A stretch of DNA of 64,000 nucleotides from Cryobacterium sp. PH29-G1 (GTDB lineage Bacteria > Actinomycetota > Actinomycetes > Actinomycetales > Microbacteriaceae). A program made the position numbers and the translations under genes. Below the pieces are notes generated by a model that was given only the letters and a program-made list of their open reading frames with translations, did no database searches and was not told the origin of the DNA. Numbering within the stretch: position 1 is the stretch's first letter; each line of letters opens with the position of its first letter. Where the stretch lies: assembly GCF_030063365.1 (NCBI RefSeq), contig NZ_JASISY010000002.1, positions 186,001-250,000 of the forward strand. Direction: 5' to 3'. This document shows positions 1 to 64,000 of this stretch, in pieces.

Positions 1-1166
1 GCCCGGATAAAGAACACTAGGAAGCTGGCCAGTGTGCCCACAATCAGCGCCGAGAGCACCACGGTCAGGCTGCTGGAGACCGGCAGCAACGTCAGGACGA
101 GTGCGCCATTGACGACCGCCACCCGGAACAGGCCGCCGCGGTCTAGTTCATTCGCGGTTGCTTTGAGTGCAGCCGGGCCGCCGCCAAGCACCACGGGCAC
201 GAGGTGGCTCAGGGCTCCGAGGAGAATTTGCGCGGCGAACCCGATAGCGAAGTACGGCACGAGCATCTCAACGGCCGCGGCCGCGGCGGTCCAGCTCGGA
301 GCAAAGGCCACCTGCAGGCCAAAGCCGAGGGTGCAGGTGGCGAACCAGACAAGCGCCGCACCCAGGCTCCAGGCCGGAAAGCTGACGGCGGGCGCGCGAC
401 GCAGATGGGCGACCGCCTCCCCCAACACCAGACCGAGGCCTACCAGGTAGGTGAGTACGCCCAGAGCTGCAATCAATCGCAGATCGACCAGGCAGCCAAG
501 CGAGAGCAGGCCAAGTCCGCCCACGAGCACGGTAAGGGTATGCCCGGCCGCCTTCGTTCGACCCTGCGCCTGGGTGTGCAGAACAGTGGGCCAGAGCAGT
601 GCGACGGTGCCGATCACGGTCAGCCCCACCCAACCGAGCAGGTTGAGACCGAGGTGCCCGATAAATAGGCGTTCGTAACCTTCGCCGCCGCCGCTAAGCC
701 CAGCCATCAGTATGCCCAGGGTTACCCCGACCACGAGCGTCAGGGCGCTGGCCACGTAGTAGCGTACGAGCGGGGCGAACCGGCCGGGCAGCGCGCCGCG
801 GGACTGGCCGACGATCACGATAGCGTGGGCCAGGGCGTTCAGTCCCACCAGAATGCCGCCGACGAGTACCAGCTGATACGCGTCGATGACCATTCCGGTC
901 ATCACCAGCGCGGCACCCAGAGTGTGCACGCTCAGGCGCAACCCCAGCGATAGGCGGTGGCCGAGTGCCTTCCGTCGCAGCAGCGTGTCGGCGAAGTGCT
1001 GGCTCCAAATCAGGATGGCGGTACTCACCGCTCCGAGCAGCAACAGGTGTACCAAGAGCCAGCCCGACGACGGAATGAAGCGGTGCAGGAGTGTGAAGAT
1101 CAACGCGGCGGCCAGCCACGCGGGCACCAGGATTCCAGACGTAATGTGCCAGAGCCGGTCTTTCAT
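1..1166 (-). CDS. Membrane N-terminal part of a probable fused copper nitrite reductase/multicopper oxidase (partial)
   Basis: An uninterrupted frame runs leftward from an ATG at 1166 off the window edge, giving at least 388 residues (MKDRLWHITSGILVPAWLAA...). It is almost entirely hydrophobic, with roughly nine to ten predicted membrane segments, and has His-rich segment ends (for example FIGHLGLNLLGW). Actinobacterial NirK-like multicopper oxidases often carry an N-terminal multi-TM domain of this kind ahead of the cupredoxin domains; the cupredoxin part would lie outside the window. The start ATG overlaps the stop of the NnrS-like gene (ATGA), so the two are translationally coupled, and the DUF2249 gene upstream is also typical of nitrite/NO clusters. 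The assignment rests on context and remembered family architecture. A stand-alone membrane protein is the alternative. Confidence 0.55.
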   Translation of the reverse strand, partial: MKDRLWHITSGILVPAWLAAALIFTLLHRFIPSSGWLLVHLLLLGAVSTAILIWSQHFADTLLRRKALGHRLSLGLRLSVHTLGAALVMTGMVIDAYQLVLVGGILVGLNALAHAIVIVGQSRGALPGRFAPLVRYYVASALTLVVGVTLGILMAGLSGGGEGYERLFIGHLGLNLLGWVGLTVIGTVALLWPTVLHTQAQGRTKAAGHTLTVLVGGLGLLSLGCLVDLRLIAALGVLTYLVGLGLVLGEAVAHLRRAPAVSFPAWSLGAALVWFATCTLGFGLQVAFAPSWTAAAAAVEMLVPYFAIGFAAQILLGALSHLVPVVLGGGPAALKATANELDRGGLFRVAVVNGALVLTLLPVSSSLTVVLSALIVGTLASFLVFFIR

Positions 1167-2326
1167 GTGCGCGCACGTTGTAACACCGGCACCGCGGTTG
1201 CGAGCAGCACCGACATGACCGCGATCACCATGAATAGCAGGACCGCGACGATGTTGAACACTCCGCCCCATTGCACGATGGCCGGCCAGCCATAAGCGTC
1301 ACCGACAAGTACCCGCGCGAGGAGTGAAACGTGCAGCAAGGCCGCGGGCACATACATGACCGGTCGGTAAGGCAGCGGCCGGCGCAGTACGGCCGGCAGG
1401 ATGGTGGGGGCATGTGCCATGATCATCGAAATCACGAATCCGAGAAATGCCGCATGCATCATGGCGTCATAGGCAGGGCCGGAATAGACGGGACCCCTGA
1501 GCAGCCAGATACCGCCGACCACAACGAGCCAACCGTAGCCGGCCAGCAGGCACCATGCCATGTAGCGGGGCAGGCCGGCAGAACGAACCGTGCGTGTTGC
1601 GATGTCATGCCGGAACAACCACGCCACCAGCGCCAGTATGCCGACGCCCAACACGCGATAGCCGACCACCGGCCAGACCAGAGCCGCGACTGAGCCGAAG
1701 CCGAGGGCCAGGCTGATGGCCAGCATCCATTGTTCGGCGCGCGGGTCGACGGTTGGCGAGATACGCGACAGTTCGAGGCGTTCGCCGGCGATCGTGAGCA
1801 CCAGAACAAGGATGAGGAGCGGGGCCAGCTGTGGGATGCCGATACCGCGCAACCAGAACACCGTGGACATCAGCCCAAGCAGGGCTCCGAGCACCTGGAC
1901 CGCGATGGATACCGCGGCCTGTTTGCGCCAGATTTCCGCGTAGATGATCAGCAGCACCAGGCTGCCGGCAACAAAAGCGGCCTGGCCAACGACTACCGGC
2001 AGCGGCGAGATGAGCGCGAGAGCGCCACCGCCGAGCAATCCGGGCGCCAGATACGCCCAACGTCGACGCACGGCCACAGCGCGCTCGAGAACAACCACGG
2101 TGCCCACGAAACCGAACACCATGAGTGGGCCGTGCACGGCGGTCAGTCTGCTGCTGTCGACCGGTGCGCCCAGGCCGAGCAGCGCTAGGGCACCGTCGAG
2201 CCCGGCGAGGAGGGCGAAGCCTGCCAGCAGCAGAAAAACTATTCGCCCCGTGACCTGGGGCTTGGCGACAGGACTGCCGCCTCGCGCGGCGCGGCCGGTG
2301 CGGCGGATGGGACTCAGCGTAGACAT
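1163..2326 (-). CDS. NnrS-like polytopic membrane protein
   Basis: The 387-residue protein has about 12 hydrophobic segments and short loops. Two His-containing motifs are visible, HGPLMVFGF near residue 85 and MMHAAFLGFVISMIMAHAP near residue 290. Paired histidines at the ends of membrane helices are characteristic of NnrS, a heme- and copper-containing membrane protein linked to nitric oxide stress in denitrifiers. It lies between a DUF2249 gene and the putative nitrite reductase gene, and its stop overlaps the latter's start. It probably acts in the membrane in NO handling or maturation of the neighbouring copper enzyme (inference). The N-terminal 20 residues are basic and Gly/Ala-rich, so an internal start is possible. 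Confidence 0.6.
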   Translation of the reverse strand: MSTLSPIRRTGRAARGGSPVAKPQVTGRIVFLLLAGFALLAGLDGALALLGLGAPVDSSRLTAVHGPLMVFGFVGTVVVLERAVAVRRRWAYLAPGLLGGGALALISPLPVVVGQAAFVAGSLVLLIIYAEIWRKQAAVSIAVQVLGALLGLMSTVFWLRGIGIPQLAPLLILVLVLTIAGERLELSRISPTVDPRAEQWMLAISLALGFGSVAALVWPVVGYRVLGVGILALVAWLFRHDIATRTVRSAGLPRYMAWCLLAGYGWLVVVGGIWLLRGPVYSGPAYDAMMHAAFLGFVISMIMAHAPTILPAVLRRPLPYRPVMYVPAALLHVSLLARVLVGDAYGWPAIVQWGGVFNIVAVLLFMVIAVMSVLLATAVPVLQRART

Positions 2327-2358
2327 CGCGGGTGGCCCTCAGATAACGTGCGTGTCGG

Positions 2359-2712
2359 CTAGTTTGCGCGGGTAAGGCGGATAGTCCAGGTTTCGGGCCC
2401 GTTCTCGCGGTAGGAGATGACAAAGTCGCCGGGACGGCTGCTTTCGAGCTGCGCCAGCAGCGGCAGCGGGTTGTGCGAAGCGATGAGATCGAGGGCGAAA
2501 CCGGGCTGAATGGCGCTGAGCGCCCCGAAAATCGTGGCGTGCCGGATTGCATGCGGAATGGGGCGTGAGTCGAGGACGATGTTCTCGGTGTCCTCGTGGC
2601 CACACGCACAAGCGTGCGGATTGGAAGGCTCACCGGTGGGTGCTTCGACGGGGGTTCCGGCGTCTACAGCACCGGGACGGCTGGGCGATATGGTGATCGG
2701 TTCGGCGGTCAT
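2359..2712 (-). CDS. DUF2249 domain protein
   Basis: A soluble protein of 117 residues. An ATG at 2745 is in frame, but the ATG at 2712 has a clear GAGGAGAG ribosome site just upstream and is preferred. The C-terminal 75 residues match the DUF2249 pattern: a short His-containing segment (IPHAIRHATIFGAL), then DLIASHNPLPLLAQLE and GDFVISYRENGPETW. DUF2249 proteins are small, related to the SirA/TusA fold, and are common beside nirK, nnrS and hemerythrin-like genes, but their biochemical role is not settled. The residue stretch HACACGHE near position 35 (two Cys, two His) could bind metal. The gene leads the operon with the NnrS-like and putative nitrite reductase genes. Confidence 0.7.
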   Translation of the reverse strand: MTAEPITISPSRPGAVDAGTPVEAPTGEPSNPHACACGHEDTENIVLDSRPIPHAIRHATIFGALSAIQPGFALDLIASHNPLPLLAQLESSRPGDFVISYRENGPETWTIRLTRAN

Positions 2713-2900
2713 GGTTCTCTCCTCGGTGCTTGGTTCGAATGGCACTATAGATTTATATTAGAGGATACAGCTGCTTTTAAATGCGTTCGTCCGATCGGGA
2801 AAGCTAAATGATGGCAATCGGGCAGGCGATTTGGGTGAGGAACCGCAGTAGGCGGTGCCAGGTCGGCCTACCGTGATGACAAAGTCATAAAGTTGTTGGC
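2713..2900. promoter_or_regulatory. Divergent promoter region between the nitrogen-oxide operon and pfkB
   Basis: This 188-base gap separates two divergent transcription units. It is locally AT-richer (around 2745-2775) than its surroundings, as expected for promoters. A small dyad, ATGAC-AAA-GTCAT, lies at 2876-2888, directly before the pfkB start, and could be a half-conserved CRP/FNR-type or other regulator site. No Shine-Dalgarno sequence is visible before the pfkB ATG. Confidence 0.35.
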
Positions 2901-3875
2901 ATGACATTCGTCGCTCGCGCGTCATCGAATAGTGCCCGGTCGATCGTGACTCTCACGGTCAACCCGGCCCTCGACATCAGCACGTCGACGTCCCGAGTGA
3001 TGAGCGAACACAAGCTGCGCTGCGGTCCGAGCCGGATCGATCCGGGCGGCGGCGGCGTGAACGTGGCGCGTACCATCCATCGCCTCGGCGGGGACGTGCT
3101 GGCCATCTACGCCGCGGGCGGGCTCACCGGTGCCACCTATCGCCAGTTGCTCGAGGCGGAGGGTGTGCCGACCCTCGCCATTCCCATCGCGGGAACGACA
3201 CGGGAGAGCTTCACCATTGACGAGACAGATTCCGGTGAACAATTTCGTTTCGTGCTTCAGGGTCCGGAGCTTTCGGAGGCCGAGTGGACGAGGTGCCTCA
3301 CGACGGTGGAAGCGGCTATTGCACCGGGAGGGTACGTCGTGGCCAGTGGCAGCCTGCCTCCCGGGGTGCCGACGGATTTCTACGCGCGGGTGGCACGGTT
3401 GGCGCACCAGCACGGTGCACGTTCGATCGTGGATGCCTCGGGCGAAGCGCTCCAGGCGGCGCTCGCCGAGGGTGTGTATCTGGTCAAGGCGAGCCGACGC
3501 GAGCTGAGCGAGTTCACCGGCAGGGAATTGGCCAACGAACAGAAAGAGGTAGACGCGGCAACCGAGTTGGTTGCCCGTGGGGCCGCGGAGCTCGTGGCCT
3601 TGACTCTCGGCCAAGCGGGCGCCGTGCTCGCGTCTGCCTCCGGGGCCATCCGCTTGCCGGTGCCCAGGGTGCGCGTGCAGAGCGTGGTCGGTGCGGGTGA
3701 TGGTTTTCTTGGTGCGTTCGTCTGGCGCCTGTCGCAGGGCCAGAGACCGGAGGTGGCGTTTCGTTCCGCCGTCGCGGCCGGTAGTGCAACGGCTGCCAAA
3801 CCCGCCACCGACATGTGCACCCGCGCCGACGTCGAGGCGCTCGAACGTCTTCTCCCCGCGGCCACGCGCTACTGA
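2901..3875 (+). CDS. pfkB: PfkB-family sugar kinase (6-phosphofructokinase 2 / 1-phosphofructokinase type)
   Basis: This 324-residue protein belongs to the PfkB/ribokinase family. It shows the N-terminal VTLTVNPALDIST signature of tagatose-6-phosphate/phosphofructokinases (residues ~16-28), the Gly-rich PGGGGVNVAR substrate motif (~50-59), and the C-terminal signature VVGAGDGFLGAFVWRL (~260-275) with the catalytic Asp in GAGD. It likely phosphorylates fructose 6-phosphate or fructose 1-phosphate with ATP in the cytoplasm. The start at 2901 lacks a ribosome site; a GTG at about 2946 would begin right at the conserved core. It stands before ppsA, a pairing of a glycolytic kinase with a gluconeogenic enzyme that recalls hypoxia/dormancy gene sets in other actinobacteria (inference). 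Confidence 0.8.
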   Translation: MTFVARASSNSARSIVTLTVNPALDISTSTSRVMSEHKLRCGPSRIDPGGGGVNVARTIHRLGGDVLAIYAAGGLTGATYRQLLEAEGVPTLAIPIAGTTRESFTIDETDSGEQFRFVLQGPELSEAEWTRCLTTVEAAIAPGGYVVASGSLPPGVPTDFYARVARLAHQHGARSIVDASGEALQAALAEGVYLVKASRRELSEFTGRELANEQKEVDAATELVARGAAELVALTLGQAGAVLASASGAIRLPVPRVRVQSVVGAGDGFLGAFVWRLSQGQRPEVAFRSAVAAGSATAAKPATDMCTRADVEALERLLPAATRY

Positions 3876-4016
3876 ACCCGGTGCGGAGCATCGACCGGAA
3901 ACAGCGCCGGACGGTTCGCCGCAGTAGTGCCATTGGTCCCTAGCCGGGTGGCCGGCAGGCCCATAGCGTTGAAGGAACGAGAGCGACAGTTCCAACAACG
4001 GTGTGGAGGTAGCGGT

Positions 4017-6398
4017 ATGGATCAGCATCACGTGGTGTGGTTCGAGAACGTCGGCATGGGGGACGTTCCCATCGTTGGTGGTAAAAATGCGTCGTTGGGG
4101 GAAATGGTTCGCACCCTCGACAGCCAGGGCGTGCGGGTTCCACCGGGCTTCGCCACCACGGCTGATGCCTATCGGTCATTCGTTGATGCGAACCGGATCG
4201 CTCCGGCCGCCCGCGAGTGGCTTGAGCGTTTCCACGCGGGGCAAGCGAGCTTGCGCGAGACGGGGGATGCGATCCGCGAGTTGTTTCTCGGCAGCCAATT
4301 TCCCGAAGACATTGCCGAGGCCATCCGCTCGTCGTATCGGAGCCTCGGCGAGAGGTCGGGCGAGAAGAACCCTGCGGTGGCGGTGCGTAGCAGTGCCACC
4401 GCCGAGGACTTGCCGGATGCGAGTTTTGCGGGACAACAGGAGACCTTCCTGAACGTTGTGGGCGAACGGGACCTGCTGGATGCCTGCCGCCGCTGCTACG
4501 CCTCGCTCTTCACCGACCGCGCAATCAGCTATCGGGAAGTGAAGGGCTTCGACCACCTGGATGCGGCGCTGTCGATCGGGATCCAGCGCATGGTGCGATC
4601 CGATGTCGGCGGTTCTGGCGTGATGTTCTCCATCGATACCGATAGCGGGTTTCCCCGTGTAGCCGTGATCAGTGCGGCCTGGGGACTGGGCGAAACCGTT
4701 GTGCAGGGAACAGTGAACCCCGATAAGTACCTCGTCTTCAAACCACTACTGGAGATGCCCGAGTACTCACCAATCATTGAAAAGACACTGGGTGCCAAGT
4801 CACGCAAGATGATCTACAGCAAGGGCGGCAGCGCACGCACGCACATGATGGACACCTCCGTGCGCGAACAGCAATCCTTTGTTCTGACGGACCCTGAGAT
4901 TCTTCAGTTGGCACGGTGGGCAGTCATCGTCGAGGCGCACTACGGTCGCCCGATGGATATGGAGTGGGCCAAAGACGGATTGAGCGGTGAACTCTTCATG
5001 GTTCAGGCTCGCCCCGAAACCGTGCAGGCCCGAAAGACTGGTACACGGTTCGTCACTCACCACCTCACCCAGCAGGGAACTGTATTGCTCTCCGGCGCTG
5101 CCATCGGTGACGCGATTGCCACCGGCTCCGCGTGCGTGATCCGCGATCCGGCCGACATCGAGAGCTTTCGAGACGGAGCGATCCTGGTTACCGAAATGAC
5201 CGACCCGGACTGGGTACCGATCATGACGCGCGCCGCGGGAATCGTCACCGACCACGGCGGCCCCACCAGCCACGCCGCCATCGTCAGCCGCGAACTCGGC
5301 ATTCCGGCAGTCGTCGGTACCAGCACCGCGACCGAGGTGTTGAAAGAGGGGCAAGAGATCACTTTGTCGTGCGCGGAGGGTGACCAGGGCCATATCTACG
5401 ATGGCACCCTCACTTTCGAGACCGAGGAGACCGACCTGGGAACGCTGCCGGAAACGCGTACGGCAGTCATGGTGAACATCGCGAGTCCCGCGGCGGCTTT
5501 TCAGTGGTGGCGGTTGCCCGCTGCCGGCGTCGGCCTCGCCCGCATGGAGTTCATCATCAATAACCTGATCCAGATTCACCCGATGGCGTTGGTGCATCCC
5601 GAACGGGTAACCAGTAAGAAGGAGCTGCGGCAGATCCGCACTCTCACACGTGGCTATGACGATCCAAAAGACTTCTTCGTCGATACTCTGGCGCTGGGGA
5701 TCGCCAAGCTGGCTGCGCCGTACCACCCGCATCCGGTAATCGTACGGCTGAGCGACTTCAAGACCAATGAATATGCGCACCTGCTCGGCGGCAGTGCTTT
5801 TGAGCACTCGGAGGAGAATCCCATGCTGGGGTTCCGGGGAGCGTCCCGCTATTACAGCCCGCGATATCGCGAAGGATTCGAGCTCGAATGCCGGGCGCTC
5901 AAACGGGTGCGCGAACAGATCGGTTTCACCAACATCATCATCATGGTGCCCTTCTGCCGCACACCGGCCGAGGCCGACCTCGTCTTGGCCGTGATGGCCG
6001 AAAACGGATTGGTACGCGGCGAAAACGGGCTTGAGGTGTACATGATGTGCGAGATCCCCTCCAATGTGATTCTTGCCAAGGAGTTCGCGACCAGGTTTGA
6101 CGGCTTCTCGATTGGTTCCAACGACCTGACCCAGCTCGTGCTCGGCGTCGATCGTGACTCCGAGGACCTGGCGGCGCTCTTTGACGAGCGCGATGACGCG
6201 GTCAAGCTCATGATCAGCGAAGCCATCCAGAAGGCGCACGCCGCCAACATCAAGATCGGTATCTGCGGTCAGGGCCCCAGCAACTACCCCGATTTCGCCG
6301 CCTTCCTCGTCGGAGAAGGGATCGATTCCATTTCCCTCAACCCCGACAGCTTCATGAAGACCGTGCGGCACATCGCGGCGGCCGAGTCGACGGCATAA
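4017..6398 (+). CDS. ppsA: Phosphoenolpyruvate synthase
   Basis: The enzyme converts pyruvate, ATP and water to phosphoenolpyruvate, AMP and phosphate, feeding gluconeogenesis. The ATG at 4017 follows a GGAGG site (4005-4009) and gives 793 residues, the usual PpsA length; an upstream in-frame ATG at 3927 would add 30 unconserved residues. The N-terminal ATP-grasp domain begins with GDVPIVGGKNASLGEM and includes AVRSSATAEDLPDASFAGQ. The swivelling His domain carries the catalytic histidine in GGPTSHAAIVSRELG (~residues 413-427). The C-terminal PEP/pyruvate barrel ends with FSIGSNDLTQLVLG and the GICGQGPSNYP segment. It is 141 bases downstream of pfkB. The window also holds the wreck of a related pyruvate phosphate dikinase gene, so this may be the strain's remaining PEP-forming enzyme. 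Confidence 0.95.
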   Translation: MDQHHVVWFENVGMGDVPIVGGKNASLGEMVRTLDSQGVRVPPGFATTADAYRSFVDANRIAPAAREWLERFHAGQASLRETGDAIRELFLGSQFPEDIAEAIRSSYRSLGERSGEKNPAVAVRSSATAEDLPDASFAGQQETFLNVVGERDLLDACRRCYASLFTDRAISYREVKGFDHLDAALSIGIQRMVRSDVGGSGVMFSIDTDSGFPRVAVISAAWGLGETVVQGTVNPDKYLVFKPLLEMPEYSPIIEKTLGAKSRKMIYSKGGSARTHMMDTSVREQQSFVLTDPEILQLARWAVIVEAHYGRPMDMEWAKDGLSGELFMVQARPETVQARKTGTRFVTHHLTQQGTVLLSGAAIGDAIATGSACVIRDPADIESFRDGAILVTEMTDPDWVPIMTRAAGIVTDHGGPTSHAAIVSRELGIPAVVGTSTATEVLKEGQEITLSCAEGDQGHIYDGTLTFETEETDLGTLPETRTAVMVNIASPAAAFQWWRLPAAGVGLARMEFIINNLIQIHPMALVHPERVTSKKELRQIRTLTRGYDDPKDFFVDTLALGIAKLAAPYHPHPVIVRLSDFKTNEYAHLLGGSAFEHSEENPMLGFRGASRYYSPRYREGFELECRALKRVREQIGFTNIIIMVPFCRTPAEADLVLAVMAENGLVRGENGLEVYMMCEIPSNVILAKEFATRFDGFSIGSNDLTQLVLGVDRDSEDLAALFDERDDAVKLMISEAIQKAHAANIKIGICGQGPSNYPDFAAFLVGEGIDSISLNPDSFMKTVRHIAAAESTA

Positions 6399-6418
6399 TC
6401 GCGCTCCCCCACGAACAC

Positions 6419-6450
6419 CGTCGGGAGCGCAATCGCAACCGCTCCCGACG
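6419..6450. terminator. Bidirectional hairpin terminator between ppsA and the FAD oxidase gene
   Basis: Perfect 11-base inverted repeat CGTCGGGAGCG (6419-6429) and CGCTCCCGACG (6440-6450) with a 10-base loop, sitting between two convergent stop codons. There is no strong T-tract, which is common for high-GC actinobacterial terminators. Confidence 0.7.
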
Positions 6451-6476
6451 CTCGTGGCGTCCCCCGATCTTGTCTC

Positions 6477-7667
6477 TTACCCGGTGGGCGTGCTCGTTGC
6501 CGACGCCGCACCGAGGCGTTCGCGATGTGCGGCCACAGTGAAAAGCGGATGCCGCCACTCACTCGCGCCGTGCATGGCGAGTTCGGCGACAGCTCGCCCG
6601 TAGACGGGAGCGAACTTGAACCCGTTTCCGCTCATGCCCGTGGCCACCGTGATCAGTCCGTCTGCGACGGTGTCGATGATCGGCATTTTCGACGCGGTCT
6701 GCGAATCAGCGTGCAGAGACCAGCGCACCGGCTCCGGAACGAGATCGGGCATGAGCCGCGCCGCCTGGGCGCCTACCCAACGCAGCTGTTCCCGCGACAG
6801 GGTGGATGCGCGTTGGGCATAGTCGGCGACTTCATCGAAGACGAGGTGCGGGCAGATCTTGATGCTGTACCCGTCCAGAGTCGGTACACCGAAGGCGTGC
6901 AGGTCTCCCAGGTCTCGCATGAAGCCGGGAAGCTTGTCGGGGGTGAACATTTCGATGTGCCGCGGCATGAGCCAGGTGAGCGCGTAAGTGCTCACGGTCA
7001 CAAGATCGCGAAGTTCCGGTAGAACCCGGGTGGTCCACGGGCCGGCCGTGATGATGACTCGCTTGGCGTGAACCTCGCCCCGTGACGTGTGGATGCGCAC
7101 GCCTCCGTCCACGACGTCGATGCCGGTGACTTCGGTGTTGTACGACACTTGGGCGCCGAGCTTTACTGCACGCTCCGTGGCGGCTAAGACTGCCGCTTCG
7201 GGGCGCAGTGCGCCGCCGAGCTGGTCAAGAACGCCGATGTCGTTGTCCTCCACGGCGAACTGTGGAAAACGGGACCGCAATTCTTCAGCGTCGAGGCGAT
7301 CGTGCGGAAGGTCGAAATCCTGCATCGCGGTGAGGGTCGCAGCCAGATCGGGGTGGTCGTCGGGGCCGACGCTCAAGGCGCCGGTCTCCAGGAGCAACTC
7401 ACGGCCGCTCGCCTGCCCGAGCGCTTTCCACATCCGCCGCGCTTCAAGCAGGGCCGGTGTGTACAGCTGCCCTTCTTTGGCTGCAACCCGGAATAGCCGC
7501 GACTCCCCCGCATATGCGCCGTTGGCGTGCACCGGGCCGAACTGCTCGATGCCGAGCACGCTCTGACCGTCGGCCTCCGCGGCCTGCCAGAGTGCCATGG
7601 AACCCATCGTGCCCAAACCGATCACAACGATGTCGATCATTTCAGCGTCTTCTCTCATATTCGTCAT
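6477..7667 (-). CDS. FAD-dependent amine oxidase of the sarcosine oxidase/N-methyltryptophan oxidase family
   Basis: This 396-residue flavoprotein opens with an FAD-binding Rossmann motif (VVIGLGTMGSMALWQAA, about residues 14-30) and ends with the DAO-type GMSGNGFKFAPVYG segment. It resembles monomeric sarcosine oxidase and SolA, which oxidise secondary N-methyl amino acids to release hydrogen peroxide. The position where MSOX/SolA carry a covalent-FAD cysteine reads SLHADSQTASKMPIID with no Cys, so FAD is probably non-covalent or the specificity differs. Starts at 7667, 7658 and 7640 are all possible; the first overlaps the upstream gene's stop (ATGA). Its pairing with an ornithine-cyclodeaminase-like gene suggests the two process one amine substrate. 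Confidence 0.75.
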   Translation of the reverse strand: MTNMREDAEMIDIVVIGLGTMGSMALWQAAEADGQSVLGIEQFGPVHANGAYAGESRLFRVAAKEGQLYTPALLEARRMWKALGQASGRELLLETGALSVGPDDHPDLAATLTAMQDFDLPHDRLDAEELRSRFPQFAVEDNDIGVLDQLGGALRPEAAVLAATERAVKLGAQVSYNTEVTGIDVVDGGVRIHTSRGEVHAKRVIITAGPWTTRVLPELRDLVTVSTYALTWLMPRHIEMFTPDKLPGFMRDLGDLHAFGVPTLDGYSIKICPHLVFDEVADYAQRASTLSREQLRWVGAQAARLMPDLVPEPVRWSLHADSQTASKMPIIDTVADGLITVATGMSGNGFKFAPVYGRAVAELAMHGASEWRHPLFTVAAHRERLGAASATSTPTG

Positions 7668-8830
7668 GCCAGTGCCGGTGAGTCCCAGAGATTGAGCGTC
7701 ACCCCGATGCCGTTTGCAATGGCATTGCGGTAGACAGTGGTTCCCCAGGCGACGTCTTCGACGGGTAGGCCGCCGACCGACAGCACGATGATCTCGTCGT
7801 CCGTGCGGCGGCCGGGAGTTGCGCCGGTCACGATCGCGCCGAGATCTTCCAGATCCTCAGCGCGCAACCGGCCCTCGGCTACCAGATCCATGTACTTGCA
7901 GCCGATAATCGGGATGGCTGCGTGGGCGGGTACCGGCACTTCGGAAGCCCAGGCCTCGTAAAGTCCGGGACTGTCGAGTACCTTGCGCACATCGGGGGCG
8001 TCCATACCGTCATCGGTGTTGCAGGCCGCCGGCATACTCAGGAACGCTCCGGGTTTGACCCAGTCTCGCTGCACAGTGGGGTACGTCGCGGGGTCTCCCA
8101 CCTCACTCGAGGAGCAAATGGTCACAATATCACTGCCACGCACGGCCTCTTCGACCGTATCCACCTCGATGACCGTGGTGATCGAGGGATGCGCATTCCG
8201 CAGCCACTCCAGAAACTGGTCCAGGCTGGCCCGGCTGCGGCCTTTGACCTTCACGGTGTCAATGCCCGGCCGCGCCACGAGAAACGCCGACAGTGAGGTA
8301 CGAGCCATGACGCCGGGACCGACGATGCCGACAACGCGGGCATCCGCTCGAGCGAGGTGTCGGGCGCCCACTCCGGGAACAGATCCGGTGCGGTAGGCAG
8401 AGAGGAGATTAGCCGACATGAGCGCGAGCGGCGCGCCGGTCTCGGTGTCGTTCAGGATGAACATAAGGATCGATCGCGGCAGACCACGGTCACGGTTGGC
8501 GATATTCGACCCGTACCATTTCATGCCGGTCGTGCCGAAACGACCGCCCAGGTATGCCGGCATCGCCATGAACCGGCGATCGGTTGTGGGCAGCGGCATC
8601 CCGGGGAACGGTGAGGATTCAGGAAACGTGATCATAGCCCCGTGGGAGTCGCTGTTGGACCCGGCCATGCGGTAGTCGCCCGCGTACAGCAGTGCGAACA
8701 TATCCTCCATCGCATCGACACAGGCACCCATGTCGGTCACTCCCGCTCGAATCATGTCGGGTTCGGACAGGTAAATGAAGTCGATCTTGGCGCTAGCCGT
8801 TCCGATTGCTGTATCTGCGAGCGATGTCAT
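7664..8830 (-). CDS. Ornithine cyclodeaminase/mu-crystallin family protein
   Basis: The 388-residue protein has an N-terminal substrate domain (IYLSEPDMIRAGVTDMGACVDAME) and a Rossmann NAD(P) domain with VVGIVGPGVMARTSLSAFL near residues 166-184. Conserved features include KWYGSNIANRDRGLPRS and SANLLSAYRTGSVPG. Members convert ornithine to proline, reduce cyclic imines, or act as alanine/lysine-type dehydrogenases. Related entries paired with FAD oxidases are sometimes labelled tyramine oxidase subunit B; I cannot verify that function. A GGAGA ribosome site precedes the ATG at 8830. It is the first gene of a two-gene operon with the FAD oxidase, the ATGA overlap implying coupled translation. 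Confidence 0.7.
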   Translation of the reverse strand: MTSLADTAIGTASAKIDFIYLSEPDMIRAGVTDMGACVDAMEDMFALLYAGDYRMAGSNSDSHGAMITFPESSPFPGMPLPTTDRRFMAMPAYLGGRFGTTGMKWYGSNIANRDRGLPRSILMFILNDTETGAPLALMSANLLSAYRTGSVPGVGARHLARADARVVGIVGPGVMARTSLSAFLVARPGIDTVKVKGRSRASLDQFLEWLRNAHPSITTVIEVDTVEEAVRGSDIVTICSSSEVGDPATYPTVQRDWVKPGAFLSMPAACNTDDGMDAPDVRKVLDSPGLYEAWASEVPVPAHAAIPIIGCKYMDLVAEGRLRAEDLEDLGAIVTGATPGRRTDDEIIVLSVGGLPVEDVAWGTTVYRNAIANGIGVTLNLWDSPALA

Positions 8831-9014
8831 GATTATCTCCAGAGGCTGATCTTTTTTATACGGGCGTAGAAATAAGAATGGGGTATCGGTGCGGCAAAGG
8901 GAAGGCTGACGCCCAAAGCTGAACGATTTTTTTACGCAGCGTTAACAATCCGGGCGCGCTTCGGCCACACGTACGAATCCCGCTGGATCAATCCGCCGCA
9001 TGGCGACGACTCGA

Positions 9015-9428
9015 TCAGGCGGCGTCGCCATCCGACAGCGAGGAATACGCACGGACGACGGGTTGCCGCAGAATAATTTTCAGCTTCTCCGGCGCGGTGC
9101 GTCGTGGATCGCTGAGGTAGATCTCGTGGTGTTTGCCGGCCATGTTCAGCGAGTGGGCCGGGATGAAGTCAGTGTGCATCGCGGCAAGAACTGGGCCTTC
9201 GTCATCGTACGGACCGATGTGGAGAGTCTGCACGGCAAGGCCCTCGTCGAGTGTCTCAAACCGCAGCGCTTCGAGTGGCATCACGGTGTAGTCGCGGTCG
9301 AGTTCACTTTTACTGAAGAACTTCAGCCCGTAGGCGATGGGATAAATCGTCTCCAGTGCCGCCTTGTACACCTGGGACGTGTTGGGGTCGCCGTGGCCAT
9401 CGATCATGAGGAACTGGGTCGATTGCAA
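9015..9428 (-). pseudogene. Truncated GyrI-like (COG4832-type) small-molecule-binding protein
   Basis: The translation QFLMIDGHGDPNTSQVYKAA...YTVMPLEAL...LRFETLDEGLAVQTLHIGPYDDEG...GKHHEIYLSDPRR...LKIILRQPV matches the GyrI-like proteins of about 200 residues, but only 137 codons are present. The usual N-terminal ~30 residues are missing: the only start is a TTG at 9428, preceded in frame by a TAA. About 45-50 residues (the Trp-rich segment between MPLE and the RLE...EGL strand) are also missing by an in-frame deletion. No ribosome site is evident. Both lesions suggest a decaying gene rather than a functional short variant. Recognition of the family is from memory of its motifs. Confidence 0.6.
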
Positions 9429-9592
9429 TATTTATACCCGACGCTCGGCATGCGCCGGTTATCCGAAACGAACGCGGGCCGCCCGAATCAGGCCCCACCC
9501 TTCTCTCAGCCTGACGACAGCATCCTGATAAGGATGCCCCGCATGCTTGTGAAAACACGGCGCACATTGCGCATAAGACGGAAGGTACCACC

Positions 9593-10261
9593 ATGAAGAA
9601 GAAACTGATCGCCGGAGCAGCGGGCGTGGCTTTAGTCTCCGGCCTCGGACTGGGTGTGGCCCAGACCGCCCAAGCCGCTCAGGAGCAAACTCCCACCGTT
9701 AGCGCCAGTGCATCCGGTACGTCCGGCGACGAGACCACAAGCACGGGTCGTCACGAGGGCCGAGGTCATGGTCCTCGCGGTATGGGATCAGGCGCCGCAG
9801 CGCTGGCCACCGCGCTGCGACTGCCCGAGGCCACCCTCTCCGATGCCTTAACCGCAGTGCGTGATCAAAAGAAATCCATCACCCGTCCTGCCGCCGACGC
9901 CACGCAGGCGGAGCGAGACGCCGCGAAGGATGCCCGCCAAGCAGCGCTTGCCACGGCGCTGGCCGCTGAGCTGCACGTTGACGCAGCCACGGTAACCTCG
10001 GCGATGACTGAAATCCAGATCGAGAACCGGGCAGAAGAAGCCGCCGAGAGAAAGGCCGCGCTCGCCCAGGCCGTCACCGACGAGACCCTGACCCAAGCAG
10101 AGGCTGACGCTGTGCAAAAGGCCATGGATGCCCACATTATCGCCACCCGTGACCAAGCCGTCACGGACGGGACCCTGACCCAGGCGGAGGCAGCTGCCGT
10201 GCAAACGGCCATCGATACCCACGTTATCGGTTCCCGTGACGGAGGTCACGGCCGACGCTGA
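9593..10261 (+). CDS. Secreted Ala-rich repeat protein of unknown function
   Basis: The 222-residue product starts with a classical signal peptide (KKK, hydrophobic core, AQTAQAA near residue 29), preceded by a GGAAGG ribosome site. A Ser/Thr/Gly-rich linker with His/Arg (HEGRGHGPRGMG) follows. The remainder is Ala/Glu/Asp-rich and predicted helical. Its C-terminal third has two copies of a ~26-residue unit, AVTDETLTQAEADAVQKAMD (about residues 158-177) and AVTDGTLTQAEAAAVQTAID (about 184-203), each followed by H-I/V-I. These LTQAEA units resemble the short helical repeats in clostridial and actinobacterial surface proteins, but no function can be assigned. It stands alone, followed by a strong terminator. 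Confidence 0.7.
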   Translation: MKKKLIAGAAGVALVSGLGLGVAQTAQAAQEQTPTVSASASGTSGDETTSTGRHEGRGHGPRGMGSGAAALATALRLPEATLSDALTAVRDQKKSITRPAADATQAERDAAKDARQAALATALAAELHVDAATVTSAMTEIQIENRAEEAAERKAALAQAVTDETLTQAEADAVQKAMDAHIIATRDQAVTDGTLTQAEAAAVQTAIDTHVIGSRDGGHGRR

Positions 10262-10268
10262 CGACGAC

Positions 10269-10309
10269 GGTGTACGGGCCGGCAACCGTGCAGTGCAGGC
10301 CCGTACACC
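10269..10309 (+). terminator. Hairpin terminator after the secreted repeat protein
   Basis: Perfect 12-base inverted repeat GGTGTACGGGCC (10269-10280) and GGCCCGTACACC (10298-10309), loop 17 bases, starting 8 bases after the stop codon. No T-tract. Confidence 0.7.
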
Positions 10310-10491
10310 TGTCCCGCGCCCCACGTGAATGGGTTGAATCCGCCGCGCAGCATGGTTCGCATGGTCGCCCCGAGACTAACCGACCGCTGGCCGTCGCGAA
10401 CGTGCCACGACGGCACCTGCTACCTCCGAGATGGCGCTCTACCGCCGGTTTGAGAAGTCGATGAACCCCGGTACCTTTGAGGAGCGGCTGA

Positions 10492-10902
10492 ATGGTTCGG
10501 CGGCGTGCTCAGGGGGAGGACGTGGTTGTGGATCCACTCGCTTCGAACGATGCAAAGATGACTCTGGAACTAACGAGTGGCGGGCTTCTCCACCTGCGTT
10601 GGTTCCACGGAGTCGACATTCTGGTCGACGACGCCCGAGCCGCCATGGCTGAAGTCAATGACCTCTGCCAGCAAGAGCGGTATCCCATGCTCGTCGACAT
10701 GGCAACAGTTGATTCGGTCAGCCGAGAGGCCAGGGCCGTTTGGTCCATCCCGTGCAGCGCCTCGCGTATTGCTCTGTTGGGCAAGTCTCCAGTTGACCGG
10801 GTCCTGGCTAATTTCTTCCTCGGTGTGCATGTCCCGCCGTGTCCCACACGCTTTTTCACGTCGCGCACTGAGGCCATGGACTGGCTGAGCGCCGGTGCCT
10901 GA
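10492..10902 (+). CDS. Small STAS/SpoIIAA-like domain protein
   Basis: A 136-residue cytoplasmic protein with no membrane segment. A GAGGAG ribosome site 6-7 bases upstream supports the ATG at 10492. From residue 23 the pattern of beta strands and helices (MTLELTSGGLLHLRWFHGVDI, ARAAMAEVNDLC, YPMLVDMATVDSVSREARAVW, SRIALLGKSPVDRVLANFFL, CPTRFFTSRTEAMDWL) resembles the STAS/SEC14-like proteins found across actinobacteria near two-component and c-di-GMP genes. Such proteins are thought to be partners in signalling. It precedes the GGDEF-EAL gene by 89 bases in the same orientation, so a shared signalling role is plausible. The family assignment is moderate. Confidence 0.5.
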   Translation: MVRRRAQGEDVVVDPLASNDAKMTLELTSGGLLHLRWFHGVDILVDDARAAMAEVNDLCQQERYPMLVDMATVDSVSREARAVWSIPCSASRIALLGKSPVDRVLANFFLGVHVPPCPTRFFTSRTEAMDWLSAGA

Positions 10903-10991
10903 GCGCCCGAAAGCAGTGCCTGCCACCTTGGGCGCTGAGCCCAGAATTCAGCCGGGTCAGGCACGGGGCGGACTTTCTGTGGGTTACCGAA

Positions 10992-12539
10992 ATGGATTTT
11001 ATGACTTCGGTCGGTGACGTCAGAGACCCTCGCCTGGAGCAGCTCGTCGAGGGCATCGTCAGGTTGGCTGCCGGCGAGCTCGACGCACGCATGGAACCGT
11101 CGGAGCGGAGGGATGACATTGATGCTGTCATCACAGGAGTCAACCTGCTTGCGGAGGAACTTGAGTACGTGTACTCGAACTTCGAACAGCAAGTTGCCGA
11201 CCGTACCGCCATGCTGCGGCAAACGCAGGCTGAGCTGGAACAGATGGCCAAGACGGATTCCCTCACAGGTTTGGCAAATAGAACCCTGCTCGGTGAGCGA
11301 ATCCAGGAGGCAATCCGGGACAGCACCGAACATGGAAAAGCCCCGGCTGTGCTGGTATTGGATCTGGATTCTTTCAAGGCCATCAATGACACTCTCGGCC
11401 ATGGTGCCGGTGACGTCGTGTTAGTCGAAGTTGCCAAGCGTCTCCGGTGCGCTGTGCGCTCTGGCGATACCGTTGCACGTTTGGGCGGGGATGAATTTGC
11501 CCTCGTCATCACCGAGTCCACGAAGGACGAGATCTTGCAAATTGCGCAACGGGTTTCCGAGCAGTTGCAGGACAGCGTGGATGTCGGAGCCGAAACGGTC
11601 TGGGCGATGTCCAGCATCGGGGTTTGCATTGGCGAATCGGGGCAACCGGCCGAAACGTTATTGCGCGATGCTGACATCGCCATGTATCAGGCGAAAGCGC
11701 AGGGTCGCAATAATGTCCAGCTCTTCCGCCCCGACATGCTCGACGCTATTCGGGATCGATCACGCATAGTTGCGGATCTGCGGAACGCTGTTGCCGGCGG
11801 CGAACTGGCACTGCACTACCAGCCGGTGGTCGAACTAGCCTCGGGCACGGTTATCGGCGTCGAAGCGCTCCTTCGGTGGCATCACCCCGTGCGCGGAACC
11901 GTTCTGCCGGACAGCTTCATTCACATCGCGGAAGAATCTGGTCTGATTATGGAGATCGGGCGGTGGGTGCTTCATGAAGGAATTGCCCAGATCCAGCGCT
12001 GGCACGAAACCGCAGCCGACCTGACGGACTTTGTACTGCACATCAATCTTTCCGCCGCCGAACTTCTTCGCAGCGATCTCCTGGAGGATGTCCGGATTAC
12101 TCTGGAAAGGCACCAGGTGGCTCCGCGGCGTTTGGTTTTAGAGATCACCGAGACCCTGTTGATGTCTAGGGGAACAACCGAAGAGCACGTTCTGAGCGGA
12201 CTGCGCGACATGGGCGTCGAGGTGCAAATTGATGACTTCGGTACCGGATATTCGTCGATCAGCTATCTCCGTTCGCTTCCTGCCGACACCGCAAAGGTCG
12301 ACCGTACCTTGATTCAGGACATCGTCACGGACCCGCAGCAACAGAAATTCGTTGCTGCAGTACTTCAATTGATCTCTGCTGCGGGCCTAAAAGCAATCGT
12401 GGAAGGCATCGAAAACTCGGAACAGTCGGCCCAACTGCAGGCCATGGGTTGCCTCTACGGCCAAGGCTATTTCTATGGCCGCCCGCTACCGCCCGCGGAG
12501 GTATTGGATCGTATTCGGGGTCTTGACCCGCGCCACTAG
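10992..12539 (+). CDS. GGDEF-EAL c-di-GMP cyclase/phosphodiesterase
   Basis: The 515-residue soluble protein has a HAMP-like and coiled-coil N-terminus (1-85), a GGDEF domain (~85-245) and an EAL domain (~260-510). The catalytic GGDEF is intact at 165-169, with an inhibitory RxxD site (RSGD, 156-159) exactly five residues before it. The EAL domain keeps EALLRW (291-296), INLS, LEITE, IDDFGTGYSS, KVDR and VEGIE (AEGVE in most), so the metal- and substrate-binding residues appear present. Both c-di-GMP synthesis and hydrolysis are therefore possible. There is no membrane segment or recognisable sensor domain, so input probably comes from a partner, perhaps the STAS-like protein upstream. A methyltransferase gene begins nine bases after its stop. 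Confidence 0.9.
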   Translation: MDFMTSVGDVRDPRLEQLVEGIVRLAAGELDARMEPSERRDDIDAVITGVNLLAEELEYVYSNFEQQVADRTAMLRQTQAELEQMAKTDSLTGLANRTLLGERIQEAIRDSTEHGKAPAVLVLDLDSFKAINDTLGHGAGDVVLVEVAKRLRCAVRSGDTVARLGGDEFALVITESTKDEILQIAQRVSEQLQDSVDVGAETVWAMSSIGVCIGESGQPAETLLRDADIAMYQAKAQGRNNVQLFRPDMLDAIRDRSRIVADLRNAVAGGELALHYQPVVELASGTVIGVEALLRWHHPVRGTVLPDSFIHIAEESGLIMEIGRWVLHEGIAQIQRWHETAADLTDFVLHINLSAAELLRSDLLEDVRITLERHQVAPRRLVLEITETLLMSRGTTEEHVLSGLRDMGVEVQIDDFGTGYSSISYLRSLPADTAKVDRTLIQDIVTDPQQQKFVAAVLQLISAAGLKAIVEGIENSEQSAQLQAMGCLYGQGYFYGRPLPPAEVLDRIRGLDPRH

Positions 12540-12548
12540 AATTGGACC

Positions 12549-13337
12549 ATGTCTAAGCTTTGGGGGCGGATACTGCTTGTCCCGTCGGTAGTTCGCTTCG
12601 CTTCCCGCGCACCTAAGGACCCCCTAGCCGGGTGGGAAGGGTATTGGCGGGGAATCCACGCCACCGGCTACTCGGGAGACGTGCTGTGGGATTCCGGATC
12701 CCGAACCGAATTCGCACAGTATTCCGACATGCTCGGAACTCACTTTGATCCGGCCCTTCCTGCGATTGACGTGGGGTGCGGCAACGGAACCTATACCCGC
12801 TGGCTCGCTGGCTTATTTCCACGCGTGCTCGGCATCGACGTTTCTGCCGGCGCCGTCGAATTGGCCCGCAGCGAAGCTGAAGGTATCGACAACATCGATT
12901 TTCTTGCGATCAATGCGGCCGAAGCTGGCGCGGGAGAGCGCCTCTGGGAGCGGATGGGGCCCGCCAACGTCTTCGTGCGTGGAGTCTTTCATGTTCTGAA
13001 ACCCGACAAGCAAGCTCACCTGGCTACCAACCTGCGAACAATCGTCGGAGATAGCGGCCGAGTGTTTCTCACTGAAACCAACTTTCGAGGTACCAGCCTC
13101 GCCTATATGCAGCAGCTGGGCGCCACTCGACAGTCCATGCCTCGGCAGCTGCAGAGCGCCTTGGAAAATCTGCCCCGCCCCGGACATTTCGGCGCCGACG
13201 AACGGCACAGAACATTTTCCGATGCGGATTGGCGGTTAATCACGGAAGGCCCGGTAGACATCGAAGTGGTCCCGATGGATCGAACCGGTCGCTCACAGCA
13301 GGTTCCGGGGTATTTTGCGGTCCTGGCCGGCTCCTAA
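12549..13337 (+). CDS. Class I SAM-dependent methyltransferase
   Basis: The 262-residue protein has the glycine-rich SAM motif I at residues 73-83 (IDVGCGNGTYT), followed by the acidic strand end LGIDVSAGAVELAR. A later FVRGVFHVLKPDKQ and VFLTETNF complete the Rossmann methyltransferase pattern. The substrate cannot be told. It starts nine bases after the GGDEF-EAL gene, without a strong ribosome site, and is probably co-transcribed with it. It could be a signalling output or an independent small-molecule methyltransferase. Confidence 0.7.
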   Translation: MSKLWGRILLVPSVVRFASRAPKDPLAGWEGYWRGIHATGYSGDVLWDSGSRTEFAQYSDMLGTHFDPALPAIDVGCGNGTYTRWLAGLFPRVLGIDVSAGAVELARSEAEGIDNIDFLAINAAEAGAGERLWERMGPANVFVRGVFHVLKPDKQAHLATNLRTIVGDSGRVFLTETNFRGTSLAYMQQLGATRQSMPRQLQSALENLPRPGHFGADERHRTFSDADWRLITEGPVDIEVVPMDRTGRSQQVPGYFAVLAGS

Positions 13338-13445
13338 ACCGCACCCACCGGTCAGATCCGCGTGCTGCGGCGCGGCGAGAGAGTTGACCCGGCGCTGCTG
13401 GCTGGCGTCGTCGGGGTCGAGCGTGTGCCATCGACGCTCATCGAC

Positions 13446-14813
13446 CTAGCGCCAGGTGGTTGGACCCGCAGAACCCGCTCGGTAGCTGTCCAGTGGCACC
13501 GCGTTTTTGCGCCAGGCAGAAAGGATTGGAGCGACGATTCGCCAGCATTCCTCGACCACATCGGCGCGCACCGACAGGGTGGGATCGTCAGAGAGAACAC
13601 CGTGCAACACCTCGCCGTAGGGACCGAGTTCTCCTTGGGCAAAGTTCACGTTAAGACTGACACGCTCCAGGGTGAAAGGATCGTCTTCGCCGTTGATGTT
13701 CAGGTCGAGTTCGATGGCATCCGGGCTGAGCGAGATGGTCAGCCGGGCAGGCCCAGGATTACCGGTTAGGCCGTACGGGCGGTGCAGCACGTCTTTGAAA
13801 GTCACCACGATCTGCTGACTCTTTTTGGCAATCGCCTTTCCCGACCGGAGTCGGAACGGAACTCCGGCCCAGCGCGAATTCTCAACTCCGACAGTCACCT
13901 CCGCGAGCGTTTCGGTTTCGAGATCCGGATCCACGCCGTGTTCTATCACGTAGGCCGGAAGTTTTCGCCCGTCGATGGTGCCGCCGGTGTAGCGAGCACG
14001 GCGGCCGGCGGCGGCCGGGTGGGCTTGCCAGGAGTGCGTGGCGCGTAAAACCTGGGCCATGGCACCACGCAGGTCGTCGGCGTCGAGACTGGACGGGGGC
14101 TCCATAGCCGTGAGCGCCAACACGAGAAGCAAGTGACTCTGGATCATGTCCACGAGGGCACCGGCCTTGTCGTAATACCCGGCGCGTCCATCAAGGCCCA
14201 GGGTCTCGTCGAAGACGATGTCAACTCGCTCGATGTGCTCTGCGCTCCAGACCTGCTCGAACATGCGATTGGCGAATCGGAGACCGAGCAGATTGAGCAC
14301 CGTCGACTTTCCGAGAAAATGGTCAACGCGATGGATGTGTTCTTCGGGCAGGAGCTTCACGAGCTGTCGGTTGAGCGCTCGAGCACTGCGCAGGTCGGTG
14401 CCGAATGGTTTCTCCAGCCCCAGCACGATGCCCTTGGGCAGATCGACTTTTTGCAGTGCGGCGATCGAGAGAATCGTCACGTGCGGTGGCAGCGCGAAGT
14501 AGAGTGCCGGGGCGCCCGTGGCGGCAGCAAGAATTCGGGTGAGGTCGGCCGGGTTCGTGACGTCGGCTTGGAGGTAGACCGATTTCTTGGCGACGGATGT
14601 TGCCCGGGCGCTCGTGGATTCTGCCGCTGCGAAAGACTCGATCACTCGGGTACGCCACTCGGCACGCGTCATCGGTTCGAATCCCACACCGATCAGGTGC
14701 AGGTCATACCCCCGAGCGCTGCTGAGCAACTCGCCCAAGCCCGGGAGCAGCAATCTCTGGGTGAGGTCCCCACCAGCTCCGAAGATGACGAGCGTTCCGA
14801 TCTGGTCAGTCAT
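13446..14813 (-). CDS. zwf: Glucose-6-phosphate dehydrogenase
   Basis: It oxidises glucose 6-phosphate to 6-phosphogluconolactone with NADP or NAD, the first step of the oxidative pentose phosphate pathway. The N-terminal cofactor motif is [17 protein letters not shown] and the active-site signature is RVDHFLGK (about residues 162-169; most homologues read DHYLGK). EKPFGTDL and the C-terminal [10 protein letters not shown] segment are also typical. I chose the ATG at 14813 (455 residues); a GTG two codons upstream is also open. At 455 residues it is shorter than the common ~490-510, so this may be a second, divergent paralogue. It is divergent from ctaD and is not linked to opcA or tal here. 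Confidence 0.85.
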
Positions 14814-15009
14814 GAGCACAGATTACCCCCGAAAGTTCCGGCGCGATGGCTCGGTGCATCGAAGCGAATCACTGCGGTTTCACTGGCGTTCAATTTCTGC
14901 AGTGCAGGCGCTTGCGACCGCATCGCGGCGGGTGTTCAATATCAAACAGTTGCGCGGCTGCACTACCACCGCGCTACATCGTCGATTCCAGAAGGAGAGG
15001 GGCCCTAAC

Positions 15010-16713
15010 GTGACCGAGACGCTCCCCCATACGCCACCGACTCTTCCGGGATCCGACCCGGCCGTCGCCCCTTCCGCCCGTCGCAAGGGCAACCTCCTGG
15101 TCATGACGATCACGTCAACTGACCATAAGGTGATCGGCTATATGTACCTGATCACCTCATTTTTGTACTTCTGCCTGGGCGGGATCATGGCGCTCATCAT
15201 GCGCGCGCAGCTGTTTGCTCCGGGCCTGGAGGTGGTGGGCACCAAAGAGCAATACAACCAGCTGTTCACGATGCACGGCACGATAATGTTGCTCATGTTC
15301 GCCACGCCATTATTTTTCGGGTTCGCGAATTTTCTGGTTCCGCTCCAGATCGGTGCACCCGACGTGGCGTTCCCTCGTCTCAACGCTTTGGCCTACTGGT
15401 TCTTCAACTTCGGCAGCCTCATCGCCGTGGCGGGCTTCCTGACCCCGCAGGGGGCAGCATCCTTTGGCTGGTTCGCTTACCAGCCGCTCGCGAGCACGAC
15501 CTTCTCGCCGGGGGTCGGTGGAAACTTGTGGATGGTGGGGCTCGGTCTCTCCGGGTTCGGCACCATTCTCGGTTCCGTCAACTTCATCACGACCATCATC
15601 ACCATGCGCGCCCCGGGCATGACGATGTGGCGGATGCCCATTTTCACCTGGAACTCGCTTCTCACCGCTTTGCTGGCTCTGATGGTGTTCCCGGTTCTCG
15701 CCGCAGCCATGCTGGCAGCTGCGTCTGACCGAATCTTCGGTTCGCACATCTACGACGCCGCCACCGGTGGCGCCATACTTTGGGAGCACTTGTTCTGGTT
15801 CTTCGGGCACCCCGAGGTATACATCATTGCGTTGCCGTTCTTCGGCATCGTTTCGGAAGTGTTTCCCGTCTTCAGCCGCAAACCACTCTTTGGGTACAAG
15901 ACGCTTATCTACGCAACCATTTCAATCGCCGCTCTCTCCGTGTCCGTCTGGGCGCACCATATGTATGCCACGGGTTCTGTGCTGCTGCCGTTCTTCTCGC
16001 TGATGAGCATGCTCATCGCCGTGCCGACGGGCGTGAAGATCTTCAACTGGATCGGCACCATGTGGCGAGGGTCCGTCACCTTCGAAACCCCCATGATCTG
16101 GGCCATCGGCTTTCTGATCACGTTCACCTTTGGTGGTCTGACCGGGGTTATCCTCGCCTCGCCCCCACTTGACTTTCACGTCACTGACACCTACTTCGTG
16201 GTGGCCCACTTCCACTACGTCGTGTTCGGTACCGTGGTCTTCGCCATGTTCAGTGGTTTCTACTTCTGGTGGCCCAAGTGGACCGGAAAGATGCTCAACG
16301 AGAGCCTCGGCAAGTGGCACTTCTGGTTACTCTTCATCGGCTTCCACACCACCTTCCTCATTCAGCACTGGCTGGGCGTCATGGGCATGCCGCGTCGGTA
16401 CGCCACCTACTCACCGGAAGACGGCTTCACCTGGATGAATCAGGTGTCGACCGTCGGCGCCATGATCCTCGGTGTGTCCATGATTCCGTTCTTCCTCAAC
16501 GTCTACATCACGGCGCGCACAGCACCAAAGGTCACCGTCGATGACCCGTGGGGTTATGGTTCTTCACTCGAATGGGCCACGTCGTGCCCGCCGCCGCGCC
16601 ACAATTTCACATCCATACCGCGCATCCATTCTGAGCGTCCGGCATTCGACCTGAATCACCCCGAGGCCTCCGTGCCGATCGCGCAGCTTACTTGGACTCG
16701 GCGATCTGCTTGA
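15010..16713 (+). CDS. ctaD: Cytochrome c oxidase subunit I (aa3 type)
   Basis: This is the catalytic heme-copper subunit of the terminal oxidase, with 12 membrane helices and 567 residues. Visible ligands are the heme a His in MHGTIML, the CuB His and cross-linked Tyr in HPEVY, the HH pair in WAHHMY, and the two His of [13 protein letters not shown] at 15010 follows AAGGAG and is the natural start; an open frame continues upstream into unrelated sequence. The C-terminus after [11 protein letters not shown] is short and unusual (TWTRRSA) and overlaps the convergent neighbour by 26 bases. No ctaC, ctaE or qcr genes are adjacent, so this is a stand-alone, possibly second, copy. Confidence 0.95.
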
Positions 16714-17911
16714 TTGCGGCGAGCGTTTTGGGAATGCCGTCGTGCGCCTGCCGGGTGCGATCAGTGATTTGAACCCTTGCCTGGTCACCGAATTTCTCTT
16801 CAAACATGGCTATTCCGCCCGGGAGAAATTCCCAGTACTCACTGAGGACAGTCCCGGTATCTGCAGGGCTGAGGGTGAAACCCCAACGAACCAGATCTCC
16901 TCCGACCACCCAGCCGAACTGGCGGCCGTCGGCCACCTCAACCTGCGACCGGGTCTCCCAGGTGCGGTGCGGGAGTTCGTTGCGCCCGGTAAACCACGCA
17001 CCGACCTGACCAGCTGTGGCTTCGTCGTCCCACCAGCAGGTCGTACAGACGGGACTCCACTCGCCGGTTCGGGTGATATCGGAGACCATGTCGTAGAGCG
17101 TTTCGGCTGACGCCGCGACCGTGACGGACTCCTGGTGGCTGCGACTGTTCAGCTCACTCATTTTTGTGCTCACGGATCGGTCATTTTTCTGGCGTCGGCT
17201 GCCGCCATGCCAGTCTTCCTGAACACCGACGGTGTCGGCGTCGATACCGAAGGCTGCGAGTTGAGGCTGCTCCCGCAAGCTCCGTTTGAGCTCGGCGAAA
17301 CCGGGGAAGCGCGCGAGCCCGACCACGTGGTCCCACAGCTCTGCGGCCTCGTCGTCGCGTGGCAGCCGGGTGATGACAGGCCCGAAGAAGGCCACACCGG
17401 CCGGTGGTTCGAAATGGATGATAGGTGTACCTACGTCCTTACCCGTCAGCGCGAGCGCTTCATCAGTCTCCTGCTGAATTTCACGGTCCCAGGACTCGTC
17501 GTCGAGAGCGTCGGCCAGCGAGAGGGGCAGGCCGGCCTCGGCGAGGATCGGCTCGACGAACTCACGCGTTCCGCGTCGCTCGCGCAGCATGGTCTCGGTG
17601 CCGGCCTGATCCGGCGCGACCTCGAAAATGTGTGCTCCGAACGCCGCGTACAACCGGGCTATCGACGCCCGGCCATGCTCCGCACGGGCCCGGGCAGCCA
17701 CGCGCAGAAGCCGAAGCCCGGCAGTGTGTCCGGCCTCGTACTCAGGCGGAAAATGTGCGTCGTAATCGACCTCGGCGTTGATCAATCGCAGCGAGATGAA
17801 CCGCCAGTCCACGGTATATTCGCGCTGCGCTTGCACCTGCCGCACCCATTTACTCGTCATCCAGGCGAAAGGGCAGACCGGGTCGAAGTAGAAGTTGATG
17901 TCGGCATCCAT
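16688..17911 (-). CDS. Fusion of mycothiol-dependent nitroreductase-like (DsbA family) domain to an SRPBCC domain
   Basis: A single 407-residue frame joins two domains. Residues 1-~215 match the Rv2466c-type DsbA-fold proteins ([41 protein letters not shown]). Here the usual CPWC redox centre reads CPFA, so only the first Cys (residue 13) remains. Residues ~251-407 are an SRPBCC (START-like) domain: [25 protein letters not shown], the common form for polyketide cyclase/dehydrase-like proteins. An internal ATG lies at 17161 (residue 251) with no clear ribosome site, so one fused protein is the simplest reading, though two formerly separate genes joined by loss of a stop is equally possible in history. 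It may bind a hydrophobic ligand and reduce it with a low-molecular-weight thiol (inference). Confidence 0.7.
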
Positions 17912-18041
17912 GAGTCCACCCTAAACGACGTCGTCACCCGCCATGGAGACGGCGAGCGCCTCGCGAATGCACCCGACTTGCGGTGCTCGACGCCGTTCCA
18001 ACGTTTCGACGTCGCTCGCGGATCTCCTGACACGGCCAGCG

Positions 18042-18080
18042 GGCGCCTGCCGATTGCAAAAAAACAATCGAACAGGCGCC
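18042..18080. terminator. Hairpin terminator downstream of the MDR dehydrogenase gene
   Basis: Nested inverted repeats GGCGCCTG (18042-18049)/CAGGCGCC (18073-18080) and CGATTG (18051-18056)/CAATCG (18065-18070) close an A-rich 8-base loop. It lies 20 bases beyond the stop of the minus-strand dehydrogenase gene. Confidence 0.7.
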
Positions 18081-18099
18081 AGCGTATTCTGCCGAAGAT

Positions 18100-19092
18100 T
18101 CAGGCCCGGAGCAGGACCTTGCCCACCCGCCCGGCCGTATCGCTGGCCGTAACCGCTGTGCTGATGTCATCAAGGTTGAGAGTTGCCGCGACCGGCAAGG
18201 TCAGCGTTCCATCAAGAACGCGGCCCATCAGCTCCTGGAAAAGCTGCCCCTTGAGATTTGCGGGCATCTCGCGGCTGACGACGCTGCCCCAGAAGCCCCT
18301 GACCGTGGCCTGCTTGAAAATGACGTCGCCGGAGGCGAGCTGGAGAGTGGGTGATGCCATCGCACCGAAGACTACGAGGGTGCCGTTTGTCGCCAGAGTG
18401 GCTAGCACGTCACCCGCTGAGGTTCCGCCGACGGAATCGATGCCCACGTGGATGGGCGCGCCGCCGGTGATCTCGGCGACCTTGCCGCGCCAGTCGTCGG
18501 TATCGGTGGCGACGACGCGTTCAACGCCCTGAGCGCGGAGTTCTTCGACACCCGCCGTTCGACGGACCAGCCCGACGACATTGATGCCACGTGCCGCGCC
18601 CAGCTGGGCGACCATCCGGCCTACAGCGCCGTTGGCCGCGTTCTGGATTAGCCAGTCACCCTCGTGGAGGTTGAGTGAGTGCAGGAGGCTGATGGCGCTG
18701 AACGGCATGGACACCAGCTGCGCGGCTGATTCGTCGGTCAGCGCATCCGGCACCGGGATCAGGCCCGCCGCGTCGGCCACAAAGTACTCGGCCCAAACAC
18801 CGAACGTTCCGCCCGTGGCGACCCGTTGGCCGACCTTGAGCTGATCGACGCCGTTGCCGAGCGCATCGACGATACCGACGGCCTCGGTTCCGGCCAAGGC
18901 CGGCAGGTCGGGTTTGAAACCGTAGGTGCCACGAATAGTCCACAGATCATGGTTGTGAATGGCGGAGAGGAGCATGCGCACGCGAACCTGGCCGGGGCCG
19001 GGCTGCGGGAGGGGACGTTCCTCGACCCTGAGAACGACTCGAGGGTCGCCGAATTCATGATGGACGAGGGCACGCATCGTATCGTTCGTCAT
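18100..19092 (-). CDS. Zinc-type alcohol dehydrogenase-like / quinone oxidoreductase (MDR family)
   Basis: The 330-residue protein has a GroES-like N-terminal domain (LPQPGPGQVRVRMLLSAIHNHDLWTIRGTYG, LAGTEAVGIVDALG, GVWAEYF) and a Rossmann domain with NAANGAVGRMVAQLGAARG near residue 150. The Zn-ligand cysteines of classical alcohol dehydrogenases are absent, which favours the NADPH:quinone reductase or enoyl reductase branch. It is located three bases downstream of the ohr stop region on the same strand (stop of ohr at 19096, start here at 19092), so it is very probably co-transcribed with ohrR and ohr and may detoxify reactive carbonyls or quinones under peroxide stress. Confidence 0.8.
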   Translation of the reverse strand: MTNDTMRALVHHEFGDPRVVLRVEERPLPQPGPGQVRVRMLLSAIHNHDLWTIRGTYGFKPDLPALAGTEAVGIVDALGNGVDQLKVGQRVATGGTFGVWAEYFVADAAGLIPVPDALTDESAAQLVSMPFSAISLLHSLNLHEGDWLIQNAANGAVGRMVAQLGAARGINVVGLVRRTAGVEELRAQGVERVVATDTDDWRGKVAEITGGAPIHVGIDSVGGTSAGDVLATLATNGTLVVFGAMASPTLQLASGDVIFKQATVRGFWGSVVSREMPANLKGQLFQELMGRVLDGTLTLPVAATLNLDDISTAVTASDTAGRVGKVLLRA

Positions 19093-19095
19093 TGC

Positions 19096-19518
19096 CTAAT
19101 CCCCCGAAACCGTGATGATGACATCGATGTTGCCGCGAGTCGCGTTGGAGTACGGGCACACTTGGTGGGCCGCATCCGCGAGCGACTGCGCCTGGTCTGG
19201 CTCGATCCCGGGCAATACGACTTCCAGCAGTACGGAGAGCTGATAGCCGCCCTCGCCGTTCGAACTGATCTGCACCTGGCTGCCGACCGAGGAGTCTGAG
19301 AGCTTCACTTTCTGGCTGCGGGCAACGGATTGCAGAGCCGAGTGGAAGCACGCGGCGTACCCGGCAGCGAAGAGCTGTTCAGGATTCGTGCCGATGCCTG
19401 AGCCTCCCATCTCTTTTGGGACGGCCAGGTCGAGAGCGAACGAGTCGTCACTGGTGGCGACCCGCCCATCCCGGCCAGCGCCCGTTGAGAGTGCTTCTGC
19501 GGTGTAGAGAGCTGTCAT
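19096..19518 (-). CDS. ohr: Organic hydroperoxide resistance protein
   Basis: Ohr reduces organic hydroperoxides to alcohols using a dithiol. The 140-residue length, the two reactive cysteines (Cys57 in GYAACFHSAL and Cys121 in VCPYSNATRGN), and the NPEQLFAAGYAAC motif are diagnostic. Lipoylated proteins are the usual reductant of the family. Its start at 19518 coincides with the last base of the ohrR stop codon, so translation is coupled to the regulator. The operon order ohrR-ohr-MDR dehydrogenase suggests joint induction by organic peroxide. Confidence 0.95.
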   Translation of the reverse strand: MTALYTAEALSTGAGRDGRVATSDDSFALDLAVPKEMGGSGIGTNPEQLFAAGYAACFHSALQSVARSQKVKLSDSSVGSQVQISSNGEGGYQLSVLLEVVLPGIEPDQAQSLADAAHQVCPYSNATRGNIDVIITVSGD

Positions 19519-19991
19519 CAGTGTGTTTCTGCTTTCGTTTCGGTGTCGTGGACCGTGTGCTGTGTGCTCACGGCATGCATCGTTTCGGTGAGGTGCTGGA
19601 GTGTTTTGATGAGCGCGGCGGCGGCTTGGCTGTCGGGCAGCCCCGTGCCGGCGGCGATCGTGGACGGGATGTGGGCCAGTTCGGTGCGGAGCTCACGACC
19701 GCGATCATCGATTGTCACGGTTACGACGCGCTCGTCGGTGTGACGGCGTTCGCGACGGACCAAGCCCGCATGCTCCATCCGGCGAAGCAACGGTGAGAGA
19801 GTGCCAGAATCCAGTTGCAGATGCTCGCCCAGCGAGGAAACCGTCTGGTCTCCCTCGATCCACAGCGTCACCAGCACGAGGTATTGCGGATACGTCAGCT
19901 TCCATGGTTCGAGCAGGGAACGGTACGCCTGTGTCGTGGCGCGAGCAGCGGCGTACAGGGAGAAACAAACCATTTCATCGGTTACGGACAT
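19518..19991 (-). CDS. ohrR: MarR-family organic peroxide sensor OhrR
   Basis: A 157-residue winged-helix repressor of the MarR family. The N-terminal CFSLYAAARATTQAYR contains the single redox-sensing cysteine (Cys9) at the position conserved in OhrR, and YPQYLVLVTLW, SLGEHLQLDSGTLSPLLRRME and RRHTDERVVTVTI are typical of this subgroup. Oxidation of that Cys by organic peroxide normally releases the DNA and induces ohr. A matching operator-like inverted repeat is found 11 bases upstream of the start. The gene overlaps ohr and is autoregulated by inference. Confidence 0.9.
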   Translation of the reverse strand: MSVTDEMVCFSLYAAARATTQAYRSLLEPWKLTYPQYLVLVTLWIEGDQTVSSLGEHLQLDSGTLSPLLRRMEHAGLVRRERRHTDERVVTVTIDDRGRELRTELAHIPSTIAAGTGLPDSQAAAALIKTLQHLTETMHAVSTQHTVHDTETKAETH

Positions 19992-20001
19992 AAGAGAATG
20001 A

Positions 20002-20026
20002 TTGCACGCAATTTAGTTGTGCGCAA
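20002..20026. promoter_or_regulatory. Probable OhrR operator
   Basis: Imperfect palindrome with arms TTGCACGCAA (20002-20011) and TTGTGCGCAA (20017-20026), which match at 8 of 10 positions when inverted, around an AT-rich centre. It lies 11 bases upstream of the ohrR start, where autoregulatory OhrR operators of similar layout occur in other bacteria. Confidence 0.65.
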
Positions 20027-20094
20027 CCTAGTGCCGTTGAAACCGGCGCTCTTTTGCGGTGGACGACCGCATTCCGCGTGACGACGCCGAGGAG

Positions 20095-20925
20095 CTACCG
20101 CGCACTGGCCGCGACGCGCTTGCGGTTTCGCAGAGAATGAAGGCCGAACAGCAGCGCCAGGGCAAGCGCTGCGGCGAGAACGAACCAGAGATCGCTGATC
20201 GCGGACGTCTGAGTGGTCACCCACGATTCGGCGCGATACTGCGCGCCGATCGTGAAGAAACCGCCCAGGGACGCCGTACCGTCACTGGCCAGCAATAAAA
20301 TGCCCACGCCGACGGACAACAGGCCCGAGACGATCATCACCCACGTGTTCCGGTAGCGACCGATCTGCACTGCACGTGGACGTGCCAACGCGCGCCAACG
20401 ACCGCCCGTTCGCTGCCAAAGTGCGGCCAGTACGAAGAGTGGAATAACCATTCCCACGCCGTACAGCGCGAGCATGATTCCGCCGTAGACGGGACTACCG
20501 CCAAGGGCTGCCACCATCAAAACCGACCCGAGAACCGGTCCGGCGCAAACTCCGGCTACCGCGTACACGGTCCCCAGCACGAAGACCGACACGGCCGAGG
20601 TTCGGTCGGCGGCGCTCTCGGTGCGTGACAGGCCGGGAATAGGCACGCCGAGCAGCTGAACAAGGCCGGCGAGGATCACCACGAGAGCTGCAGTGGTGAC
20701 CAGTACACCGCGATGCTCACTGACCAGTGATCCGAGCGCTCCGGAGAACACCCCGAGTGGTACCAGGGCGGTGATCAAGCCCAGGTAGAAGATTCCGGTG
20801 CGGCCGATGAGCTTTGCGGGAGAACCGAATGCATACGAGAAAAAGGCCGGCAGGAGCATTACCGAGCACGGGCTCAGTAGGGAAATGACGCCGCCGAGCA
20901 GCGCGCCGGTGAAACCGAGATCCAC
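20095..20925 (-). CDS. ccdA: CcdA-family thiol-disulfide transport protein
   Basis: The 276-residue protein has six to seven membrane segments and the two membrane-embedded cysteines that carry electrons across the membrane in CcdA/DsbD proteins: Cys20 in SLLSPCSVMLLPAF and Cys127 in AVAGVCAGPVLGSVL. It passes reducing equivalents from cytoplasmic thioredoxin to extracytoplasmic thiol proteins. The start is two bases after the stop of the DsbA-like gene, so the pair forms one operon, and the DsbA-like protein is its likely partner. A seventh segment near residues 247-267 and a basic C-terminus extend beyond the minimal CcdA. Confidence 0.85.
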   Translation of the reverse strand: MDLGFTGALLGGVISLLSPCSVMLLPAFFSYAFGSPAKLIGRTGIFYLGLITALVPLGVFSGALGSLVSEHRGVLVTTAALVVILAGLVQLLGVPIPGLSRTESAADRTSAVSVFVLGTVYAVAGVCAGPVLGSVLMVAALGGSPVYGGIMLALYGVGMVIPLFVLAALWQRTGGRWRALARPRAVQIGRYRNTWVMIVSGLLSVGVGILLLASDGTASLGGFFTIGAQYRAESWVTTQTSAISDLWFVLAAALALALLFGLHSLRNRKRVAASAR

Positions 20926-20927
20926 GA

Positions 20928-21698
20928 TCAGTGCCCCGCGGCCAGGGCGATCTCGTCGTCGATAACCTGGCGGAACGCCTCGAGCGGCTGCGCGCCGAGC
21001 ACCGGAGTGGTACCGATCATGAAGATCGGCGTAGATGTGGCGCCGATCTGTTGTGCCTGGCTGGCATCCACCTGCACGGCTGCACGATGCACCGGATCAT
21101 CCAGATCGCGTTCGAAGGCCGCCAGATCGGGAACCTTGGCTTGCTCAGCAAATTCCATCAGCGTCGCGCGATCGATGGCGAGGTGTCCGCGCTCGGGTGC
21201 GGCGGCGAACACCGCGGAATGGTATTGCCAGAAGCGCCCCTGTGCGCCGGCCGCCCGGGCGGCAACTGCGGCTTGCACGGACTCGTCACCGAACACCGGC
21301 AGATCGCGCCACTCGTAGCGCAGCAGGCCGGAGTCGACGTACTCCGTCATCAGGTCGGGCATCGTGTCCCGGGCGAAAATACCGCAAAAGGGGCAACGAT
21401 AGTCCGCGTATTCGATCATCACCACAGGAGCGTCCACAGCGCCAATCGCGGTCACGTCGCCCTCGAGGCGACGCGCGAGGCCAAGATCATCTACGGATGG
21501 TGCCGATTCCTCCGCCGTGGAGGAATCGGTTGAGCCGGGCGTCGACGTCGTATCGGCGTCGGTCATCGTGTCCCACAGAGCGACGACGAGTAGCAGAATG
21601 ACTATTGCGACTCCGGCTATGCCCCAGATCAACCGTCGCGACCGTGCACGACCAATCGTTGGTCGAGTGCGTTCGGTTCCGGGCATCAACTCTCTCAT
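20928..21698 (-). CDS. Membrane-anchored DsbA-family thioredoxin-fold protein
   Basis: The 256-residue protein has a basic N-terminus, one signal-anchor helix (RLIWGIAGVAIVILLLVVALW, about residues 22-42), a Thr/Ser-rich linker, and an extracytoplasmic DsbA domain with the active-site CPFC (Cys102, Cys105) and the cis-proline motif ATSTPIFMIG. It likely makes, breaks or isomerises disulfides in exported proteins, with CcdA next door supplying electrons. A second ATG at 21686 (MPGTERT) is possible. The gene is divergent from the CPxC membrane protein operon, with a twin dyad operator between, so BlaI control of both is likely. Confidence 0.85.
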   Translation of the reverse strand: MRELMPGTERTRPTIGRARSRRLIWGIAGVAIVILLLVVALWDTMTDADTTSTPGSTDSSTAEESAPSVDDLGLARRLEGDVTAIGAVDAPVVMIEYADYRCPFCGIFARDTMPDLMTEYVDSGLLRYEWRDLPVFGDESVQAAVAARAAGAQGRFWQYHSAVFAAAPERGHLAIDRATLMEFAEQAKVPDLAAFERDLDDPVHRAAVQVDASQAQQIGATSTPIFMIGTTPVLGAQPLEAFRQVIDDEIALAAGH

Positions 21699-21738
21699 TT
21701 CTCCTCAGTCGATGCTCCGAGCTAGGGCAGACCATCTA

Positions 21739-21770
21739 CTATGCAACATAGTCGACTATGTTGCATAGTA
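21739..21770. promoter_or_regulatory. Twin-dyad operator, probable BlaI-family binding site
   Basis: Two perfect 15-base dyads stand in tandem: ACTATGCAACATAGT (21739-21753) and ACTATGTTGCATAGT (21756-21770), separated by CG, so that the full 32 bases are also a perfect palindrome. The centres are 17 bases apart. The site lies between divergent operons and 22 bases before the start of the gene at 21792. BlaI/MecI/CopY repressors bind dyads of this size, and a blaI-like gene is in the right-hand operon. Confidence 0.75.
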
Positions 21771-21791
21771 ATAATCAGGCATAGTTGAACC

Positions 21792-22373
21792 ATGACGATT
21801 CTGACTCGCTCGATGGTGTCCCTGCGGCAGAGCGTAGTGCTCGCTGGTCAAGCGCTTCGGGCCTGGCGTGCCCGGCAGATATTGACGGCGATTGCCGCCA
21901 CCATTGTGGTCGGCCTGCTCATGGGCTTCGCCACGGTCCTGATCCCGAACCCGGTCTTCGCGCGTGAGATTCCGCCCGTGCCGTGGAATTACCCGGCTTG
22001 GATCCTGGCCTCCGTTTTGACAGGGCTGCTCTTCGCCACGTACGTGCGCCCGAACCCTCCGGCATCCGGTGACGACGCAGCACCCCAAACGGACGAAATT
22101 CTCCTGCCGGAGCCCCTCGAAGCCGAGGAGCGGCGGAGCAGCCGAATGGGAATTGCCGGGGGGTTTTTGGCCTGGTTCGCGGTGGGCTGCCCGGTCTGCA
22201 ACAAGCTGGCCTTGCTCGCGCTCGGATATACGGGCGCCATCACGTGGTTCGCCCCGATTCAGCCCTATCTGGCTCTCCTGGCGATCATTCTGTCCGGGCT
22301 TGCTTTGCTCTGGCGTCTGCGCGGACAAGTCGCCTGCCCCGCCACGAAACCACGCGAAGCGGTTCACGTATGA
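21792..22373 (+). CDS. Membrane protein with a CPVC motif, unknown function
   Basis: The 193-residue protein has about four hydrophobic segments (~29-50, ~68-84, ~120-133, ~146-174). A conserved-looking GCPVCNKLALLALGYTG (Cys133, Cys136) sits at the start of the third/fourth segments, resembling a redox or metal-binding pair at the membrane. Such small CPxC membrane proteins are found beside DsbA-like and CcdA genes in actinobacteria, but I cannot name a function. It heads an operon with blaI-like and M56 peptidase genes (ATGA overlap with the former) and lies directly downstream of the twin dyad. Confidence 0.65.
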   Translation: MTILTRSMVSLRQSVVLAGQALRAWRARQILTAIAATIVVGLLMGFATVLIPNPVFAREIPPVPWNYPAWILASVLTGLLFATYVRPNPPASGDDAAPQTDEILLPEPLEAEERRSSRMGIAGGFLAWFAVGCPVCNKLALLALGYTGAITWFAPIQPYLALLAIILSGLALLWRLRGQVACPATKPREAVHV

Positions 22374-22759
22374 GTGCATCTGGAATACCGAAGGCGTTCG
22401 AGCCGCTGCGTCTGGGGGCGCTCGAAAAACAGGTCATGGACGTACTGTGGGATCAGGGCCCATCAACCATTCGTTCCATCATCGAGAATTTGCCCAGTGA
22501 CCCGGCCTACACCACCATTGCGACCGTGCTGGGCAATCTGGAACGCAAAGAACTCGTGACACCCAAACGGGATCAACGATCCGTGCGCTACGCCTCCCGG
22601 CACACGCGCGAAGAACACGCGGCTCTACTCATGACGCACGCGCTGGCCGGCAGTAGTGACCACGCCGCATCCATGCTGCACTTCATCGACGCCATCTCAC
22701 CCAGCGATATCGAATTGCTGCGCACCTATCTTGGCGACCGAAACGCTCGGCACGCGTAG
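22370..22759 (+). CDS. BlaI/MecI/CopY-family winged-helix repressor
   Basis: The 129-residue protein has the family pattern LGALEKQVMDVLWDQGPSTIRSII (helix-turn-helix), TTIATVLGNLERKELVTPKRDQRSVRYASRH (recognition helix and wing), and a dimerising C-terminus. These repressors are inactivated by proteolysis (BlaI/MecI) or metal (CopY). The next gene, an M56 peptidase starting within this gene's stop codon, is the expected protease partner. The ATG at 22370 overlaps the previous stop; an open frame further upstream is out of the family. The likely targets are both operons flanking 21739-21770, linking the system to extracytoplasmic thiol chemistry rather than to a visible beta-lactamase. Confidence 0.85.
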   Translation: MSASGIPKAFEPLRLGALEKQVMDVLWDQGPSTIRSIIENLPSDPAYTTIATVLGNLERKELVTPKRDQRSVRYASRHTREEHAALLMTHALAGSSDHAASMLHFIDAISPSDIELLRTYLGDRNARHA

Positions 22760-23748
22760 TGAATGCCGTCGTCCTGGCCCTGCTCGTTACGATCGGCATC
22801 CTGACCTCTGCCGTTGCGGGCCCGTGGCTACTTCGACACTCCGCACCCGCGCTCGTGCACATTCCCCGGCTGGCCGCTCTCATTCTGACCACGAGCGTCG
22901 TCCTCTGGCTGCTGGCCGTTCTGGCCCTGGGCCCGATGACGGCCTGGATCATCTCGGGACCCGCCGTTCTTCCCGGTCAAGCCGCTGAGATCTGCCAGCG
23001 CTGCCTCGTTTCGGCCAACCCGCTTGGAGGGACATTCGTTCAAACGGGCGTACCAGCCGTGCTGCTTCTCGCGCTGCCCGCTCTCGCGGCGCTAACCGTG
23101 GTCGCCCGCGCTATGCAGCATTTACGGCGCCGGCGACGCATTTTACGAGGTCTGTTTAACGAGATCAGCGCGATAAGTACGCGTGGCACGATGGCTGGCT
23201 ATCCCGTGCTCCTGACGAATGGTCTGGAGCCGACAGCGTTCGCTCTCCCCCGAAAATGGGGCGGCATCGTGATCTCGACCGGGGCGCTCGCGTTGCTCAC
23301 ACCCGAAAAACGAGTTGCGGTGCTGGCCCACGAACGCGCACACCTGCGCCAGCACCATCACGGGATCATCGGGTGCATTGAATCCCTCGCGCACTCCCTG
23401 CGGTGGGTGCCCCTCGTCGCGGCCGCCGCCGATGCGCTGCCCCACTATCTCGAGATAGCCGCGGATGATGCTGCCCGCCGTCGTACCGGAACGACCGCGG
23501 TGGCCGGTGCCCTGCTCAAACTCGGCGATCCGCTCACGTCAGACGCACAGAAGAACCTGCCATCCAATGCGGGATTCCTGCTGCACGCAGCCGGTCCCCA
23601 GCGAATTCGTCACCTCGTCGCACCTGTTTCCGCGCGCGGCGGCGCAGGTCCGGCAATCGCTACGGTTGTGCAGCTGGCCGTCCTGGCTTCGATCAGCGGT
23701 GGGGTCGTGCTCCCGTATGTCACCGCTGCAGTTAACGGATGCACGTAG
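22759..23748 (+). CDS. M56-family (BlaR1/MecR1-like) membrane metallopeptidase
   Basis: The 329-residue protein has membrane segments near 5-22, 40-62, 98-116 and 300-325, and the gluzincin/M56 zinc motif HERAH (His191-His195) in VAVLAHERAHLRQHHHG. It has no C-terminal penicillin-binding sensor domain, unlike staphylococcal BlaR1, and so resembles the short BlaR of mycobacteria. It presumably cleaves or triggers cleavage of the upstream BlaI-like repressor in response to an envelope signal. Its GTG start overlaps the repressor's TAG stop. What it senses is unknown; the neighbourhood suggests cell-envelope or disulfide stress. Confidence 0.85.
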   Translation: MNAVVLALLVTIGILTSAVAGPWLLRHSAPALVHIPRLAALILTTSVVLWLLAVLALGPMTAWIISGPAVLPGQAAEICQRCLVSANPLGGTFVQTGVPAVLLLALPALAALTVVARAMQHLRRRRRILRGLFNEISAISTRGTMAGYPVLLTNGLEPTAFALPRKWGGIVISTGALALLTPEKRVAVLAHERAHLRQHHHGIIGCIESLAHSLRWVPLVAAAADALPHYLEIAADDAARRRTGTTAVAGALLKLGDPLTSDAQKNLPSNAGFLLHAAGPQRIRHLVAPVSARGGAGPAIATVVQLAVLASISGGVVLPYVTAAVNGCT

Positions 23749-23899
23749 CCGAGCGGGCGCAAACATTGGCTCTGCTGTCGGTCCCGTCCGGAGCCACGGT
23801 CGCGGCCAAGCACGGTGCATCCGCATTCGGGTTCTCCACCTCGTTCCCAGAGAGTGGTTGCTGCCTTACCGGCACGCCATCCACCTAGGTCAGGCCGCG

Positions 23900-24420
23900 T
23901 CAGGCGGCGCCGAGGGCCGACCTTCCGGCTTCCAACCGGGCCACCGGCACTCGGAACGGTGAGCACGAGACGTAGTCGAGTCCGACATCGTCAAAGAAGT
24001 GGATCGAGGCGGGATCGCCACCGTGCTCGCCACAGACGCCGAGGTGCAGGTCGGGACGGCTGCTTCGGCCTCGTTCGACCGCCGTGCGCACCAACTCACC
24101 GACACCCTCGGTGTCGAGGGACTCGAATGGGGACACTTACCGCCCCGACTGGTGAGATCGTCGAGGTCGATCAGGCCCTCGTCAGCCATGTGCACCGCAA
24201 TGCGGAACGCGGCCTCAGGGGTGCGCTTTCCAACTCGGGTCTGCAGCATCCAGAGTTTGCCACGCTCGATGGTGAACTCGATGTCACACATGTCGTGACA
24301 GTGGTCTTCGAGGGTGCGCATAGGTCGTTGAGACCGACGATGAACACCGTTTCCATCATTCCTGGCAAGGAAAACTTCGCGCCCGACCGAACCGAGACCA
24401 GGAGGGGATCTTCGGCCCCA
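23900..24420 (-). pseudogene. ppdK: Pyruvate, phosphate dikinase remnant: middle and C-terminal fragments
   Basis: Three pieces recognisable as pyruvate phosphate dikinase lie in order on the minus strand in changing frames. First, about 24413-24321, [20 protein letters not shown] followed by [11 protein letters not shown]. Second, about 24315-24150, [31 protein letters not shown] and [20 protein letters not shown]. Third, 24136-23900, [20 protein letters not shown] then [13 protein letters not shown] and [19 protein letters not shown], ending at TGA. Roughly 200 and 450 or more residues are deleted between them. The swivelling catalytic-His domain is gone, so the gene is dead. The matching N-terminal piece is on the opposite strand at 30443-30588. 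Confidence 0.8.
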
Positions 24421-24546
24421 CGCTGGCTTTAAACGCGAGGTTCGCTCAATCAATTCGGCCATTGATCGCCCCGGACGCTGCGCTAACCCTGCTCGATGTC
24501 CAGACCAGTGCCTCGGCCACTTCACCGGAGCGAATGGTGCAGTGGA

Positions 24547-24948
24547 TCACTCTGCGGGTGCTGGAACCGAAGTGCGGTAGGTGGTGCGCTTTTTCACGCT
24601 TCCGTCCGGGTTGTACACGATCCACTCCCCGACCTTGGTACCACGGTTATATTTCCCCTCGTCGAGGAGGTCGCCTGCGGCGGTCCACCGCTGCCACAGC
24701 CCATGCTTCTTTTCGTCGATAAAGGCACCTTTCTGCAGGAGGCCGCCGGTTGCGCGGTACCAGGTGGACGGTCCGGTGAGCGTGCCAGAGTCGTAGTTGA
24801 ACTCGGCACGCAGTCGCCCGTCGGCAACGTGGTGCAGCCACGGACCATGCCGTTCGCCGGCGACGTAGCTTCCAGTAACGACGCCGCCGTGCGGGTCGGG
24901 TTCCTCCCACTGGCCCGTCTTTAGGCCCTGTTCGTCAAGAAGATTCAT
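24547..24948 (-). CDS. MORN-variant (YwqK-like) repeat protein
   Basis: The 133-residue protein consists of repeated G-x-W units: LKTGQWEEPDPHGGVVTGSY, GERHGPWLHHV, GTLTGPSTWYR, KKHGLWQRWTAAGDLLDEGKY, TKVGEWIVYNPDGSVKKRTTY. This is the toxin-antitoxin YwqK-type/MORN-repeat variant, a beta-hairpin scaffold of unknown biochemical role. It has no signal peptide. No partner toxin is next to it. It lies inside the segment flanked by the two ppdK remnants. Confidence 0.7.
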   Translation of the reverse strand: MNLLDEQGLKTGQWEEPDPHGGVVTGSYVAGERHGPWLHHVADGRLRAEFNYDSGTLTGPSTWYRATGGLLQKGAFIDEKKHGLWQRWTAAGDLLDEGKYNRGTKVGEWIVYNPDGSVKKRTTYRTSVPAPAE

Positions 24949-25057
24949 TTGAGGCTCTCGTTGAGAATGTGGATGCCGCAGATGTCGTCACCCGTATACG
25001 TCACCCATATATTTAAGCTCCATCGCGCGCCACTGCGCAACTACACGGAGAACGAAT

Positions 25058-26248
25058 TCACATCTGGCCTGCAGATTCGCGGACCCGCAAACCCTCGCGC
25101 CAGACCGCTGCGCGCAGCGGCACTCCGGGGCGATAAGCGAGGTGCGAGATCGAGGGCGCGTTCAAAACCTGCAGGTCGGCTCGACCGCCGACGACGATCG
25201 AACCGACGGCATCCGTGCCCTGATCGCGGCCGAGCGACTGCGCCGCGCCCCGAGTTGCGGCCCAAACCGCCTCGGTGACGGTGAGGCCCATCTGCAGCAC
25301 CGCCGTCGCCACGCAAAACGGCATCGAGGTGGTGTACGAGGTACCGGGATTACAGTTTGTCGCCAGGGCGATCGTGACACCGGAGTTCAACAACCGCCGT
25401 GCCGGCGGAAAAGGCTGTCGGGTGGATAGGTCACACGCGGGCAGCAGGGTGGCCACCGTGCTGCCCGCAGCCAGGGCGTCGATATCGGTCGCTTCCAGGA
25501 AGTTGCAGTGGTCGACGCTGGAGGCGCCCAGTTCAGCGGCGAGTCGCACGCCGCCGCTGAATCCGAGCTGATTGCCGTGTACGCGCAATCCAAGCCCGGC
25601 CGCTCGGCCAGCCAAAAGAACTTCTCGAGTCTCCTCAACATCGAACGCTCCCTGCTCGCAAAAGGCGTCGATGAACTGCACGTACGGTCGCACCGCCGCG
25701 AGCATGGGGCCGGTCACCAAGTCGAGGTAGTCACGCCGGTCCACCCCAGTGGGCACCACATGGGCGCCGAGATAAGACACAACATCGGCCACCTGAGCGG
25801 CGACGCGGGCCGAGCGCCCCTCGCTCGCGATATCGAGTCCGTACCCGGTCTTGGTTTCGAGAAACGTGGTGCCCTGCAATGCCGCCTCGTAACGCAGTGC
25901 TCTGGCCGTGGCCACCAACTGCTCCTCCGTGGCGGTGCGGGTCGCCGCCACGGTCGTGTTGATGCCACCGGCCGCATAGGCCTGCCCGGCCATACGGGCC
26001 TCGAATTCCGCCGAACGGTCACCGCCGAAGACCAGGTGCGTGTGCGAATCGACCCAGCCGGGCAGAACGGCCCGACCACCAACATCCGTTCGCTGATCGG
26101 CCGCGGGAGCCTGATCGGCCGGGCCGATCCAGAGTATTCGGCCGCCACCGATCACGAGCGCAGCATCGTGGTGGCGCGCGTCGGGAGCGCTCGGCTCGGC
26201 GTTCGTGGTGAGTTCGCGAATGCCGGTAATGAGCTCGGTCGCGGTCAT
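25058..26248 (-). CDS. hutI: Imidazolonepropionase
   Basis: HutI hydrolyses 4-imidazolone-5-propionate to N-formimidoyl-L-glutamate in histidine degradation. The 396-residue protein has the amidohydrolase metal motif DSHTHLVFGG, then ETKTGYGLD, VHGNQLG and DHCNF. The segment that usually carries the metal-ligand Asp reads ALATNCNPGTSYTTSMPF, with Asn in place of Asp; whether this is a lineage feature or a weakening change is unclear. Its ATG overlaps the TAA of hutF, so the genes are coupled. Its product is the substrate of the neighbouring HutF deiminase. Confidence 0.9.
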   Translation of the reverse strand: MTATELITGIRELTTNAEPSAPDARHHDAALVIGGGRILWIGPADQAPAADQRTDVGGRAVLPGWVDSHTHLVFGGDRSAEFEARMAGQAYAAGGINTTVAATRTATEEQLVATARALRYEAALQGTTFLETKTGYGLDIASEGRSARVAAQVADVVSYLGAHVVPTGVDRRDYLDLVTGPMLAAVRPYVQFIDAFCEQGAFDVEETREVLLAGRAAGLGLRVHGNQLGFSGGVRLAAELGASSVDHCNFLEATDIDALAAGSTVATLLPACDLSTRQPFPPARRLLNSGVTIALATNCNPGTSYTTSMPFCVATAVLQMGLTVTEAVWAATRGAAQSLGRDQGTDAVGSIVVGGRADLQVLNAPSISHLAYRPGVPLRAAVWREGLRVRESAGQM

Positions 26249-27636
26249 TAGTCGGCCTGTCTGAGCGCGAGTCGCTGTAGTGCATCCGTCATGAGCGCTG
26301 CCGGCCGGATCCCACCGATGAGCTGGCCACTGTCGGCCACGAGGCGTCCGCCCACGAAGACGCGCATGACATCGGAGGCTGACGCCGTCAACGCCAGCTG
26401 TTCAGGCAGCGACCCCGAGGTACGCACGCTTGTCGTGCTGATCTCGACGAGGTCGCAGGGGTCACCGGGCTGCAGCCGGTGGCGGCCGAGTCCCAGCGCG
26501 GAATATCCGGCGGTGGACGCCGCGGTCAGCAACTCGGCGGGGGCGAAACGACCGCGCTTCTGCGAGGCGAGTCGCTCCCCCATCTCCAGGCCGCGCATTT
26601 CCAGAAACGGGTCGATCACAGCGTTCTGATCGGAACCCAACGCAATGGGCGAGCCAGAATGCGCGAGCGCGAGGGCCGGTCCGATACCGTCGCCGAGGTC
26701 GGCCTCGGTCGTCGGACACATCACCACGGTCACGCGCGCAAAACCCAGCAGTGCCCGATCATCGTCGCTCAGGTGCGTCGCGTGTACGACGCTGAGTCGC
26801 GGCGTGAGCGCATCGATCGAATCGAGCAAACCGGCCGGAGTGAGGCCGTATTCGATTTCGCAGTCTGCATTTTCTTGCGGCTGCTCCGACAGATGGATGT
26901 GCACGGGGATTTCCGGAGGCAGACCGGCGAATACGTTCCGCATCGCATCGGGTGTGACCGCGCGAACCGAGTGCACGGCGGCCCCGAGGGTGACCAGATC
27001 GTTGTCCGCGAGCCGGGAACGCAGCGACTTCCAGCGCGCCAGCCAGCCGGCCACGCCTTCGTCGCCGAACGCACGCTGGTTCGGCGCGAGCTCCCGCCCG
27101 ATCGCGCCCTGGAGATAAACCGTGTCGAGCAAGACCAAACGGATGCCGACCGCTCGCGCCGCCGAGGCCAGCGCGAGCTCCATGGCGTGCGCCGGTACAT
27201 ACGGCTCGCCATCCCGGTGGTGGTGCAGGTAATGAAACTCGCCGACCGCGGTATAGCCGCTGGCCAGCATTTCGGCGAAAACGGCGGTGGCCAGCGCCTG
27301 GTAACTTTCGGGATCGAGCTGAGCGGCAATGCGGTACATGCTCTCGCGCCAGAGCCAAAAGTCGCCACCCTCGCCGTGGGTCCGGCCACGCAGCGCCCGA
27401 TGGAACGCGTGCGAATGCGCGTTGCCGAACCCTGGCAGTACGGTGCCGAGGCGGGTGTCCGTTGTCTCGGGAGCCACTCCGGGCTGCACGCGCGAGATGC
27501 GCCCGCCCGCATCCACTTCGAGCCGTACACTGGCGACGGCGATCCCCTCGACGAGCAAGGATTCGCACCAGAAGCTGGTAGCTGTAGCAATCTCGGCCAG
27601 GCCGCCGAGCTGTCCGGGCAAGGCTAGCTTTCCCAC
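26248..27636 (-). CDS. hutF: Formimidoylglutamate deiminase
   Basis: HutF converts N-formimidoyl-L-glutamate to N-formyl-L-glutamate and ammonia. The 462-residue amidohydrolase shows [20 protein letters not shown] (metal His pair), [39 protein letters not shown] and ALGSDQNA, the motifs of the family. Its presence means the pathway goes through formylglutamate; the hydrolase for that step (hutG) and hutH are not in the window. The GTG at 27636 overlaps hutU by 13 bases. A later internal start is possible, but the fold begins near residue 20. Confidence 0.9.
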
Positions 27637-29294
27637 ATGGGCACGCGCAGGCCGCGCTCGCGCGCGACTTCTTCGGCCCGCTCGTAGCCGGCGTCGACGT
27701 GCCGCATGACGCCGGTACCGGGGTCGTTGGTGAGCACCCGCTCAATCTTCTCGGCGGCCAGCGCGGTGCCGTCGGCGACGATAACCTGCCCGGCGTGGAT
27801 GCTGCGGCCGATTCCCACGCCGCCACCGTGGTGGATCGATACCCAAGTCGCGCCGGAGGCGGTGTTGAGCAGGGCGTTCAGGAGCGGCCAGTCGGCGATC
27901 GCATCGGAACCATCCTTCATATCTTCGGTCTCGCGGTAGGGCGAGGCGACCGAACCGGAGTCGAGGTGATCGCGGCCAATCACGATCGGTGCTGCCAGTT
28001 CGCCGGAGGCAACCATCTCATTGAACTTGAGCCCGGCCCGGTGGCGTTCCTGGTAACCGAGCCAGCAGATTCGAGCCGGCAGCCCTTCAAACTGCACCTT
28101 TTCTTCGGCCTGGGTGATCCAGCGGTGCAGCTGCATGTCGTTCGGAAACAGATCCAGGATAGCCTTGTCGGTGGCCAGGATGTCGGCCGGGTCACCGGAG
28201 AGTGCCACCCAGCGGAATGGGCCCTTCCCCTCGGCGAAGAGCGGGCGGATATAGGCCGGTACAAAGCCAGGGAATTCGAAGGCTCGCTCGTAGCCGCCGA
28301 GTTCGGCTTCGGCGCGAATGGAGTTGCCGTAATCGAAGACCTCAGCGCCGGCATCCTGAAACTCGACCATGGCGTGTACCTGCTTGGCCATCGCGGCACG
28401 GGCACGAGCGGTGAACTCCTCCGGGCTCGCAGCGGCGTAGTGGTGCCATTCTTCGACGGTGACCCCCTCAGGCAGATAGGAAAGCGGGTCGTGGGCACTG
28501 GTCTGATCGGTGACAATATCGATCGGCACCTTCCGGTCCAGCAGCTCCGCAAACACCGTTGCGGCATTGCCGACCAGACCCACCGACAGAGCCCGGCGTT
28601 CAGTTTTAGCCGCGAGCACGCGGGCGATTGCATCGTCGATATCGTCGGTCATCTCATCGAGGTAGCCGTGATCAACGCGGCGTTGCAATCGAGCCGGGTC
28701 GACGTCAACGATGAGTACGACACCGTCGTTCATGGTGACGGCGAGCGGCTGCGCGCCGCCCATGCCACCAGCCCCACCGGTCAACGTGAGGGTGCCGGCC
28801 AGGGTTCCGTTGAACCTCTTTGCGGCCACAGCGCCGAAGGTTTCGTACGTGCCCTGCAAAATGCCCTGCGTGCCGATGTAGATCCAGGATCCGGCGGTCA
28901 TCTGCCCATACATGGTGAGTCCGAGGTGCTCGAGCCGGCGAAACTCGGGCCACGTGGCCCAGTCCCCCACGAGGTTGGAGTTGGCAATGAGCACGCGGGG
29001 TGCCCACTCATTCGTGCGAAAGACGCCGACCGGCTTGCCCGACTGCACCAGCAGGGTTTCATCTTTTTCCAGCGTTTCCAGGGTCCGCACGATCGCGTCG
29101 TAGCACTCCCAATTGCGGGCGGCCTTGCCCGTACCGCCATACACGACGAGGTCGTCGGGGCGCTCGGCAACCTCGGGGTCGAGATTATTCATGAGCATCC
29201 GCAGCGGCCCCTCGGTCTGCCAACTCTTCGCGGTCAGCTCGGTGCCGCGGGCGGCGCGAACCGGGCGTGCCGTATGCGTGGTGTCTGAAGTCAC
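27624..29294 (-). CDS. hutU: Urocanate hydratase
   Basis: HutU adds water to urocanate, using a tightly bound NAD as electrophile, to give imidazolonepropionate. The 556-residue length is typical. Signatures include [66 protein letters not shown] and [12 protein letters not shown]. It is the first gene of the hutU-hutF-hutI operon. An IclR regulator gene lies upstream on the same strand, 59 bases away, and probably senses urocanate or a related intermediate. Confidence 0.95.
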
Positions 29295-29353
29295 AGTCGG
29301 GTTTTCCTAACCTTGGTTTGGGCAGAGGATTTGTCGGGAATGCTGCAGATCCA

Positions 29354-30010
29354 TCATGTGGCGTACAGCTGGCGAGATTCACCGAGCAGAGCCTGGCCGA
29401 TGCGCTCGATACTCGAGGAAGTAATGCGGTAGCTCGGAACGACAACACTGAGAGCGCCTACGACGCGGTCGCTGACATATATCGGTACCGCCACAGCCGT
29501 GACGTCGCGCTCCACGCCGTCACTGACCACGCAATAGCCGATATCACCGGTGCGGCCCTGCAACGCTGTGCCCGCGGCGCTTGAGTCAAGGGGAAATTTG
29601 CGGCCGACCCAATTCGCGTGCCGAACAGAGTGCGTTCCTTCTACGATGGCCACATACAGTCCCTGCCGGCCTGGTGCGGGAATGCTCAGGTAGGCGGACT
29701 CACCGGTTTGCTCCACGATGCGTGTCATCGGATCGCGGCACAGGGCCACGAGCGATTCTTGACTCAGGGCGAGAACACCCAGCTGCACAATGGCTGCACC
29801 CGGGTGAAAGTTACCCTCGTCGTCGCGGCGAATAAAGGTTGTGGCCTCCAGCGTGCGCAGCAGACGCAGGGCGGTACTGGCCGAGAGGTCGACAGCCTTG
29901 GCAGCGTCACCGAGGGTGACCGGGCCTTGCTCGCAGACAATGCTGAGCAGGGCCAGGGCTCGTTCGGCCGTGCGAGTAGTCGTATCGGGCTTGATGGGTA
30001 CTGCACTCAT
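29354..30010 (-). CDS. IclR-family transcriptional regulator, probably of the hut operon
   Basis: The 218-residue protein has an N-terminal winged helix (RTAERALALLSIVCEQGPVTLG, AKAVDLSASTALRLLRTLE) and the IclR effector domain (SAYLSIPAPGRQGLYVAIVEG, RKFPLDSSAAGTALQG, VAVPIYVSDRVVGALSVVVPS). IclR proteins sense small organic acids. Its position directly upstream of hutU on the same strand makes hut control the natural inference. The region before its start has short inverted repeats at 30048-30071. Confidence 0.85.
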   Translation of the reverse strand: MSAVPIKPDTTTRTAERALALLSIVCEQGPVTLGDAAKAVDLSASTALRLLRTLEATTFIRRDDEGNFHPGAAIVQLGVLALSQESLVALCRDPMTRIVEQTGESAYLSIPAPGRQGLYVAIVEGTHSVRHANWVGRKFPLDSSAAGTALQGRTGDIGYCVVSDGVERDVTAVAVPIYVSDRVVGALSVVVPSYRITSSSIERIGQALLGESRQLYAT

Positions 30011-30047
30011 GCCACGATCCTCGCGCTTTCGTCAGGTTCACACTTGC

Positions 30048-30071
30048 AATGAGTAAAACACTCTTTTCATT
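30048..30071. promoter_or_regulatory. Possible IclR operator
   Basis: AT-rich stretch with outer arms AATGA/TCATT (30048-30052, 30067-30071) and inner arms GAGT/ACTC (30051-30054, 30060-30063), 38 bases before the IclR start. The arms are short and not concentric, so this is weak. Confidence 0.3.
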
Positions 30072-30211
30072 AGATGGCAACACCGAACGTGAACGTGCCC
30101 TGAGAAAATGAGTTAGCCCTGTCAGGCACGGCTCATTGCATGCTCGGAGGTATTTTCAATCTGTGACCACCGACAGGAGATGCCCGCAGTGATCGAGCAC
30201 CGACGTGTCGT

Positions 30212-30345
30212 TTAGGGGTTGCGCTCCGTGCACACCGCCATTGTGTCGCGCACAAAGGTGGCACCGTCGAGCCCGCCGTAGTTCTTCGCCCAAACGCCAG
30301 TCGATCCCCCTTCCGCAAGTACGAATGGCACGAAGGGGGGCACCT
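30212..30345 (-). pseudogene. Unidentified C-terminal gene fragment
   Basis: On the minus strand, 30345 to 30212 reads FVPFVLAEGGSTGVWAKNYG followed by GLDGATFVRDTMAVCTERNP and TAA. The composition is protein-like and the codon use matches the neighbourhood, but there is no start codon or ribosome site and I do not recognise the parent family. It sits in a 650-base stretch between the IclR gene and garK that otherwise holds only a ppdK fragment. It may be the tail of a gene lost during the rearrangement that broke ppdK. Confidence 0.3.
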
Positions 30346-30442
30346 GCTCTAGGCGGCGCTGCCTAACGTTCCCGTCGGCACCGGGCTCGTATCGGTACCA
30401 AACACAAAACGAGATTTTTCTCGTGCAGCACGTGATGTTGGG

Positions 30443-30588
30443 TGCATGATGAAGGTGGAGATGCCTTCGTCTTCGACTTCGCCGGCGGCACTATGCGCCA
30501 GCAGCACCTCCGCGGTGGCAAGGGCGCCGACGTGGCCGAGATGACCGCTTTCGGATTGCCTGTCCCGCACCGAGAAGAGATGCCATGA
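30443..30588 (+). pseudogene. ppdK: Pyruvate, phosphate dikinase remnant: N-terminal fragment
   Basis: The plus strand reads GGDAFVFDFAGGT...LRGGKGADVAEMTAFGLPVP then a short tail and TGA (30586-30588). This is the N-terminal ATP-grasp start of pyruvate phosphate dikinase (usual pattern F-V-Y-D-F-A-E-G ... GGKGANLAEMTRLGLPVP). No start codon in frame is evident. It is the only part of the gene not found in the minus-strand remnant at 23900-24420, and it is in the orientation expected if the DNA between the two was inverted. Confidence 0.7.
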
Positions 30589-30661
30589 CCCCCACCGCCG
30601 CCCCGTTCGTACACCTGACCGCTTCCGCACCCGGCGCATCCGCGTCGTCGAACGGCGCGTC

Positions 30662-31804
30662 GTGAGGATCGTGTGCGCCCCGGACTCGTTCAAGGAGTCC
30701 ATGACCTCAGTTGAGGCCGCGGAAGCGATGGCCAGGGGCATCAAGGGGGTCGACCCGAGCATTGTGTGCGAGCTGGTACCGATGGCCGACGGCGGCGAGG
30801 GGACCACGGAGGCGCTCGTGACCGCGCTGCAGGGCGAGTGGGTTGAGGCCGACTGTCACGATGCTCTCGATCGACCGATCACGGGCCGTTACGGATTCGT
30901 GCCCGTCAGCCGCTTGGCTGTCATCGAGGTGGCTGAAGCCGCCGGACTCGCCCAGATCACTCCCGGTGATCGGGACCCGTGGGTGGCCACATCCCGTGGC
31001 GTCGGTGAATTGATTCTGTCAGCGCTGGATCATGGGGCGATCGAATTTATCATCGGTTTGGGAGGAACTGCGACGAATGATGCGGGCGCCGGTATGCTCA
31101 CGGCTCTGGGCGCCCATTTTCTCGACGCCAATGGCATCGCCGTCGCCGATGGTGCCCGTGGCCTGACTTCGCTCGTTTCAGCGGACCTCGGTTCCCTTGA
31201 CAACCGGTTGCGCACGGTGAAGTTCCGCCTCGCCTCAGATGTCACGAATCCCTTGCTCGGCGACCGGGGCGCCTCAGCAATTTACGGTCTGCAGAAGGGT
31301 GCGAGCCCGCAGGATGTTCCTGGGCTCGATGCCGCTCTGGAACGCTGGGCGGATATCGCGGAAGCAGCCTTCGATCGGCACGTACGTGACATTCCCGGCG
31401 CTGGCAGCGCGGGAGGACTGGGTGCCGCATTCGCCGCGGCCACCCACGCCTCCTTGGAAAGCGGCGTCGAACTGGTCAGAGACGCGGTCGGGCTGCGGCA
31501 GCGGATCGCCGGAGCCGACTGGGTTTTCTCCGGGGAAGGGGGTATCGACCGGCAGACGGCGTCGGGAAAAACACCGTGGGGCGTGGCGCAGGCGGCCAAG
31601 GCGGAAGGCGTTCCCGCCATCCTCTTCGGCGGACGGATCAGCGACGGTGCCTACGAGCTGATCGGTGATGCCGTCGTCGCCGTCGTGCCGATCCTACGCC
31701 AGGCTACAGACCTGCCGTCCGCGCTACGCGACGGCAGCGTTAACCTGGAAAGGGCTGCGGCCACGGTCACCCGGCTTCTCACCGCCCGGATAGGTTGCCC
31801 CTAG
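30662..31804 (+). CDS. garK: Glycerate kinase
   Basis: It phosphorylates D-glycerate with ATP to 2- or 3-phosphoglycerate. The 380-residue protein shows the N-terminal CAPDSFKESMTSVEAAEAMARG, PMADGGEGTTEALV, GLGGTATNDAGAGML and SAGGLGAAFAA motifs of the GarK/GlxK family. GTG at 30662 starts exactly at the conserved N-terminus but has no clear ribosome site; the DNA just upstream is a ppdK remnant, so the original leader may have been replaced. Its 3' end overlaps the convergent PucR-type gene by 26 bases. Confidence 0.9.
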   Translation: MRIVCAPDSFKESMTSVEAAEAMARGIKGVDPSIVCELVPMADGGEGTTEALVTALQGEWVEADCHDALDRPITGRYGFVPVSRLAVIEVAEAAGLAQITPGDRDPWVATSRGVGELILSALDHGAIEFIIGLGGTATNDAGAGMLTALGAHFLDANGIAVADGARGLTSLVSADLGSLDNRLRTVKFRLASDVTNPLLGDRGASAIYGLQKGASPQDVPGLDAALERWADIAEAAFDRHVRDIPGAGSAGGLGAAFAAATHASLESGVELVRDAVGLRQRIAGADWVFSGEGGIDRQTASGKTPWGVAQAAKAEGVPAILFGGRISDGAYELIGDAVVAVVPILRQATDLPSALRDGSVNLERAAATVTRLLTARIGCP

Positions 31805-32966
31805 CCCAGGCCCGCGCAACCTCTGGGCCGAACGCGATGAGGCCTCTGGCGGCATCGGCGGGCCGTGTCGGGTCAAGGCCGGTTGCGCGTTCGAAGGCGT
31901 TGAGCCGGTTCACCACGGTGTTGCGGTGGCAAAACAGGTTGAGGGCCGTCTGCTTCAAGGAGCCGGTGCGGGTGAAGTCGGCGAAGGTTTCCAGCAGTCG
32001 GGCTCGTTCGCCGTCGAGAATATGATCAAGGGCGGTGGCGATGCGCACCAGCTCAGGCATGGTGCCAGAGACAGCGTCGTGGGCAAGGACCGGCCACACG
32101 TCCTCTTCGGTGCGCAGAGTGTCCTGGCTCCCGGTGCTGTGCTGCGCAATGGATCGGGCGGCGCGCACGCCGTGGGGCACGCTGCCGAGCCCGACGACAC
32201 CTCGCACGAGACCCCCCCGAATCGCGGGCAGAGACTGCGACCAGGACGAGTCCTGGCGCTGTTCCCGCACGAGGACGACAGCGTCATCGAATTCCGACGA
32301 CAGCAGGAGACGACCTCGCTCACGAAGTTCCAGCTCATCGCGCGCGCCGGCGAAGAGGGCAGCGGGAATCACAGCAATCTCAAACACCGCGTTCACCGCA
32401 ACGCCGAGACGTCCCGCGACGGACACGGCAATGTCTTCGACATCCCCCTGCGCGTTGAGCAGCCGTGCAAAGGCTCGCGAAACTTCGATTTGAGAGTCAT
32501 GAGCCAGGGCGGCCTGCTCATCGAGGAAGGCGACTTGAACATCGCCAATGTACTGCTCGACGATTGTCAGCAGCTCTTCCGCGTGCAGAACGATGAGCTC
32601 GCCGGACTTGCCGTCGTTGGCGCGCACCAGACCCGACCACAGAACGCGAAAATCAAGTCGCACTGCTTCGAGCAGGCTTTCGCGGGCAATGCCTTGGCGC
32701 GCTCGTCGCACTCCCAATCGCCGGGGAAGCTCAATCTGTTTCGCGGTCAGTGGCACGCCGGCAATCTTTCGGATCAGCATGTCCAGCGTTTCGATCGCAG
32801 TGGCACGCAGGTCATCGGAGGGAACAATATGGTCGCCGTATGCCCCGAGCTGGGCGACGCGTTCGAGAAAATCATCCACGAGTAGGTCGCGTTGTGATTC
32901 GAGGCGTTCAACCAATCGAGCCCATGCCGCGGCATCCGAGGGCGGTGATTCCGGTGCTGTGGTCAC
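31779..32966 (-). CDS. PucR-family transcriptional regulator
   Basis: The protein ends with the PucR C-terminal HTH (LLETFADFTRTGSLKQTALNLFCHRNTVVNRLNAFERATGLD) and has a central GGDEF-like/CdaR-type region. GTG at 32966, preceded by AGGAG, gives 395 residues starting VTTAPESPPSDAAAWARLVERLE; the frame is open for another 96 codons upstream without conserved content. PucR/CdaR-type regulators usually activate adjacent catabolic genes in response to the substrate (allantoin, sugar acids and others). It is divergent from the six-gene operon at 33358-40113, which is its probable target. Confidence 0.85.
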   Translation of the reverse strand: MTTAPESPPSDAAAWARLVERLESQRDLLVDDFLERVAQLGAYGDHIVPSDDLRATAIETLDMLIRKIAGVPLTAKQIELPRRLGVRRARQGIARESLLEAVRLDFRVLWSGLVRANDGKSGELIVLHAEELLTIVEQYIGDVQVAFLDEQAALAHDSQIEVSRAFARLLNAQGDVEDIAVSVAGRLGVAVNAVFEIAVIPAALFAGARDELELRERGRLLLSSEFDDAVVLVREQRQDSSWSQSLPAIRGGLVRGVVGLGSVPHGVRAARSIAQHSTGSQDTLRTEEDVWPVLAHDAVSGTMPELVRIATALDHILDGERARLLETFADFTRTGSLKQTALNLFCHRNTVVNRLNAFERATGLDPTRPADAARGLIAFGPEVARAWARGNLSGR

Positions 32967-33357
32967 GCTGTGACTCCTGACGTGGTGTCGGCTCATTAAT
33001 GCGGATGGGTGGCGCTGCATGGCTGCACCGACCAAGGCGGCGTCTGCCCGGATTGGGCGTCTGTCCAATCTACCGGTCGCCCGAGTGCCGAGATGTTTAC
33101 CCTCCCGAAACACGAACGAAACACGAGGCTCGAGGTCTTCCCCGGGCCTTTTACACGGCCCGATGCTGCATTTTCCCCCGGGGTCCCGGGCCGGATACCG
33201 GATTGAGATAACACATGAATAGACGACCCGATGGTTCAGAGTGTGCATTCGCACAGTTTTGAATCAAATCCGTGTGCGAATGCCGATTGCCACCCGACCG
33301 GAGAAAAGAGAGTGTTATCTCACACAGCTTCACCAACTCGCCCTTCCGGAGGACACA
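32967..33357. promoter_or_regulatory. Intergenic control region with concentric inverted repeats
   Basis: This 391-base divergent region has two inverted repeats sharing one centre near 33263-33264. The inner pair is GCATTCGCACA (33245-33255) and TGTGCGAATGC (33273-33283), perfect over 11 bases, with the small dyad TTGAATCAA (33260-33268) in its middle. The outer pair is TGAGATAACAC (33204-33214) and GTGTTATCTCA (33312-33322), also perfect over 11 bases. The layout suggests a regulator binding two or four half-sites, perhaps with looping, to control both the PucR-type gene and the operon. No clear promoter hexamers can be assigned. Confidence 0.6.
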
Positions 33358-34719
33358 ATGACAACGACGCCACTCGCTCCGACCGGGTCCGAGGAAGTCG
33401 CCTCAGCGCGACTCGATCGAACCAAAATGCGAAAGATCGCCCTCGCCAGCGTGATCGGCACCACCGTGGAATGGTACGACCTGTTCCTCTTCGGCACGGC
33501 CTCGGCACTCGTCTTCAACAAGGTGTTCTTTCCCGATCTCGACCCCGCGCTCGGAACCCTGTTGGCTTTCCTCACTTTCGCCTCGGCCTACGCGGCACGT
33601 ATAGTCGGCGCCGTGTTCTTCGGTCACTTCGGCGACCGCCTCGGCCGCAAATCCATGCTGTTGATCTCGCTCATCACCATGGGCGCCGCCACCTTCGCGA
33701 TCGGCCTCATCCCCGACGCCAGAACCATTGGAATAGCCGCACCCTTCATCTTGCTGTCCCTGCGTTTGATTCAGGGTCTGGCGCTCGGAGGGGAATGGGG
33801 CGGCGCCGTCCTGATGACAGTTGAGCATGCTCCCGCAAACCGCCGCGGTTGGTACGGGTCGCTCGTGCAAGTCGGCGTTCCGATCGGAACGCTTATCGCG
33901 AACGTCGCTTTCCTGATCGTCGCGGCCACGATGAGCAATGAGGATCTCATTGCCTGGGGCTGGCGTATTCCGTTCATGGCATCCGCTTTGCTGGTCGGTG
34001 TCGGAATCTACATCCGCCTGCACATTGAAGAGACGCCGAGCTTCACTCAGGTGCGTGAGCAGGGCGCCAAAGCCAAGCTGCCGTTCACCTACCTCATGCA
34101 GAACTACTGGAAGCAGGTTCTTCTGGGCGGCGTCGCGACGCTTTCCACCGGATCCACCTTCACGCTCCTGGTCGCATCCGGCGTGAGCTACGGCACGACC
34201 GACCTCGGACATTCCAGCGGCTTCATGCTCTCAGTGGTCATGTTCTCCTGTGTCGTTGCGTTCCTCGCCATCCCCTTCTTCGGGCGCCTGTCCGACCGGA
34301 TCGGCCGTAAGAAGGTCATCCTCGGTGGTGTCGCAGCAGAAGCCGTTCTGGCATTCCCGTTCTTCTGGATGCTGGACAGCGGCTCCAACTTCATGGTCTT
34401 CGTCGCGTACGCACTCATGATGCTCGCCTTCTCGGCCAACTACGGCCCGATCGCCACCTTCCTGGCTGAACTGTTCGGCACCAAGGTGCGGTACTCGGGA
34501 CTCTCTGTGGCGTACATGCTCTCGGGTCTGCTGGGTTCGGCCATTACGCCGGCCATCACCGTGGCGCTGTTGAACGCAACCGGCCAGAGCTCATCGATTG
34601 CGTTCTACATCGTCGGAGCATCCGTGCTGTCACTGATCGCTCTGCTGATCCTGACGGACAACCGAAACCGGGATATCGACTCCGTCGACCTGATGCAGGT
34701 TTCGGTGGCTTCTCGATGA
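33358..34719 (+). CDS. MHS-family (metabolite:H+ symporter) MFS transporter
   Basis: The 453-residue protein has 12 membrane helices and the MHS signature ASVIGTTVEWYDLFLFGTAS at the first helix, the GHFGDRLGRKSMLL loop motif, and GLALGGEWGGAVLM. Family members import carboxylates such as alpha-ketoglutarate, shikimate, proline/betaine or citrate with protons. A GGAGG site precedes ATG 33358. It opens the catabolic operon, so its cargo is probably the operon's substrate or a precursor, likely an organic acid or amide-bearing acid. Its stop overlaps the ridA start (ATGA). Confidence 0.9.
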   Translation: MTTTPLAPTGSEEVASARLDRTKMRKIALASVIGTTVEWYDLFLFGTASALVFNKVFFPDLDPALGTLLAFLTFASAYAARIVGAVFFGHFGDRLGRKSMLLISLITMGAATFAIGLIPDARTIGIAAPFILLSLRLIQGLALGGEWGGAVLMTVEHAPANRRGWYGSLVQVGVPIGTLIANVAFLIVAATMSNEDLIAWGWRIPFMASALLVGVGIYIRLHIEETPSFTQVREQGAKAKLPFTYLMQNYWKQVLLGGVATLSTGSTFTLLVASGVSYGTTDLGHSSGFMLSVVMFSCVVAFLAIPFFGRLSDRIGRKKVILGGVAAEAVLAFPFFWMLDSGSNFMVFVAYALMMLAFSANYGPIATFLAELFGTKVRYSGLSVAYMLSGLLGSAITPAITVALLNATGQSSSIAFYIVGASVLSLIALLILTDNRNRDIDSVDLMQVSVASR

Positions 34720-35114
34720 CGATCAGGAGGGTTTCGACGGTTGAGGGGCTCCGCGCGCCGGTCGGAGCGTTCTCGCAGGCGGTGATCGCCCGGGGCCTCA
34801 TCTATACCTCAGGCCAGATCCCGATGCTGTTGGATGGTTCGATTCCGCACGGCTTTGAAGCGCAGCTTCGGTGCACTCTCGACAACCTTCAGACCCTCCT
34901 GACCGAGTGCGGATCGTCGCTGGAGCACGTCGTCAAACTCAACGGGTACCTGACGGATCCGGATCACCTCGAGCTGTACAACAGGGTGTATCGCGAATAC
35001 TTCGGCGGACTGCTGCCAGCCCGCACCACGGTGTGCGTATCGCTCTGGGGCGTGTCGCTGGAACTTGAGTGCGTCGCAGTAGTCAGCGACGCCGACGTGA
35101 GCGACCGGATATGA
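34716..35114 (+). CDS. RidA/YjgF-family enamine/imine deaminase
   Basis: The 132-residue protein shows APVGAFSQAVIARGLIYTSGQIP, ALDNLQTLL-like helix (TLDNLQTLLTECGSSLEHVVKLNGYLTD) and the C-terminal LPARTTVCVSLWGVSLELECVAV, with the substrate-binding Arg in PARTTV. RidA enzymes hydrolyse 2-imino acids; subfamilies act as 2-aminomuconate deaminase or RutC. It overlaps the transporter stop and the RraA-like start, so it is an obligate operon member, and probably handles an unstable imine/enamine intermediate of the pathway. Confidence 0.85.
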   Translation: MTIRRVSTVEGLRAPVGAFSQAVIARGLIYTSGQIPMLLDGSIPHGFEAQLRCTLDNLQTLLTECGSSLEHVVKLNGYLTDPDHLELYNRVYREYFGGLLPARTTVCVSLWGVSLELECVAVVSDADVSDRI

Positions 35115-35755
35115 ACGACGCCGAAGCCGTGCTGTCGGCGCTTGAGTCAATCGAGCTGGCCACACTCGGGCATTTCCTCGAGGAGGGATTCTGCGCACCG
35201 GAGATGGCCGCTGTGGTCCCCGGCGCTCGGATGGCGGGGGTTGCCTACACCCTCCATCTCGCTGAACCCGACGCCGTCGCCGTGAACCGCGCCATCATCG
35301 CCGCACCTCGGGGTAGCGTGCTGGTGATCGAGGTCGTCGGAGGGCGCCATGCTCCGGTCGGTGACATCACGCGTGCTGCTGCCGCGGCCCGCGGACTTGC
35401 CGGAATCGTCGTGGACGGTCTCGTGACGGATCGCCAGGCGCTGCAAGACGGGCCGTTGCCCGTGTTCGCACGAGGATTCACAAATCTCACCACCAAGTTG
35501 CTCGATTCCGGTTTGGCTCGTGCCGATGTGCCCGTCATGATCGGGGACGTACTGATCCACCCCGGCGATGTCGTGCTCGGTGACGACAACGGCATTGTTG
35601 CGCTGCGTCCCGGCCACATCGACCCCGCCGTCTATGAGCGCGCTCGAGCCTCGGATGCGGCCGAACCCGAACTTCTCCAACGCATTGCTGCCGGTGAACC
35701 ACTCGAAGAGCTTCTCGTGCTGCACTCCCCCACCGGAACCCCGAAAGGCCACTGA
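35111..35755 (+). CDS. RraA-like protein (HMG/CHA aldolase or oxaloacetate decarboxylase type)
   Basis: The 214-residue protein carries ARMAGVAYTLHLAEPDAVAV, APRGSVLVIEVVGGRHAPVGDI, GLAGIVVDGLVTDRQAL, LPVFARGFTNL and VLIHPGDVVLGDDNGIVALRP, the pattern of the RraA/4-carboxy-4-hydroxy-2-oxoadipate aldolase fold; the Arg/Asp of DGLVTDRQAL correspond to the pyruvate/metal site of aldolases. Either pyruvate aldol cleavage or beta-decarboxylation is possible; RNase E inhibition is unlikely here. ATG 35111 overlaps the ridA stop (ATGA); the open frame upstream is not conserved. Confidence 0.75.
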   Translation: MNDAEAVLSALESIELATLGHFLEEGFCAPEMAAVVPGARMAGVAYTLHLAEPDAVAVNRAIIAAPRGSVLVIEVVGGRHAPVGDITRAAAAARGLAGIVVDGLVTDRQALQDGPLPVFARGFTNLTTKLLDSGLARADVPVMIGDVLIHPGDVVLGDDNGIVALRPGHIDPAVYERARASDAAEPELLQRIAAGEPLEELLVLHSPTGTPKGH

Positions 35756-35756
35756 T

Positions 35757-37475
35757 ATGACAATCTCCCCCGAGCTGATCGACACCGGCACGCGCAGTGC
35801 ACCGGTGTCGGCGGGCCACCTCATCGTCGCCCAGCTGGAGCGCGAAGGCGTGCAGCGAGCCTACGGCGTTCCCGGAGAGTCTTTTCTTGACGTTCTCGAC
35901 GGACTGCACGATTCAACGATCAACACCGTGATCACTCGGCACGAAGGCGGTGCGGCGCTCATGGCGCTCGCGGAGGGTCGACTCACCGGACTGCCCGGAA
36001 TCGCACTCGTCACTCGCGGCCCGGGAGCAGCGAACGCATTCATCGCCGTGCACACCGCGTGGCAGGATGCGACGCCGCTGGTGCTTTTCGTCGGACTCAT
36101 TCCGGTTGCCGACCGGGGGCGTGCCGCATTCCAGGAATTCGACCTCACCGGCTGGTTCGGCAGCACCGCCAAACAGGTCGTCACCCTGGACGATCCCAGC
36201 GCCGCGGCGCGAGTGGTGTCCGAGGCAATCTTCATTGCGCGCAGCGGTCGACCCGGCCCCGTCGTCATCGGACTGCCCGAAGACGTGATCCGACTGTCAG
36301 CCGGTGGCGCAACAACCCAGCAACCACGGTCGCTGAACGTATCCCGCCCGAGCGACATCGAGCTCGGCCAGGTAGTCGCACGCCTCGATGCGGCCGAACG
36401 ACCCGTCGTTGTTGTCGGCGGCGAAGGCTGGACGGCATCCGCTGGATCGGCATTGATCGACTGGGCCGCTGCGCACCGCATCCCCGTGCTTGCCGACTTC
36501 CGTGCCTACGACGCGGTGCCACATGGCGGTGCCACCCCCGCTTTCGCCGGGTCCCTCGGCTACGGGCGCAGCGACGCGGCAGCGGCACTTCTGGCCCAGG
36601 CCGACACGGCCGTTCTGATCGGCACCGCACGCACCGACGTGATGAGCGACGGCTACCAGCTGGGCCTGGAATCCGAAACAGTCGTGGTGCTTCCCGGTGA
36701 GCCCGTGGGCCACTCGGGCCGACTCGATCAACTCATCACGGGTGACCACGTTGCGTTCGCCGAAGCTCTCGCCGAAACGAGCCCGCGAGTTCAGGACGGC
36801 CCGCGCTTCGATCGGGCTGTCGCCGCCGCCATCCGCTTCGCCACGCCGAGCACGGCCGCCATCGAGGCGGAGTCGCCGTATGTGGATTTCACCGCGGTGA
36901 TGGCCGTGCTGCGCGAGGAACTGACCGCGGATGCCGTCATCACCTACGGCGCCGGAAACCACGCCGTGTGGGCCGGCCGCTACCTGTCGCACAACGCTCC
37001 CGCCTCGCTGGTCGCACCCCGAAACGGTGCGATGGGTGTCGGTATCCCGGCAGCGGTCGCTGCCTCCTTGGCATTTCCCGGCCGCGAGGTCGTGTCGATC
37101 TCCGGTGATGGCTGCTTCATGATGAATGGCCAGGAGATCGCCACCGCCGTGGGCTACGGCGCCCCGTTCATCGCCGTGATCGCCGACAACGGTGTCTTCG
37201 CGACCATCCGGGAACACCAGGAGCGCCACTACCCCGGACGGCCCTCCGGCACGCATCTGACCAATCCCGATTTTGCCGCTCTGGCACGTTCCTACGGCGG
37301 TCACGGAGAAACGGTCTCCCAGATCGGCGCATTCCGTGATGCCTATCGTCGGGCACGGGCCAGCGGACTGCCTGCTGTGCTGCACATCATGCAGGACCCC
37401 GAGGTTCGCGCGCCATCCGGTGCGGACGACGCCCAAGAGCACGCATACAACAACCCGATTGAAGGACAAAGATGA
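35757..37475 (+). CDS. Thiamine-diphosphate-dependent enzyme (acetolactate synthase/2-oxo acid decarboxylase family)
   Basis: The 572-residue protein has the three-domain ThDP fold: PYR domain with GVPGESFLDVLDGL and the catalytic Glu in RHEGGAALMALAEG, a central domain, and the PP domain with the cofactor motif GDGCFMMNGQEIATA...ADNGVF (GDG-x~25-N). The retained Glu argues against glyoxylate carboligase, which lacks it. The reaction is probably decarboxylation or carboligation of a 2-oxo acid; the following aldehyde dehydrogenase would then oxidise the aldehyde. Start at 35757 is one base after the preceding stop, and its stop overlaps the next start. Confidence 0.85.
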   Translation: MTISPELIDTGTRSAPVSAGHLIVAQLEREGVQRAYGVPGESFLDVLDGLHDSTINTVITRHEGGAALMALAEGRLTGLPGIALVTRGPGAANAFIAVHTAWQDATPLVLFVGLIPVADRGRAAFQEFDLTGWFGSTAKQVVTLDDPSAAARVVSEAIFIARSGRPGPVVIGLPEDVIRLSAGGATTQQPRSLNVSRPSDIELGQVVARLDAAERPVVVVGGEGWTASAGSALIDWAAAHRIPVLADFRAYDAVPHGGATPAFAGSLGYGRSDAAAALLAQADTAVLIGTARTDVMSDGYQLGLESETVVVLPGEPVGHSGRLDQLITGDHVAFAEALAETSPRVQDGPRFDRAVAAAIRFATPSTAAIEAESPYVDFTAVMAVLREELTADAVITYGAGNHAVWAGRYLSHNAPASLVAPRNGAMGVGIPAAVAASLAFPGREVVSISGDGCFMMNGQEIATAVGYGAPFIAVIADNGVFATIREHQERHYPGRPSGTHLTNPDFAALARSYGGHGETVSQIGAFRDAYRRARASGLPAVLHIMQDPEVRAPSGADDAQEHAYNNPIEGQR

Positions 37476-38743
37476 CCGGCACGCGCACGATGATCCCCGC
37501 TCCGAGCGTCGCAGACTTCTTGCGTGACTTCGAGACGATGAGCGCCTTCGGTGCCACCCCGGCAGGCGGAGTCGAACGGCAGGCAGCTAGCAGCGCTGAT
37601 ATCGAACAACGTCGGTGGTTTGCAGGGCTGCTCGAAGCGAATGGCTTCCGCGTCGAGTATGACCGGATCGGAAATCAATTCGGCCTGTTCGACGTCGCCC
37701 CGGGTGAACCTTACGTCGTCGTGGGGTCGCACATGGATTCCCAGCCGACCGCCGGTCGCTTCGATGGTGCCTACGGCGTGCTCTCCGCAGCCCACGCTGC
37801 GTTTCGCGTTGCGGCCGAACATGCGTCGGGCACCAGCACGCTGCGTTACAACCTGGCTGTCGTTAATTGGTTCAACGAAGAGGGTTCGCGTTTCGCCCCC
37901 TCGATGATGGGCAGCAGTGTCTACACCGGCGTTATGCCGCTGGAAAAAGCACTGGCCATCCAGGACCACACCGGAGTTACGGTTGAAGAGGCCATGCGAC
38001 CGACCGGGTTCCTTGGCGACGGCGACGGTCCGACAGCTGCCTACTCCGCAGAGATCCACATCGAGCAGGGTCGTATCCTCGAGAACTCGCAGATCACGAT
38101 CGGTTTGGTCACGGCAAGCTGGGCAGCCAGCAAATACCGTGTTGTCGTCAGGGGTGAGCAGGCCCACTCCGGTGCGACGGTGATGGAAGACCGTCACGAT
38201 GCCCTGTACGGCGCTTCGCTGCTCGTCGTGTTCGCTCGCGAGCTCGCCGACCGATTTCCTGGAGTGCTGCACACGGCGGTCGGGCAACTCGACGTGTATC
38301 CGAATTCTCCGGTGGTTGTGGCCTCAGAGACAACGCTGCTGCTCGACCTGCGCTGTGCCGACGAAATTGTGCTCGCCGAGGCAAACGCGCTGCTCGATGC
38401 CCGTTTCTCAGAGATCGAGTCCATCGCCCGTGTCACCATCGAACGCGCTCTCTCCCACAACTGGGGAGTGAACCCATACCAAACGGCCGGTGTCGAGCTG
38501 GCGCGATCCAGTGCCGAGGCTGCCGGATATTCCCACGCGGAAATCATGACCGTGGCCGGGCACGACTCGATCAATATGAAAGAGGTCGTTCCCACGGTCA
38601 TGCTCTTCGTTCCCTCCGTAGAAGGAATCTCGCACAACGAAGGCGAATACACGCGTGATGAAGACCTGATCGCCGGCGCCGCGGTACTCACCGATGTCGT
38701 GCGACGCCTGGGCGCCGGCGAACTCGATGGAGAAAACGGATGA
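37472..38743 (+). CDS. M20-family Zn-dependent amidohydrolase (allantoate/N-carbamoyl-amino-acid hydrolase type)
   Basis: The 423-residue protein has the bimetal ligands of the family: VVVGSHMDSQPTAGRFDGAYG, NWFNEEGSRFAPSMMGS, IEQGRILE, and GHDSINMKEVVPTVMLFVPS at the C-terminus, with the dimer domain in between (RGEQAHSGATVMEDRHDAL). Known members cleave allantoate, beta-ureidopropionate, N-carbamoyl-L-amino acids or ureidoglycine. Which applies cannot be decided; no allantoinase or uricase is nearby. It overlaps the ThDP enzyme and the aldehyde dehydrogenase by ATGA, placing an amide or ureido bond cleavage in the operon's pathway. Confidence 0.85.
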   Translation: MTGTRTMIPAPSVADFLRDFETMSAFGATPAGGVERQAASSADIEQRRWFAGLLEANGFRVEYDRIGNQFGLFDVAPGEPYVVVGSHMDSQPTAGRFDGAYGVLSAAHAAFRVAAEHASGTSTLRYNLAVVNWFNEEGSRFAPSMMGSSVYTGVMPLEKALAIQDHTGVTVEEAMRPTGFLGDGDGPTAAYSAEIHIEQGRILENSQITIGLVTASWAASKYRVVVRGEQAHSGATVMEDRHDALYGASLLVVFARELADRFPGVLHTAVGQLDVYPNSPVVVASETTLLLDLRCADEIVLAEANALLDARFSEIESIARVTIERALSHNWGVNPYQTAGVELARSSAEAAGYSHAEIMTVAGHDSINMKEVVPTVMLFVPSVEGISHNEGEYTRDEDLIAGAAVLTDVVRRLGAGELDGENG

Positions 38744-40113
38744 CCCGCTACGCCGTAACCGATCCGGTCACCAACATAGAGGTTCGGGTTTACCCCACCG
38801 CAACGGATGCTGAAGTGGATGCCGCAATCCAGCGCGCCTCCGCCAGCTACAGCACGTGGCGCAAGACTCCCAAGTCGAAGCGCGCGAAGGTGCTCAGGCG
38901 TGTTGCGGCGCTGCATCGCAGCAACCGTGAACGCTTGGCCGCGATCATCACTCGCGAAATGGGCAAGACCATCGATGAGGCCCTCGGCGAGGTGGATCTC
39001 GTTGCTGACATTTACGATTACTACGCTGTCAACGGTGCGGCCTTTTCCGCTGATAAGCCGATCGATGTTGCCAGCGGTACCGCGACAGTTCGTTCCGACC
39101 CCCTGGGCGTTCTTCTCGGAGTGATGCCGTGGAATTACCCGTACTATCAGCTAGCGCGATTCATCGCCCCCAACCTCATGCTCGGCAATACCGTGCTGCT
39201 CAAGCCCGCACCGCAGTGCCCGGAGTCTGCCGAGGCAACAGCCGAACTCTTCGCTGAGGCGGACGCACCCGAGGGCGTCTTCCTCAATGTTTTAGCCACC
39301 GAAGACCAGGTTCGCCACATTATTGAACACCCGGCAGTACAGGGAGTGTCGTTGACCGGCTCCGAACGTGCCGGCAGTGCCGTCGGCGCTATTGCCGGCC
39401 GGGCAATGAAGAAATACGTGCTGGAGCTGGGCGGTTCGGATCCGTTCATCGTGCTGGCAGACGCTGACCTCGCTGCCGCGGTCACCGCTGCCGTCGCCGG
39501 TCGCATGGGCAACGCCGGTCAGGCCTGCACAGCGTCCAAGCGATTCATTGTGCTCGACGAGGTCTATGACAGCTTTATCGCTGACTTCGTGGCGCGCGTG
39601 GGCGCGCTGGTCGTCGGTGACCCGCGGGAGAAGGTCGCATTCGGCCCGCTCGCCTCGGAGGCGGCAGCGGTGAACGTTACAGCCCAGATTCGCACCGCAG
39701 TGGATGAGGGCGCTCGCGTGTTGGTCGGCGGCGGCCGGCCGGAGCGCGCCGGTGCGTTTGTCGAACCCACCATCCTGGTTGACGTGCGGCCGGGGGCGCG
39801 GGCGTACCGCGAGGAGATTTTCGGTCCGGTTGCGGTGGTGCATCGGGTCGCTTCGATTGCGGAGGCCGTGGAACTGGCCAATGACACGCCTTACGGTCTC
39901 GGGAGTGTCGTCTTCGGCTCTGACCCGCAGGCGCTTGCGAGCGTCGTCGACAACCTCAATGTGGGCATGGTGTCGATCAATGCGCCGTCCAGGACGGAAC
40001 CGGGGCTGCCTTTCGGTGGAGTGAAGGCGTCGGGGATCGGCCGTGAGCTCGGCGAATACGGCATGTCTGAGTTCGTCAACCGCAAGCTCATCCGCACGTC
40101 GAGTTCGTCGTAG
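38740..40113 (+). CDS. NAD(P)-dependent aldehyde dehydrogenase (succinate-semialdehyde type)
   Basis: The 457-residue enzyme has the family's GVMPWNYPYYQLARFIAPNL, the LTGSERAGSAVGAIAG cofactor loop, the catalytic Glu in YVLELGGSDPFIVL and the catalytic Cys in GNAGQACTASKRF. The PFGGVKASGIGRELGEYG C-terminus resembles succinate-semialdehyde dehydrogenases of the GabD2 branch. It is the last gene of the operon and would oxidise the aldehyde made by the ThDP enzyme or released by the aldolase-like protein. Its stop is 25 bases from the convergent gene's stop. Confidence 0.9.
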   Translation: MTRYAVTDPVTNIEVRVYPTATDAEVDAAIQRASASYSTWRKTPKSKRAKVLRRVAALHRSNRERLAAIITREMGKTIDEALGEVDLVADIYDYYAVNGAAFSADKPIDVASGTATVRSDPLGVLLGVMPWNYPYYQLARFIAPNLMLGNTVLLKPAPQCPESAEATAELFAEADAPEGVFLNVLATEDQVRHIIEHPAVQGVSLTGSERAGSAVGAIAGRAMKKYVLELGGSDPFIVLADADLAAAVTAAVAGRMGNAGQACTASKRFIVLDEVYDSFIADFVARVGALVVGDPREKVAFGPLASEAAAVNVTAQIRTAVDEGARVLVGGGRPERAGAFVEPTILVDVRPGARAYREEIFGPVAVVHRVASIAEAVELANDTPYGLGSVVFGSDPQALASVVDNLNVGMVSINAPSRTEPGLPFGGVKASGIGRELGEYGMSEFVNRKLIRTSSSS

Positions 40114-40137
40114 CTCCGAGGAGCAGACCGGGCCCGA

Positions 40138-40578
40138 TCAGCCCAGAAATGGGGCATGATACGGTGGCCCGGCCGTGGGCGATTCGGCGGCAACGAGCTT
40201 CACGAAGTGGGTGCGCTTGAGGACTTTGAGTACCCGACGCTGAAACGGGGTGAACGCGGCAACGCCCTGGGCGGTTGTCATCGGTTCGAGCCCGACGATC
40301 TTCGTGGTCACCCCGTCACGCACTATCTCGCCGCCGTTCGCCGCCACCAGATTGCGGTACCAGTTGACCGTAGGACCGTAGGTCAGCTCGCAGACGAAGC
40401 CGCCGGCGATCGGTTGCACGATGATCGGTGTCTCAAAGAGCTTTCCGCTTTTCCGACCCACGGTACGCACGAGCGAGAACTGCCCCCGGCCGCGGCGTGC
40501 CATGTGGCCGGTCAGCCGGTTCAGGCTGTGTTTGATCGTGAATAGCCAGCCACGCCGCAGCATCGATCCGAGATTCAT
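40138..40578 (-). CDS. Deazaflavin (F420)-dependent nitroreductase-family protein
   Basis: The 146-residue protein matches the Ddn-like family: FSLVRTVGRKSGKLFETPIIVQ, VCELTYGPTVNWYRNLVAANG. These split-barrel proteins of actinobacteria bind F420 or act on quinones or fatty-acid-like substrates. It is monocistronic and convergent with the aldehyde dehydrogenase. The substrate cannot be told. Confidence 0.8.
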   Translation of the reverse strand: MNLGSMLRRGWLFTIKHSLNRLTGHMARRGRGQFSLVRTVGRKSGKLFETPIIVQPIAGGFVCELTYGPTVNWYRNLVAANGGEIVRDGVTTKIVGLEPMTTAQGVAAFTPFQRRVLKVLKRTHFVKLVAAESPTAGPPYHAPFLG

Positions 40579-40783
40579 GCCAACAGCATCTCACCGCCAC
40601 CGCGCCTGAGTAAGCTCGCCGTTCGAGTTTGTACCGGCAAACCCAAACTCGCTCAGATCGACCGCGAACGCGCTCACCGAACCGGTGGGAGTCGGCCACT
40701 CGAGCGCGACCCTGCACGTCGTGCGAGACGGGGAGCAATTCGGTGCATCTTCACCTTGCGCTATTCGCCACGGACGATTATCG

Positions 40784-40801
40784 TACAACCAAATGGTTGT
40801 A
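40784..40801. promoter_or_regulatory. Dyad operator overlapping the ArsR-type start codon
   Basis: TACAACCA (40784-40791) and TGGTTGTA (40794-40801) form a perfect 8+8 dyad with a two-base AA centre. The ATG of the regulator lies inside it (40793-40795), so bound protein would block both transcription and initiation. Autoregulation by the encoded ArsR-type protein is the likely use. Confidence 0.6.
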
Positions 40802-41146
40802 TCAGAGCTTTCCGAACAGGATGTCAACCGTATCTTCCGCGCCCTCGCGGACCCGACGCGGCGCGACATCGTGCGCCGCACTCTCGTCGCCGCTATCTCG
40901 GTGTCGCAGTTGGCGGATTGCTACCAGATGTCCTTCGCGGCAGTCCAGAAGCACGTGGCCGTATTGGAGGATGCCAGGCTTGTGACCAAGGAATCACGCG
41001 GTCGCGAGCGGATGGTGCGGGGAAACCTTGATCGCATCCGCCAGGCGCAGCGACTGCTGGACCGGTTCGAGGACATGTGGCGCGCGCGCACGGATCGGCT
41101 GGACAACCTGCTCGCAAAAAGCGATCCCGCTCCATCCGCCCTCTAA
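40793..41146 (+). CDS. ArsR-family winged-helix regulator (SRPBCC-linked type)
   Basis: The 117-residue protein reads MVVSELSEQDVNRIFRALAD, PTRRDIVRRTLVAAISVSQL, MSFAAVQKHVAVLEDARLVT and a charged C-terminal helix, the pattern of non-metal-sensing ArsR regulators that accompany AHSA1/SRPBCC genes. There are no metal-sensing CxC motifs. The ATG at 40793 gives the family length; an upstream in-frame start would add unconserved residues. A dyad overlaps the start codon, and the SRPBCC gene starts 14 bases after its stop. Confidence 0.8.
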   Translation: MVVSELSEQDVNRIFRALADPTRRDIVRRTLVAAISVSQLADCYQMSFAAVQKHVAVLEDARLVTKESRGRERMVRGNLDRIRQAQRLLDRFEDMWRARTDRLDNLLAKSDPAPSAL

Positions 41147-41160
41147 TCGAAAGGAACGTC

Positions 41161-42141
41161 ATGCCCGTCACCTCCGTCGAGAAGGACCTCGACCAGCTCA
41201 CCATCACGATCGTCGCCGACTTCACAGCCCCGCTCCATCGGCTATGGGACGCGTACACCGATCCGCGCCAGCTCGAGCGGTTCTGGGGACCGCCCAGCTA
41301 TCCGGCCAAGTTTCTCCGGCACGACGCCGTGGCCGGCGGACGCAGCGTGTACGTGATGACCGGCCCCGAGGGAGACGCGCACTACGGGTGCTGGGATTGG
41401 ACGTCGGCCGATGCCCCGAACGCGTTCGAAGTGCTCGACAGATTTGCAAACGAAGCCGGCGAGCCCAACCCCGACCTCCCTGCCACGCGAATGGATTTCG
41501 CATTCGAGGCGACGACCGATGGCAGCCGACTGAGCACGACCGCGCACTTCGACTCACTCGAGCAGATGCAACAGCTCCTAGATATGGGCATGCTCGAAGG
41601 TACCCGTGAGGCCATGGTCCAGATCGACGCGGTGCTGGCCGACCTGGCGGCATTCTCGGCCGACCGCGGGGCGGAAGCGCAGGTGCTCAGCGACACCCAG
41701 GTGCGGGTGGCTCGCGTTATCCGCGGCACCGTCGACCAGGTGTGGCGGGCTCATACCGATGCCGCGCTCATGCAGCGGTGGCTGCTCGGGCCGGACGGCT
41801 GGTCCATGCCCGTTTGCGAGGTCGCGACCGCGGTCGGCGACCACTACCGTTACGAATGGCAGCGGGATGGCGGCGACGAACGATTCGGTTTCACCGGCGA
41901 GCTGCTGGAGTCGGATGAGCCATATCGCGCCGTCACGACCGAGTCCATGATCGGGATGGATTTTCCTGCAACGCTCAACGAGCTGACCCTTACCGCTGTC
42001 GAGGGAGGAACGCTGCTCGCACTCGTCATCACCTATGCGAATCTCGAGCAGCGCGACGCTGTGCTTGCGACCGGCATGACGGACGGCATGGAAGCGAGCT
42101 ACCGGCGTCTGGACGGGCTGGTGCAGCCGACACTCGCATAG
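41161..42141 (+). CDS. Tandem SRPBCC/AHSA1-domain protein
   Basis: The 326-residue protein has two copies of the START-like AHSA1 fold. The first (about 10-160) contains TITIVADFTAPLHRLWDAYT, PRQLERFWGPPSYPA and the second (about 175-320) contains VRVARVIRGTVDQVWRAHTD, ALMQRWLLGPDGWSMP. Single-domain homologues are common next to ArsR regulators; here the gene is a tandem duplication in one chain. It may bind a hydrophobic ligand that the regulator responds to (inference). AAAGGA precedes the ATG at 41161. Confidence 0.8.
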   Translation: MPVTSVEKDLDQLTITIVADFTAPLHRLWDAYTDPRQLERFWGPPSYPAKFLRHDAVAGGRSVYVMTGPEGDAHYGCWDWTSADAPNAFEVLDRFANEAGEPNPDLPATRMDFAFEATTDGSRLSTTAHFDSLEQMQQLLDMGMLEGTREAMVQIDAVLADLAAFSADRGAEAQVLSDTQVRVARVIRGTVDQVWRAHTDAALMQRWLLGPDGWSMPVCEVATAVGDHYRYEWQRDGGDERFGFTGELLESDEPYRAVTTESMIGMDFPATLNELTLTAVEGGTLLALVITYANLEQRDAVLATGMTDGMEASYRRLDGLVQPTLA

Positions 42142-42273
42142 TCGGCTGCGGCGTGACCAGGGCACGCGGCCCCGAACCGGCTGGCCGGCCCTCTGGACCA
42201 GCCAGCCGAAGCCGCGGAAGTCAGCAAGCGGGGTGGCCGACCCACCGCTTCAGGAATTCCGGATGTGGTGGGT

Positions 42274-43533
42274 CTACGTCGGGCCCCGCGTGACCACGAG
42301 TGCGCCGTTGTGCCCGCCGAATCCGAATGAGGTCGACAGCACGGTATTGACACTCTGGCTGCGAGCCTCGCCGGCCACGAAGTCCCAGCCCTCGAACTCG
42401 GGGTCGTCCAGGTTGCCTGTGGGTGGCAGTATCCCGTCGCGCAACGACTGCACGGCGATGATCGCCTCGATAACCCCGGATGCCCCGAGCAGATGCCCCA
42501 TGCTGGACTTGGTCGCACTGATCGGGATGCGGTGGGCACGGTTGCCGAGTGCGGATTCCAGAGCGTTCAACTCGGCGGCGTCGCCGGCCGGAGTCCCGGT
42601 GCCGTGGGCATTGATGTGGTCGACGGCATCCGGTGCGATGCCCGCGTCGGCGAGGCAGTCGCGAACGGCCCGCGCCGCTCCCCGGCCCTGCGGATGCGGG
42701 GCGGTGGCGTGGTAAGCGTCGCTGGCGGCTCCGAATCCGGCCAGCTCGGCCAGTGCGACGGCACCTCGGGCGTGGGCGGTCTCCTCGGACTCGAGCAGGA
42801 CGGCGCCGGCCCCCGCCGACATCACGAAGCCGGAGCGCGCCCGGTCGAAGGGCCGGGAGGCGGCGGCGGGATCGTGCTCATACCCGCGTGCCAGTGCGCG
42901 CATGTTCGCGTTCGATGAGAGATTCACCGGGTTCAGGCAGTCCTCCACACCGACCACGAGCACCGCGTCGGCGTAGCCGTGACGGATGCGACGCATCGCC
43001 TCGCCGAGACCGATCGCCCCGCTGGCGCACGTCGCCGACACGCCCTGGGCGGGACCGAACGCCAGGTATCGCTGGCTGAGTACGGAGGCGGCCGCGTCGG
43101 GCGCGCCGTAGATCGCAAGCGTCAGTGGCACCGCCCGCGGACCGCGCTGGTCAAGGGCGCGGGTGGCCCGCTGCATGGCATCGACCGGCCCAGCTCCCGT
43201 GGCGGCGATCACCGCGAACCGGTGCGGATCCCACGGGAGGGCGGTCACGCCGGGCGTCCATCCCGATTGTGTCATGGCCTGGTCGGCGGCTGCGACCGCC
43301 CAATGCTGGCTGCGGCTGAGCCGGCGGACGAGGCTCGCCTCCAGAACCGTGGCCGGCTCGAATCCGCGCACCTGTCCGCCGATGCGCACGGCCAGGTTCG
43401 CGAACTCGGCACCGTCCAGCGTCGTGATGGCGCTGCGGCCGTGGACAACGGCATCCCACATCGTTGGCACGTTCAGGCCGCTCGGGGTGATCGCCCCGAG
43501 CCCAGTGATGACCGCGCGGCGCCGATCCTTCAC
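42274..43533 (-). CDS. Beta-ketoacyl synthase (FabF/KAS II-like)
   Basis: The 419-residue protein condenses an acyl group with malonyl-ACP. The catalytic Cys169 (ATCASGAIGLGEAM), His310 (NAHGTGTPAGD), Lys342 and His347 (SATKSSMGHLLGASG) are all present. GTG at 43533 overlaps the TGA of the AMP ligase, so the two are translationally coupled. The sequence diverges from housekeeping FabF (for example NPVNLSSNANMRALARGYEH and the final FGFGGHNGALVVT), and there is no acp, fabD, fabH or fabG nearby. A specialised acyl-chain pathway is likely. Confidence 0.85.
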   Translation of the reverse strand: MKDRRRAVITGLGAITPSGLNVPTMWDAVVHGRSAITTLDGAEFANLAVRIGGQVRGFEPATVLEASLVRRLSRSQHWAVAAADQAMTQSGWTPGVTALPWDPHRFAVIAATGAGPVDAMQRATRALDQRGPRAVPLTLAIYGAPDAAASVLSQRYLAFGPAQGVSATCASGAIGLGEAMRRIRHGYADAVLVVGVEDCLNPVNLSSNANMRALARGYEHDPAAASRPFDRARSGFVMSAGAGAVLLESEETAHARGAVALAELAGFGAASDAYHATAPHPQGRGAARAVRDCLADAGIAPDAVDHINAHGTGTPAGDAAELNALESALGNRAHRIPISATKSSMGHLLGASGVIEAIIAVQSLRDGILPPTGNLDDPEFEGWDFVAGEARSQSVNTVLSTSFGFGGHNGALVVTRGPT

Positions 43534-45038
43534 AGCCGTTCCGCCTCTCCCCGCGCGACAAGCTCGGCGGCGGCGGTGCGACGTATCTTGCCGCCGACGG
43601 TGCGCGGTAACCGCTCGACTCGGTACCACCGGCGCGGCACAAATTGCGGCGCCAGCTTCTCCCGTGCGCGGTTCAGAAGCTCGCCCTTGCCTGGCACCGC
43701 ACCTTCGATGACGAGACCGACGACAGAACCCAGCCGCCCGTGCGGGAGCGCAATCGCACAGACCGCGCCGAGGTGCGGCATCCCCTCGAAGGCGCGCTCC
43801 ACCTCCGGCAACGTCACCTTGTGCCCGCCCGTGACGGCGATGTCTCCGGCGCGGCCCGCTAGCACAAGTACGCCGTCGACCAGTCGGCCGTGGTCGTGCA
43901 CGGTCACCCAACCGTCGGGGCCCTTGAGCGTGGCATCCGTCGTTCCGGGGAGGTACACGTCGGAGCAGGCGGCGGCGCGGATCCACAGCGTCCCGAGCTC
44001 ACCGTCGGGCACCTCGTTGCCATCCTTGTCTCGGATACTCACACCGATGCTCTCGTAGATACCGATACGGGTGCCGTCGCCGTTGCGGCTGTCGCCGATG
44101 AACCCGATCTCGGCGGCCCCGTAATAACTGATCAGCCGCACATTCGGCAGCACGTTCTCGAGCCCAGTGCGCAGGATCGCGGGCAGATTCGCGCCGCCGG
44201 TGACGACCAGCTCGAGCGTCGTGAATCGGTGCGTAGCGCGACGGGCGGCATCGATCAGGGCCTGAACCACGGCGGGAACTGCTACAACGCGGGTGATCTT
44301 CTCGTCGTGGATGCGGCGGCCCAGCTCCACCGGATCGAACGCATCCGCCAGGTGAGCGCTGCCGCCGGAGGCGAGGCTCTCGATGAGTGCGTAGAGGGTG
44401 AGGCTGTACGACACCGGCCCGGGCGCGAGCGTCGCGGTGCCGGGTCCAGGCTCCAGGTGCGCGCTGGAGACAGCGAAATTCGCGCGGTATTGGCCCCGGG
44501 TCTTCAAAAATGCCTTGGGATTGTTTGTGGTGCCCGACGAGAAGAGAAGGAGAAACGGCTCTTCATCAACCCGCACCGCCGGGTCGATTGTCGGCGCGGC
44601 ATCCGCCTCGTGCTGCATGAAATCGGTGAGCGTGATGATTGTGCCCGTCCACTCGCGCGCGGCGAGGGCCACGGCGAGGTCTGCCGAGTCACTGATCACA
44701 ACACCGATTCCCGTGGCGAGGATGACCGCGGTGCGGTGCTCCAGCGGCCACTCCGGATCGATGGTCGCCGACACGGCCCGGAATCCCGCAAGCCCCGCGA
44801 TGATGCGCGCGGTGTGGAAGGCTGAGGCAAGGCTCACGGCAGTGATCGGGACACCGCGAGTCGCCGGCGCGGTCATCGGCGGTGTGGGCTGTGCCCGGTG
44901 CAGGGCATCCACGACCGTGAACATGGGCCGAGAATTGTCGATGAGTTGCGCGTACGTTAGCTGGCCGTCTGTTGCGACGATCGCCGGCTGGTCGCCGTGC
45001 TGTTCGGCCATGGCCAGCACAGCCCGCGTTATCGGCAC
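43530..45038 (-). CDS. Acyl-AMP ligase/acyl-CoA synthetase (adenylate-forming enzyme)
   Basis: The 502-residue enzyme has the ANL P-loop LLLFSSGTTNNPKAFLKT, LVVTGGANLPAI, ISYYGAAEIGFIG, the hinge LAGRAGDIAVTGGHKV and the C-terminal catalytic Lys in LPRTVGGKIRRTAA. It activates a carboxylic acid as the adenylate for transfer to CoA or a carrier protein. GTG at 45038 starts the chain. Its 3' end overlaps the ketosynthase start. Together they could activate and extend an unusual starter acid, but no carrier protein gene is visible. Confidence 0.8.
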   Translation of the reverse strand: MPITRAVLAMAEQHGDQPAIVATDGQLTYAQLIDNSRPMFTVVDALHRAQPTPPMTAPATRGVPITAVSLASAFHTARIIAGLAGFRAVSATIDPEWPLEHRTAVILATGIGVVISDSADLAVALAAREWTGTIITLTDFMQHEADAAPTIDPAVRVDEEPFLLLFSSGTTNNPKAFLKTRGQYRANFAVSSAHLEPGPGTATLAPGPVSYSLTLYALIESLASGGSAHLADAFDPVELGRRIHDEKITRVVAVPAVVQALIDAARRATHRFTTLELVVTGGANLPAILRTGLENVLPNVRLISYYGAAEIGFIGDSRNGDGTRIGIYESIGVSIRDKDGNEVPDGELGTLWIRAAACSDVYLPGTTDATLKGPDGWVTVHDHGRLVDGVLVLAGRAGDIAVTGGHKVTLPEVERAFEGMPHLGAVCAIALPHGRLGSVVGLVIEGAVPGKGELLNRAREKLAPQFVPRRWYRVERLPRTVGGKIRRTAAAELVARGEAERL

Positions 45039-45087
45039 CCGCGGTCCCCTTCAGATCGACGTTCGCTTCTTCATTACGGGAGCAATT

Positions 45088-45381
45088 TTAGGGGTCGCGC
45101 GGGCCACGGCGCCGCGTCATCCGCTCAACCTCCGCGTCAACATCGGACTCGGTTTGGTAACGCCGGCCCGGTCCATAGGCATCCAACCCCACGAACAACG
45201 CCGCGACTCCCATCCCAAAAATTACCCAGACCGGCCAGAAGTATCCCCCGGAACTCGTGAGGAACCAGATGACTGTCAACAGAATCGACACAGCCGCCCA
45301 CACGCCGACAAAAGTCCAAAAGCCCGCGCGCGCCTTGAGCCGTCTTCGTGCTTCTCTTCTCAACTCTTCGTCATCGCTCAT
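45088..45381 (-). CDS. 2TM-domain membrane protein
   Basis: The protein (97 residues from MSDDEELRREARRRLKARAG at 45381) has a charged N-terminus, two membrane helices (about 20-42 and 50-68) and a charged tail. The pattern R-A-R-R-x-L-K-A-R-x-G-F-W-x-F near the first helix is that of the 2TM domain family, which is often fused to or located beside histidine kinases. Function unknown. An alternative start four codons upstream (45393) is open. Confidence 0.65.
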   Translation of the reverse strand: MSDDEELRREARRRLKARAGFWTFVGVWAAVSILLTVIWFLTSSGGYFWPVWVIFGMGVAALFVGLDAYGPGRRYQTESDVDAEVERMTRRRGPRDP

Positions 45382-45508
45382 CATCGACTTCACGATACGC
45401 CGAGCACTCGTACCTGTCTATTGGCGCGCGTGCCCGCCGGACCACCAGCGTCAATCGGGCAATCACGTACAGTTGTGTCTGAGATAGCGAATCGGGTGGG
45501 AGCTGGAA

Positions 45509-46102
45509 ATGGCACAGACACAACGGGAGCGCGCGGTGCGATCGGACTCCATCCGCAATCGCGACGCGATTTTGGAGGCGGCGGCCACGTGCCTGGCCAC
45601 CAACCCAGCGTCGAGTATCGCTGACATTGCAGGAGCCGCGGGTGTGGGGCGAGTCACCTTGTATGGTCATTTCTCGTCCCGAAACGCGCTTCTGGCTGCG
45701 CTCCTTGATCGCACGATGACACGTGTGGAATCGGAGCTTCAGAGCGTCGATCTGGGTGGAACGCCATGGCAGGCGATGGATGCGCTCGTCGCGTCATCCT
45801 GGAAGCTCGTGGAGAGCCTCAGCACACTACGCACTGTCGTCGCGCAGGCCCTACCGGACCAGGACCTGCACGGCAGTCATGACAGGCAGAGGGCACGCGT
45901 GCAGGAACTCCTGACACGCGGTCGAGCGGAGGGTGAGTTTCGCGTCGATCATTCTCTTGATTGGCAGACTGCATGCTATTTCGCAATCCTGCACGGTGCG
46001 GCGTCCGAAGTGAGAACCGGCCGTCTCTCAGAGCACGAGGTAGAGCACGTACTGCCGCAAACGATCCGAGCCCTGCTGCAAGTAGGGCCTCAAGCGTCAT
46101 AA
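45509..46102 (+). CDS. TetR-family transcriptional regulator
   Basis: The 197-residue protein has a TetR N-terminal HTH: IRNRDAILEAAATCLATNPA, SIADIAGAAGVGRVTLYGHFSSRNALLAALLD, and a helical ligand domain. GGGAG precedes the ATG. It is divergent from the 2TM gene by 127 bases, and no obvious efflux gene is adjacent, so its target is unclear; the ketosynthase/ligase operon is the nearest candidate. Confidence 0.85.
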   Translation: MAQTQRERAVRSDSIRNRDAILEAAATCLATNPASSIADIAGAAGVGRVTLYGHFSSRNALLAALLDRTMTRVESELQSVDLGGTPWQAMDALVASSWKLVESLSTLRTVVAQALPDQDLHGSHDRQRARVQELLTRGRAEGEFRVDHSLDWQTACYFAILHGAASEVRTGRLSEHEVEHVLPQTIRALLQVGPQAS

Positions 46103-46926
46103 CCGTTCGGCCGGTCCGCGATATCGTCGTCGATCGACTTTCGATTTCACTGCACAATCTCTTGACTAAACCCTACATATATGTATATTTTAGTGATGCG
46201 AACCGGGTGTGGCCGCGGTATCCGCGGGCCAGCACGAACCTCGCTGATCACCGCTCCGCGCTCGAGCTGGTGGGGGCTGGTCTGCTCAACCCGGAGAACC
46301 GGTGGCAGTACCTGGGCGAGGCTGCGTAGGGTGCGGCCCTGAAATCGTTAGGTCTGTAGAGCGGTGAGGGTTACTGCGACTCCCCCGACACCCGGACCGG
46401 CACCGGCACCGGCACCGGCACGGCAATCCTGCTGGAACCAGGCACACGCCCCGCGCGGACGCGACGAAACGGCGGCGCGGCCGCCGTCCCCCTTTCACCG
46501 AAGTGGAACCGCTTCGCGGCCGGTGATATCAGAGTGACTTCACTCTGAAACCACGGCTAACGCCGTCACAGGCGTGATGGAGCCGCTGCGCGGCGCTGTT
46601 CGCTGGGCATTTTTGTCCTTTCTGGCGTTTCACCGTAGAGCGATTGCGCTGGCAGGGTATCTCGTGCGGGATCCGGCAGGAGAAGAGCCTGTTGGATGAG
46701 GTGGGTGATATCGACGGAGATCGTTCGTGAACCTGTCATAGGGCTTCCTAAAGCTGAGATGGACGAGTGATTCTCTCTGGGATGTCCGGGTGGGTGGGAA
46801 AGGTTCAATATCGGGGCGAAGGGCACACCACATTCCAGGTCGCTGCACCCCGCAACCAGAGCAGGTGTGGATTGCATCAGCCGCTGACGGCCTATCCTGA
46901 GACACGTCCAGGGGGGGGGAGGACTA
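46103..46926. other. 824-base region without a convincing gene
   Basis: No complete gene is supported. It holds an AT-rich promoter-like patch near 46160-46195, a short plus-strand stretch ending at 46329 (VWPRYPRASTNLADHRSALE then LVGAGLLNPENRWQYLGEAA) that may be a fragment of an unidentified gene, a GGCACC simple repeat near 46398-46423, and the palindrome at 46529-46548. The sigma factor's promoter is presumably in the last 100 bases. Confidence 0.4.
46529..46548. repeat. 20-base palindrome
   Basis: TCAGAGTGA (46529-46537) and TCACTCTGA (46540-46548) are perfect inverted arms around CT. With only a two-base loop it is more like an operator than a terminator. No gene lies immediately downstream. 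Confidence 0.5.
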
Positions 46927-47550
46927 GTGGGTAGTGAAGTATCGGATGCTGCGCTGTGGCTTGAAGCGCTAGCGGGTACGGAGAGCGCGTTTGCTGGCCT
47001 TTTTGATCGGCATCGAGCCCGCATCTTCCGTAAGGCCTACTCCCGGGTGCGCAATGTGCACGATGCGGAGGATGTGGTCGCAATGGTGTTCCTGGAAGCG
47101 TGGCGATCCAGGGAGAAGGTCCGGATTGTCGAGGGTTCCTTGCTGCCGTGGTTGCTGTCTGTTACGACCTACATCACTCTGAATAGTGATCGCGCCGCAC
47201 GGCGCTACCGGCGTCTCCTCTCAAAGCTCCCCGTTGCTCCCCCGGTGGATCCGGTCCACGATATCGACGACCGGCTGGACATGCGGGTTCGCGCCAACCA
47301 GCTCACGCAGGCTCTGCGACGCTTGAGCTCAGTCGAACGGACTGTCGTGGATCTATGCCTCGTTGAGGAGCTCTCGATGGCTGCTGTCGCTGGAGTGCTT
47401 GATGTGCCAACTGGCACGGTGAAGTCACGGCTGAACAGTGCGCGACGAAAACTTCGAACCTATTTAGGCGAGTCGGACATATCAGTACACACGCCTGAAG
47501 AATTGTCGACAGAAGGGATATCAGGATGGACTCCATTGAGCCCGAGATGA
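46927..47550 (+). CDS. ECF-type RNA polymerase sigma factor
   Basis: The 207-residue protein has sigma region 2 (FAGLFDRHRARIFRKAYSRV, VHDAEDVVAMVFLEAW) and region 4 (VERTVVDLCLVEELSMAAVA, TGTVKSRLNSARRKL). GTG at 46927 follows a GGGGGGAGG ribosome site. The C-terminus overlaps the next gene by 25 bases; that gene encodes a membrane protein in the place of an anti-sigma factor. It probably controls its own operon and perhaps the secreted proteins nearby. Confidence 0.9.
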   Translation: MGSEVSDAALWLEALAGTESAFAGLFDRHRARIFRKAYSRVRNVHDAEDVVAMVFLEAWRSREKVRIVEGSLLPWLLSVTTYITLNSDRAARRYRRLLSKLPVAPPVDPVHDIDDRLDMRVRANQLTQALRRLSSVERTVVDLCLVEELSMAAVAGVLDVPTGTVKSRLNSARRKLRTYLGESDISVHTPEELSTEGISGWTPLSPR

Positions 47551-48032
47551 CCCCTGAACGAACTGACGCTATTCGTGGACTCCTCCTGCGCACGCTTCGG
47601 AACGAACCAGCTCGTCGGATCCAGCGTCAGCGCCGACGCGTTCTTATTTGGGTGAGCAGTGTCGTCCTCGTCGCCGGTGTCGCCACCACTGGTGCCACGG
47701 TCTTGCTGCAGGAGAAGAGTGTCGAGAACACAGCGATCGTTCATTGCTACAGCTCTACAAAGCAAAACGCTGATGGCACCTATCCTGGATCATCGGCGGC
47801 GATCTCCGATGGCAATGGGCGCGGGCAAGCGAGGGACGCACTCGCGCTATGTACCGCCATGTGGGAACAGGGAGTGTTCGGGACCGGGTTTGAACCCACA
47901 ACGCCGGCTAATGAGCCGGGTGTGGTTCCGGAACTGCAGGTGTGCGTGATGGGCGATGGGAGTGCGGCCGTTGTGCCTGGCAAATCAGCCAGCATTTGCC
48001 AAACAGTCGGGCTCGCACCCCTGGTGGCGTAA
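47526..48032 (+). CDS. Single-pass membrane protein, putative anti-sigma factor partner
   Basis: The 168-residue protein has a short cytoplasmic N-terminus (MDSIEPEMTPERTDAIRGLL, RTLRNEP), one membrane helix (about residues 40-61, VLIWVSSVVLVAGVATTGATVLL) and an extracytoplasmic domain with four Cys (HCYSSTK, ALCTAMW, QVCVMGD, SICQTVG). The overlap with the sigma factor gene indicates coupled translation and a regulatory partnership. The classical zinc anti-sigma motif is absent, so the role is inferred from position. Confidence 0.6.
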   Translation: MDSIEPEMTPERTDAIRGLLLRTLRNEPARRIQRQRRRVLIWVSSVVLVAGVATTGATVLLQEKSVENTAIVHCYSSTKQNADGTYPGSSAAISDGNGRGQARDALALCTAMWEQGVFGTGFEPTTPANEPGVVPELQVCVMGDGSAAVVPGKSASICQTVGLAPLVA

Positions 48033-48035
48033 CCG

Positions 48036-48581
48036 CTATCCGAATGTGCCGGTCGGGCGGAAGACCAATGACTTTACGTCGTCGTTCCAGCTCCCGAGAC
48101 TTCCGCAGTATGGCGTGCAATTCAGTCGGGAACCGCCGTAGCTCGCCGCTGTGTAGAGGGTCAGCCAGCAGCCGTTTTGCCCGCTGGCGGAGCTGATGGT
48201 GTTGGTCCAACCGGACTCCAGGGATGAAAACCCAAATACCGAGCCGGTGCAGCCATTCGACCCCCAAAGCGTGAGGCTGGAACCGCTTCGGTTGGTGTCC
48301 TGGTAGACGGTCCCCAAGATTGTAGATGCGTTTGCGCTGCGTGCAGCCGGATTTCCTGGTTGCTGAATGCTCTCGATATACGCTTCGGCTTCCGCCTCGG
48401 TTCCGAAACAAACAGGTTCGCTCTGCATCGTCGGATCGTTTAACGGTGTTGCCTCTGCCGCGCAGTGCACCTCAATCGCCGGGGCGGTCGGTTGCGCCAG
48501 CGCGCTGGCCACCGGCCCGAATGACAGCATGCCTGCCGCGACCATGACCGCGATTGTCGTTTGCCTACCCAATTTGCCCAT
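48036..48581 (-). CDS. Secreted beta/gamma-crystallin-like protein (peptidase inhibitor I36 family)
   Basis: The 181-residue protein has a signal peptide (VMVAAGMLSFGPVASALAQP, ends near residue 29). The C-terminal half (about 88-175) has the crystallin/SMPI fold pattern GTVYQDTNRSGSSLTLWGSN, SSLESGWTNTISSASGQNGC and YTAASYGGSRLNC, SWNDDVKSLVF, with paired Cys likely forming disulfides. Related proteins inhibit metalloproteases. Its stop is four bases from the stop of the sigma-operon membrane gene (convergent). Confidence 0.7.
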   Translation of the reverse strand: MGKLGRQTTIAVMVAAGMLSFGPVASALAQPTAPAIEVHCAAEATPLNDPTMQSEPVCFGTEAEAEAYIESIQQPGNPAARSANASTILGTVYQDTNRSGSSLTLWGSNGCTGSVFGFSSLESGWTNTISSASGQNGCWLTLYTAASYGGSRLNCTPYCGSLGSWNDDVKSLVFRPTGTFG

Positions 48582-48836
48582 GTGGGTTCCTCTCTGTAAT
48601 CGGGGTTTTCCCCGTCACAGGGAGATGTCCGGCTGGCTGGAACGGTTCATTCGAGACACCTCATCTCGAGGTCGCATCGAAAACTGAACTTTCCGAGGTG
48701 TGCAGGACATCCCCTGATAACGGCCGAGCTACGGCCGACACTTCACCAATCACGAGGGGACTCTCAACAGCTAGGGGATCACGGCGGTCATGAATTCATG
48801 CCCACCTTGAAAGTTCAAGAACACAAGGAGAACAGA
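48582..48836. promoter_or_regulatory. Divergent promoter region of two secreted-protein genes
   Basis: 255 bases separate the crystallin-like gene (minus) and the secreted hydrophobic-tail gene (plus). An AAGGAG ribosome site lies at 48825-48830 before the latter. No clear promoter hexamers or dyads were found. Confidence 0.35.
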
Positions 48837-49400
48837 ATGAAGATTGTGAAAAAGTACCTGCTGGCACTGCCTGTGGCGATTGCTCTGATTGCCACATTCG
48901 GAGTCACAGCAGCATCAGCAGCCACGCCCGAAGCGGTGCCAGCTGATCAAACAGCCAGCTTCTCCGCTGCTGCCACAGCCGAGCTCACGCAGGAACAGGT
49001 CGACGAAGCATTCGCTGAACTGGAAGCATCCTCACTGCCACGGGTGACTGAGACAGACGGTGTCACGATTCAAACTCGATTCCAGCTCACCGAGGACTTC
49101 GGCATGACATTCGCGAAGCCCGACCCTGATGTCGTCACTACCCAGATAGCCGGCGGCAGCGACAGCGGTGGCTGGTACATCAAGTTCAACCAGTTCGATC
49201 AGGATGCCATCATCAGCGGAGCCGGGTTGGCTCTGGGCACGGCCATCTGCCTGATTCCCGCCGTCGGCGTCGTAGCCTGCGCCGTTGTGGGAACGATCAT
49301 CACAGCTGGGGTTCTGTACTTGAGCTACAACGGCAAGTGCCCCAACAACAAGCAGCTCAAGGTCTACCTTCCCAACAGGGTTGCTGGCTGCGTAGCGTAG
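48837..49400 (+). CDS. Secreted precursor with hydrophobic C-terminal domain, candidate bacteriocin-like toxin
   Basis: The 187-residue protein has a signal peptide (KKYLLALPVAIALIATFGVT, AASAA at 24-29), a proline- and acid-rich propeptide (30-~115), and a hydrophobic Gly/Ala/Val-rich segment (126-163) with Cys138 and Cys148. It ends with VLYLSYNGKCPNNKQLKVYL and a final GCVA (Cys168, Cys185). AAGGAG precedes the ATG. The layout (leader, propeptide, hydrophobic Cys-bearing mature part) suggests a processed membrane-active peptide. The ending Y-N-G-x-C recurs in the RHS protein tail at 55979. No family name is known to me. Confidence 0.6.
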   Translation: MKIVKKYLLALPVAIALIATFGVTAASAATPEAVPADQTASFSAAATAELTQEQVDEAFAELEASSLPRVTETDGVTIQTRFQLTEDFGMTFAKPDPDVVTTQIAGGSDSGGWYIKFNQFDQDAIISGAGLALGTAICLIPAVGVVACAVVGTIITAGVLYLSYNGKCPNNKQLKVYLPNRVAGCVA

Positions 49401-49401
49401 C

Positions 49402-49632
49402 TCATTCTGATGGTTTGGGGTCGGCTTCAGCCGGCCCCAAACCATCGTCCTGGAACAACACCTCAATGGTTGTGCCAAAAATCCTCGCCAGGCGGAATGC
49501 GACGGGGAGACTGGGATTGTATTTCCCGCGCTCCAGAGCGATAACTGTCTGCCGAGATACCGAAAGCCTCGATGCCAAATCCTCCTGGGACCAGCCGGCT
49601 GAACGACGAGATTCAGCTATGAGATTCTTCAT
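49402..49632 (-). CDS. Small XRE-family HTH regulator
   Basis: The 76-residue protein is one HTH_3 domain: [56 protein letters not shown]. This short type is commonly paired with a small membrane protein, as here: its ATG at 49632 overlaps the end of the upstream membrane gene by 20 bases. It ends one base from the stop of the secreted precursor gene (convergent). Likely binds the TGTAAA half-sites near 50071-50120. Confidence 0.9.
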
Positions 49633-50038
49633 CGCCTGCCCCCGTGAGAACCCGTCTCTTCTCCACTGAGTACCTCACCCAGAACGATATGACGAGCAGC
49701 GCTATCGCGCTGACAATGACAACGAGGGCGAGGGGCGAACTGCCGGAAATCGCCACCACGGAAAGAGCTAGAACCATGATTACCAGCGCGTCTATATACG
49801 CCGCGGATTGGGCTTTCAGCGCCACATCCTTTTCGACGCTGCCCTCCGTGTACGCCAAAGTTCGTTCTTGATGAGCTCGTTTAACGAGCTGCACACAGAC
49901 GAGCAGGCCAACAAACAGCACCGCCACCGAGATGCGAGCGAGTAACTCTCCCGTTGGCCCGGCGGCATTAGCCCAGGCGAGGAGCGCAGCCATGGCGGCA
50001 ATACCCACGACCAGAATTCCCGCAATCTGTTTCTTCAT
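49613..50038 (-). CDS. Four-TM membrane protein paired with the XRE regulator
   Basis: From ATG 50038 ([20 protein letters not shown]) the protein has 141 residues with four membrane helices in two pairs, a charged central loop ([20 protein letters not shown]) and a basic C-terminus. It resembles the DUF2178-like proteins that accompany short XRE regulators. It could be an immunity or stress-response membrane protein; its closeness to the secreted hydrophobic precursor makes an immunity role worth testing. A frame open further upstream to 50080 is less likely the start. Confidence 0.6.
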
Positions 50039-50070
50039 TTGGGACCACTTTCTTCCATGCATCGAATAGA

Positions 50071-50120
50071 TGTAAACCAACCTTTACACTCGCAGCCAGA
50101 GATGTCAATGCCCCTTTACA
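50071..50120. promoter_or_regulatory. TGTAAA/TTTACA half-sites upstream of the XRE operon
   Basis: TGTAAA at 50071-50076, TTTACA at 50083-50088 (inverted, 6-base spacer) and a third TTTACA at 50115-50120. They lie 33-82 bases upstream of the membrane-protein start, fitting autoregulation by the XRE protein. Confidence 0.5.
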
Positions 50121-50510
50121 TTGAGTAGCGCGGAAATTGGTTCCGCGCAGAGATGCGGCTGCTTTGGAGAATCGAAACTAAATAAATGGCCGCGAGGCCC
50201 ATATGCGGTTCACTACACAGGGGCGTGAACGCACTGATCGTCGTGTCGGGTGCGAGTCGGGGAGCTTGTCCGGAGACTACCTCTGGCGCAGCAACACCAG
50301 AATCGGCCCAGGAAATTTCAGACCACTCCGGCCCACCCGGCACCGTTAGCGCACGGATTATTTTCCGTTTTCTGAGGCGACCCGGGGAGGGGCAACCCCT
50401 CGCGCTCCCCCACCCGAGTCACCCCTGGTTTGTGTGGGCTCGATGCTCGGGTGAGGGAGGAGAGATTTACCGCTATGAAGCTGGCTTTCTGGCCGAAGGG
50501 GCGGGGCGTG
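50121..50510. other. 390-base region without a recognisable gene
   Basis: No supported gene, RNA or repeat was seen between the XRE operon control region and the gene fragment ending at 50511. Codon-like order is poor on both strands. Confidence 0.4.
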
Positions 50511-50785
50511 CTAGCCGCAGAACTGGGCGCGCTCGTCAGCGCTCATGGCCTTATTGTGGCCTTGGATCACTTCAGATGAGGGTCGGGTGGTGTCGGGGCC
50601 CTCGATCGTGACCGGGGCGGTGTACCAGTAGTAGTGGCCGTAGTACCGGTCGGAGAAGTGAATTTCATAGGTGCCGGTGACCCGGTTCATGGCGGTTGCT
50701 TTGGTGATGTAGCCGATGTTGCCCTCGGGCACGTGCAGGGTGAGGAATCCGCCGGTCGTACTCGTCGACGTCCATGCGTGCGAGT
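50511..50785 (-). pseudogene. C-terminal gene fragment truncated by the Tn3 end
   Basis: Minus-strand reading from the transposon border at 50786 gives about 91 residues: YSHAWTSTSTTGGFLTLHVP, EGNIGYITKATAMNRVTGTY, EIHFSDRYYGHYYWYTAPVT and a charged tail ending QFCG and stop. No start is possible because the frame runs into the terminal repeat. The Thr/Tyr-rich composition suggests a secreted or cell-wall protein. The parent family is not recognised. Confidence 0.5.
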
Positions 50786-50786
50786 A

Positions 50787-50824
50787 GGGGCCAGCTCACG
50801 AAACGGAATAAATACCACGCTAAG
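50787..50824 (+). repeat. Left terminal inverted repeat of the Tn3-family element
   Basis: Begins GGGGCCAGCTCACG and ends CCACGCTAAG. It is the inverse of 57546-57583 with one mismatch (C for T at position 5). Similarity continues about 18 bases further inward (TTCCGGGCCTGTGCA). Confidence 0.85.
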
Positions 50825-50848
50825 AGGTTCCGGGCCTGTGCAAGGGCC

Positions 50849-50929
50849 GTGCGCAAACCCAAAGCAGTCCGCTACGAGCACGCCAAACCGGACGATCTGG
50901 TGGCGGCGGGGATGCTGGGTTCGAGGTAG
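50849..50929 (+). pseudogene. Short transposase-like fragment
   Basis: The plus strand reads VRKPKAVRYEHAKPDDLVAA then GMLGSR and TAG. R-Y-E-H-x-x-P-x-D-L resembles the start of the IS481-type DDE domain (usually RYEHxxPGDLxHxD), but the catalytic Asp is not reached. Too short to be sure. Confidence 0.25.
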
Positions 50930-51160
50930 CTCGTGCGGGTCTGAATGACAGTCCGGTCGGCTGGCGGGCGCGGTGAAGGGGCAGAGGATGTCGGGATGGT
51001 GGTTCCGGTTAGGACGGGCGGGGACAAGCAACGCAACAGCGGTTGGGCCAGCGATTCTCGGATTGACTATGAAGATAAGACCGGCAGCGAGCAGAACGAC
51101 CAGCCCGACTTTGAGTGGACCGCTCCCTGAGATGGAGTTCTGAGCTTCGTCTTCACCTGA

Positions 51161-51328
51161 AGGGCCTCCTACACCTCGATCAAGACCGGCACCGTCACGG
51201 CATCGCTGATGCTCCGAAAGCTGGGCAGCTACCCGCGGCAGAACGGTCTGGCTACAGCCCTGCGGGAGCTCGGCCGACTCGAACGCACCCTCTTTACTCT
51301 CGACTGGATGCAGAACCCCGAGCTCTGA
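51161..51328 (+). pseudogene. tnpA: Tn3-family transposase fragment (interior of C-terminal domain)
   Basis: Plus-strand reading gives [50 protein letters not shown] followed by a stop supplied by the IS3 end. This matches the well-conserved stretch of Tn3-type transposases that precedes the N-K-G-E-A motif. Everything before about 51161 is out of frame or lost, so the gene is broken at both ends here. Confidence 0.75.
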
Positions 51329-51394
51329 GCTGCCGCGGATATCTCGGACAGTGGGCCCTCTTAAAATGAGGGTTCACTGAAAGTAGAGATCAGC

Positions 51395-51685
51395 ATGGCC
51401 GCAGCACGTAGGCGTTTCACCCAGGAGTTCAAGGACGAGTTATGCCGCGAGGTGATCAACACCTCCAAACCGATCAAGGACGTCGCCACCGCATATGGCG
51501 TCGGCCCCGAGACGCTCCGCAACTGGCTGGGCAAATATCGCGAGGCGAACGGCGGCACGGAAGCGGATCTAACGGTCTCGGAACGGGCTCGTCTGAAGGA
51601 GCTCGAGCGGGAAGTTCAGGAGCTGCGAGCGGAGACCGCCTTCTTGAAAAAAGCCAGCGCTTACTTCGCGCGGGAGCAGCGGTAG
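51395..51685 (+). CDS. IS3-family transposase OrfA (copy A)
   Basis: The 96-residue protein has a helix-turn-helix (RRRFTQEFKDELCREVINTS, KDVATAYGVGPETLRNWLGK) and a leucine-zipper-like C-terminus (LKELEREVQELRAETAFLKK ASAYF). It binds the IS ends and, by programmed -1 frameshifting in intact elements, joins with OrfB. The sequence is intact and 94% or so like copy B by eye. The partner orfB here is broken. Confidence 0.9.
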   Translation: MAAARRRFTQEFKDELCREVINTSKPIKDVATAYGVGPETLRNWLGKYREANGGTEADLTVSERARLKELEREVQELRAETAFLKKASAYFAREQR

Positions 51686-52277
51686 TGAGCAAGTACGAAT
51701 ACATCGACTCCCAAAAATCTGAGCCCACCAACAAGAATTCGGTGGTGAAAATGTGCCTCTGGCTGGCCGTGTCAACGTCCGGTTTCTATCACTGGGTGAC
51801 ATCACGTACATCCACACCTGGCAAGGGTTCATTTATCTGGCCACGGTCATCGATTGCTACTCAAAGAAGGTCGTCGGCTGGTCCATCGCCGATCACATGC
51901 GCACCGAGCTCGCCGCCGATGCCCTCCGCAACGCCGCCGCGACGACCCTGATCGAGCCTGACACGATCTGGCACTCCGACCGCGGCAGCGTGTATGCCTC
52001 GGCCGAGTTTCGGGCACTGGTGGCCGGGCTGGGGATGCGGTCCTCGATGGGCCGTACGGGCGTGTGTTGGGACAACAGCATGGCCGAAAGTTTCTTCTCG
52101 ATGCTCAAAAACGAGCGCGTATACCGCACTGCTTACGCGACGAAGTCACAAGCTCGAAGCGACGTCATTCGGTATATCGAAGGGTTCTACAACAGCCGCC
52201 GCCGGCACTCCGCGCTCGGTTACAGAAGGCCCAATGAAGTCCACTATGGTTATCAACAGCCAGCATTGGCAGCGTAG
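51685..52277 (+). pseudogene. IS3-family transposase OrfB (copy A), internally deleted and frameshifted
   Basis: Starts MSKYEYIDSQKSEPTNKNSV from a GTG overlapping the orfA stop and runs to STSGFYHW, then jumps in another frame into GDITYIHTWQGFIYLATVID. About 300 bases present in copy B (the segment with GTYGYRRIHADL and the rest of the HTH_21 region) are missing at the junction near 51796. The DDE residues D (VIDCYS), D (WHSDRGS) and E (NSMAESFF) remain in the second frame, but no single protein can be made. Confidence 0.85.
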
Positions 52278-52325
52278 AAGAATCCACTAATTCCGCTGTC
52301 CGAAATGCCCGCGGCAGCTCACTGA

Positions 52326-52484
52326 CCCCTTAATGTCTACCTGCAGGACGACCTACTGCACAAGTCGCTTGAAGTTGTCTACGCGTCGGACGAGGAAGTA
52401 ATACTCGTTCAGAGCAATCCGGCATGGGGCAAGCTCCACTATGTGCGCGAAGCTCGAAAAGACATCGAGCTCGAGCAAGCCTAA
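52326..52484 (+). pseudogene. C-terminal fragment of an unidentified small protein
   Basis: Just right of IS copy A the plus strand reads VYLQDDLLHKSLEVVYASDE, EVILVQSNPAWGKLHYVREA, RKDIELEQA and TAA. The frame has normal amino-acid composition but no start; the left part was presumably removed by the IS. It resembles the short acidic immunity-type proteins found behind polymorphic toxins, but that is only a guess. Confidence 0.35.
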
Positions 52485-52616
52485 TCGGGGGAATGCGCAT
52501 AAGGGGCCACACACCAGTGTAAAAAAGGTCCCTCGAACGGGGGCTGTTTTCGTGATTGATGTTGCGCCACAGTTGGGCCACCGAGCTGTCCCGTGCTCGC
52601 CATCGATCGGCGTGTC

Positions 52617-55600
52617 ATGCAACGACGCAACATGCTCTTTGTCTTGTTCACAGCTGTTGCGGTCGCGCTGACTGCCACGAGCATCCCGGCCATCGCGTTG
52701 ACCGTCCCGGCAGCTCCAGTGGCCGCGGTGAGTGATCCGAATATTGTTGAACCACCACCGACTCAGTTGGATAAGGCGTGTGCACCAGCAGCGGGTGCCG
52801 CAGCGGGTGATGTCGCTGCCTCGAACCCGCCCAGCTCGGGTTGGGCACTGCCGTCAGCAAATCGGAGTGTCAGCTCCGGTAGCGCCACGTCGCGGGCATC
52901 TTCGGGGACCGTGGTGGGGGCTCCGGGCATTGGAGCATTGCCCTACTTTGGCTTCGACACGATCAACCTGTCAGCGGATACCGCCGCGCAGGTCAACCTC
53001 GGCAACGGCAATCTATTGGTCACGTCGAATGACGGGGTGTTGAACGGACCGGCTCTGGCTGTTCGTAACGACCGTTTCTACAACGGTCTCTCTCCGTCGG
53101 CGGGGTCGTTTGGGGGTGGCTGGTCTTCACCGCTTTCCGCCGCTGATGTCGGCTTGAAGGTCACATCGTCGACGGCGACGTTCTCGGGCCCGACTGGGTT
53201 CACTGCCGTATTCACCCGCAGTGGCACCAGCTGGGTCGCCCCGGCTGGGTTTCGCGCCACCCTGGTCGATGGGCAGTACACGCGTACGTTGACGTATAAC
53301 CAGACCGGTGAACAGTATGTGTTCAACCTCAACGGGTGGATTACGAAAAATTTGAACCGGAACGGTAAAGGGACCACATTCACCTATGACGTGTCCAGCC
53401 AGCAGGTCACGACGGTGACCGAAGCATCGGGCCGGTCCTATTCGATCATGTGGCAGAGCATCGGTGGTGTCGACGTCATCAGTTCGATCACTGACTCTGC
53501 CGGTCGGGTCACCACGTATACGGCCAATGCCAGTGGCCAGTTGACCCGGGTGGATGCGCCGGCGGGGTTCTTTGAGCAGTACACCTACGACAGTGTCGGC
53601 CGCCTCGCCACCATCGTCACGATCGGGACCGGCAGTGCGAGCACGAACACGCTCGTGCAATTCGGGTACGACAGCTCCAGCCGCGTGAGTTCGGTCAAGC
53701 GCGGCCTGAATTCAACGCCGACAGTGTTCCTCTCCACCAGCAGCTACACCTACACGAGTGGTCAGACGACCGTCACTGACGGGCGCGGTAAGACCGCTAC
53801 CTTCACCATTGATACCGCGGGCAGGGTCACAACAGCCACCGATGCTCTCGGCCGGAGCCGGTCGAAGACGTGGACGGCCAACAGTGACGTGGCGACATCA
53901 ACGGATGCGCTCGGCACGGGGCCGGGCAACACGACGACGTTTGCGTATGACGCGTTGAACAATGCCGTCGGGGTGGCCTTGCCCACCGGCGCGGCGGCCA
54001 GTGCCGCCTATGCGACCGGGGTCGGCTGCACAGGAACGGGCGGCACCACGTTCCAACCGAAGTGTTCCACCGACTCCGCCGGAGCCGGGAAAGCTTTCAC
54101 CTACGATGCCAAGGGCAACCCGACCAAAGTCACCGACACCACCACCGGTGGCACCGGATCCGTCCCTCAGCAGTTCACCTATGAAAATAGCGGCAGTGTC
54201 TGTGGCGGTTTCGATGGCCAGGTATGTACGACGAAGGACGGCAATAACAACACGATCAGTTATGCCTACGACGCGGATGGAAACTTGACCTCGGTCACTC
54301 CGCCGTCACCGCAGGGCGGGACGACGTATACGTATGATTCCCTCGGCCGAGTCCTGACCGTCACCGACGGCAACAATGCCACTTCCACCTATGCGTATAA
54401 CGTCCGTGATGAAATCGTCTCGAGCACCTTCCAGGGCGGGCAGACGTTCATCACGCAGTATTTTGGGAATGGCCTCAAATCCAAGGACACTGACAGCACC
54501 GGGCCGACGGCGTATTTCTACTTCGACGCTCTCGGACGCACGCGCAAGCAGGTGGAGGTGGTCACGGCGACTCGCACAATGGACTTCACCTACGATGCCG
54601 CAAGCAACATCACCAGCTTCGACGACAGCTCCAACTACCTCACCTCCTACGTCTATGACGACGCCAACCAGCTCGTGCAAATCTTGGAAACTGGCGGCGT
54701 GTGCCCCACCGGAACCGGATCTCCGGCCAGCTCCGGGTGCATCAAGATCAGCTACAACGCCAACGGCGCGGAGACCCTGCGCACCCTTCCCGGCAACGCC
54801 ACCGTCACGACCGTGAACGATGCTTCCAGTCGCCCGACCCGCATCACAGCGAAAGACACCGCCGGCGTCGTGAAAGTCGACATCGGCTTCTCCTATACGG
54901 CAGTGGGTGGCACGGGCGCCACCGCGGACCGCGTCACCATCCAGACCCGCACCAGCTACTTGGAGACCGGGATCACTGCCGGGGCTGTTACCAGTTACAC
55001 CTACGACTCGCTCAACCGCCTCAAAACCGCGATCGAGAAAAACGGAGCGACCGCCAGTGCGTCCTGGGCCTACACCTATGACGCCGCCGGCAACCGCACC
55101 GCGCAAACCCGCACCGGCAGTACCGGATCGGCGGCGGGAACGGTGACGTATACGTATAACGCGGCCAACCGCCTCGCCAGCACCAATACCGACACCACCA
55201 CATGGACGTATGACGGTGCCGGGAACCAAACCCGGAACGGGCAAACCGCGCAGACTGCCGCCTACAACTCGCGCGGCGCCGTCACCGCCATCGGTGCCAC
55301 CAGCTACACCGCCTACGGGCAGGGGAACACACAGCAGCTCACCAGCAGCAACAGCTCGACGACGTTCCAAAACTCACCGCTCGGACTAATTGGTGAGAAC
55401 CTGGGTGGTCCCAGCCGGGCCTTCACCCGCACCCCGGATGGGCAAGCCCTCAGCACCCGGCTCAGTGGCGGGTCCCGATACTATTACGCCCAAGACAGCC
55501 TCGGCTCAGTGGTGGGCATGTTCGACAAAACCGGCGTGTATCTCGGCGGCTACTCCTACAGCCCCTACGGAGAAACCCGAGCCGTCAGCACCGGAAGCGC

Positions 55601-55979
55601 GCTGACCACCAACCACCTCCGCTACATCAGCGGCTACTACGACACCGGATCAGGACTTTACAAACTCGGTGCTCGCTACTACGACCCCAGCATCGGCCGA
55701 TTCACCCAATACGACCCATCCGGACAAGAAACCAACCCCTACGGTTACGCCGGCTGCAACCCCATCAACGCCAAAGACCCAAGCGGCCTAAGTCCTTGCA
55801 GTGACCTGAAGCTATTTCAAAATGCAGCGGCCGGATTCACATATGGAGCGGGCGTCGTCGCCGGCATAGCAGGTGTGACTGGCGCAGCCCCGGTCGCAGC
55901 CGTGGCAGTCGGTGTCGGAATTTCGACTGGAGCTGGCGCGCTTATCGCGGGATACATTTACGATGGGACGTGCTCATGA
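52617..55979 (+). CDS. RHS/YD-repeat secreted protein with hydrophobic C-terminal tail (candidate polymorphic toxin)
   Basis: About 1120 residues. A signal peptide follows the ATG at 52617 (NMLFVLFTAVAVALTATSIP, AIA); a GTG at 52593 is also open. A Ser/Pro-rich linker and N-terminal beta domain are followed by many YD repeats (YTYDSVGRLATI, YAYDADGNLTSV, YTYDSLNRLKTA, YTYNAANRLAST). The RHS core closes with YYYAQDSLGSVVGMF, GYYDTGSGLYKLGARYYDPS and GRFTQYDPSGQETNPYGYAG, then AKDPSG. The 63-residue tail after DPSG is Gly/Ala/Val-rich with two Cys and ends IAGYIYDGTCS. Such tails are the toxic part of RHS proteins. A tiny two-TM gene overlaps its stop. It is cargo between two inverted IS3 copies. 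Confidence 0.85.
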   Translation: MQRRNMLFVLFTAVAVALTATSIPAIALTVPAAPVAAVSDPNIVEPPPTQLDKACAPAAGAAAGDVAASNPPSSGWALPSANRSVSSGSATSRASSGTVVGAPGIGALPYFGFDTINLSADTAAQVNLGNGNLLVTSNDGVLNGPALAVRNDRFYNGLSPSAGSFGGGWSSPLSAADVGLKVTSSTATFSGPTGFTAVFTRSGTSWVAPAGFRATLVDGQYTRTLTYNQTGEQYVFNLNGWITKNLNRNGKGTTFTYDVSSQQVTTVTEASGRSYSIMWQSIGGVDVISSITDSAGRVTTYTANASGQLTRVDAPAGFFEQYTYDSVGRLATIVTIGTGSASTNTLVQFGYDSSSRVSSVKRGLNSTPTVFLSTSSYTYTSGQTTVTDGRGKTATFTIDTAGRVTTATDALGRSRSKTWTANSDVATSTDALGTGPGNTTTFAYDALNNAVGVALPTGAAASAAYATGVGCTGTGGTTFQPKCSTDSAGAGKAFTYDAKGNPTKVTDTTTGGTGSVPQQFTYENSGSVCGGFDGQVCTTKDGNNNTISYAYDADGNLTSVTPPSPQGGTTYTYDSLGRVLTVTDGNNATSTYAYNVRDEIVSSTFQGGQTFITQYFGNGLKSKDTDSTGPTAYFYFDALGRTRKQVEVVTATRTMDFTYDAASNITSFDDSSNYLTSYVYDDANQLVQILETGGVCPTGTGSPASSGCIKISYNANGAETLRTLPGNATVTTVNDASSRPTRITAKDTAGVVKVDIGFSYTAVGGTGATADRVTIQTRTSYLETGITAGAVTSYTYDSLNRLKTAIEKNGATASASWAYTYDAAGNRTAQTRTGSTGSAAGTVTYTYNAANRLASTNTDTTTWTYDGAGNQTRNGQTAQTAAYNSRGAVTAIGATSYTAYGQGNTQQLTSSNSSTTFQNSPLGLIGENLGGPSRAFTRTPDGQALSTRLSGGSRYYYAQDSLGSVVGMFDKTGVYLGGYSYSPYGETRAVSTGSALTTNHLRYISGYYDTGSGLYKLGARYYDPSIGRFTQYDPSGQETNPYGYAGCNPINAKDPSGLSPCSDLKLFQNAAAGFTYGAGVVAGIAGVTGAAPVAAVAVGVGISTGAGALIAGYIYDGTCS

Positions 55980-56152
55980 ATCTGGGACTTTCAAGTGTCG
56001 GATTTGTAGTGATGCTTGTGGGAGCCGTGATGTTTTTGATTGGACGTAGACATAGACGACGTGAGACAAATCTTAATGTTGTGAGCGGATTTGGAATTGT
56101 CCTGTTCTTATTAGGGGTAGCAACTCTCGGGTTAGGGTTTATCGGTCGATAG
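55976..56152 (+). CDS. Small two-TM protein, putative immunity protein to the RHS tail
   Basis: The ATG at 55976 overlaps the RHS stop (ATGA). The 58-residue protein has two membrane helices (about 5-23, VGFVVMLVGAVMFLIG, and 36-56, VVSGFGIVLFLLGVATLGLG) joined by a basic loop (RRHRRRET). Small membrane immunity proteins of this design protect against membrane-active toxins. Translation coupling to the toxin gene supports the role; nothing else identifies it. Confidence 0.6.
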   Translation: MNLGLSSVGFVVMLVGAVMFLIGRRHRRRETNLNVVSGFGIVLFLLGVATLGLGFIGR

Positions 56153-56211
56153 TGATTCGACAGGGACTGACCTGCCGCGGGCATTTCGGACAGCGGAATT
56201 AGTGGATTCTT

Positions 56212-57104
56212 CTACGCTGCCAATGCTGGCTGTTGATAACCATAATGGACTTCATTCGGCCGGCGATAACCCAGCGCGGAGTGCCGGCGTCGACTGTTGT
56301 AAAACCCTTCGATATAGCGAATGACGTCGCTGCGAGCTTGTGATTTCGTAGCGTATGCGGTGCGATAAACACGCTCGTTCTTGAGCATCGAGAAGAAGCT
56401 CTCTGCCATGCTGTTGTCCCAACACACGCCGGTGCAGCCCATCGAGGAGCGCATCCCCAGGCCGGTCACCAGAGTCCGGAACTCAGCCGAGGTATAGACG
56501 CTGCCGCGGTCGGAGTGCCAGATAGCGTCCGGCTCGATCAGGGTCGTCGCGGCGGCGTTGCGGAGGGCATCGGCGACCAGCTCGGGTGCATGTGATCGGC
56601 GATGGACCAGCCGACGACCTTCTTGGAGTAGCAATCGATGACGGTGGCCAGATAAATGAACCCTTGCCAGGTGTGGATGTACGTAATATCGCCGACGAAT
56701 TTCACTCCGGGGCGGTCAGCGGTGAAGTCGCGTTTGACGAGGTCGGGCATGTTCGCGGCCGCCTTCGCATCGGCTTCGGTCGTGATGCGGAAGGGCCGTG
56801 GTTGGCAGGCAACAAGGCCGATTTGGCGCATGAGTTGCCGCACCAGCTCGGGCGAGCACTCGGTCTGTTCCGCGGCGAGGTCGGCGTGAATACGACGATA
56901 GCCATAGGTGCCTTCGGACTCCTCGAAGAAGTGCTGAATCCGCGCGATCAGCGCCTCGCGGCGGGCCGACGTCGCGGACTGGGGCCGGATTGCCCAGTGA
57001 TAGAAACCTGACGTGGAGACGGCCAGCCAGAGGCACATTTTCACGACCGAATTCTGGTTGGTGGGCTCAGATTTTTGGGAGTCGATGTATTCATACTTGC
57101 TCAC
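56212..57104 (-). pseudogene. IS3-family transposase OrfB (copy B), one-base frameshift
   Basis: From GTG 57104 the frame gives MSKYEYIDSQKSEPTNQNSV through GTYGYRRIHADLAAEQTECS, KFVGDITYIHTWQGFIYLAT (first D) and VVGWSIADHM. It then shifts: near 56590 copy B reads HMHPSWSPMPS where copy A reads HMRTELAADAL, because one base is missing. The other frame continues LVADALRNAAATTLIEPDAI, WHSDRGS (second D), NSMAESFFSM (E) to the stop at 56212. A functional transposase would need translational recoding. Confidence 0.85.
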
Positions 57105-57394
57105 TACCGCTGCTCCCGCGCGAAGTAAGCGCTGGCTTTTTTCAAGAACGCGGTCTCCGCCCGCAACTCTTGAACTTCCCGCTCAAGCTCCTTCAAACGA
57201 GCCCGCTCCGACACCGTCAAATCCGCTTCAGTGCCGCCGTTCTCCTCGCGGTATTTGTTGAGCCAGTTCCGGAGCGACTCCGGGCCCACGCCGTACGCGG
57301 TGGCGACGTCCTTAATCGGCTTGGAGGTGTTGATCACCTCGCGGCACAGCTCGTCTTTGAACTCCTGGGTGAAACGCCTACGTGATGCGGTCAT
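57104..57394 (-). CDS. IS3-family transposase OrfA (copy B)
   Basis: The 96-residue protein (MTASRRRFTQEFKDELCREV, INTSKPIKDVATAYGVGPES, LRNWLNKYREENGGTEADLT) has the same HTH plus coiled-coil layout as copy A with a few substitutions. Its stop overlaps the GTG of orfB (TAGTG), the normal IS3 arrangement. Confidence 0.9.
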   Translation of the reverse strand: MTASRRRFTQEFKDELCREVINTSKPIKDVATAYGVGPESLRNWLNKYREENGGTEADLTVSERARLKELEREVQELRAETAFLKKASAYFAREQR

Positions 57395-57463
57395 GCTGAT
57401 CTCTACTTTCAGTGAACCCTCATTTTAAGAGGGCCCACTGTCCGAGATATCCGCAGCAGCTCA

Positions 57464-57550
57464 AACCTCACCGGCGACTACACCTGGAACAACCCCCGCC
57501 AACCCAAAGCCGGAAAACTCCGCCCCCTGCACAGGCCCGGAAACTCTTAG
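57464..57550 (+). pseudogene. tnpA: Tn3-family transposase C-terminal fragment
   Basis: Immediately right of IS copy B the plus strand reads NLTGDYTWNNPRQPKAGKLR then PLHRPGNS and TAG. This is the very C-terminus of Tn3-type transposases (H-I-N-L-T-G-D-Y-x-W ... K-x-R-P-L-R), and its stop lies inside the right terminal repeat, as normal for the family. The roughly 110 residues between this and the fragment at 51161-51328 are missing. Confidence 0.75.
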
Positions 57551-57583
57551 CGTGGTATTTATTCCGTTTCGTGAGCTGACCCC
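57546..57583 (-). repeat. Right terminal inverted repeat of the Tn3-family element
   Basis: Read on the minus strand it begins GGGGTCAGCTCACG and ends CCACGCTAAG, matching the left repeat at 37 of 38 positions. Confidence 0.85.
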
Positions 57584-57585
57584 TA

Positions 57586-58108
57586 TACACGCACTATTAC
57601 GCCAATACCTATCCCGGTGAGGTGTCAGCAATCATCGGAATCGACCCGATGACGGCTAAGACGTCGTCGCTCACAGTCGGCCAGGCGTCGACTATTGAAC
57701 GAACGTTGGACGGTCTTGGGCTGATGCGCCTGGTCAGTACGATCGCGCCGAGCATCATTCAGCCCCCCCGGCACGGCGTACACCGCGCACGAACGCAAGC
57801 AAACTGCCGCGCTGACGAATTGGAACTACGGCAACGAATCGATCTCCGATGAGTGGGCTCACATCGGTGCGAACTCGACGAAAGCCAACGCGAAGCCGCT
57901 CCCGGCCAACATTCCCGTGCTTGAGTTTCTGTCCAGCGACAGTGTCAGCATGGATGCAAGTTGGTTGCCCAACCACGAGGCCGAACTTGCCGATGTTGCC
58001 ACCCACCAGCTCGAAGTGCTCGACGGCGCCCACTACCTGCAGTGGACGCAGGCCCCCGCAATGGCCAAGACCATCACGGCGTTCATCGCCGCCCACGTCA
58101 CCGACTGA
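57586..58108 (+). pseudogene. Alpha/beta hydrolase, 5'-truncated and frameshifted
   Basis: From the transposon border the plus strand reads YTHYYANTYPGEVSAIIGID, PMTAKTSSLTVGQASTIERT and LMRLVSTIAPSIIQPP. A run of seven C (57763-57769) then shifts the frame; skipping one C restores GTAYTAHERKQTAALTNWNY, GNESISDEWAHIGANSTKAN, IPVLEFLSSDSVSMDASWLP and LEVLDGAHYLQWTQAPAMAK up to TGA at 58108. The late strand-His motif (LDGAHYLQW) is that of alpha/beta hydrolases. The first half with the nucleophile elbow has been lost to the Tn3 element. Confidence 0.75.
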
Positions 58109-58406
58109 GCGCCACGCACGGCACGGGATGGCACGAGGAACGACCAGGTGGACTGGCTGAATCATCGCCCGATCCGACGATCATCGGATCCTGCTAGAGA
58201 GGTGCTGAGACCGTTGATACAGGCTCGTCAGGTTTATCGGCTACTCGGTTCGCCGCTCTCGAGCTGGCCTGAGCCCAGAAACCGAACGCAGCAGTGGGCG
58301 ACGCGCACTGCGATTTCGTGAGTCGGATGAACACCATTGAGAATCGTCCCTAAGGTGGCTCACGGTCATCGGGCGGATGCCTTATTTTCCCGGCGGGTGG
58401 GTTGAT
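58109..58406. other. 298-base intergenic region with one hairpin
   Basis: No gene seen. GATCCGA (58171-58177) and TCGGATC (58184-58190) form a 7-base stem with a 6-base loop, 63 bases after the hydrolase remnant's stop, perhaps its old terminator. Confidence 0.4.
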
Positions 58407-59093
58407 TCAGTGGCAATCTTCGTGCTGGACGTCGCGTTCTCCCGTCAGAGCAGCCACGGGTACCGTGCAGGCGTCGCCGCGCCAGGCCTCGAGGCCTTCC
58501 CGAACGGCGAAGACCACAATCACGAGGGCGGCGACCGAGTCCGCCCACGCCCAACCGAAAAGGGTATTCAGCAGCAGCCCCACCAGCAGTGCTGCGGAGA
58601 GGTAAGAGCAGATCAAGGTCTGTTTCGAGTCAGCTATCGCCGAGGCAGAACCCAACTCCCGGCCGGCCCGACGTTCTGCGAAGCTCAGAAAGGGCATCAC
58701 CAGCAAACTGACCGCGGCCAGAACGAGGCCGACCGTACTGTGTTCGGCTTCCTGAACACCGAACAGGGACAGACCGGCATCGACGGTCACATACGCGGCG
58801 AGAGCGAAAAACGCCACCGCGATGACTCGCAGCGCCGTCTTTTCCCGCTTCTCCGGATCGGGAGCGGCGAACTGCCATGCCACCGCAGCAGCCGAGAGGA
58901 CCTCCACGATGGAGTCCAGGCCGAAGCCGATGAGCGCCGCTGACGACGCCACACTGCCGGCCGCGATCGCAATGATCGCTTCAATGACGTTGTAGGCGAT
59001 GGTCGCCGCGACGATCCACCGAATGCGGCGACGCAGAACCTGCGTGCGGTCAGGCTGCATCTCAGCAACTCGGTCGTCGGCGGAGAGGCTCAT
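58407..59093 (-). CDS. Cation diffusion facilitator-type metal transporter
   Basis: The 228-residue protein (from MSLSADD at 59093) has five to six membrane helices. RRIRWIVAATIAYNVIEAII and SAALIGFGLDSIVEVLSAAA carry the CDF-type Asp (GFGLDS) in helix II, and SASAIADSKQTLICSYLSAA and GWAWADSVAALVIVVFAVRE carry the second pair (ADS...ADS). CDF proteins export divalent cations in exchange for protons. The CmtR-type gene overlaps it (ATGA), so it likely exports Cd, Pb or Zn. The usual long cytoplasmic C-terminal domain is missing; the tail (RDVQHEDCH) offers His/Cys. Confidence 0.8.
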   Translation of the reverse strand: MSLSADDRVAEMQPDRTQVLRRRIRWIVAATIAYNVIEAIIAIAAGSVASSAALIGFGLDSIVEVLSAAAVAWQFAAPDPEKREKTALRVIAVAFFALAAYVTVDAGLSLFGVQEAEHSTVGLVLAAVSLLVMPFLSFAERRAGRELGSASAIADSKQTLICSYLSAALLVGLLLNTLFGWAWADSVAALVIVVFAVREGLEAWRGDACTVPVAALTGERDVQHEDCH

Positions 59094-59443
59094 ACGCCGG
59101 CCCCGCAACACAGCGGAACATCGCAGGTCTCATCGACGCAGCCGACACCGTCATCGACGGCGAGCACGACATCCATCAGAGCGACCAGCGCCTTCGTCAC
59201 GTGCGGATCCGCGATCTCATAGCGCGTCGAGCGTCCCTCCGGAACAGCTGCCACGATTCCGCAGCCTCGCAAGCACGACAGATGGTTGGACACGTTCGAC
59301 CGCGACAACTGCAGCTCGCGCGCCAGCGCACCCGGATATCCCGGGCGGTCGAGCAGGGAGAGCAGGATGCGCGACCTGGTGGGATCAGCCATCGCTCGAC
59401 CCAACCGGTTCATTACGTCCACCCGCGAAGTATTAGTCAGCAT
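59090..59443 (-). CDS. cmtR: CmtR-type ArsR-family Cd(II)/Pb(II) sensor
   Basis: The 117-residue winged-helix repressor matches mycobacterial CmtR across LGRAMADPTRSRILLSLLDR and SRSNVSNHLSCLRGCGIVAA. The sensing cysteines Cys57 and Cys61 (SCLRGCG) and Cys102 (GCVDE) are at CmtR positions, and three more Cys follow (TCDVPLCC). Metal binding releases DNA and induces the CDF transporter, which overlaps its 3' end. A start at 59443 is supported by matching length to CmtR. Confidence 0.9.
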   Translation of the reverse strand: MLTNTSRVDVMNRLGRAMADPTRSRILLSLLDRPGYPGALARELQLSRSNVSNHLSCLRGCGIVAAVPEGRSTRYEIADPHVTKALVALMDVVLAVDDGVGCVDETCDVPLCCGAGV

Positions 59444-59607
59444 CCACTGACATTACATCGATCGCTGACCAATAGCCACCGGTCGGTCAGGCAACATGTC
59501 GTAGTTCTGCAGCCTGATGAGTGTCGATCACATCCGAGGAGGTACCACGTATGCCGGTGGTATCTTAAGCCTGCAAGGGATGCCGATCCCAGATCTCAGG
59601 TACCACG

Positions 59608-62600
59608 ATGACCGGAACGATCCGCGTTAACCTGCTCGGTGGGGTGGAAGTGTCCGGTGCGGTTTCCGGGCAGTTCCGCAGTTCCCCGCGGTCGCTGTCG
59701 CTGCTCGCCTATTTGGTGAGCCACCCGGAGAGTCCCCAGCCGCGTGCCCATCTCGCGGCCTTGCTATGGCCCGACTCCGAGGAGGCACAGGCTCGAACAA
59801 ACCTGCGCCGGGAACTGTACAATTTGCGCGTAATGCTCGGCGACAACGAGTGTCTGCAGGTGGATGGAAGTACCTTGTGCTGGCGGCGTGGTTCAGACTG
59901 CGCCGTCGATGTGCACGACTTTCTCAATGCCTGCGAGTGCGCCGTTGCCGCACTGGCTTCCGGTGAACGCTCGAGTATCGAAGAACATGGAGGTCGCGTT
60001 CTCGCCCTGTACCAAGGGTCGTTCCTCCCCGGTTGCGACGACGACTGGGCCTTGGCTGTTCGGCAGGAGTTGAAACAGACCTGTGTCGATTTGTGCGACA
60101 GCGTGGCGGGCTATTGGATGTCGTCAGGCGATCCGACGACCGCAGCCATCTTTGCGCGACGCCGAATCTTGCTCGATCCGTTGGATGAACAGGGCTACCG
60201 CACACTCATGCAAGCTCAGCGGATGGCCGGTGACCCACCGGGTGCAATGCGCACCTACCACCAATGCGCGTCGGCGTTGGAACGCGAGCTCGAGGTCGGA
60301 CCTTCATTAGACACCCAGGCCGAGCTGGATGCCGTCTTGTCCGACCTCGACCGGGCTCCTGGAGACACTGGGGTGGTGGCCATCGACAAACCCGCATGGT
60401 CCTTGGCGTCGGGAATGGTCGGACGACAAGCAGAACTGGACCGGTTGATGTCGGCGTGGCGTGGGGCGCAAGCCGGCTGCCGCTTCCTGGTCGTGGTGGG
60501 CGAGGCTGGTGTTGGAAAGTCCAGGCTGGTAGCAGAGGTTGCAGCTACGGTGCGGCGGCAAGGCGCTGTGGTCGCGACAACGCGGTGCTTTGCTGCGACA
60601 AGTGCGGTGCCGCTCGCTCCCGTGGCCGATTGGTTGCGTACTCCCCTCCTGAGGATGGCAACCCGGCGGCTCGACCCGGTGTGGCGGGCCGAGGTGGACA
60701 GGCTGATTCCGGAGGGTGAAAGTGACGCAGATCCGAGAACCGGTGCCCGCGCGAAGGTGGACGCCTGGCAACGATTTCGGTTCTTTGAGGGACTTGTACG
60801 TGCTTTCCTCGCCGTGGACCGTCCAATCCTTCTCACGATTGACAACTTGCAGTGGTGCGACAAGGCGACGATGTCATGGCTGTCCCTGCTGATGGCTTCC
60901 CGCGGCTCAGCGCCGCTGCTTCTGATCGCAACGGCGCGCGATGAGGAGTTCGCCGGCAGCGTTTTTGCCCCTGTATTAGAGAGGATGCGGGCGGCCGGCC
61001 AGACCGAGTTCATCATGCTCAATAATTTATCTGCGCAAGCCGCGGCCGTGCTGGCGGAGGAAACCCTCGGGCACGCCGTGAGCGAGCAAGATCTCAACCT
61101 GTTGATGTCCGCAACCTCGGGCAATCCTTTTTTTCTGCTGGAGGCCCTGCGCACCTCTTCCGCCACGCCCGGGCCGGTGAAACCCGCAGACCTGCGTGCG
61201 GTGCTGGACGACCGGCTCTCGCGTTTGTCGGACTCGGCGCGCGCGGTGGTCGAGCTCGCATCGACCGTGGGCCGCGACTTTACCCTCGATCTGCTGATCG
61301 AGGCATCCGATCTGGCAGAAAACATTCTGGTGCGCGCGGTGGACGATCTGTGGCGTCGACGTATCCTCGAGGAACACGGGCGCGGTTACGATTTCGCCCA
61401 CGACCTCCTCCGGGAAGCGGCCTATCGCATGTTGAGCCCGCCTCGGCGCTGGCTCCTGCACCGCCGTCTGGCGCAAGCATTGGAATTGCTGTGGTCAGAC
61501 CGCCTGGACGACGTGGCCGCCCAGCTGGCGGAGCAGTACGACAGGGGCGGACGTCCCGACCGGGCTCTGCCGTTCTACGAACGCGCTGCACGGCAGGCCA
61601 CCACGGTTTTTGCGCATGCCGAGGCAGTTCGGTTCTGGCAGCGCTGCCTCGCCCTGTTTGCCGAGCTTCCAGCCAATAGTGAGCGTGATCGCCGCGAACT
61701 CACAGTGCTTCAGGAGCTACTGCCACCGTTGAATGCGTGGCGCGGCTACGCCTCGGCTGAGCTTGAGGATTACGAACGCCGGGCGGACGAACTCGGCGAA
61801 CGACTGGGATTGAAGGATGTCCGTTGCACCGCGGCGATTGCTCTTTTCAGCACCACCTTTGTTCAAGGACACACCGCGGAATCACACCTATGGGGCAGGC
61901 AGGCGCTCGCTCTGGCCGGGACTGGTCCTGAGCTTGCCGCGCAAGCCCACCTGGCGCTGGCGGGTTCAGGGCTGAGCCTTGGACTTCTCCGGCAGGCCGA
62001 TGAGCACTTTCACCTCTCCTGCGATCTGGCCGGTGCATCGGATTCGCTGCCGATCGGCACTCGCACGGAGGTGCATGCTCGGGCCTGGTGGGCGCACGCT
62101 CGATGGCTGTTGGGAGACGAGGCCGGAGCGTCGGCGGCGAGCGCCGCCGCGGTGGAGACCGCCCGGTTCATCAACCACCCGTACTCCCTGACTGTGGCAC
62201 TGTCCTACGCAGCGCTCATGCATCAGGTGAGCGGTGATCTCCGGTCGCTTGCCGGCGATCTGGACGAGTTGACAGAGCTGTGCGAACGATATGAATTCGC
62301 GTACTACCGCCAGTGGGCGACCGTACTGACCGGGTGGGCAGATGGCGGAGCCACGGGGCTCCGCCATGCTCGGAGCGGGATCGAGTCGCTGACGCGCGAG
62401 GGAGCGCTCGCGCGGATGCCGTATTGGCTGTCCCTGGTCGCCGACCTGCACCGTCGGCAGGGCGACACCGCAGCCGAAAAGGCCACTCTCGACGCCGCCG
62501 CGGCGATCGCGACCGAGCACGACGACCGGTGGTGGTTGCCGGAGGTTCTGCGCGCACGCGCAGCCCTCGATCCGATTCGGGGTCCCAATATGCGCTTGGA

Positions 62601-62688
62601 ACAGGCAGCAGCACTGGCTCGGGCGCAGTCGAGCGCCGCCCTGCTGGCGCGCTGCCGTGGCGATATCGAAGAGCGCAGTCAACGCTGA
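59608..62688 (+). CDS. BTAD/AAA-ATPase giant transcriptional regulator (AfsR/LuxR-LAL-like)
   Basis: The 1026-residue protein has a winged-helix DNA-binding part (IRVNLLGGVEVSG, LLAYLVSHPESPQPRAHLAA, LLWPDSEEAQARTNLRRELY, residues ~4-80), a BTAD helical domain (~95-245), an AAA/STAND ATPase (~270-600) with Walker A VVVGEAGVGKSRLV, Walker B ILLTIDNLQW and arginine-bearing ATARDEE, and a TPR-like C-terminal half. It senses and activates; targets of this class are usually secondary-metabolite or catabolic genes. The downstream FAD oxidoreductase gene, 116 bases away, is the likely target. Confidence 0.85.
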   Translation: MTGTIRVNLLGGVEVSGAVSGQFRSSPRSLSLLAYLVSHPESPQPRAHLAALLWPDSEEAQARTNLRRELYNLRVMLGDNECLQVDGSTLCWRRGSDCAVDVHDFLNACECAVAALASGERSSIEEHGGRVLALYQGSFLPGCDDDWALAVRQELKQTCVDLCDSVAGYWMSSGDPTTAAIFARRRILLDPLDEQGYRTLMQAQRMAGDPPGAMRTYHQCASALERELEVGPSLDTQAELDAVLSDLDRAPGDTGVVAIDKPAWSLASGMVGRQAELDRLMSAWRGAQAGCRFLVVVGEAGVGKSRLVAEVAATVRRQGAVVATTRCFAATSAVPLAPVADWLRTPLLRMATRRLDPVWRAEVDRLIPEGESDADPRTGARAKVDAWQRFRFFEGLVRAFLAVDRPILLTIDNLQWCDKATMSWLSLLMASRGSAPLLLIATARDEEFAGSVFAPVLERMRAAGQTEFIMLNNLSAQAAAVLAEETLGHAVSEQDLNLLMSATSGNPFFLLEALRTSSATPGPVKPADLRAVLDDRLSRLSDSARAVVELASTVGRDFTLDLLIEASDLAENILVRAVDDLWRRRILEEHGRGYDFAHDLLREAAYRMLSPPRRWLLHRRLAQALELLWSDRLDDVAAQLAEQYDRGGRPDRALPFYERAARQATTVFAHAEAVRFWQRCLALFAELPANSERDRRELTVLQELLPPLNAWRGYASAELEDYERRADELGERLGLKDVRCTAAIALFSTTFVQGHTAESHLWGRQALALAGTGPELAAQAHLALAGSGLSLGLLRQADEHFHLSCDLAGASDSLPIGTRTEVHARAWWAHARWLLGDEAGASAASAAAVETARFINHPYSLTVALSYAALMHQVSGDLRSLAGDLDELTELCERYEFAYYRQWATVLTGWADGGATGLRHARSGIESLTREGALARMPYWLSLVADLHRRQGDTAAEKATLDAAAAIATEHDDRWWLPEVLRARAALDPIRGPNMRLEQAAALARAQSSAALLARCRGDIEERSQR

Positions 62689-62765
62689 CGCGCAACCGTT
62701 CTCCCGGCACATTGCCTGATCCGAACGGTTTGGGAACGCTCATCCGTTTAGCGTTGCCCGTGCAT

Positions 62766-62784
62766 CAGGCCGACTTACGGCCTG
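62766..62784. terminator. Hairpin between the BTAD regulator and the FAD oxidoreductase gene
   Basis: CAGGCCG (62766-62772) and CGGCCTG (62778-62784) form a 7-base stem with a 5-base loop, 20 bases before the next start codon. It could end the regulator transcript or act in the leader of the next gene. Confidence 0.4.
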
Positions 62785-62804
62785 TCGTCGAGAGGCACCC
62801 CATC

Positions 62805-64000
62805 ATGTCCGATTCAACAACCCTGCACACGAGGTCGACCCGCTCCAGCGGCCCGCCGTTCGGCGAACTCGCGGCAGCCGCTCGAGGCAGCGTGGTGCTG
62901 CCCGGCGATGCTGACTACGATCAGGCTCGCTTCGTGTATAACGCGATGATCGACCGGTATCCCGCCGCCGTGCTGCGGTGCAGCGACGTTGCCGACGTCA
63001 TTGCCGGGGTGCGATTCGCCAGAGAGCACGGGGTTGAACTCGCAGTCCGCGGAGGCGGACACAACGCGGCCGGCCTCGGCGTCTGGGATGACGCCCTGGT
63101 GCTTGACCTCGGTGCAATGCACAGCACGACCGTTGACCCGGCGGCGCAGACCGTGCGCGTCGACGGCGGCTGCACCTGGGGCGACGTCGACCACGCCACC
63201 GGCGCATTCGGAATGGCCACACCCTCAGGTTTTCTGGCCAGCACAGGTGTCGGCGGGCTCACTCTGGGCGGCGGAATCGGCTATCTCACCCGTCGATTCG
63301 GGCTCACGGTCGACAACTTGCTCTCCGCCGACGTCGTACTTGCGGACGGCTCACTCGTGAAGGCTGACGCGCGGTCGCACCCCGATCTATTCTGGGCCGT
63401 TCGCGGGGGCGGCGGCAATTTCGGGGTTGTCACCTCTTTCACGTTCACCTGTCACCAGATTGGTGACCACGGCACTATCTTCGGCGGCCCGGTCTTCTAT
63501 GACCTCGACGACACCCGCGAAGTCATGCAGTGGTACCGAGAATTGCTCCCAAGCCTGCCCGAGGAACTCAGCGGTTGGATAGCGCTACTCACCGTCCCAC
63601 CCGTGGCCCCCTTCCCCAACGAGCTCTGGGGACGCAAGGTGTGCGGAATCGTGTGGTGCTACACCGGGTCGATGGCGAAAGCCGCCGAGGTGACCGCGCC
63701 CGTGCGCGGATTCGGCTCCCCTCTTATGGTCGGCATGCACGAGATGCCGTTCAGCACGCTTCAGCAAGCCTTTGACGGGCTCTATCCTGCCGGTCTTCAG
63801 TGGTATTGGCGATCCGACTTCTGTACCGAGATCAGCGACGCCGCGATCACCGTTCACCACAAGTTCGGCACGCTGCTGCCCACCGGACACTCCACCATGC
63901 ACATGTACCCAGTCGGCGGCGCCGCCTCGCGAGTCCCCGCGAACGCAACCGCATTCGCCCACCGGGACGGCGGATGGGCCGCGGTCATCGTCGGTGTCGA
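62805..64000 (+). CDS. FAD-binding oxidoreductase of the berberine-bridge/PCMH type (partial)
   Basis: The frame starts at ATG 62805 (AGAGG site upstream) and runs off the window after 398 codons. The PCMH FAD domain shows AVLRCSDVADVIAGVRFARE, LAVRGGGHNAAGLGV (His for 8-alpha-histidyl FAD), PSGFLASTGVGGLTLGGGIG and WAVRGGGGNFGVVTSFTF. The Cys of the bicovalent type is absent (GGLTLGGGIG), so FAD is mono-covalent. It oxidises a sugar, alcohol or aromatic substrate with oxygen. The last part (substrate domain and usual C-terminal BBE motif) is beyond the window. Confidence 0.85.
   Translation, partial: MSDSTTLHTRSTRSSGPPFGELAAAARGSVVLPGDADYDQARFVYNAMIDRYPAAVLRCSDVADVIAGVRFAREHGVELAVRGGGHNAAGLGVWDDALVLDLGAMHSTTVDPAAQTVRVDGGCTWGDVDHATGAFGMATPSGFLASTGVGGLTLGGGIGYLTRRFGLTVDNLLSADVVLADGSLVKADARSHPDLFWAVRGGGGNFGVVTSFTFTCHQIGDHGTIFGGPVFYDLDDTREVMQWYRELLPSLPEELSGWIALLTVPPVAPFPNELWGRKVCGIVWCYTGSMAKAAEVTAPVRGFGSPLMVGMHEMPFSTLQQAFDGLYPAGLQWYWRSDFCTEISDAAITVHHKFGTLLPTGHSTMHMYPVGGAASRVPANATAFAHRDGGWAAVIVGV

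What the first reader, a model, noticed from the sequence alone, without database searches (positions are those of the whole stretch)
55788..56152. New candidate toxin/immunity pair: hydrophobic RHS tail plus overlapping 58-residue two-TM protein
The 63-residue tail after the RHS core (DPSG) is Gly/Ala/Val-rich, has Cys near both ends and looks membrane-active rather than nuclease-like. The next gene starts inside the RHS stop and encodes a tiny two-helix membrane protein with a basic loop, as expected for immunity to a pore former. I know no named family for either.
Basis: partly seen in the sequence, partly recalled or inferred. Interest (0 to 1): 0.75.

Follow-up and report, generated by a model that had tools for sequence, protein, structure and literature searches.

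The report
Membrane-hairpin RHS toxin with neighbouring immunity gene
A Cryobacterium carries a large secreted shell protein whose last 63 residues look like a membrane-attacking segment, followed directly by a tiny membrane protein that probably protects the producer; related bacteria carry dozens of similar swappable pairs, for which I found no earlier description.

Summary
The 63-residue tail (55788-55976) ends an RHS protein with a Sec-like signal; the 58-residue two-TM gene (55976-56152) starts in the RHS stop (ATGA). Neither reaches a cut-off in Pfam or NCBIfam, nor matches PHROGs or PADLOC at E 0.01. Among RHS ends with related cores, 49 of 62 distinct short tails are followed at once by a small ORF with two or more hydrophobic segments, against 2 of 42 long tails, 0 of 70 other ORF ends and 79 of 1968 random positions. 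48 of 62 short tails have exactly two Cys (16 expected). In 25 (class A, window included) these lie towards both ends, often with a Pro midway; all 25 have a two-TM neighbour. Two plasmid cases fetched later fit. A relative shares core end (93%) and 58-aa gene (90%) but not the tail: a module swap. Best reading: a two-helix, probably disulfide-stapled hairpin that depolarises neighbours, with a cationic two-TM immunity protein. It would work like Tse5/Tsi5 or CDI ionophores, in a Gram-positive chassis. Toxicity, hairpin packing and the disulfide are unproven; the exact pair is seen intact only here.

The parts
52593..55979 (+). RHS/YD-repeat protein, 1128 aa (first GTG; ATG at 52617 also possible); delivery shell
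   Evidence: AF2 model of residues 40-1128 is a beta-rich shell (mean pLDDT 75.3); Foldseek matches RHS proteins of T6SSs including Tse5 8cp6, E 8e-41 but TM-score only 0.36
52617..52706 (+). probable Sec signal peptide (MQRRNMLFVLFTAVAVALTATSIPAIA...), end approximate
   Evidence: Read from the sequence; similar N-termini in homologues such as L028, L031, L034; no signal-peptide program was run
55713..55787 (+). DPSG-x17-DPSG: end of the RHS core, likely aspartyl autoprotease motif (motif recalled)
   Evidence: both Asp invariant in an alignment of 16 sequences, window included
55788..55976 (+). 63-aa variable tail (putative warhead): Gly/Ala/Val-rich, Cys4 (55797-55799) and Cys62 (55971-55973), Pro35 near the midpoint
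   Evidence: AF2 alone: helices 3-31 and 33-61, pLDDT 70.1, pTM 0.39; packing of the two helices was not visible in the output
55965..55968 (+). GGGA, possible ribosome-binding site of the 58-aa gene
   Evidence: by eye
55976..56152 (+). 58-aa two-TM cationic protein, putative immunity gene, ATGA overlap with RHS; basic loop RRHRRR at 56045-56062; GC 44% against 62% for the RHS core
   Evidence: homologue 83% identical in G044
56168..57394 (-). IS3-family element whose end lies about 16 bp after the 58-aa stop (limits approximate); orfB frame broken
   Evidence: the 33-bp match of 56168-56200 to 52289-52321 marks the shared end
51395..52277 (+). second IS3-family copy upstream (ORF limits), internal deletion in orfB
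   Evidence: by comparison of the two copies

Best explanation
A polymorphic contact-type toxin module. The RHS shell is exported by Sec (inferred from the signal-like N-terminus). It cuts itself at the DPSG end of the core (inferred from the conserved Asp pair) and frees the 63-residue tail. Outside the cell the two cysteines form a disulfide (inferred) that staples two glycine-rich helices into a hairpin with its turn near a central proline (inferred). The hairpin inserts into the membrane of a neighbouring actinobacterium and dissipates the membrane potential (inferred). The 58-residue cationic two-TM protein, translated from the overlapping ATG, sits in the producer's membrane and blocks the hairpin (inferred). 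Shown here: gene anatomy, modularity, the association of short tails with small TM genes, the two-Cys and central-Pro pattern, and a tail swap between close relatives.
For: Association: 49/62 short vs 2/42 long tails (Fisher p 5e-15), 0/70 other ORF ends; class A 25/25. Pattern: exactly two Cys in 48/62 tails, 16.3 expected; Pro within 5 residues of the Cys-Cys midpoint in 18/25, 5.9 expected. Partners of class A are basic, median pI 11.1. Modularity: window and G044 match at 52562-52674, 55362-55780 and 55959-56167 (90-94%), with no match in the tail between; 8 loci hold two or more tail modules, 7 of them with short tails; strongly similar tails go with strongly similar partners more often than by permutation (5 vs 0.74, p 0.0014). 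The chassis also carries enzymatic ends (Ribonuclease, PT-HINT, GH-E). Two later plasmid cases fit. AF2 of the tail alone gives two helices with a break at residue 32, midway between the Cys.
Against: No activity data. The exact pair is intact only in the window: the tail matches 0 of 99 other genomes, the 58-aa protein 1 of 99 and 0 of 397 in another draw; in G044 about six codons of this tail remain. dN/dS of the 58-aa gene is 0.58-0.88: weak constraint. The tail model is of low confidence (pTM 0.39), its helix packing was not seen, and it has no PDB match by Foldseek or sequence (two hits at E 0.28-0.3); in the RHS model the tail is disordered. Glycine-zipper evidence is slight: GxxxG p 0.02, longer small-residue zipper p 0.07. 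Tail and partner similarity are uncorrelated overall (rho 0.02), and at z>=5, 25 similar-tail pairs have dissimilar partners.
Confidence: 0.68

Rival explanations
1. The tail is the leftover of a pre-toxin translocation segment whose enzymatic domain was lost; the small TM gene is incidental or a translocation helper.
For: 30 of 42 long tails also have a hydrophobic stretch in their first 150 residues; Gly-rich two-Cys stretches precede PT-HINT in L095 and L109; some short tails resemble long-tail starts (30 of 2016 pairs at z>=5, 1.5%, against 0.35% for shuffled tails).
Against: A lost domain would not leave dozens of intact short frames with an adjacent two-TM gene, while long tails mostly lack one (2/42). 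Class A tails have a narrow length range and a Cys-Pro-Cys pattern.
Confidence: 0.1
2. The tail is a membrane anchor or insertion signal for the RHS protein and the two-TM protein is its docking or export partner.
For: Hydrophobic C-terminus next to a small membrane protein; the RHS protein looks exported.
Against: An anchor should be conserved. Here tails differ after nearly identical cores (93%), tail modules lie in tandem behind partial cores, and the same chassis ends in nucleases elsewhere.
Confidence: 0.08
3. The tail is a membrane-active toxin but acts as an inhibitor of a specific membrane protein, or from inside the target, not as a pore.
For: CDI ionophores need specific inner-membrane receptors (passages of PMC11630599); nothing here distinguishes pore from inhibitor.
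Against: The tails are very diverse and no conserved polar motif was seen by eye; two Cys suggest folding outside the cytoplasm.
Confidence: 0.12

Closest known systems
Tse5/Tsi5 of Pseudomonas aeruginosa (RHS pore-forming effector, T6SS)
   Same: RHS shell (Foldseek hit 8cp6); C-terminal toxin that depolarises; immunity protein with two predicted TM regions (passages of PMC9637101)
   Different: Gram-negative and T6SS-delivered; the window tail is only 63 aa with two Cys on a chassis with a Sec-like signal. The tail was not compared directly with the Tse5 tail; a sequence search of the PDB gave no Tse5 hit
CDI ionophore toxins (CdiA-CT) and CdiI
   Same: Polymorphic depolarising C-termini; CdiI predicted to be two-helix hairpins (passages of PMC11630599)
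   Different: CdiA chassis, predicted five-helix bundle with an entry domain; here 63 aa with two predicted helices on an RHS shell
W-TIP toxin domain; Imm-CdiI and Imm17 (Zhang et al. 2012)
   Same: Small hydrophobic two-TM toxin proposed to form pores; two-TM immunity proteins (section 36 and passages of PMC3482391)
   Different: W-TIP has W, TIP and RxxR and was restricted to proteobacteria there; the window tail has no W or R. Imm17 has WxW; the 58-aa protein has no W
Circular bacteriocins (AS-48 type) and their small cationic immunity proteins (recalled)
   Same: Size, Gly/Ala-rich helical membrane-active peptide, small basic membrane partner
   Different: Here the ends could be joined by a disulfide rather than a peptide bond; part of an RHS protein; AF2 gives two helices, no PDB match
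WapA-type RHS toxins of Gram-positives (Bacillus, Streptococcus suis)
   Same: Sec-exported RHS/YD protein with variable C-terminal toxin and putative immunity gene (passages of PMC12704120)
   Different: Hydrophobic two-Cys tails; SecF-like or sortase neighbours were not looked for here
Glycine-zipper LXG toxin EsxX (S. aureus T7SS)
   Same: Membrane-depolarising C-terminus with a glycine zipper (start of abstract only)
   Different: LXG chassis, T7SS export

Membership tests
RHS polymorphic toxins (general) | RHS/YD repeats and Rhs_assc_core | tested here: met
   RHS_repeat E 1.1e-32, TIGR03696 E 1.4e-21; RHS-shell matches
RHS polymorphic toxins (general) | abrupt variation of the C-terminus after the DPxG core end | tested here: met
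   window vs G044: homology stops at 55780 and resumes at 55959; 113 distinct tails
RHS polymorphic toxins (general) | gene for an immunity protein directly downstream | tested here: inconclusive
   a small TM gene is there and such genes are strongly associated, but that it gives immunity is untested
RHS polymorphic toxins (general) | toxicity of the tail, protection by the partner | not testable with these tools
   needs expression assays
Tse5/Tsi5 | two-TM immunity protein | tested here: met
   two hydrophobic 19-mers in the 58-aa protein; immunity itself untested
Tse5/Tsi5 | T6SS delivery, PAAR-like N-terminus | tested here: not met
   no PAAR hit up to E=1 in the Pfam scan of the whole RHS protein; N-terminus is signal-like
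CDI ionophore (CdiA-CT) | five-helix ionophore domain on CdiA | tested here: not met
   RHS chassis; 63-aa tail with two helices in a low-confidence AF2 model
W-TIP toxin domain | conserved W, TIP motif, RxxR | tested here: not met
   none of these in the tail (definition)
Imm17 | two TM helices with WxW | tested here: not met
   no W in the 58-aa protein; no Imm17 hit up to E=1
Circular bacteriocin | head-to-tail cyclised peptide from its own precursor gene | tested here: not met
   the tail is the C-terminus of an 1128-aa protein
Circular bacteriocin | compact multi-helix fold (recalled) | tested here: inconclusive
   low-confidence two-helix model, no Foldseek match

The most novel reading that the evidence does not exclude
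A large, undescribed class of disulfide-stapled transmembrane-hairpin warheads (Cys, about 28 hydrophobic Gly/Ala-rich residues, central Pro, about 28 more, Cys). Sec-exported RHS shells carry them across actinobacteria, each with its own tiny cationic two-TM immunity gene that gene tables can miss. The oxidised hairpin would form only outside the cell and attack the membrane from outside, so it would not need to enter the cytoplasm: a disulfide-closed counterpart of circular bacteriocins on a contact-delivery shell.
Probability: 0.45. Interest if true: 0.8.

Novelty: new variant of a known kind. Interest (0 to 1): 0.68.

Why it matters
Gram-positive RHS (WapA) toxins are known mainly for nuclease-type ends (recalled; B. 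subtilis WapA is called a carrier of tRNase toxins in passages of PMC12704120). If the reading is right, actinobacteria carry dozens of very small membrane toxins (53-78 aa in class A), each with a candidate antidote often near 60 aa, small enough to synthesise and test pair by pair. The two-Cys and central-Pro pattern behind an RHS core gives a simple way to find more where no family model exists, and gives a predicted function to a class of tiny basic two-TM genes.

Tried and rejected
Regular expressions for the core end missed most loci; their tables were discarded and replaced by a core HMM. Pattern search of the 58-aa protein in genome contigs confirmed no relative among 593 matching stretches. 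The 58-aa protein has no match in plasmids at E 1e-3 or in PDB sequences at E 1; the tail has two poor PDB sequence hits, a transporter and a phage tube protein, E 0.28 and 0.3. Foldseek found nothing for the tail model, and VIA-align had no chains to compare, so the circular-bacteriocin likeness stays an analogy. Overall correlation of tail and partner similarity was nil; only strongly similar pairs exceed chance. Weak Pfam/NCBIfam hits of the 58-aa protein (best E 0.014) are far below cut-offs. One of five partner proteins scanned had a sub-threshold hit (HisKA_4TM, E 4e-4); the five tails had none.

Rows dropped before counting: 9 of 113 distinct tails: six shorter than 40 aa (L005, one of L010, L038, L041, one of L075, L118) and three open or with too little room (L015, one of L048, one of L087). 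Four loci had no core match (L018, L054, L058, L102). Tails identical over residues 4-28 were merged, 138 to 113. All tails come from searches with one core, match lists were capped, some long tails are close relatives of each other, and where several small ORFs qualified the one with most hydrophobic segments was taken, so counts are not fully independent or unbiased; long tails and controls were treated the same way.

Mended on checking: the single control hit is the window's own RHS gene; the AF2 output shows two helices, not their packing, so 'hairpin' is inference. For this I lowered the best explanation from 0.74 to 0.68 and the novel case from 0.5 to 0.45.

Full report
WHAT IS THERE. 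The RHS gene runs 52593-55979 on the + strand (1128 aa). It has RHS repeats and DUF6531 and the RHS-associated core (residues 989-1066). After the last DPSG (ending at 55787) come 63 residues, LSPCSDLKLFQNAAAGFTYGAGVVAGIAGVTGAAPVAAVAVGVGISTGAGALIAGYIYDGTCS, and a TGA at 55977-55979. The next gene starts at the ATG of 55976, overlapping that stop, and encodes 58 residues with two hydrophobic stretches around RRHRRR. A GGGA lies at 55965-55968. GC content falls from 62% (RHS core) to 59% (tail) and 44% (58-aa gene). All details of the observation are correct. Neither the tail nor the 58-aa protein has a family above cut-off in Pfam or NCBIfam, nor a match in PHROGs or PADLOC at E 0.01.

WHERE. 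The genome is 3.8 Mb in 31 contigs. A genome of the same genus, G044, has its array on a contig of 99,291 bases; a named Cryobacterium MAG contig of the same number and length (NZ_JAJAYI010000096.1) came up, so the genus is taken to be Cryobacterium. The window's own record is not named. The tail matched none of 99 other genomes. The 58-aa protein matched one of 99 others, G044, at 83% identity, and none of 397 others in a family-wide draw.

MODULE SWAP IN A RELATIVE. G044 (locus L005) holds a scrambled array. BLASTN of the window against it gives three blocks: 52562-52674 (93.8%; start of the RHS gene), 55362-55780 (93.1%; end of the core) and 55959-56167 (90.0%; last six codons of the tail plus the 58-aa gene). 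Nothing matches in the tail between them. The G044 core runs into another hydrophobic tail, out of frame, and then a 63-aa two-TM gene. The 58-aa homologue stands behind a fragment that ends in the last residues of the window tail (..FYDGTCS). Further small TM frames (about 54-68 aa) lie beside it. This resembles the usual picture of exchanged tail/immunity cassettes with orphan immunity genes. dN/dS of the 58-aa gene between the two is 0.58 to 0.88 depending on method, so its sequence is under weak or changing constraint; the frame is intact and most substitutions are conservative.

HOW GENERAL IS IT. I took 40 further regions from that list in rank order. A core HMM found 138 ORFs running past the core, 113 with distinct tails. 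Nine were dropped (listed under Tried and rejected). Of the other 104, 62 have tails of 40-115 aa and 42 longer ones. A small ORF (40-130 aa) with at least two hydrophobic 19-mers starts within -62 to +120 of the stop in 49 of 62 short tails and 2 of 42 long ones (Fisher p 5e-15), and at 79 of 1968 random positions. Of 71 ends of frames of 200 aa or more in the window and L005 one qualified, and that one is the window's RHS gene, so 0 of 70 others. With one or more hydrophobic segments the figures are 54 of 62 and 6 of 42. Of the eight short tails that fail even this, L035, L039, L072 and L021 have a one-TM frame of 31-39 aa, L055 a three-TM frame of 149 aa, L057 (a proteobacterial MAG) a 92-aa frame that scores no segment under my threshold, and for L082 and L103 nothing was found; L103 looks like a truncated long tail.

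THE TWO-CYSTEINE PATTERN. Short tails hold exactly two Cys in 48 of 62 cases; scattering the same number of Cys at random gives 16.3 on average (maximum 31 in 20,000 draws). In 25 tails (class A, window included: first Cys within the first 21 residues, last within 13 of the end) the Cys spacing is 44-72 and the tail length 53-78. In 18 of these 25 a proline lies within five residues of the midpoint between the Cys (5.9 expected; none of 10,000 shuffles reached 18). All 25 are followed by a two-TM ORF; their median pI is 11.1. In the other 23 two-Cys tails (class B) the Cys lie elsewhere, mostly inside; 18 of 23 are followed by a two-TM ORF and 20 of 23 by one with at least one segment. GxxxG pairs are mildly enriched in class A (60 against 47.2, p 0.02), GxxxGxxxG likewise (p 0.03), a looser small-residue zipper not clearly (p 0.07). 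AlphaFold2 folds the window tail alone as two helices, 3-31 and 33-61, with the break midway between Cys4 and Cys62. Confidence is moderate to low (pLDDT 70, pTM 0.39), and the output does not show how the helices pack. Foldseek finds no PDB match. Hairpin and disulfide are inferences from these regularities.

MODULES TRAVEL. Eight loci hold two or more distinct tail modules of 40 aa or more, on full or partial cores; in seven of them the tails are short. Tail pairs and partner pairs are jointly strongly similar more often than under permutation (5 against 0.74, p 0.0014), although the overall correlation is nil (rho 0.02), and at the same threshold 25 similar-tail pairs have dissimilar partners and 30 similar-partner pairs dissimilar tails. 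In 43 of 45 two-Cys modules the partner gene has lower GC than the core end. The same chassis carries enzymatic ends: of ten long tails scanned out of 43 listed, one has a Ribonuclease domain (L013), three PT-HINT (L015, L095, L109) and one GH-E nuclease (L122); one has only a weak hit (L094) and four none.

CHECK ON FRESH CASES. After the pattern was formed I fetched 2 of 42 plasmid records with a related RHS: a Microbacterium plasmid (L130) and a Streptomyces plasmid (L131). L130 ends in a class A tail (LAGWQC..ATESCQ, without proline) followed at +11 by a 68-aa two-TM frame. L131 ends in a class B tail followed at +14 by a 70-aa two-TM frame. Neither small gene is in the PLSDB gene table, which is known to be incomplete.

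DELIVERY. An AF2 model of RHS residues 40-1128 from an alignment of 16 sequences is a beta-rich shell (mean pLDDT 75) with the last 89 residues, tail included, disordered. Foldseek ranks RHS proteins of type VI systems first, with Tse5 (8cp6) at rank 8; E-values are strong (8e-41), TM-scores modest (0.36 for Tse5). Both Asp of the DPSG...DPSG pair are invariant in the 16. That they perform autocleavage is recalled from other RHS proteins; two Asp are mutated in the Tse15 entry 8uxt, titled a toxin cleavage mutant. The N-terminus reads like a Sec signal, as in several homologues. For S. suis WapA, Sec export, autocleavage and killing are reported (passages of PMC12704120).

WHAT IS KNOWN. Tse5 depolarises membranes and its immunity protein Tsi5 has two predicted TM regions (passages of PMC9637101). 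CDI ionophores are very diverse, and their CdiI proteins are predicted two-helix hairpins (passages of PMC11630599). Zhang et al. 2012 describe one small two-TM toxin domain, W-TIP, restricted to proteobacteria, and two two-TM immunity families, Imm-CdiI and Imm17; all but few immunity proteins are called cytoplasmic (section 36 and passages of PMC3482391). The window pair lacks the W-TIP and Imm17 residues. Paper searches listed no title or abstract start on two-cysteine hydrophobic tails of actinobacterial RHS proteins; the library lacks most subscription journals. A 2014 paper proposes a circular-bacteriocin-like protein on a Bacillus plasmid (passages of PMC4243335); no RHS protein is mentioned in the passages seen.

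VERDICT. A toxin/immunity reading for this pair is well supported by comparison (about 0.85, my estimate), a membrane-depolarising mechanism is likely (about 0.7), and the disulfide-stapled hairpin is a good but untested inference (about 0.55). It is a new variant of a known kind.

Noticed in passing
window 51395-52277 (+) and 56168-57394 (-): Two IS3-family copies flank the RHS gene, in opposite orientation and both with damaged orfB. A similar IS3 orfA also lies about 300 bp after the RHS stop in Cryobacterium luteum (L024).
   Followed up: partly
window 50904-50947 (-): A 44-bp stretch 77% identical to RHS DNA at 54938-54981 on the other strand (E 0.001), perhaps debris of another RHS element.
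   Followed up: no
L005 9374-11559 (-): Array of about five small TM frames with RHS core and tail fragments in G044. One (63 aa, MPRRQLFF..) resembles a frame in G005 (MTRKQLFR.., L020), as expected of kept orphan immunity genes.
   Followed up: partly
L095, L109, L121 tails: These long RHS tails begin with a Gly-rich hydrophobic stretch holding two Cys, ahead of PT-HINT in L095 and L109 (L121 not scanned): a possible link between class B tails and pre-toxin segments.
   Followed up: partly
[quoted passage not shown]
   Followed up: no
L021, L032, L035, L039, L072: Some short tails are followed by a one-TM frame of only about 31-39 aa with basic residues, possibly a minimal immunity form.
   Followed up: no
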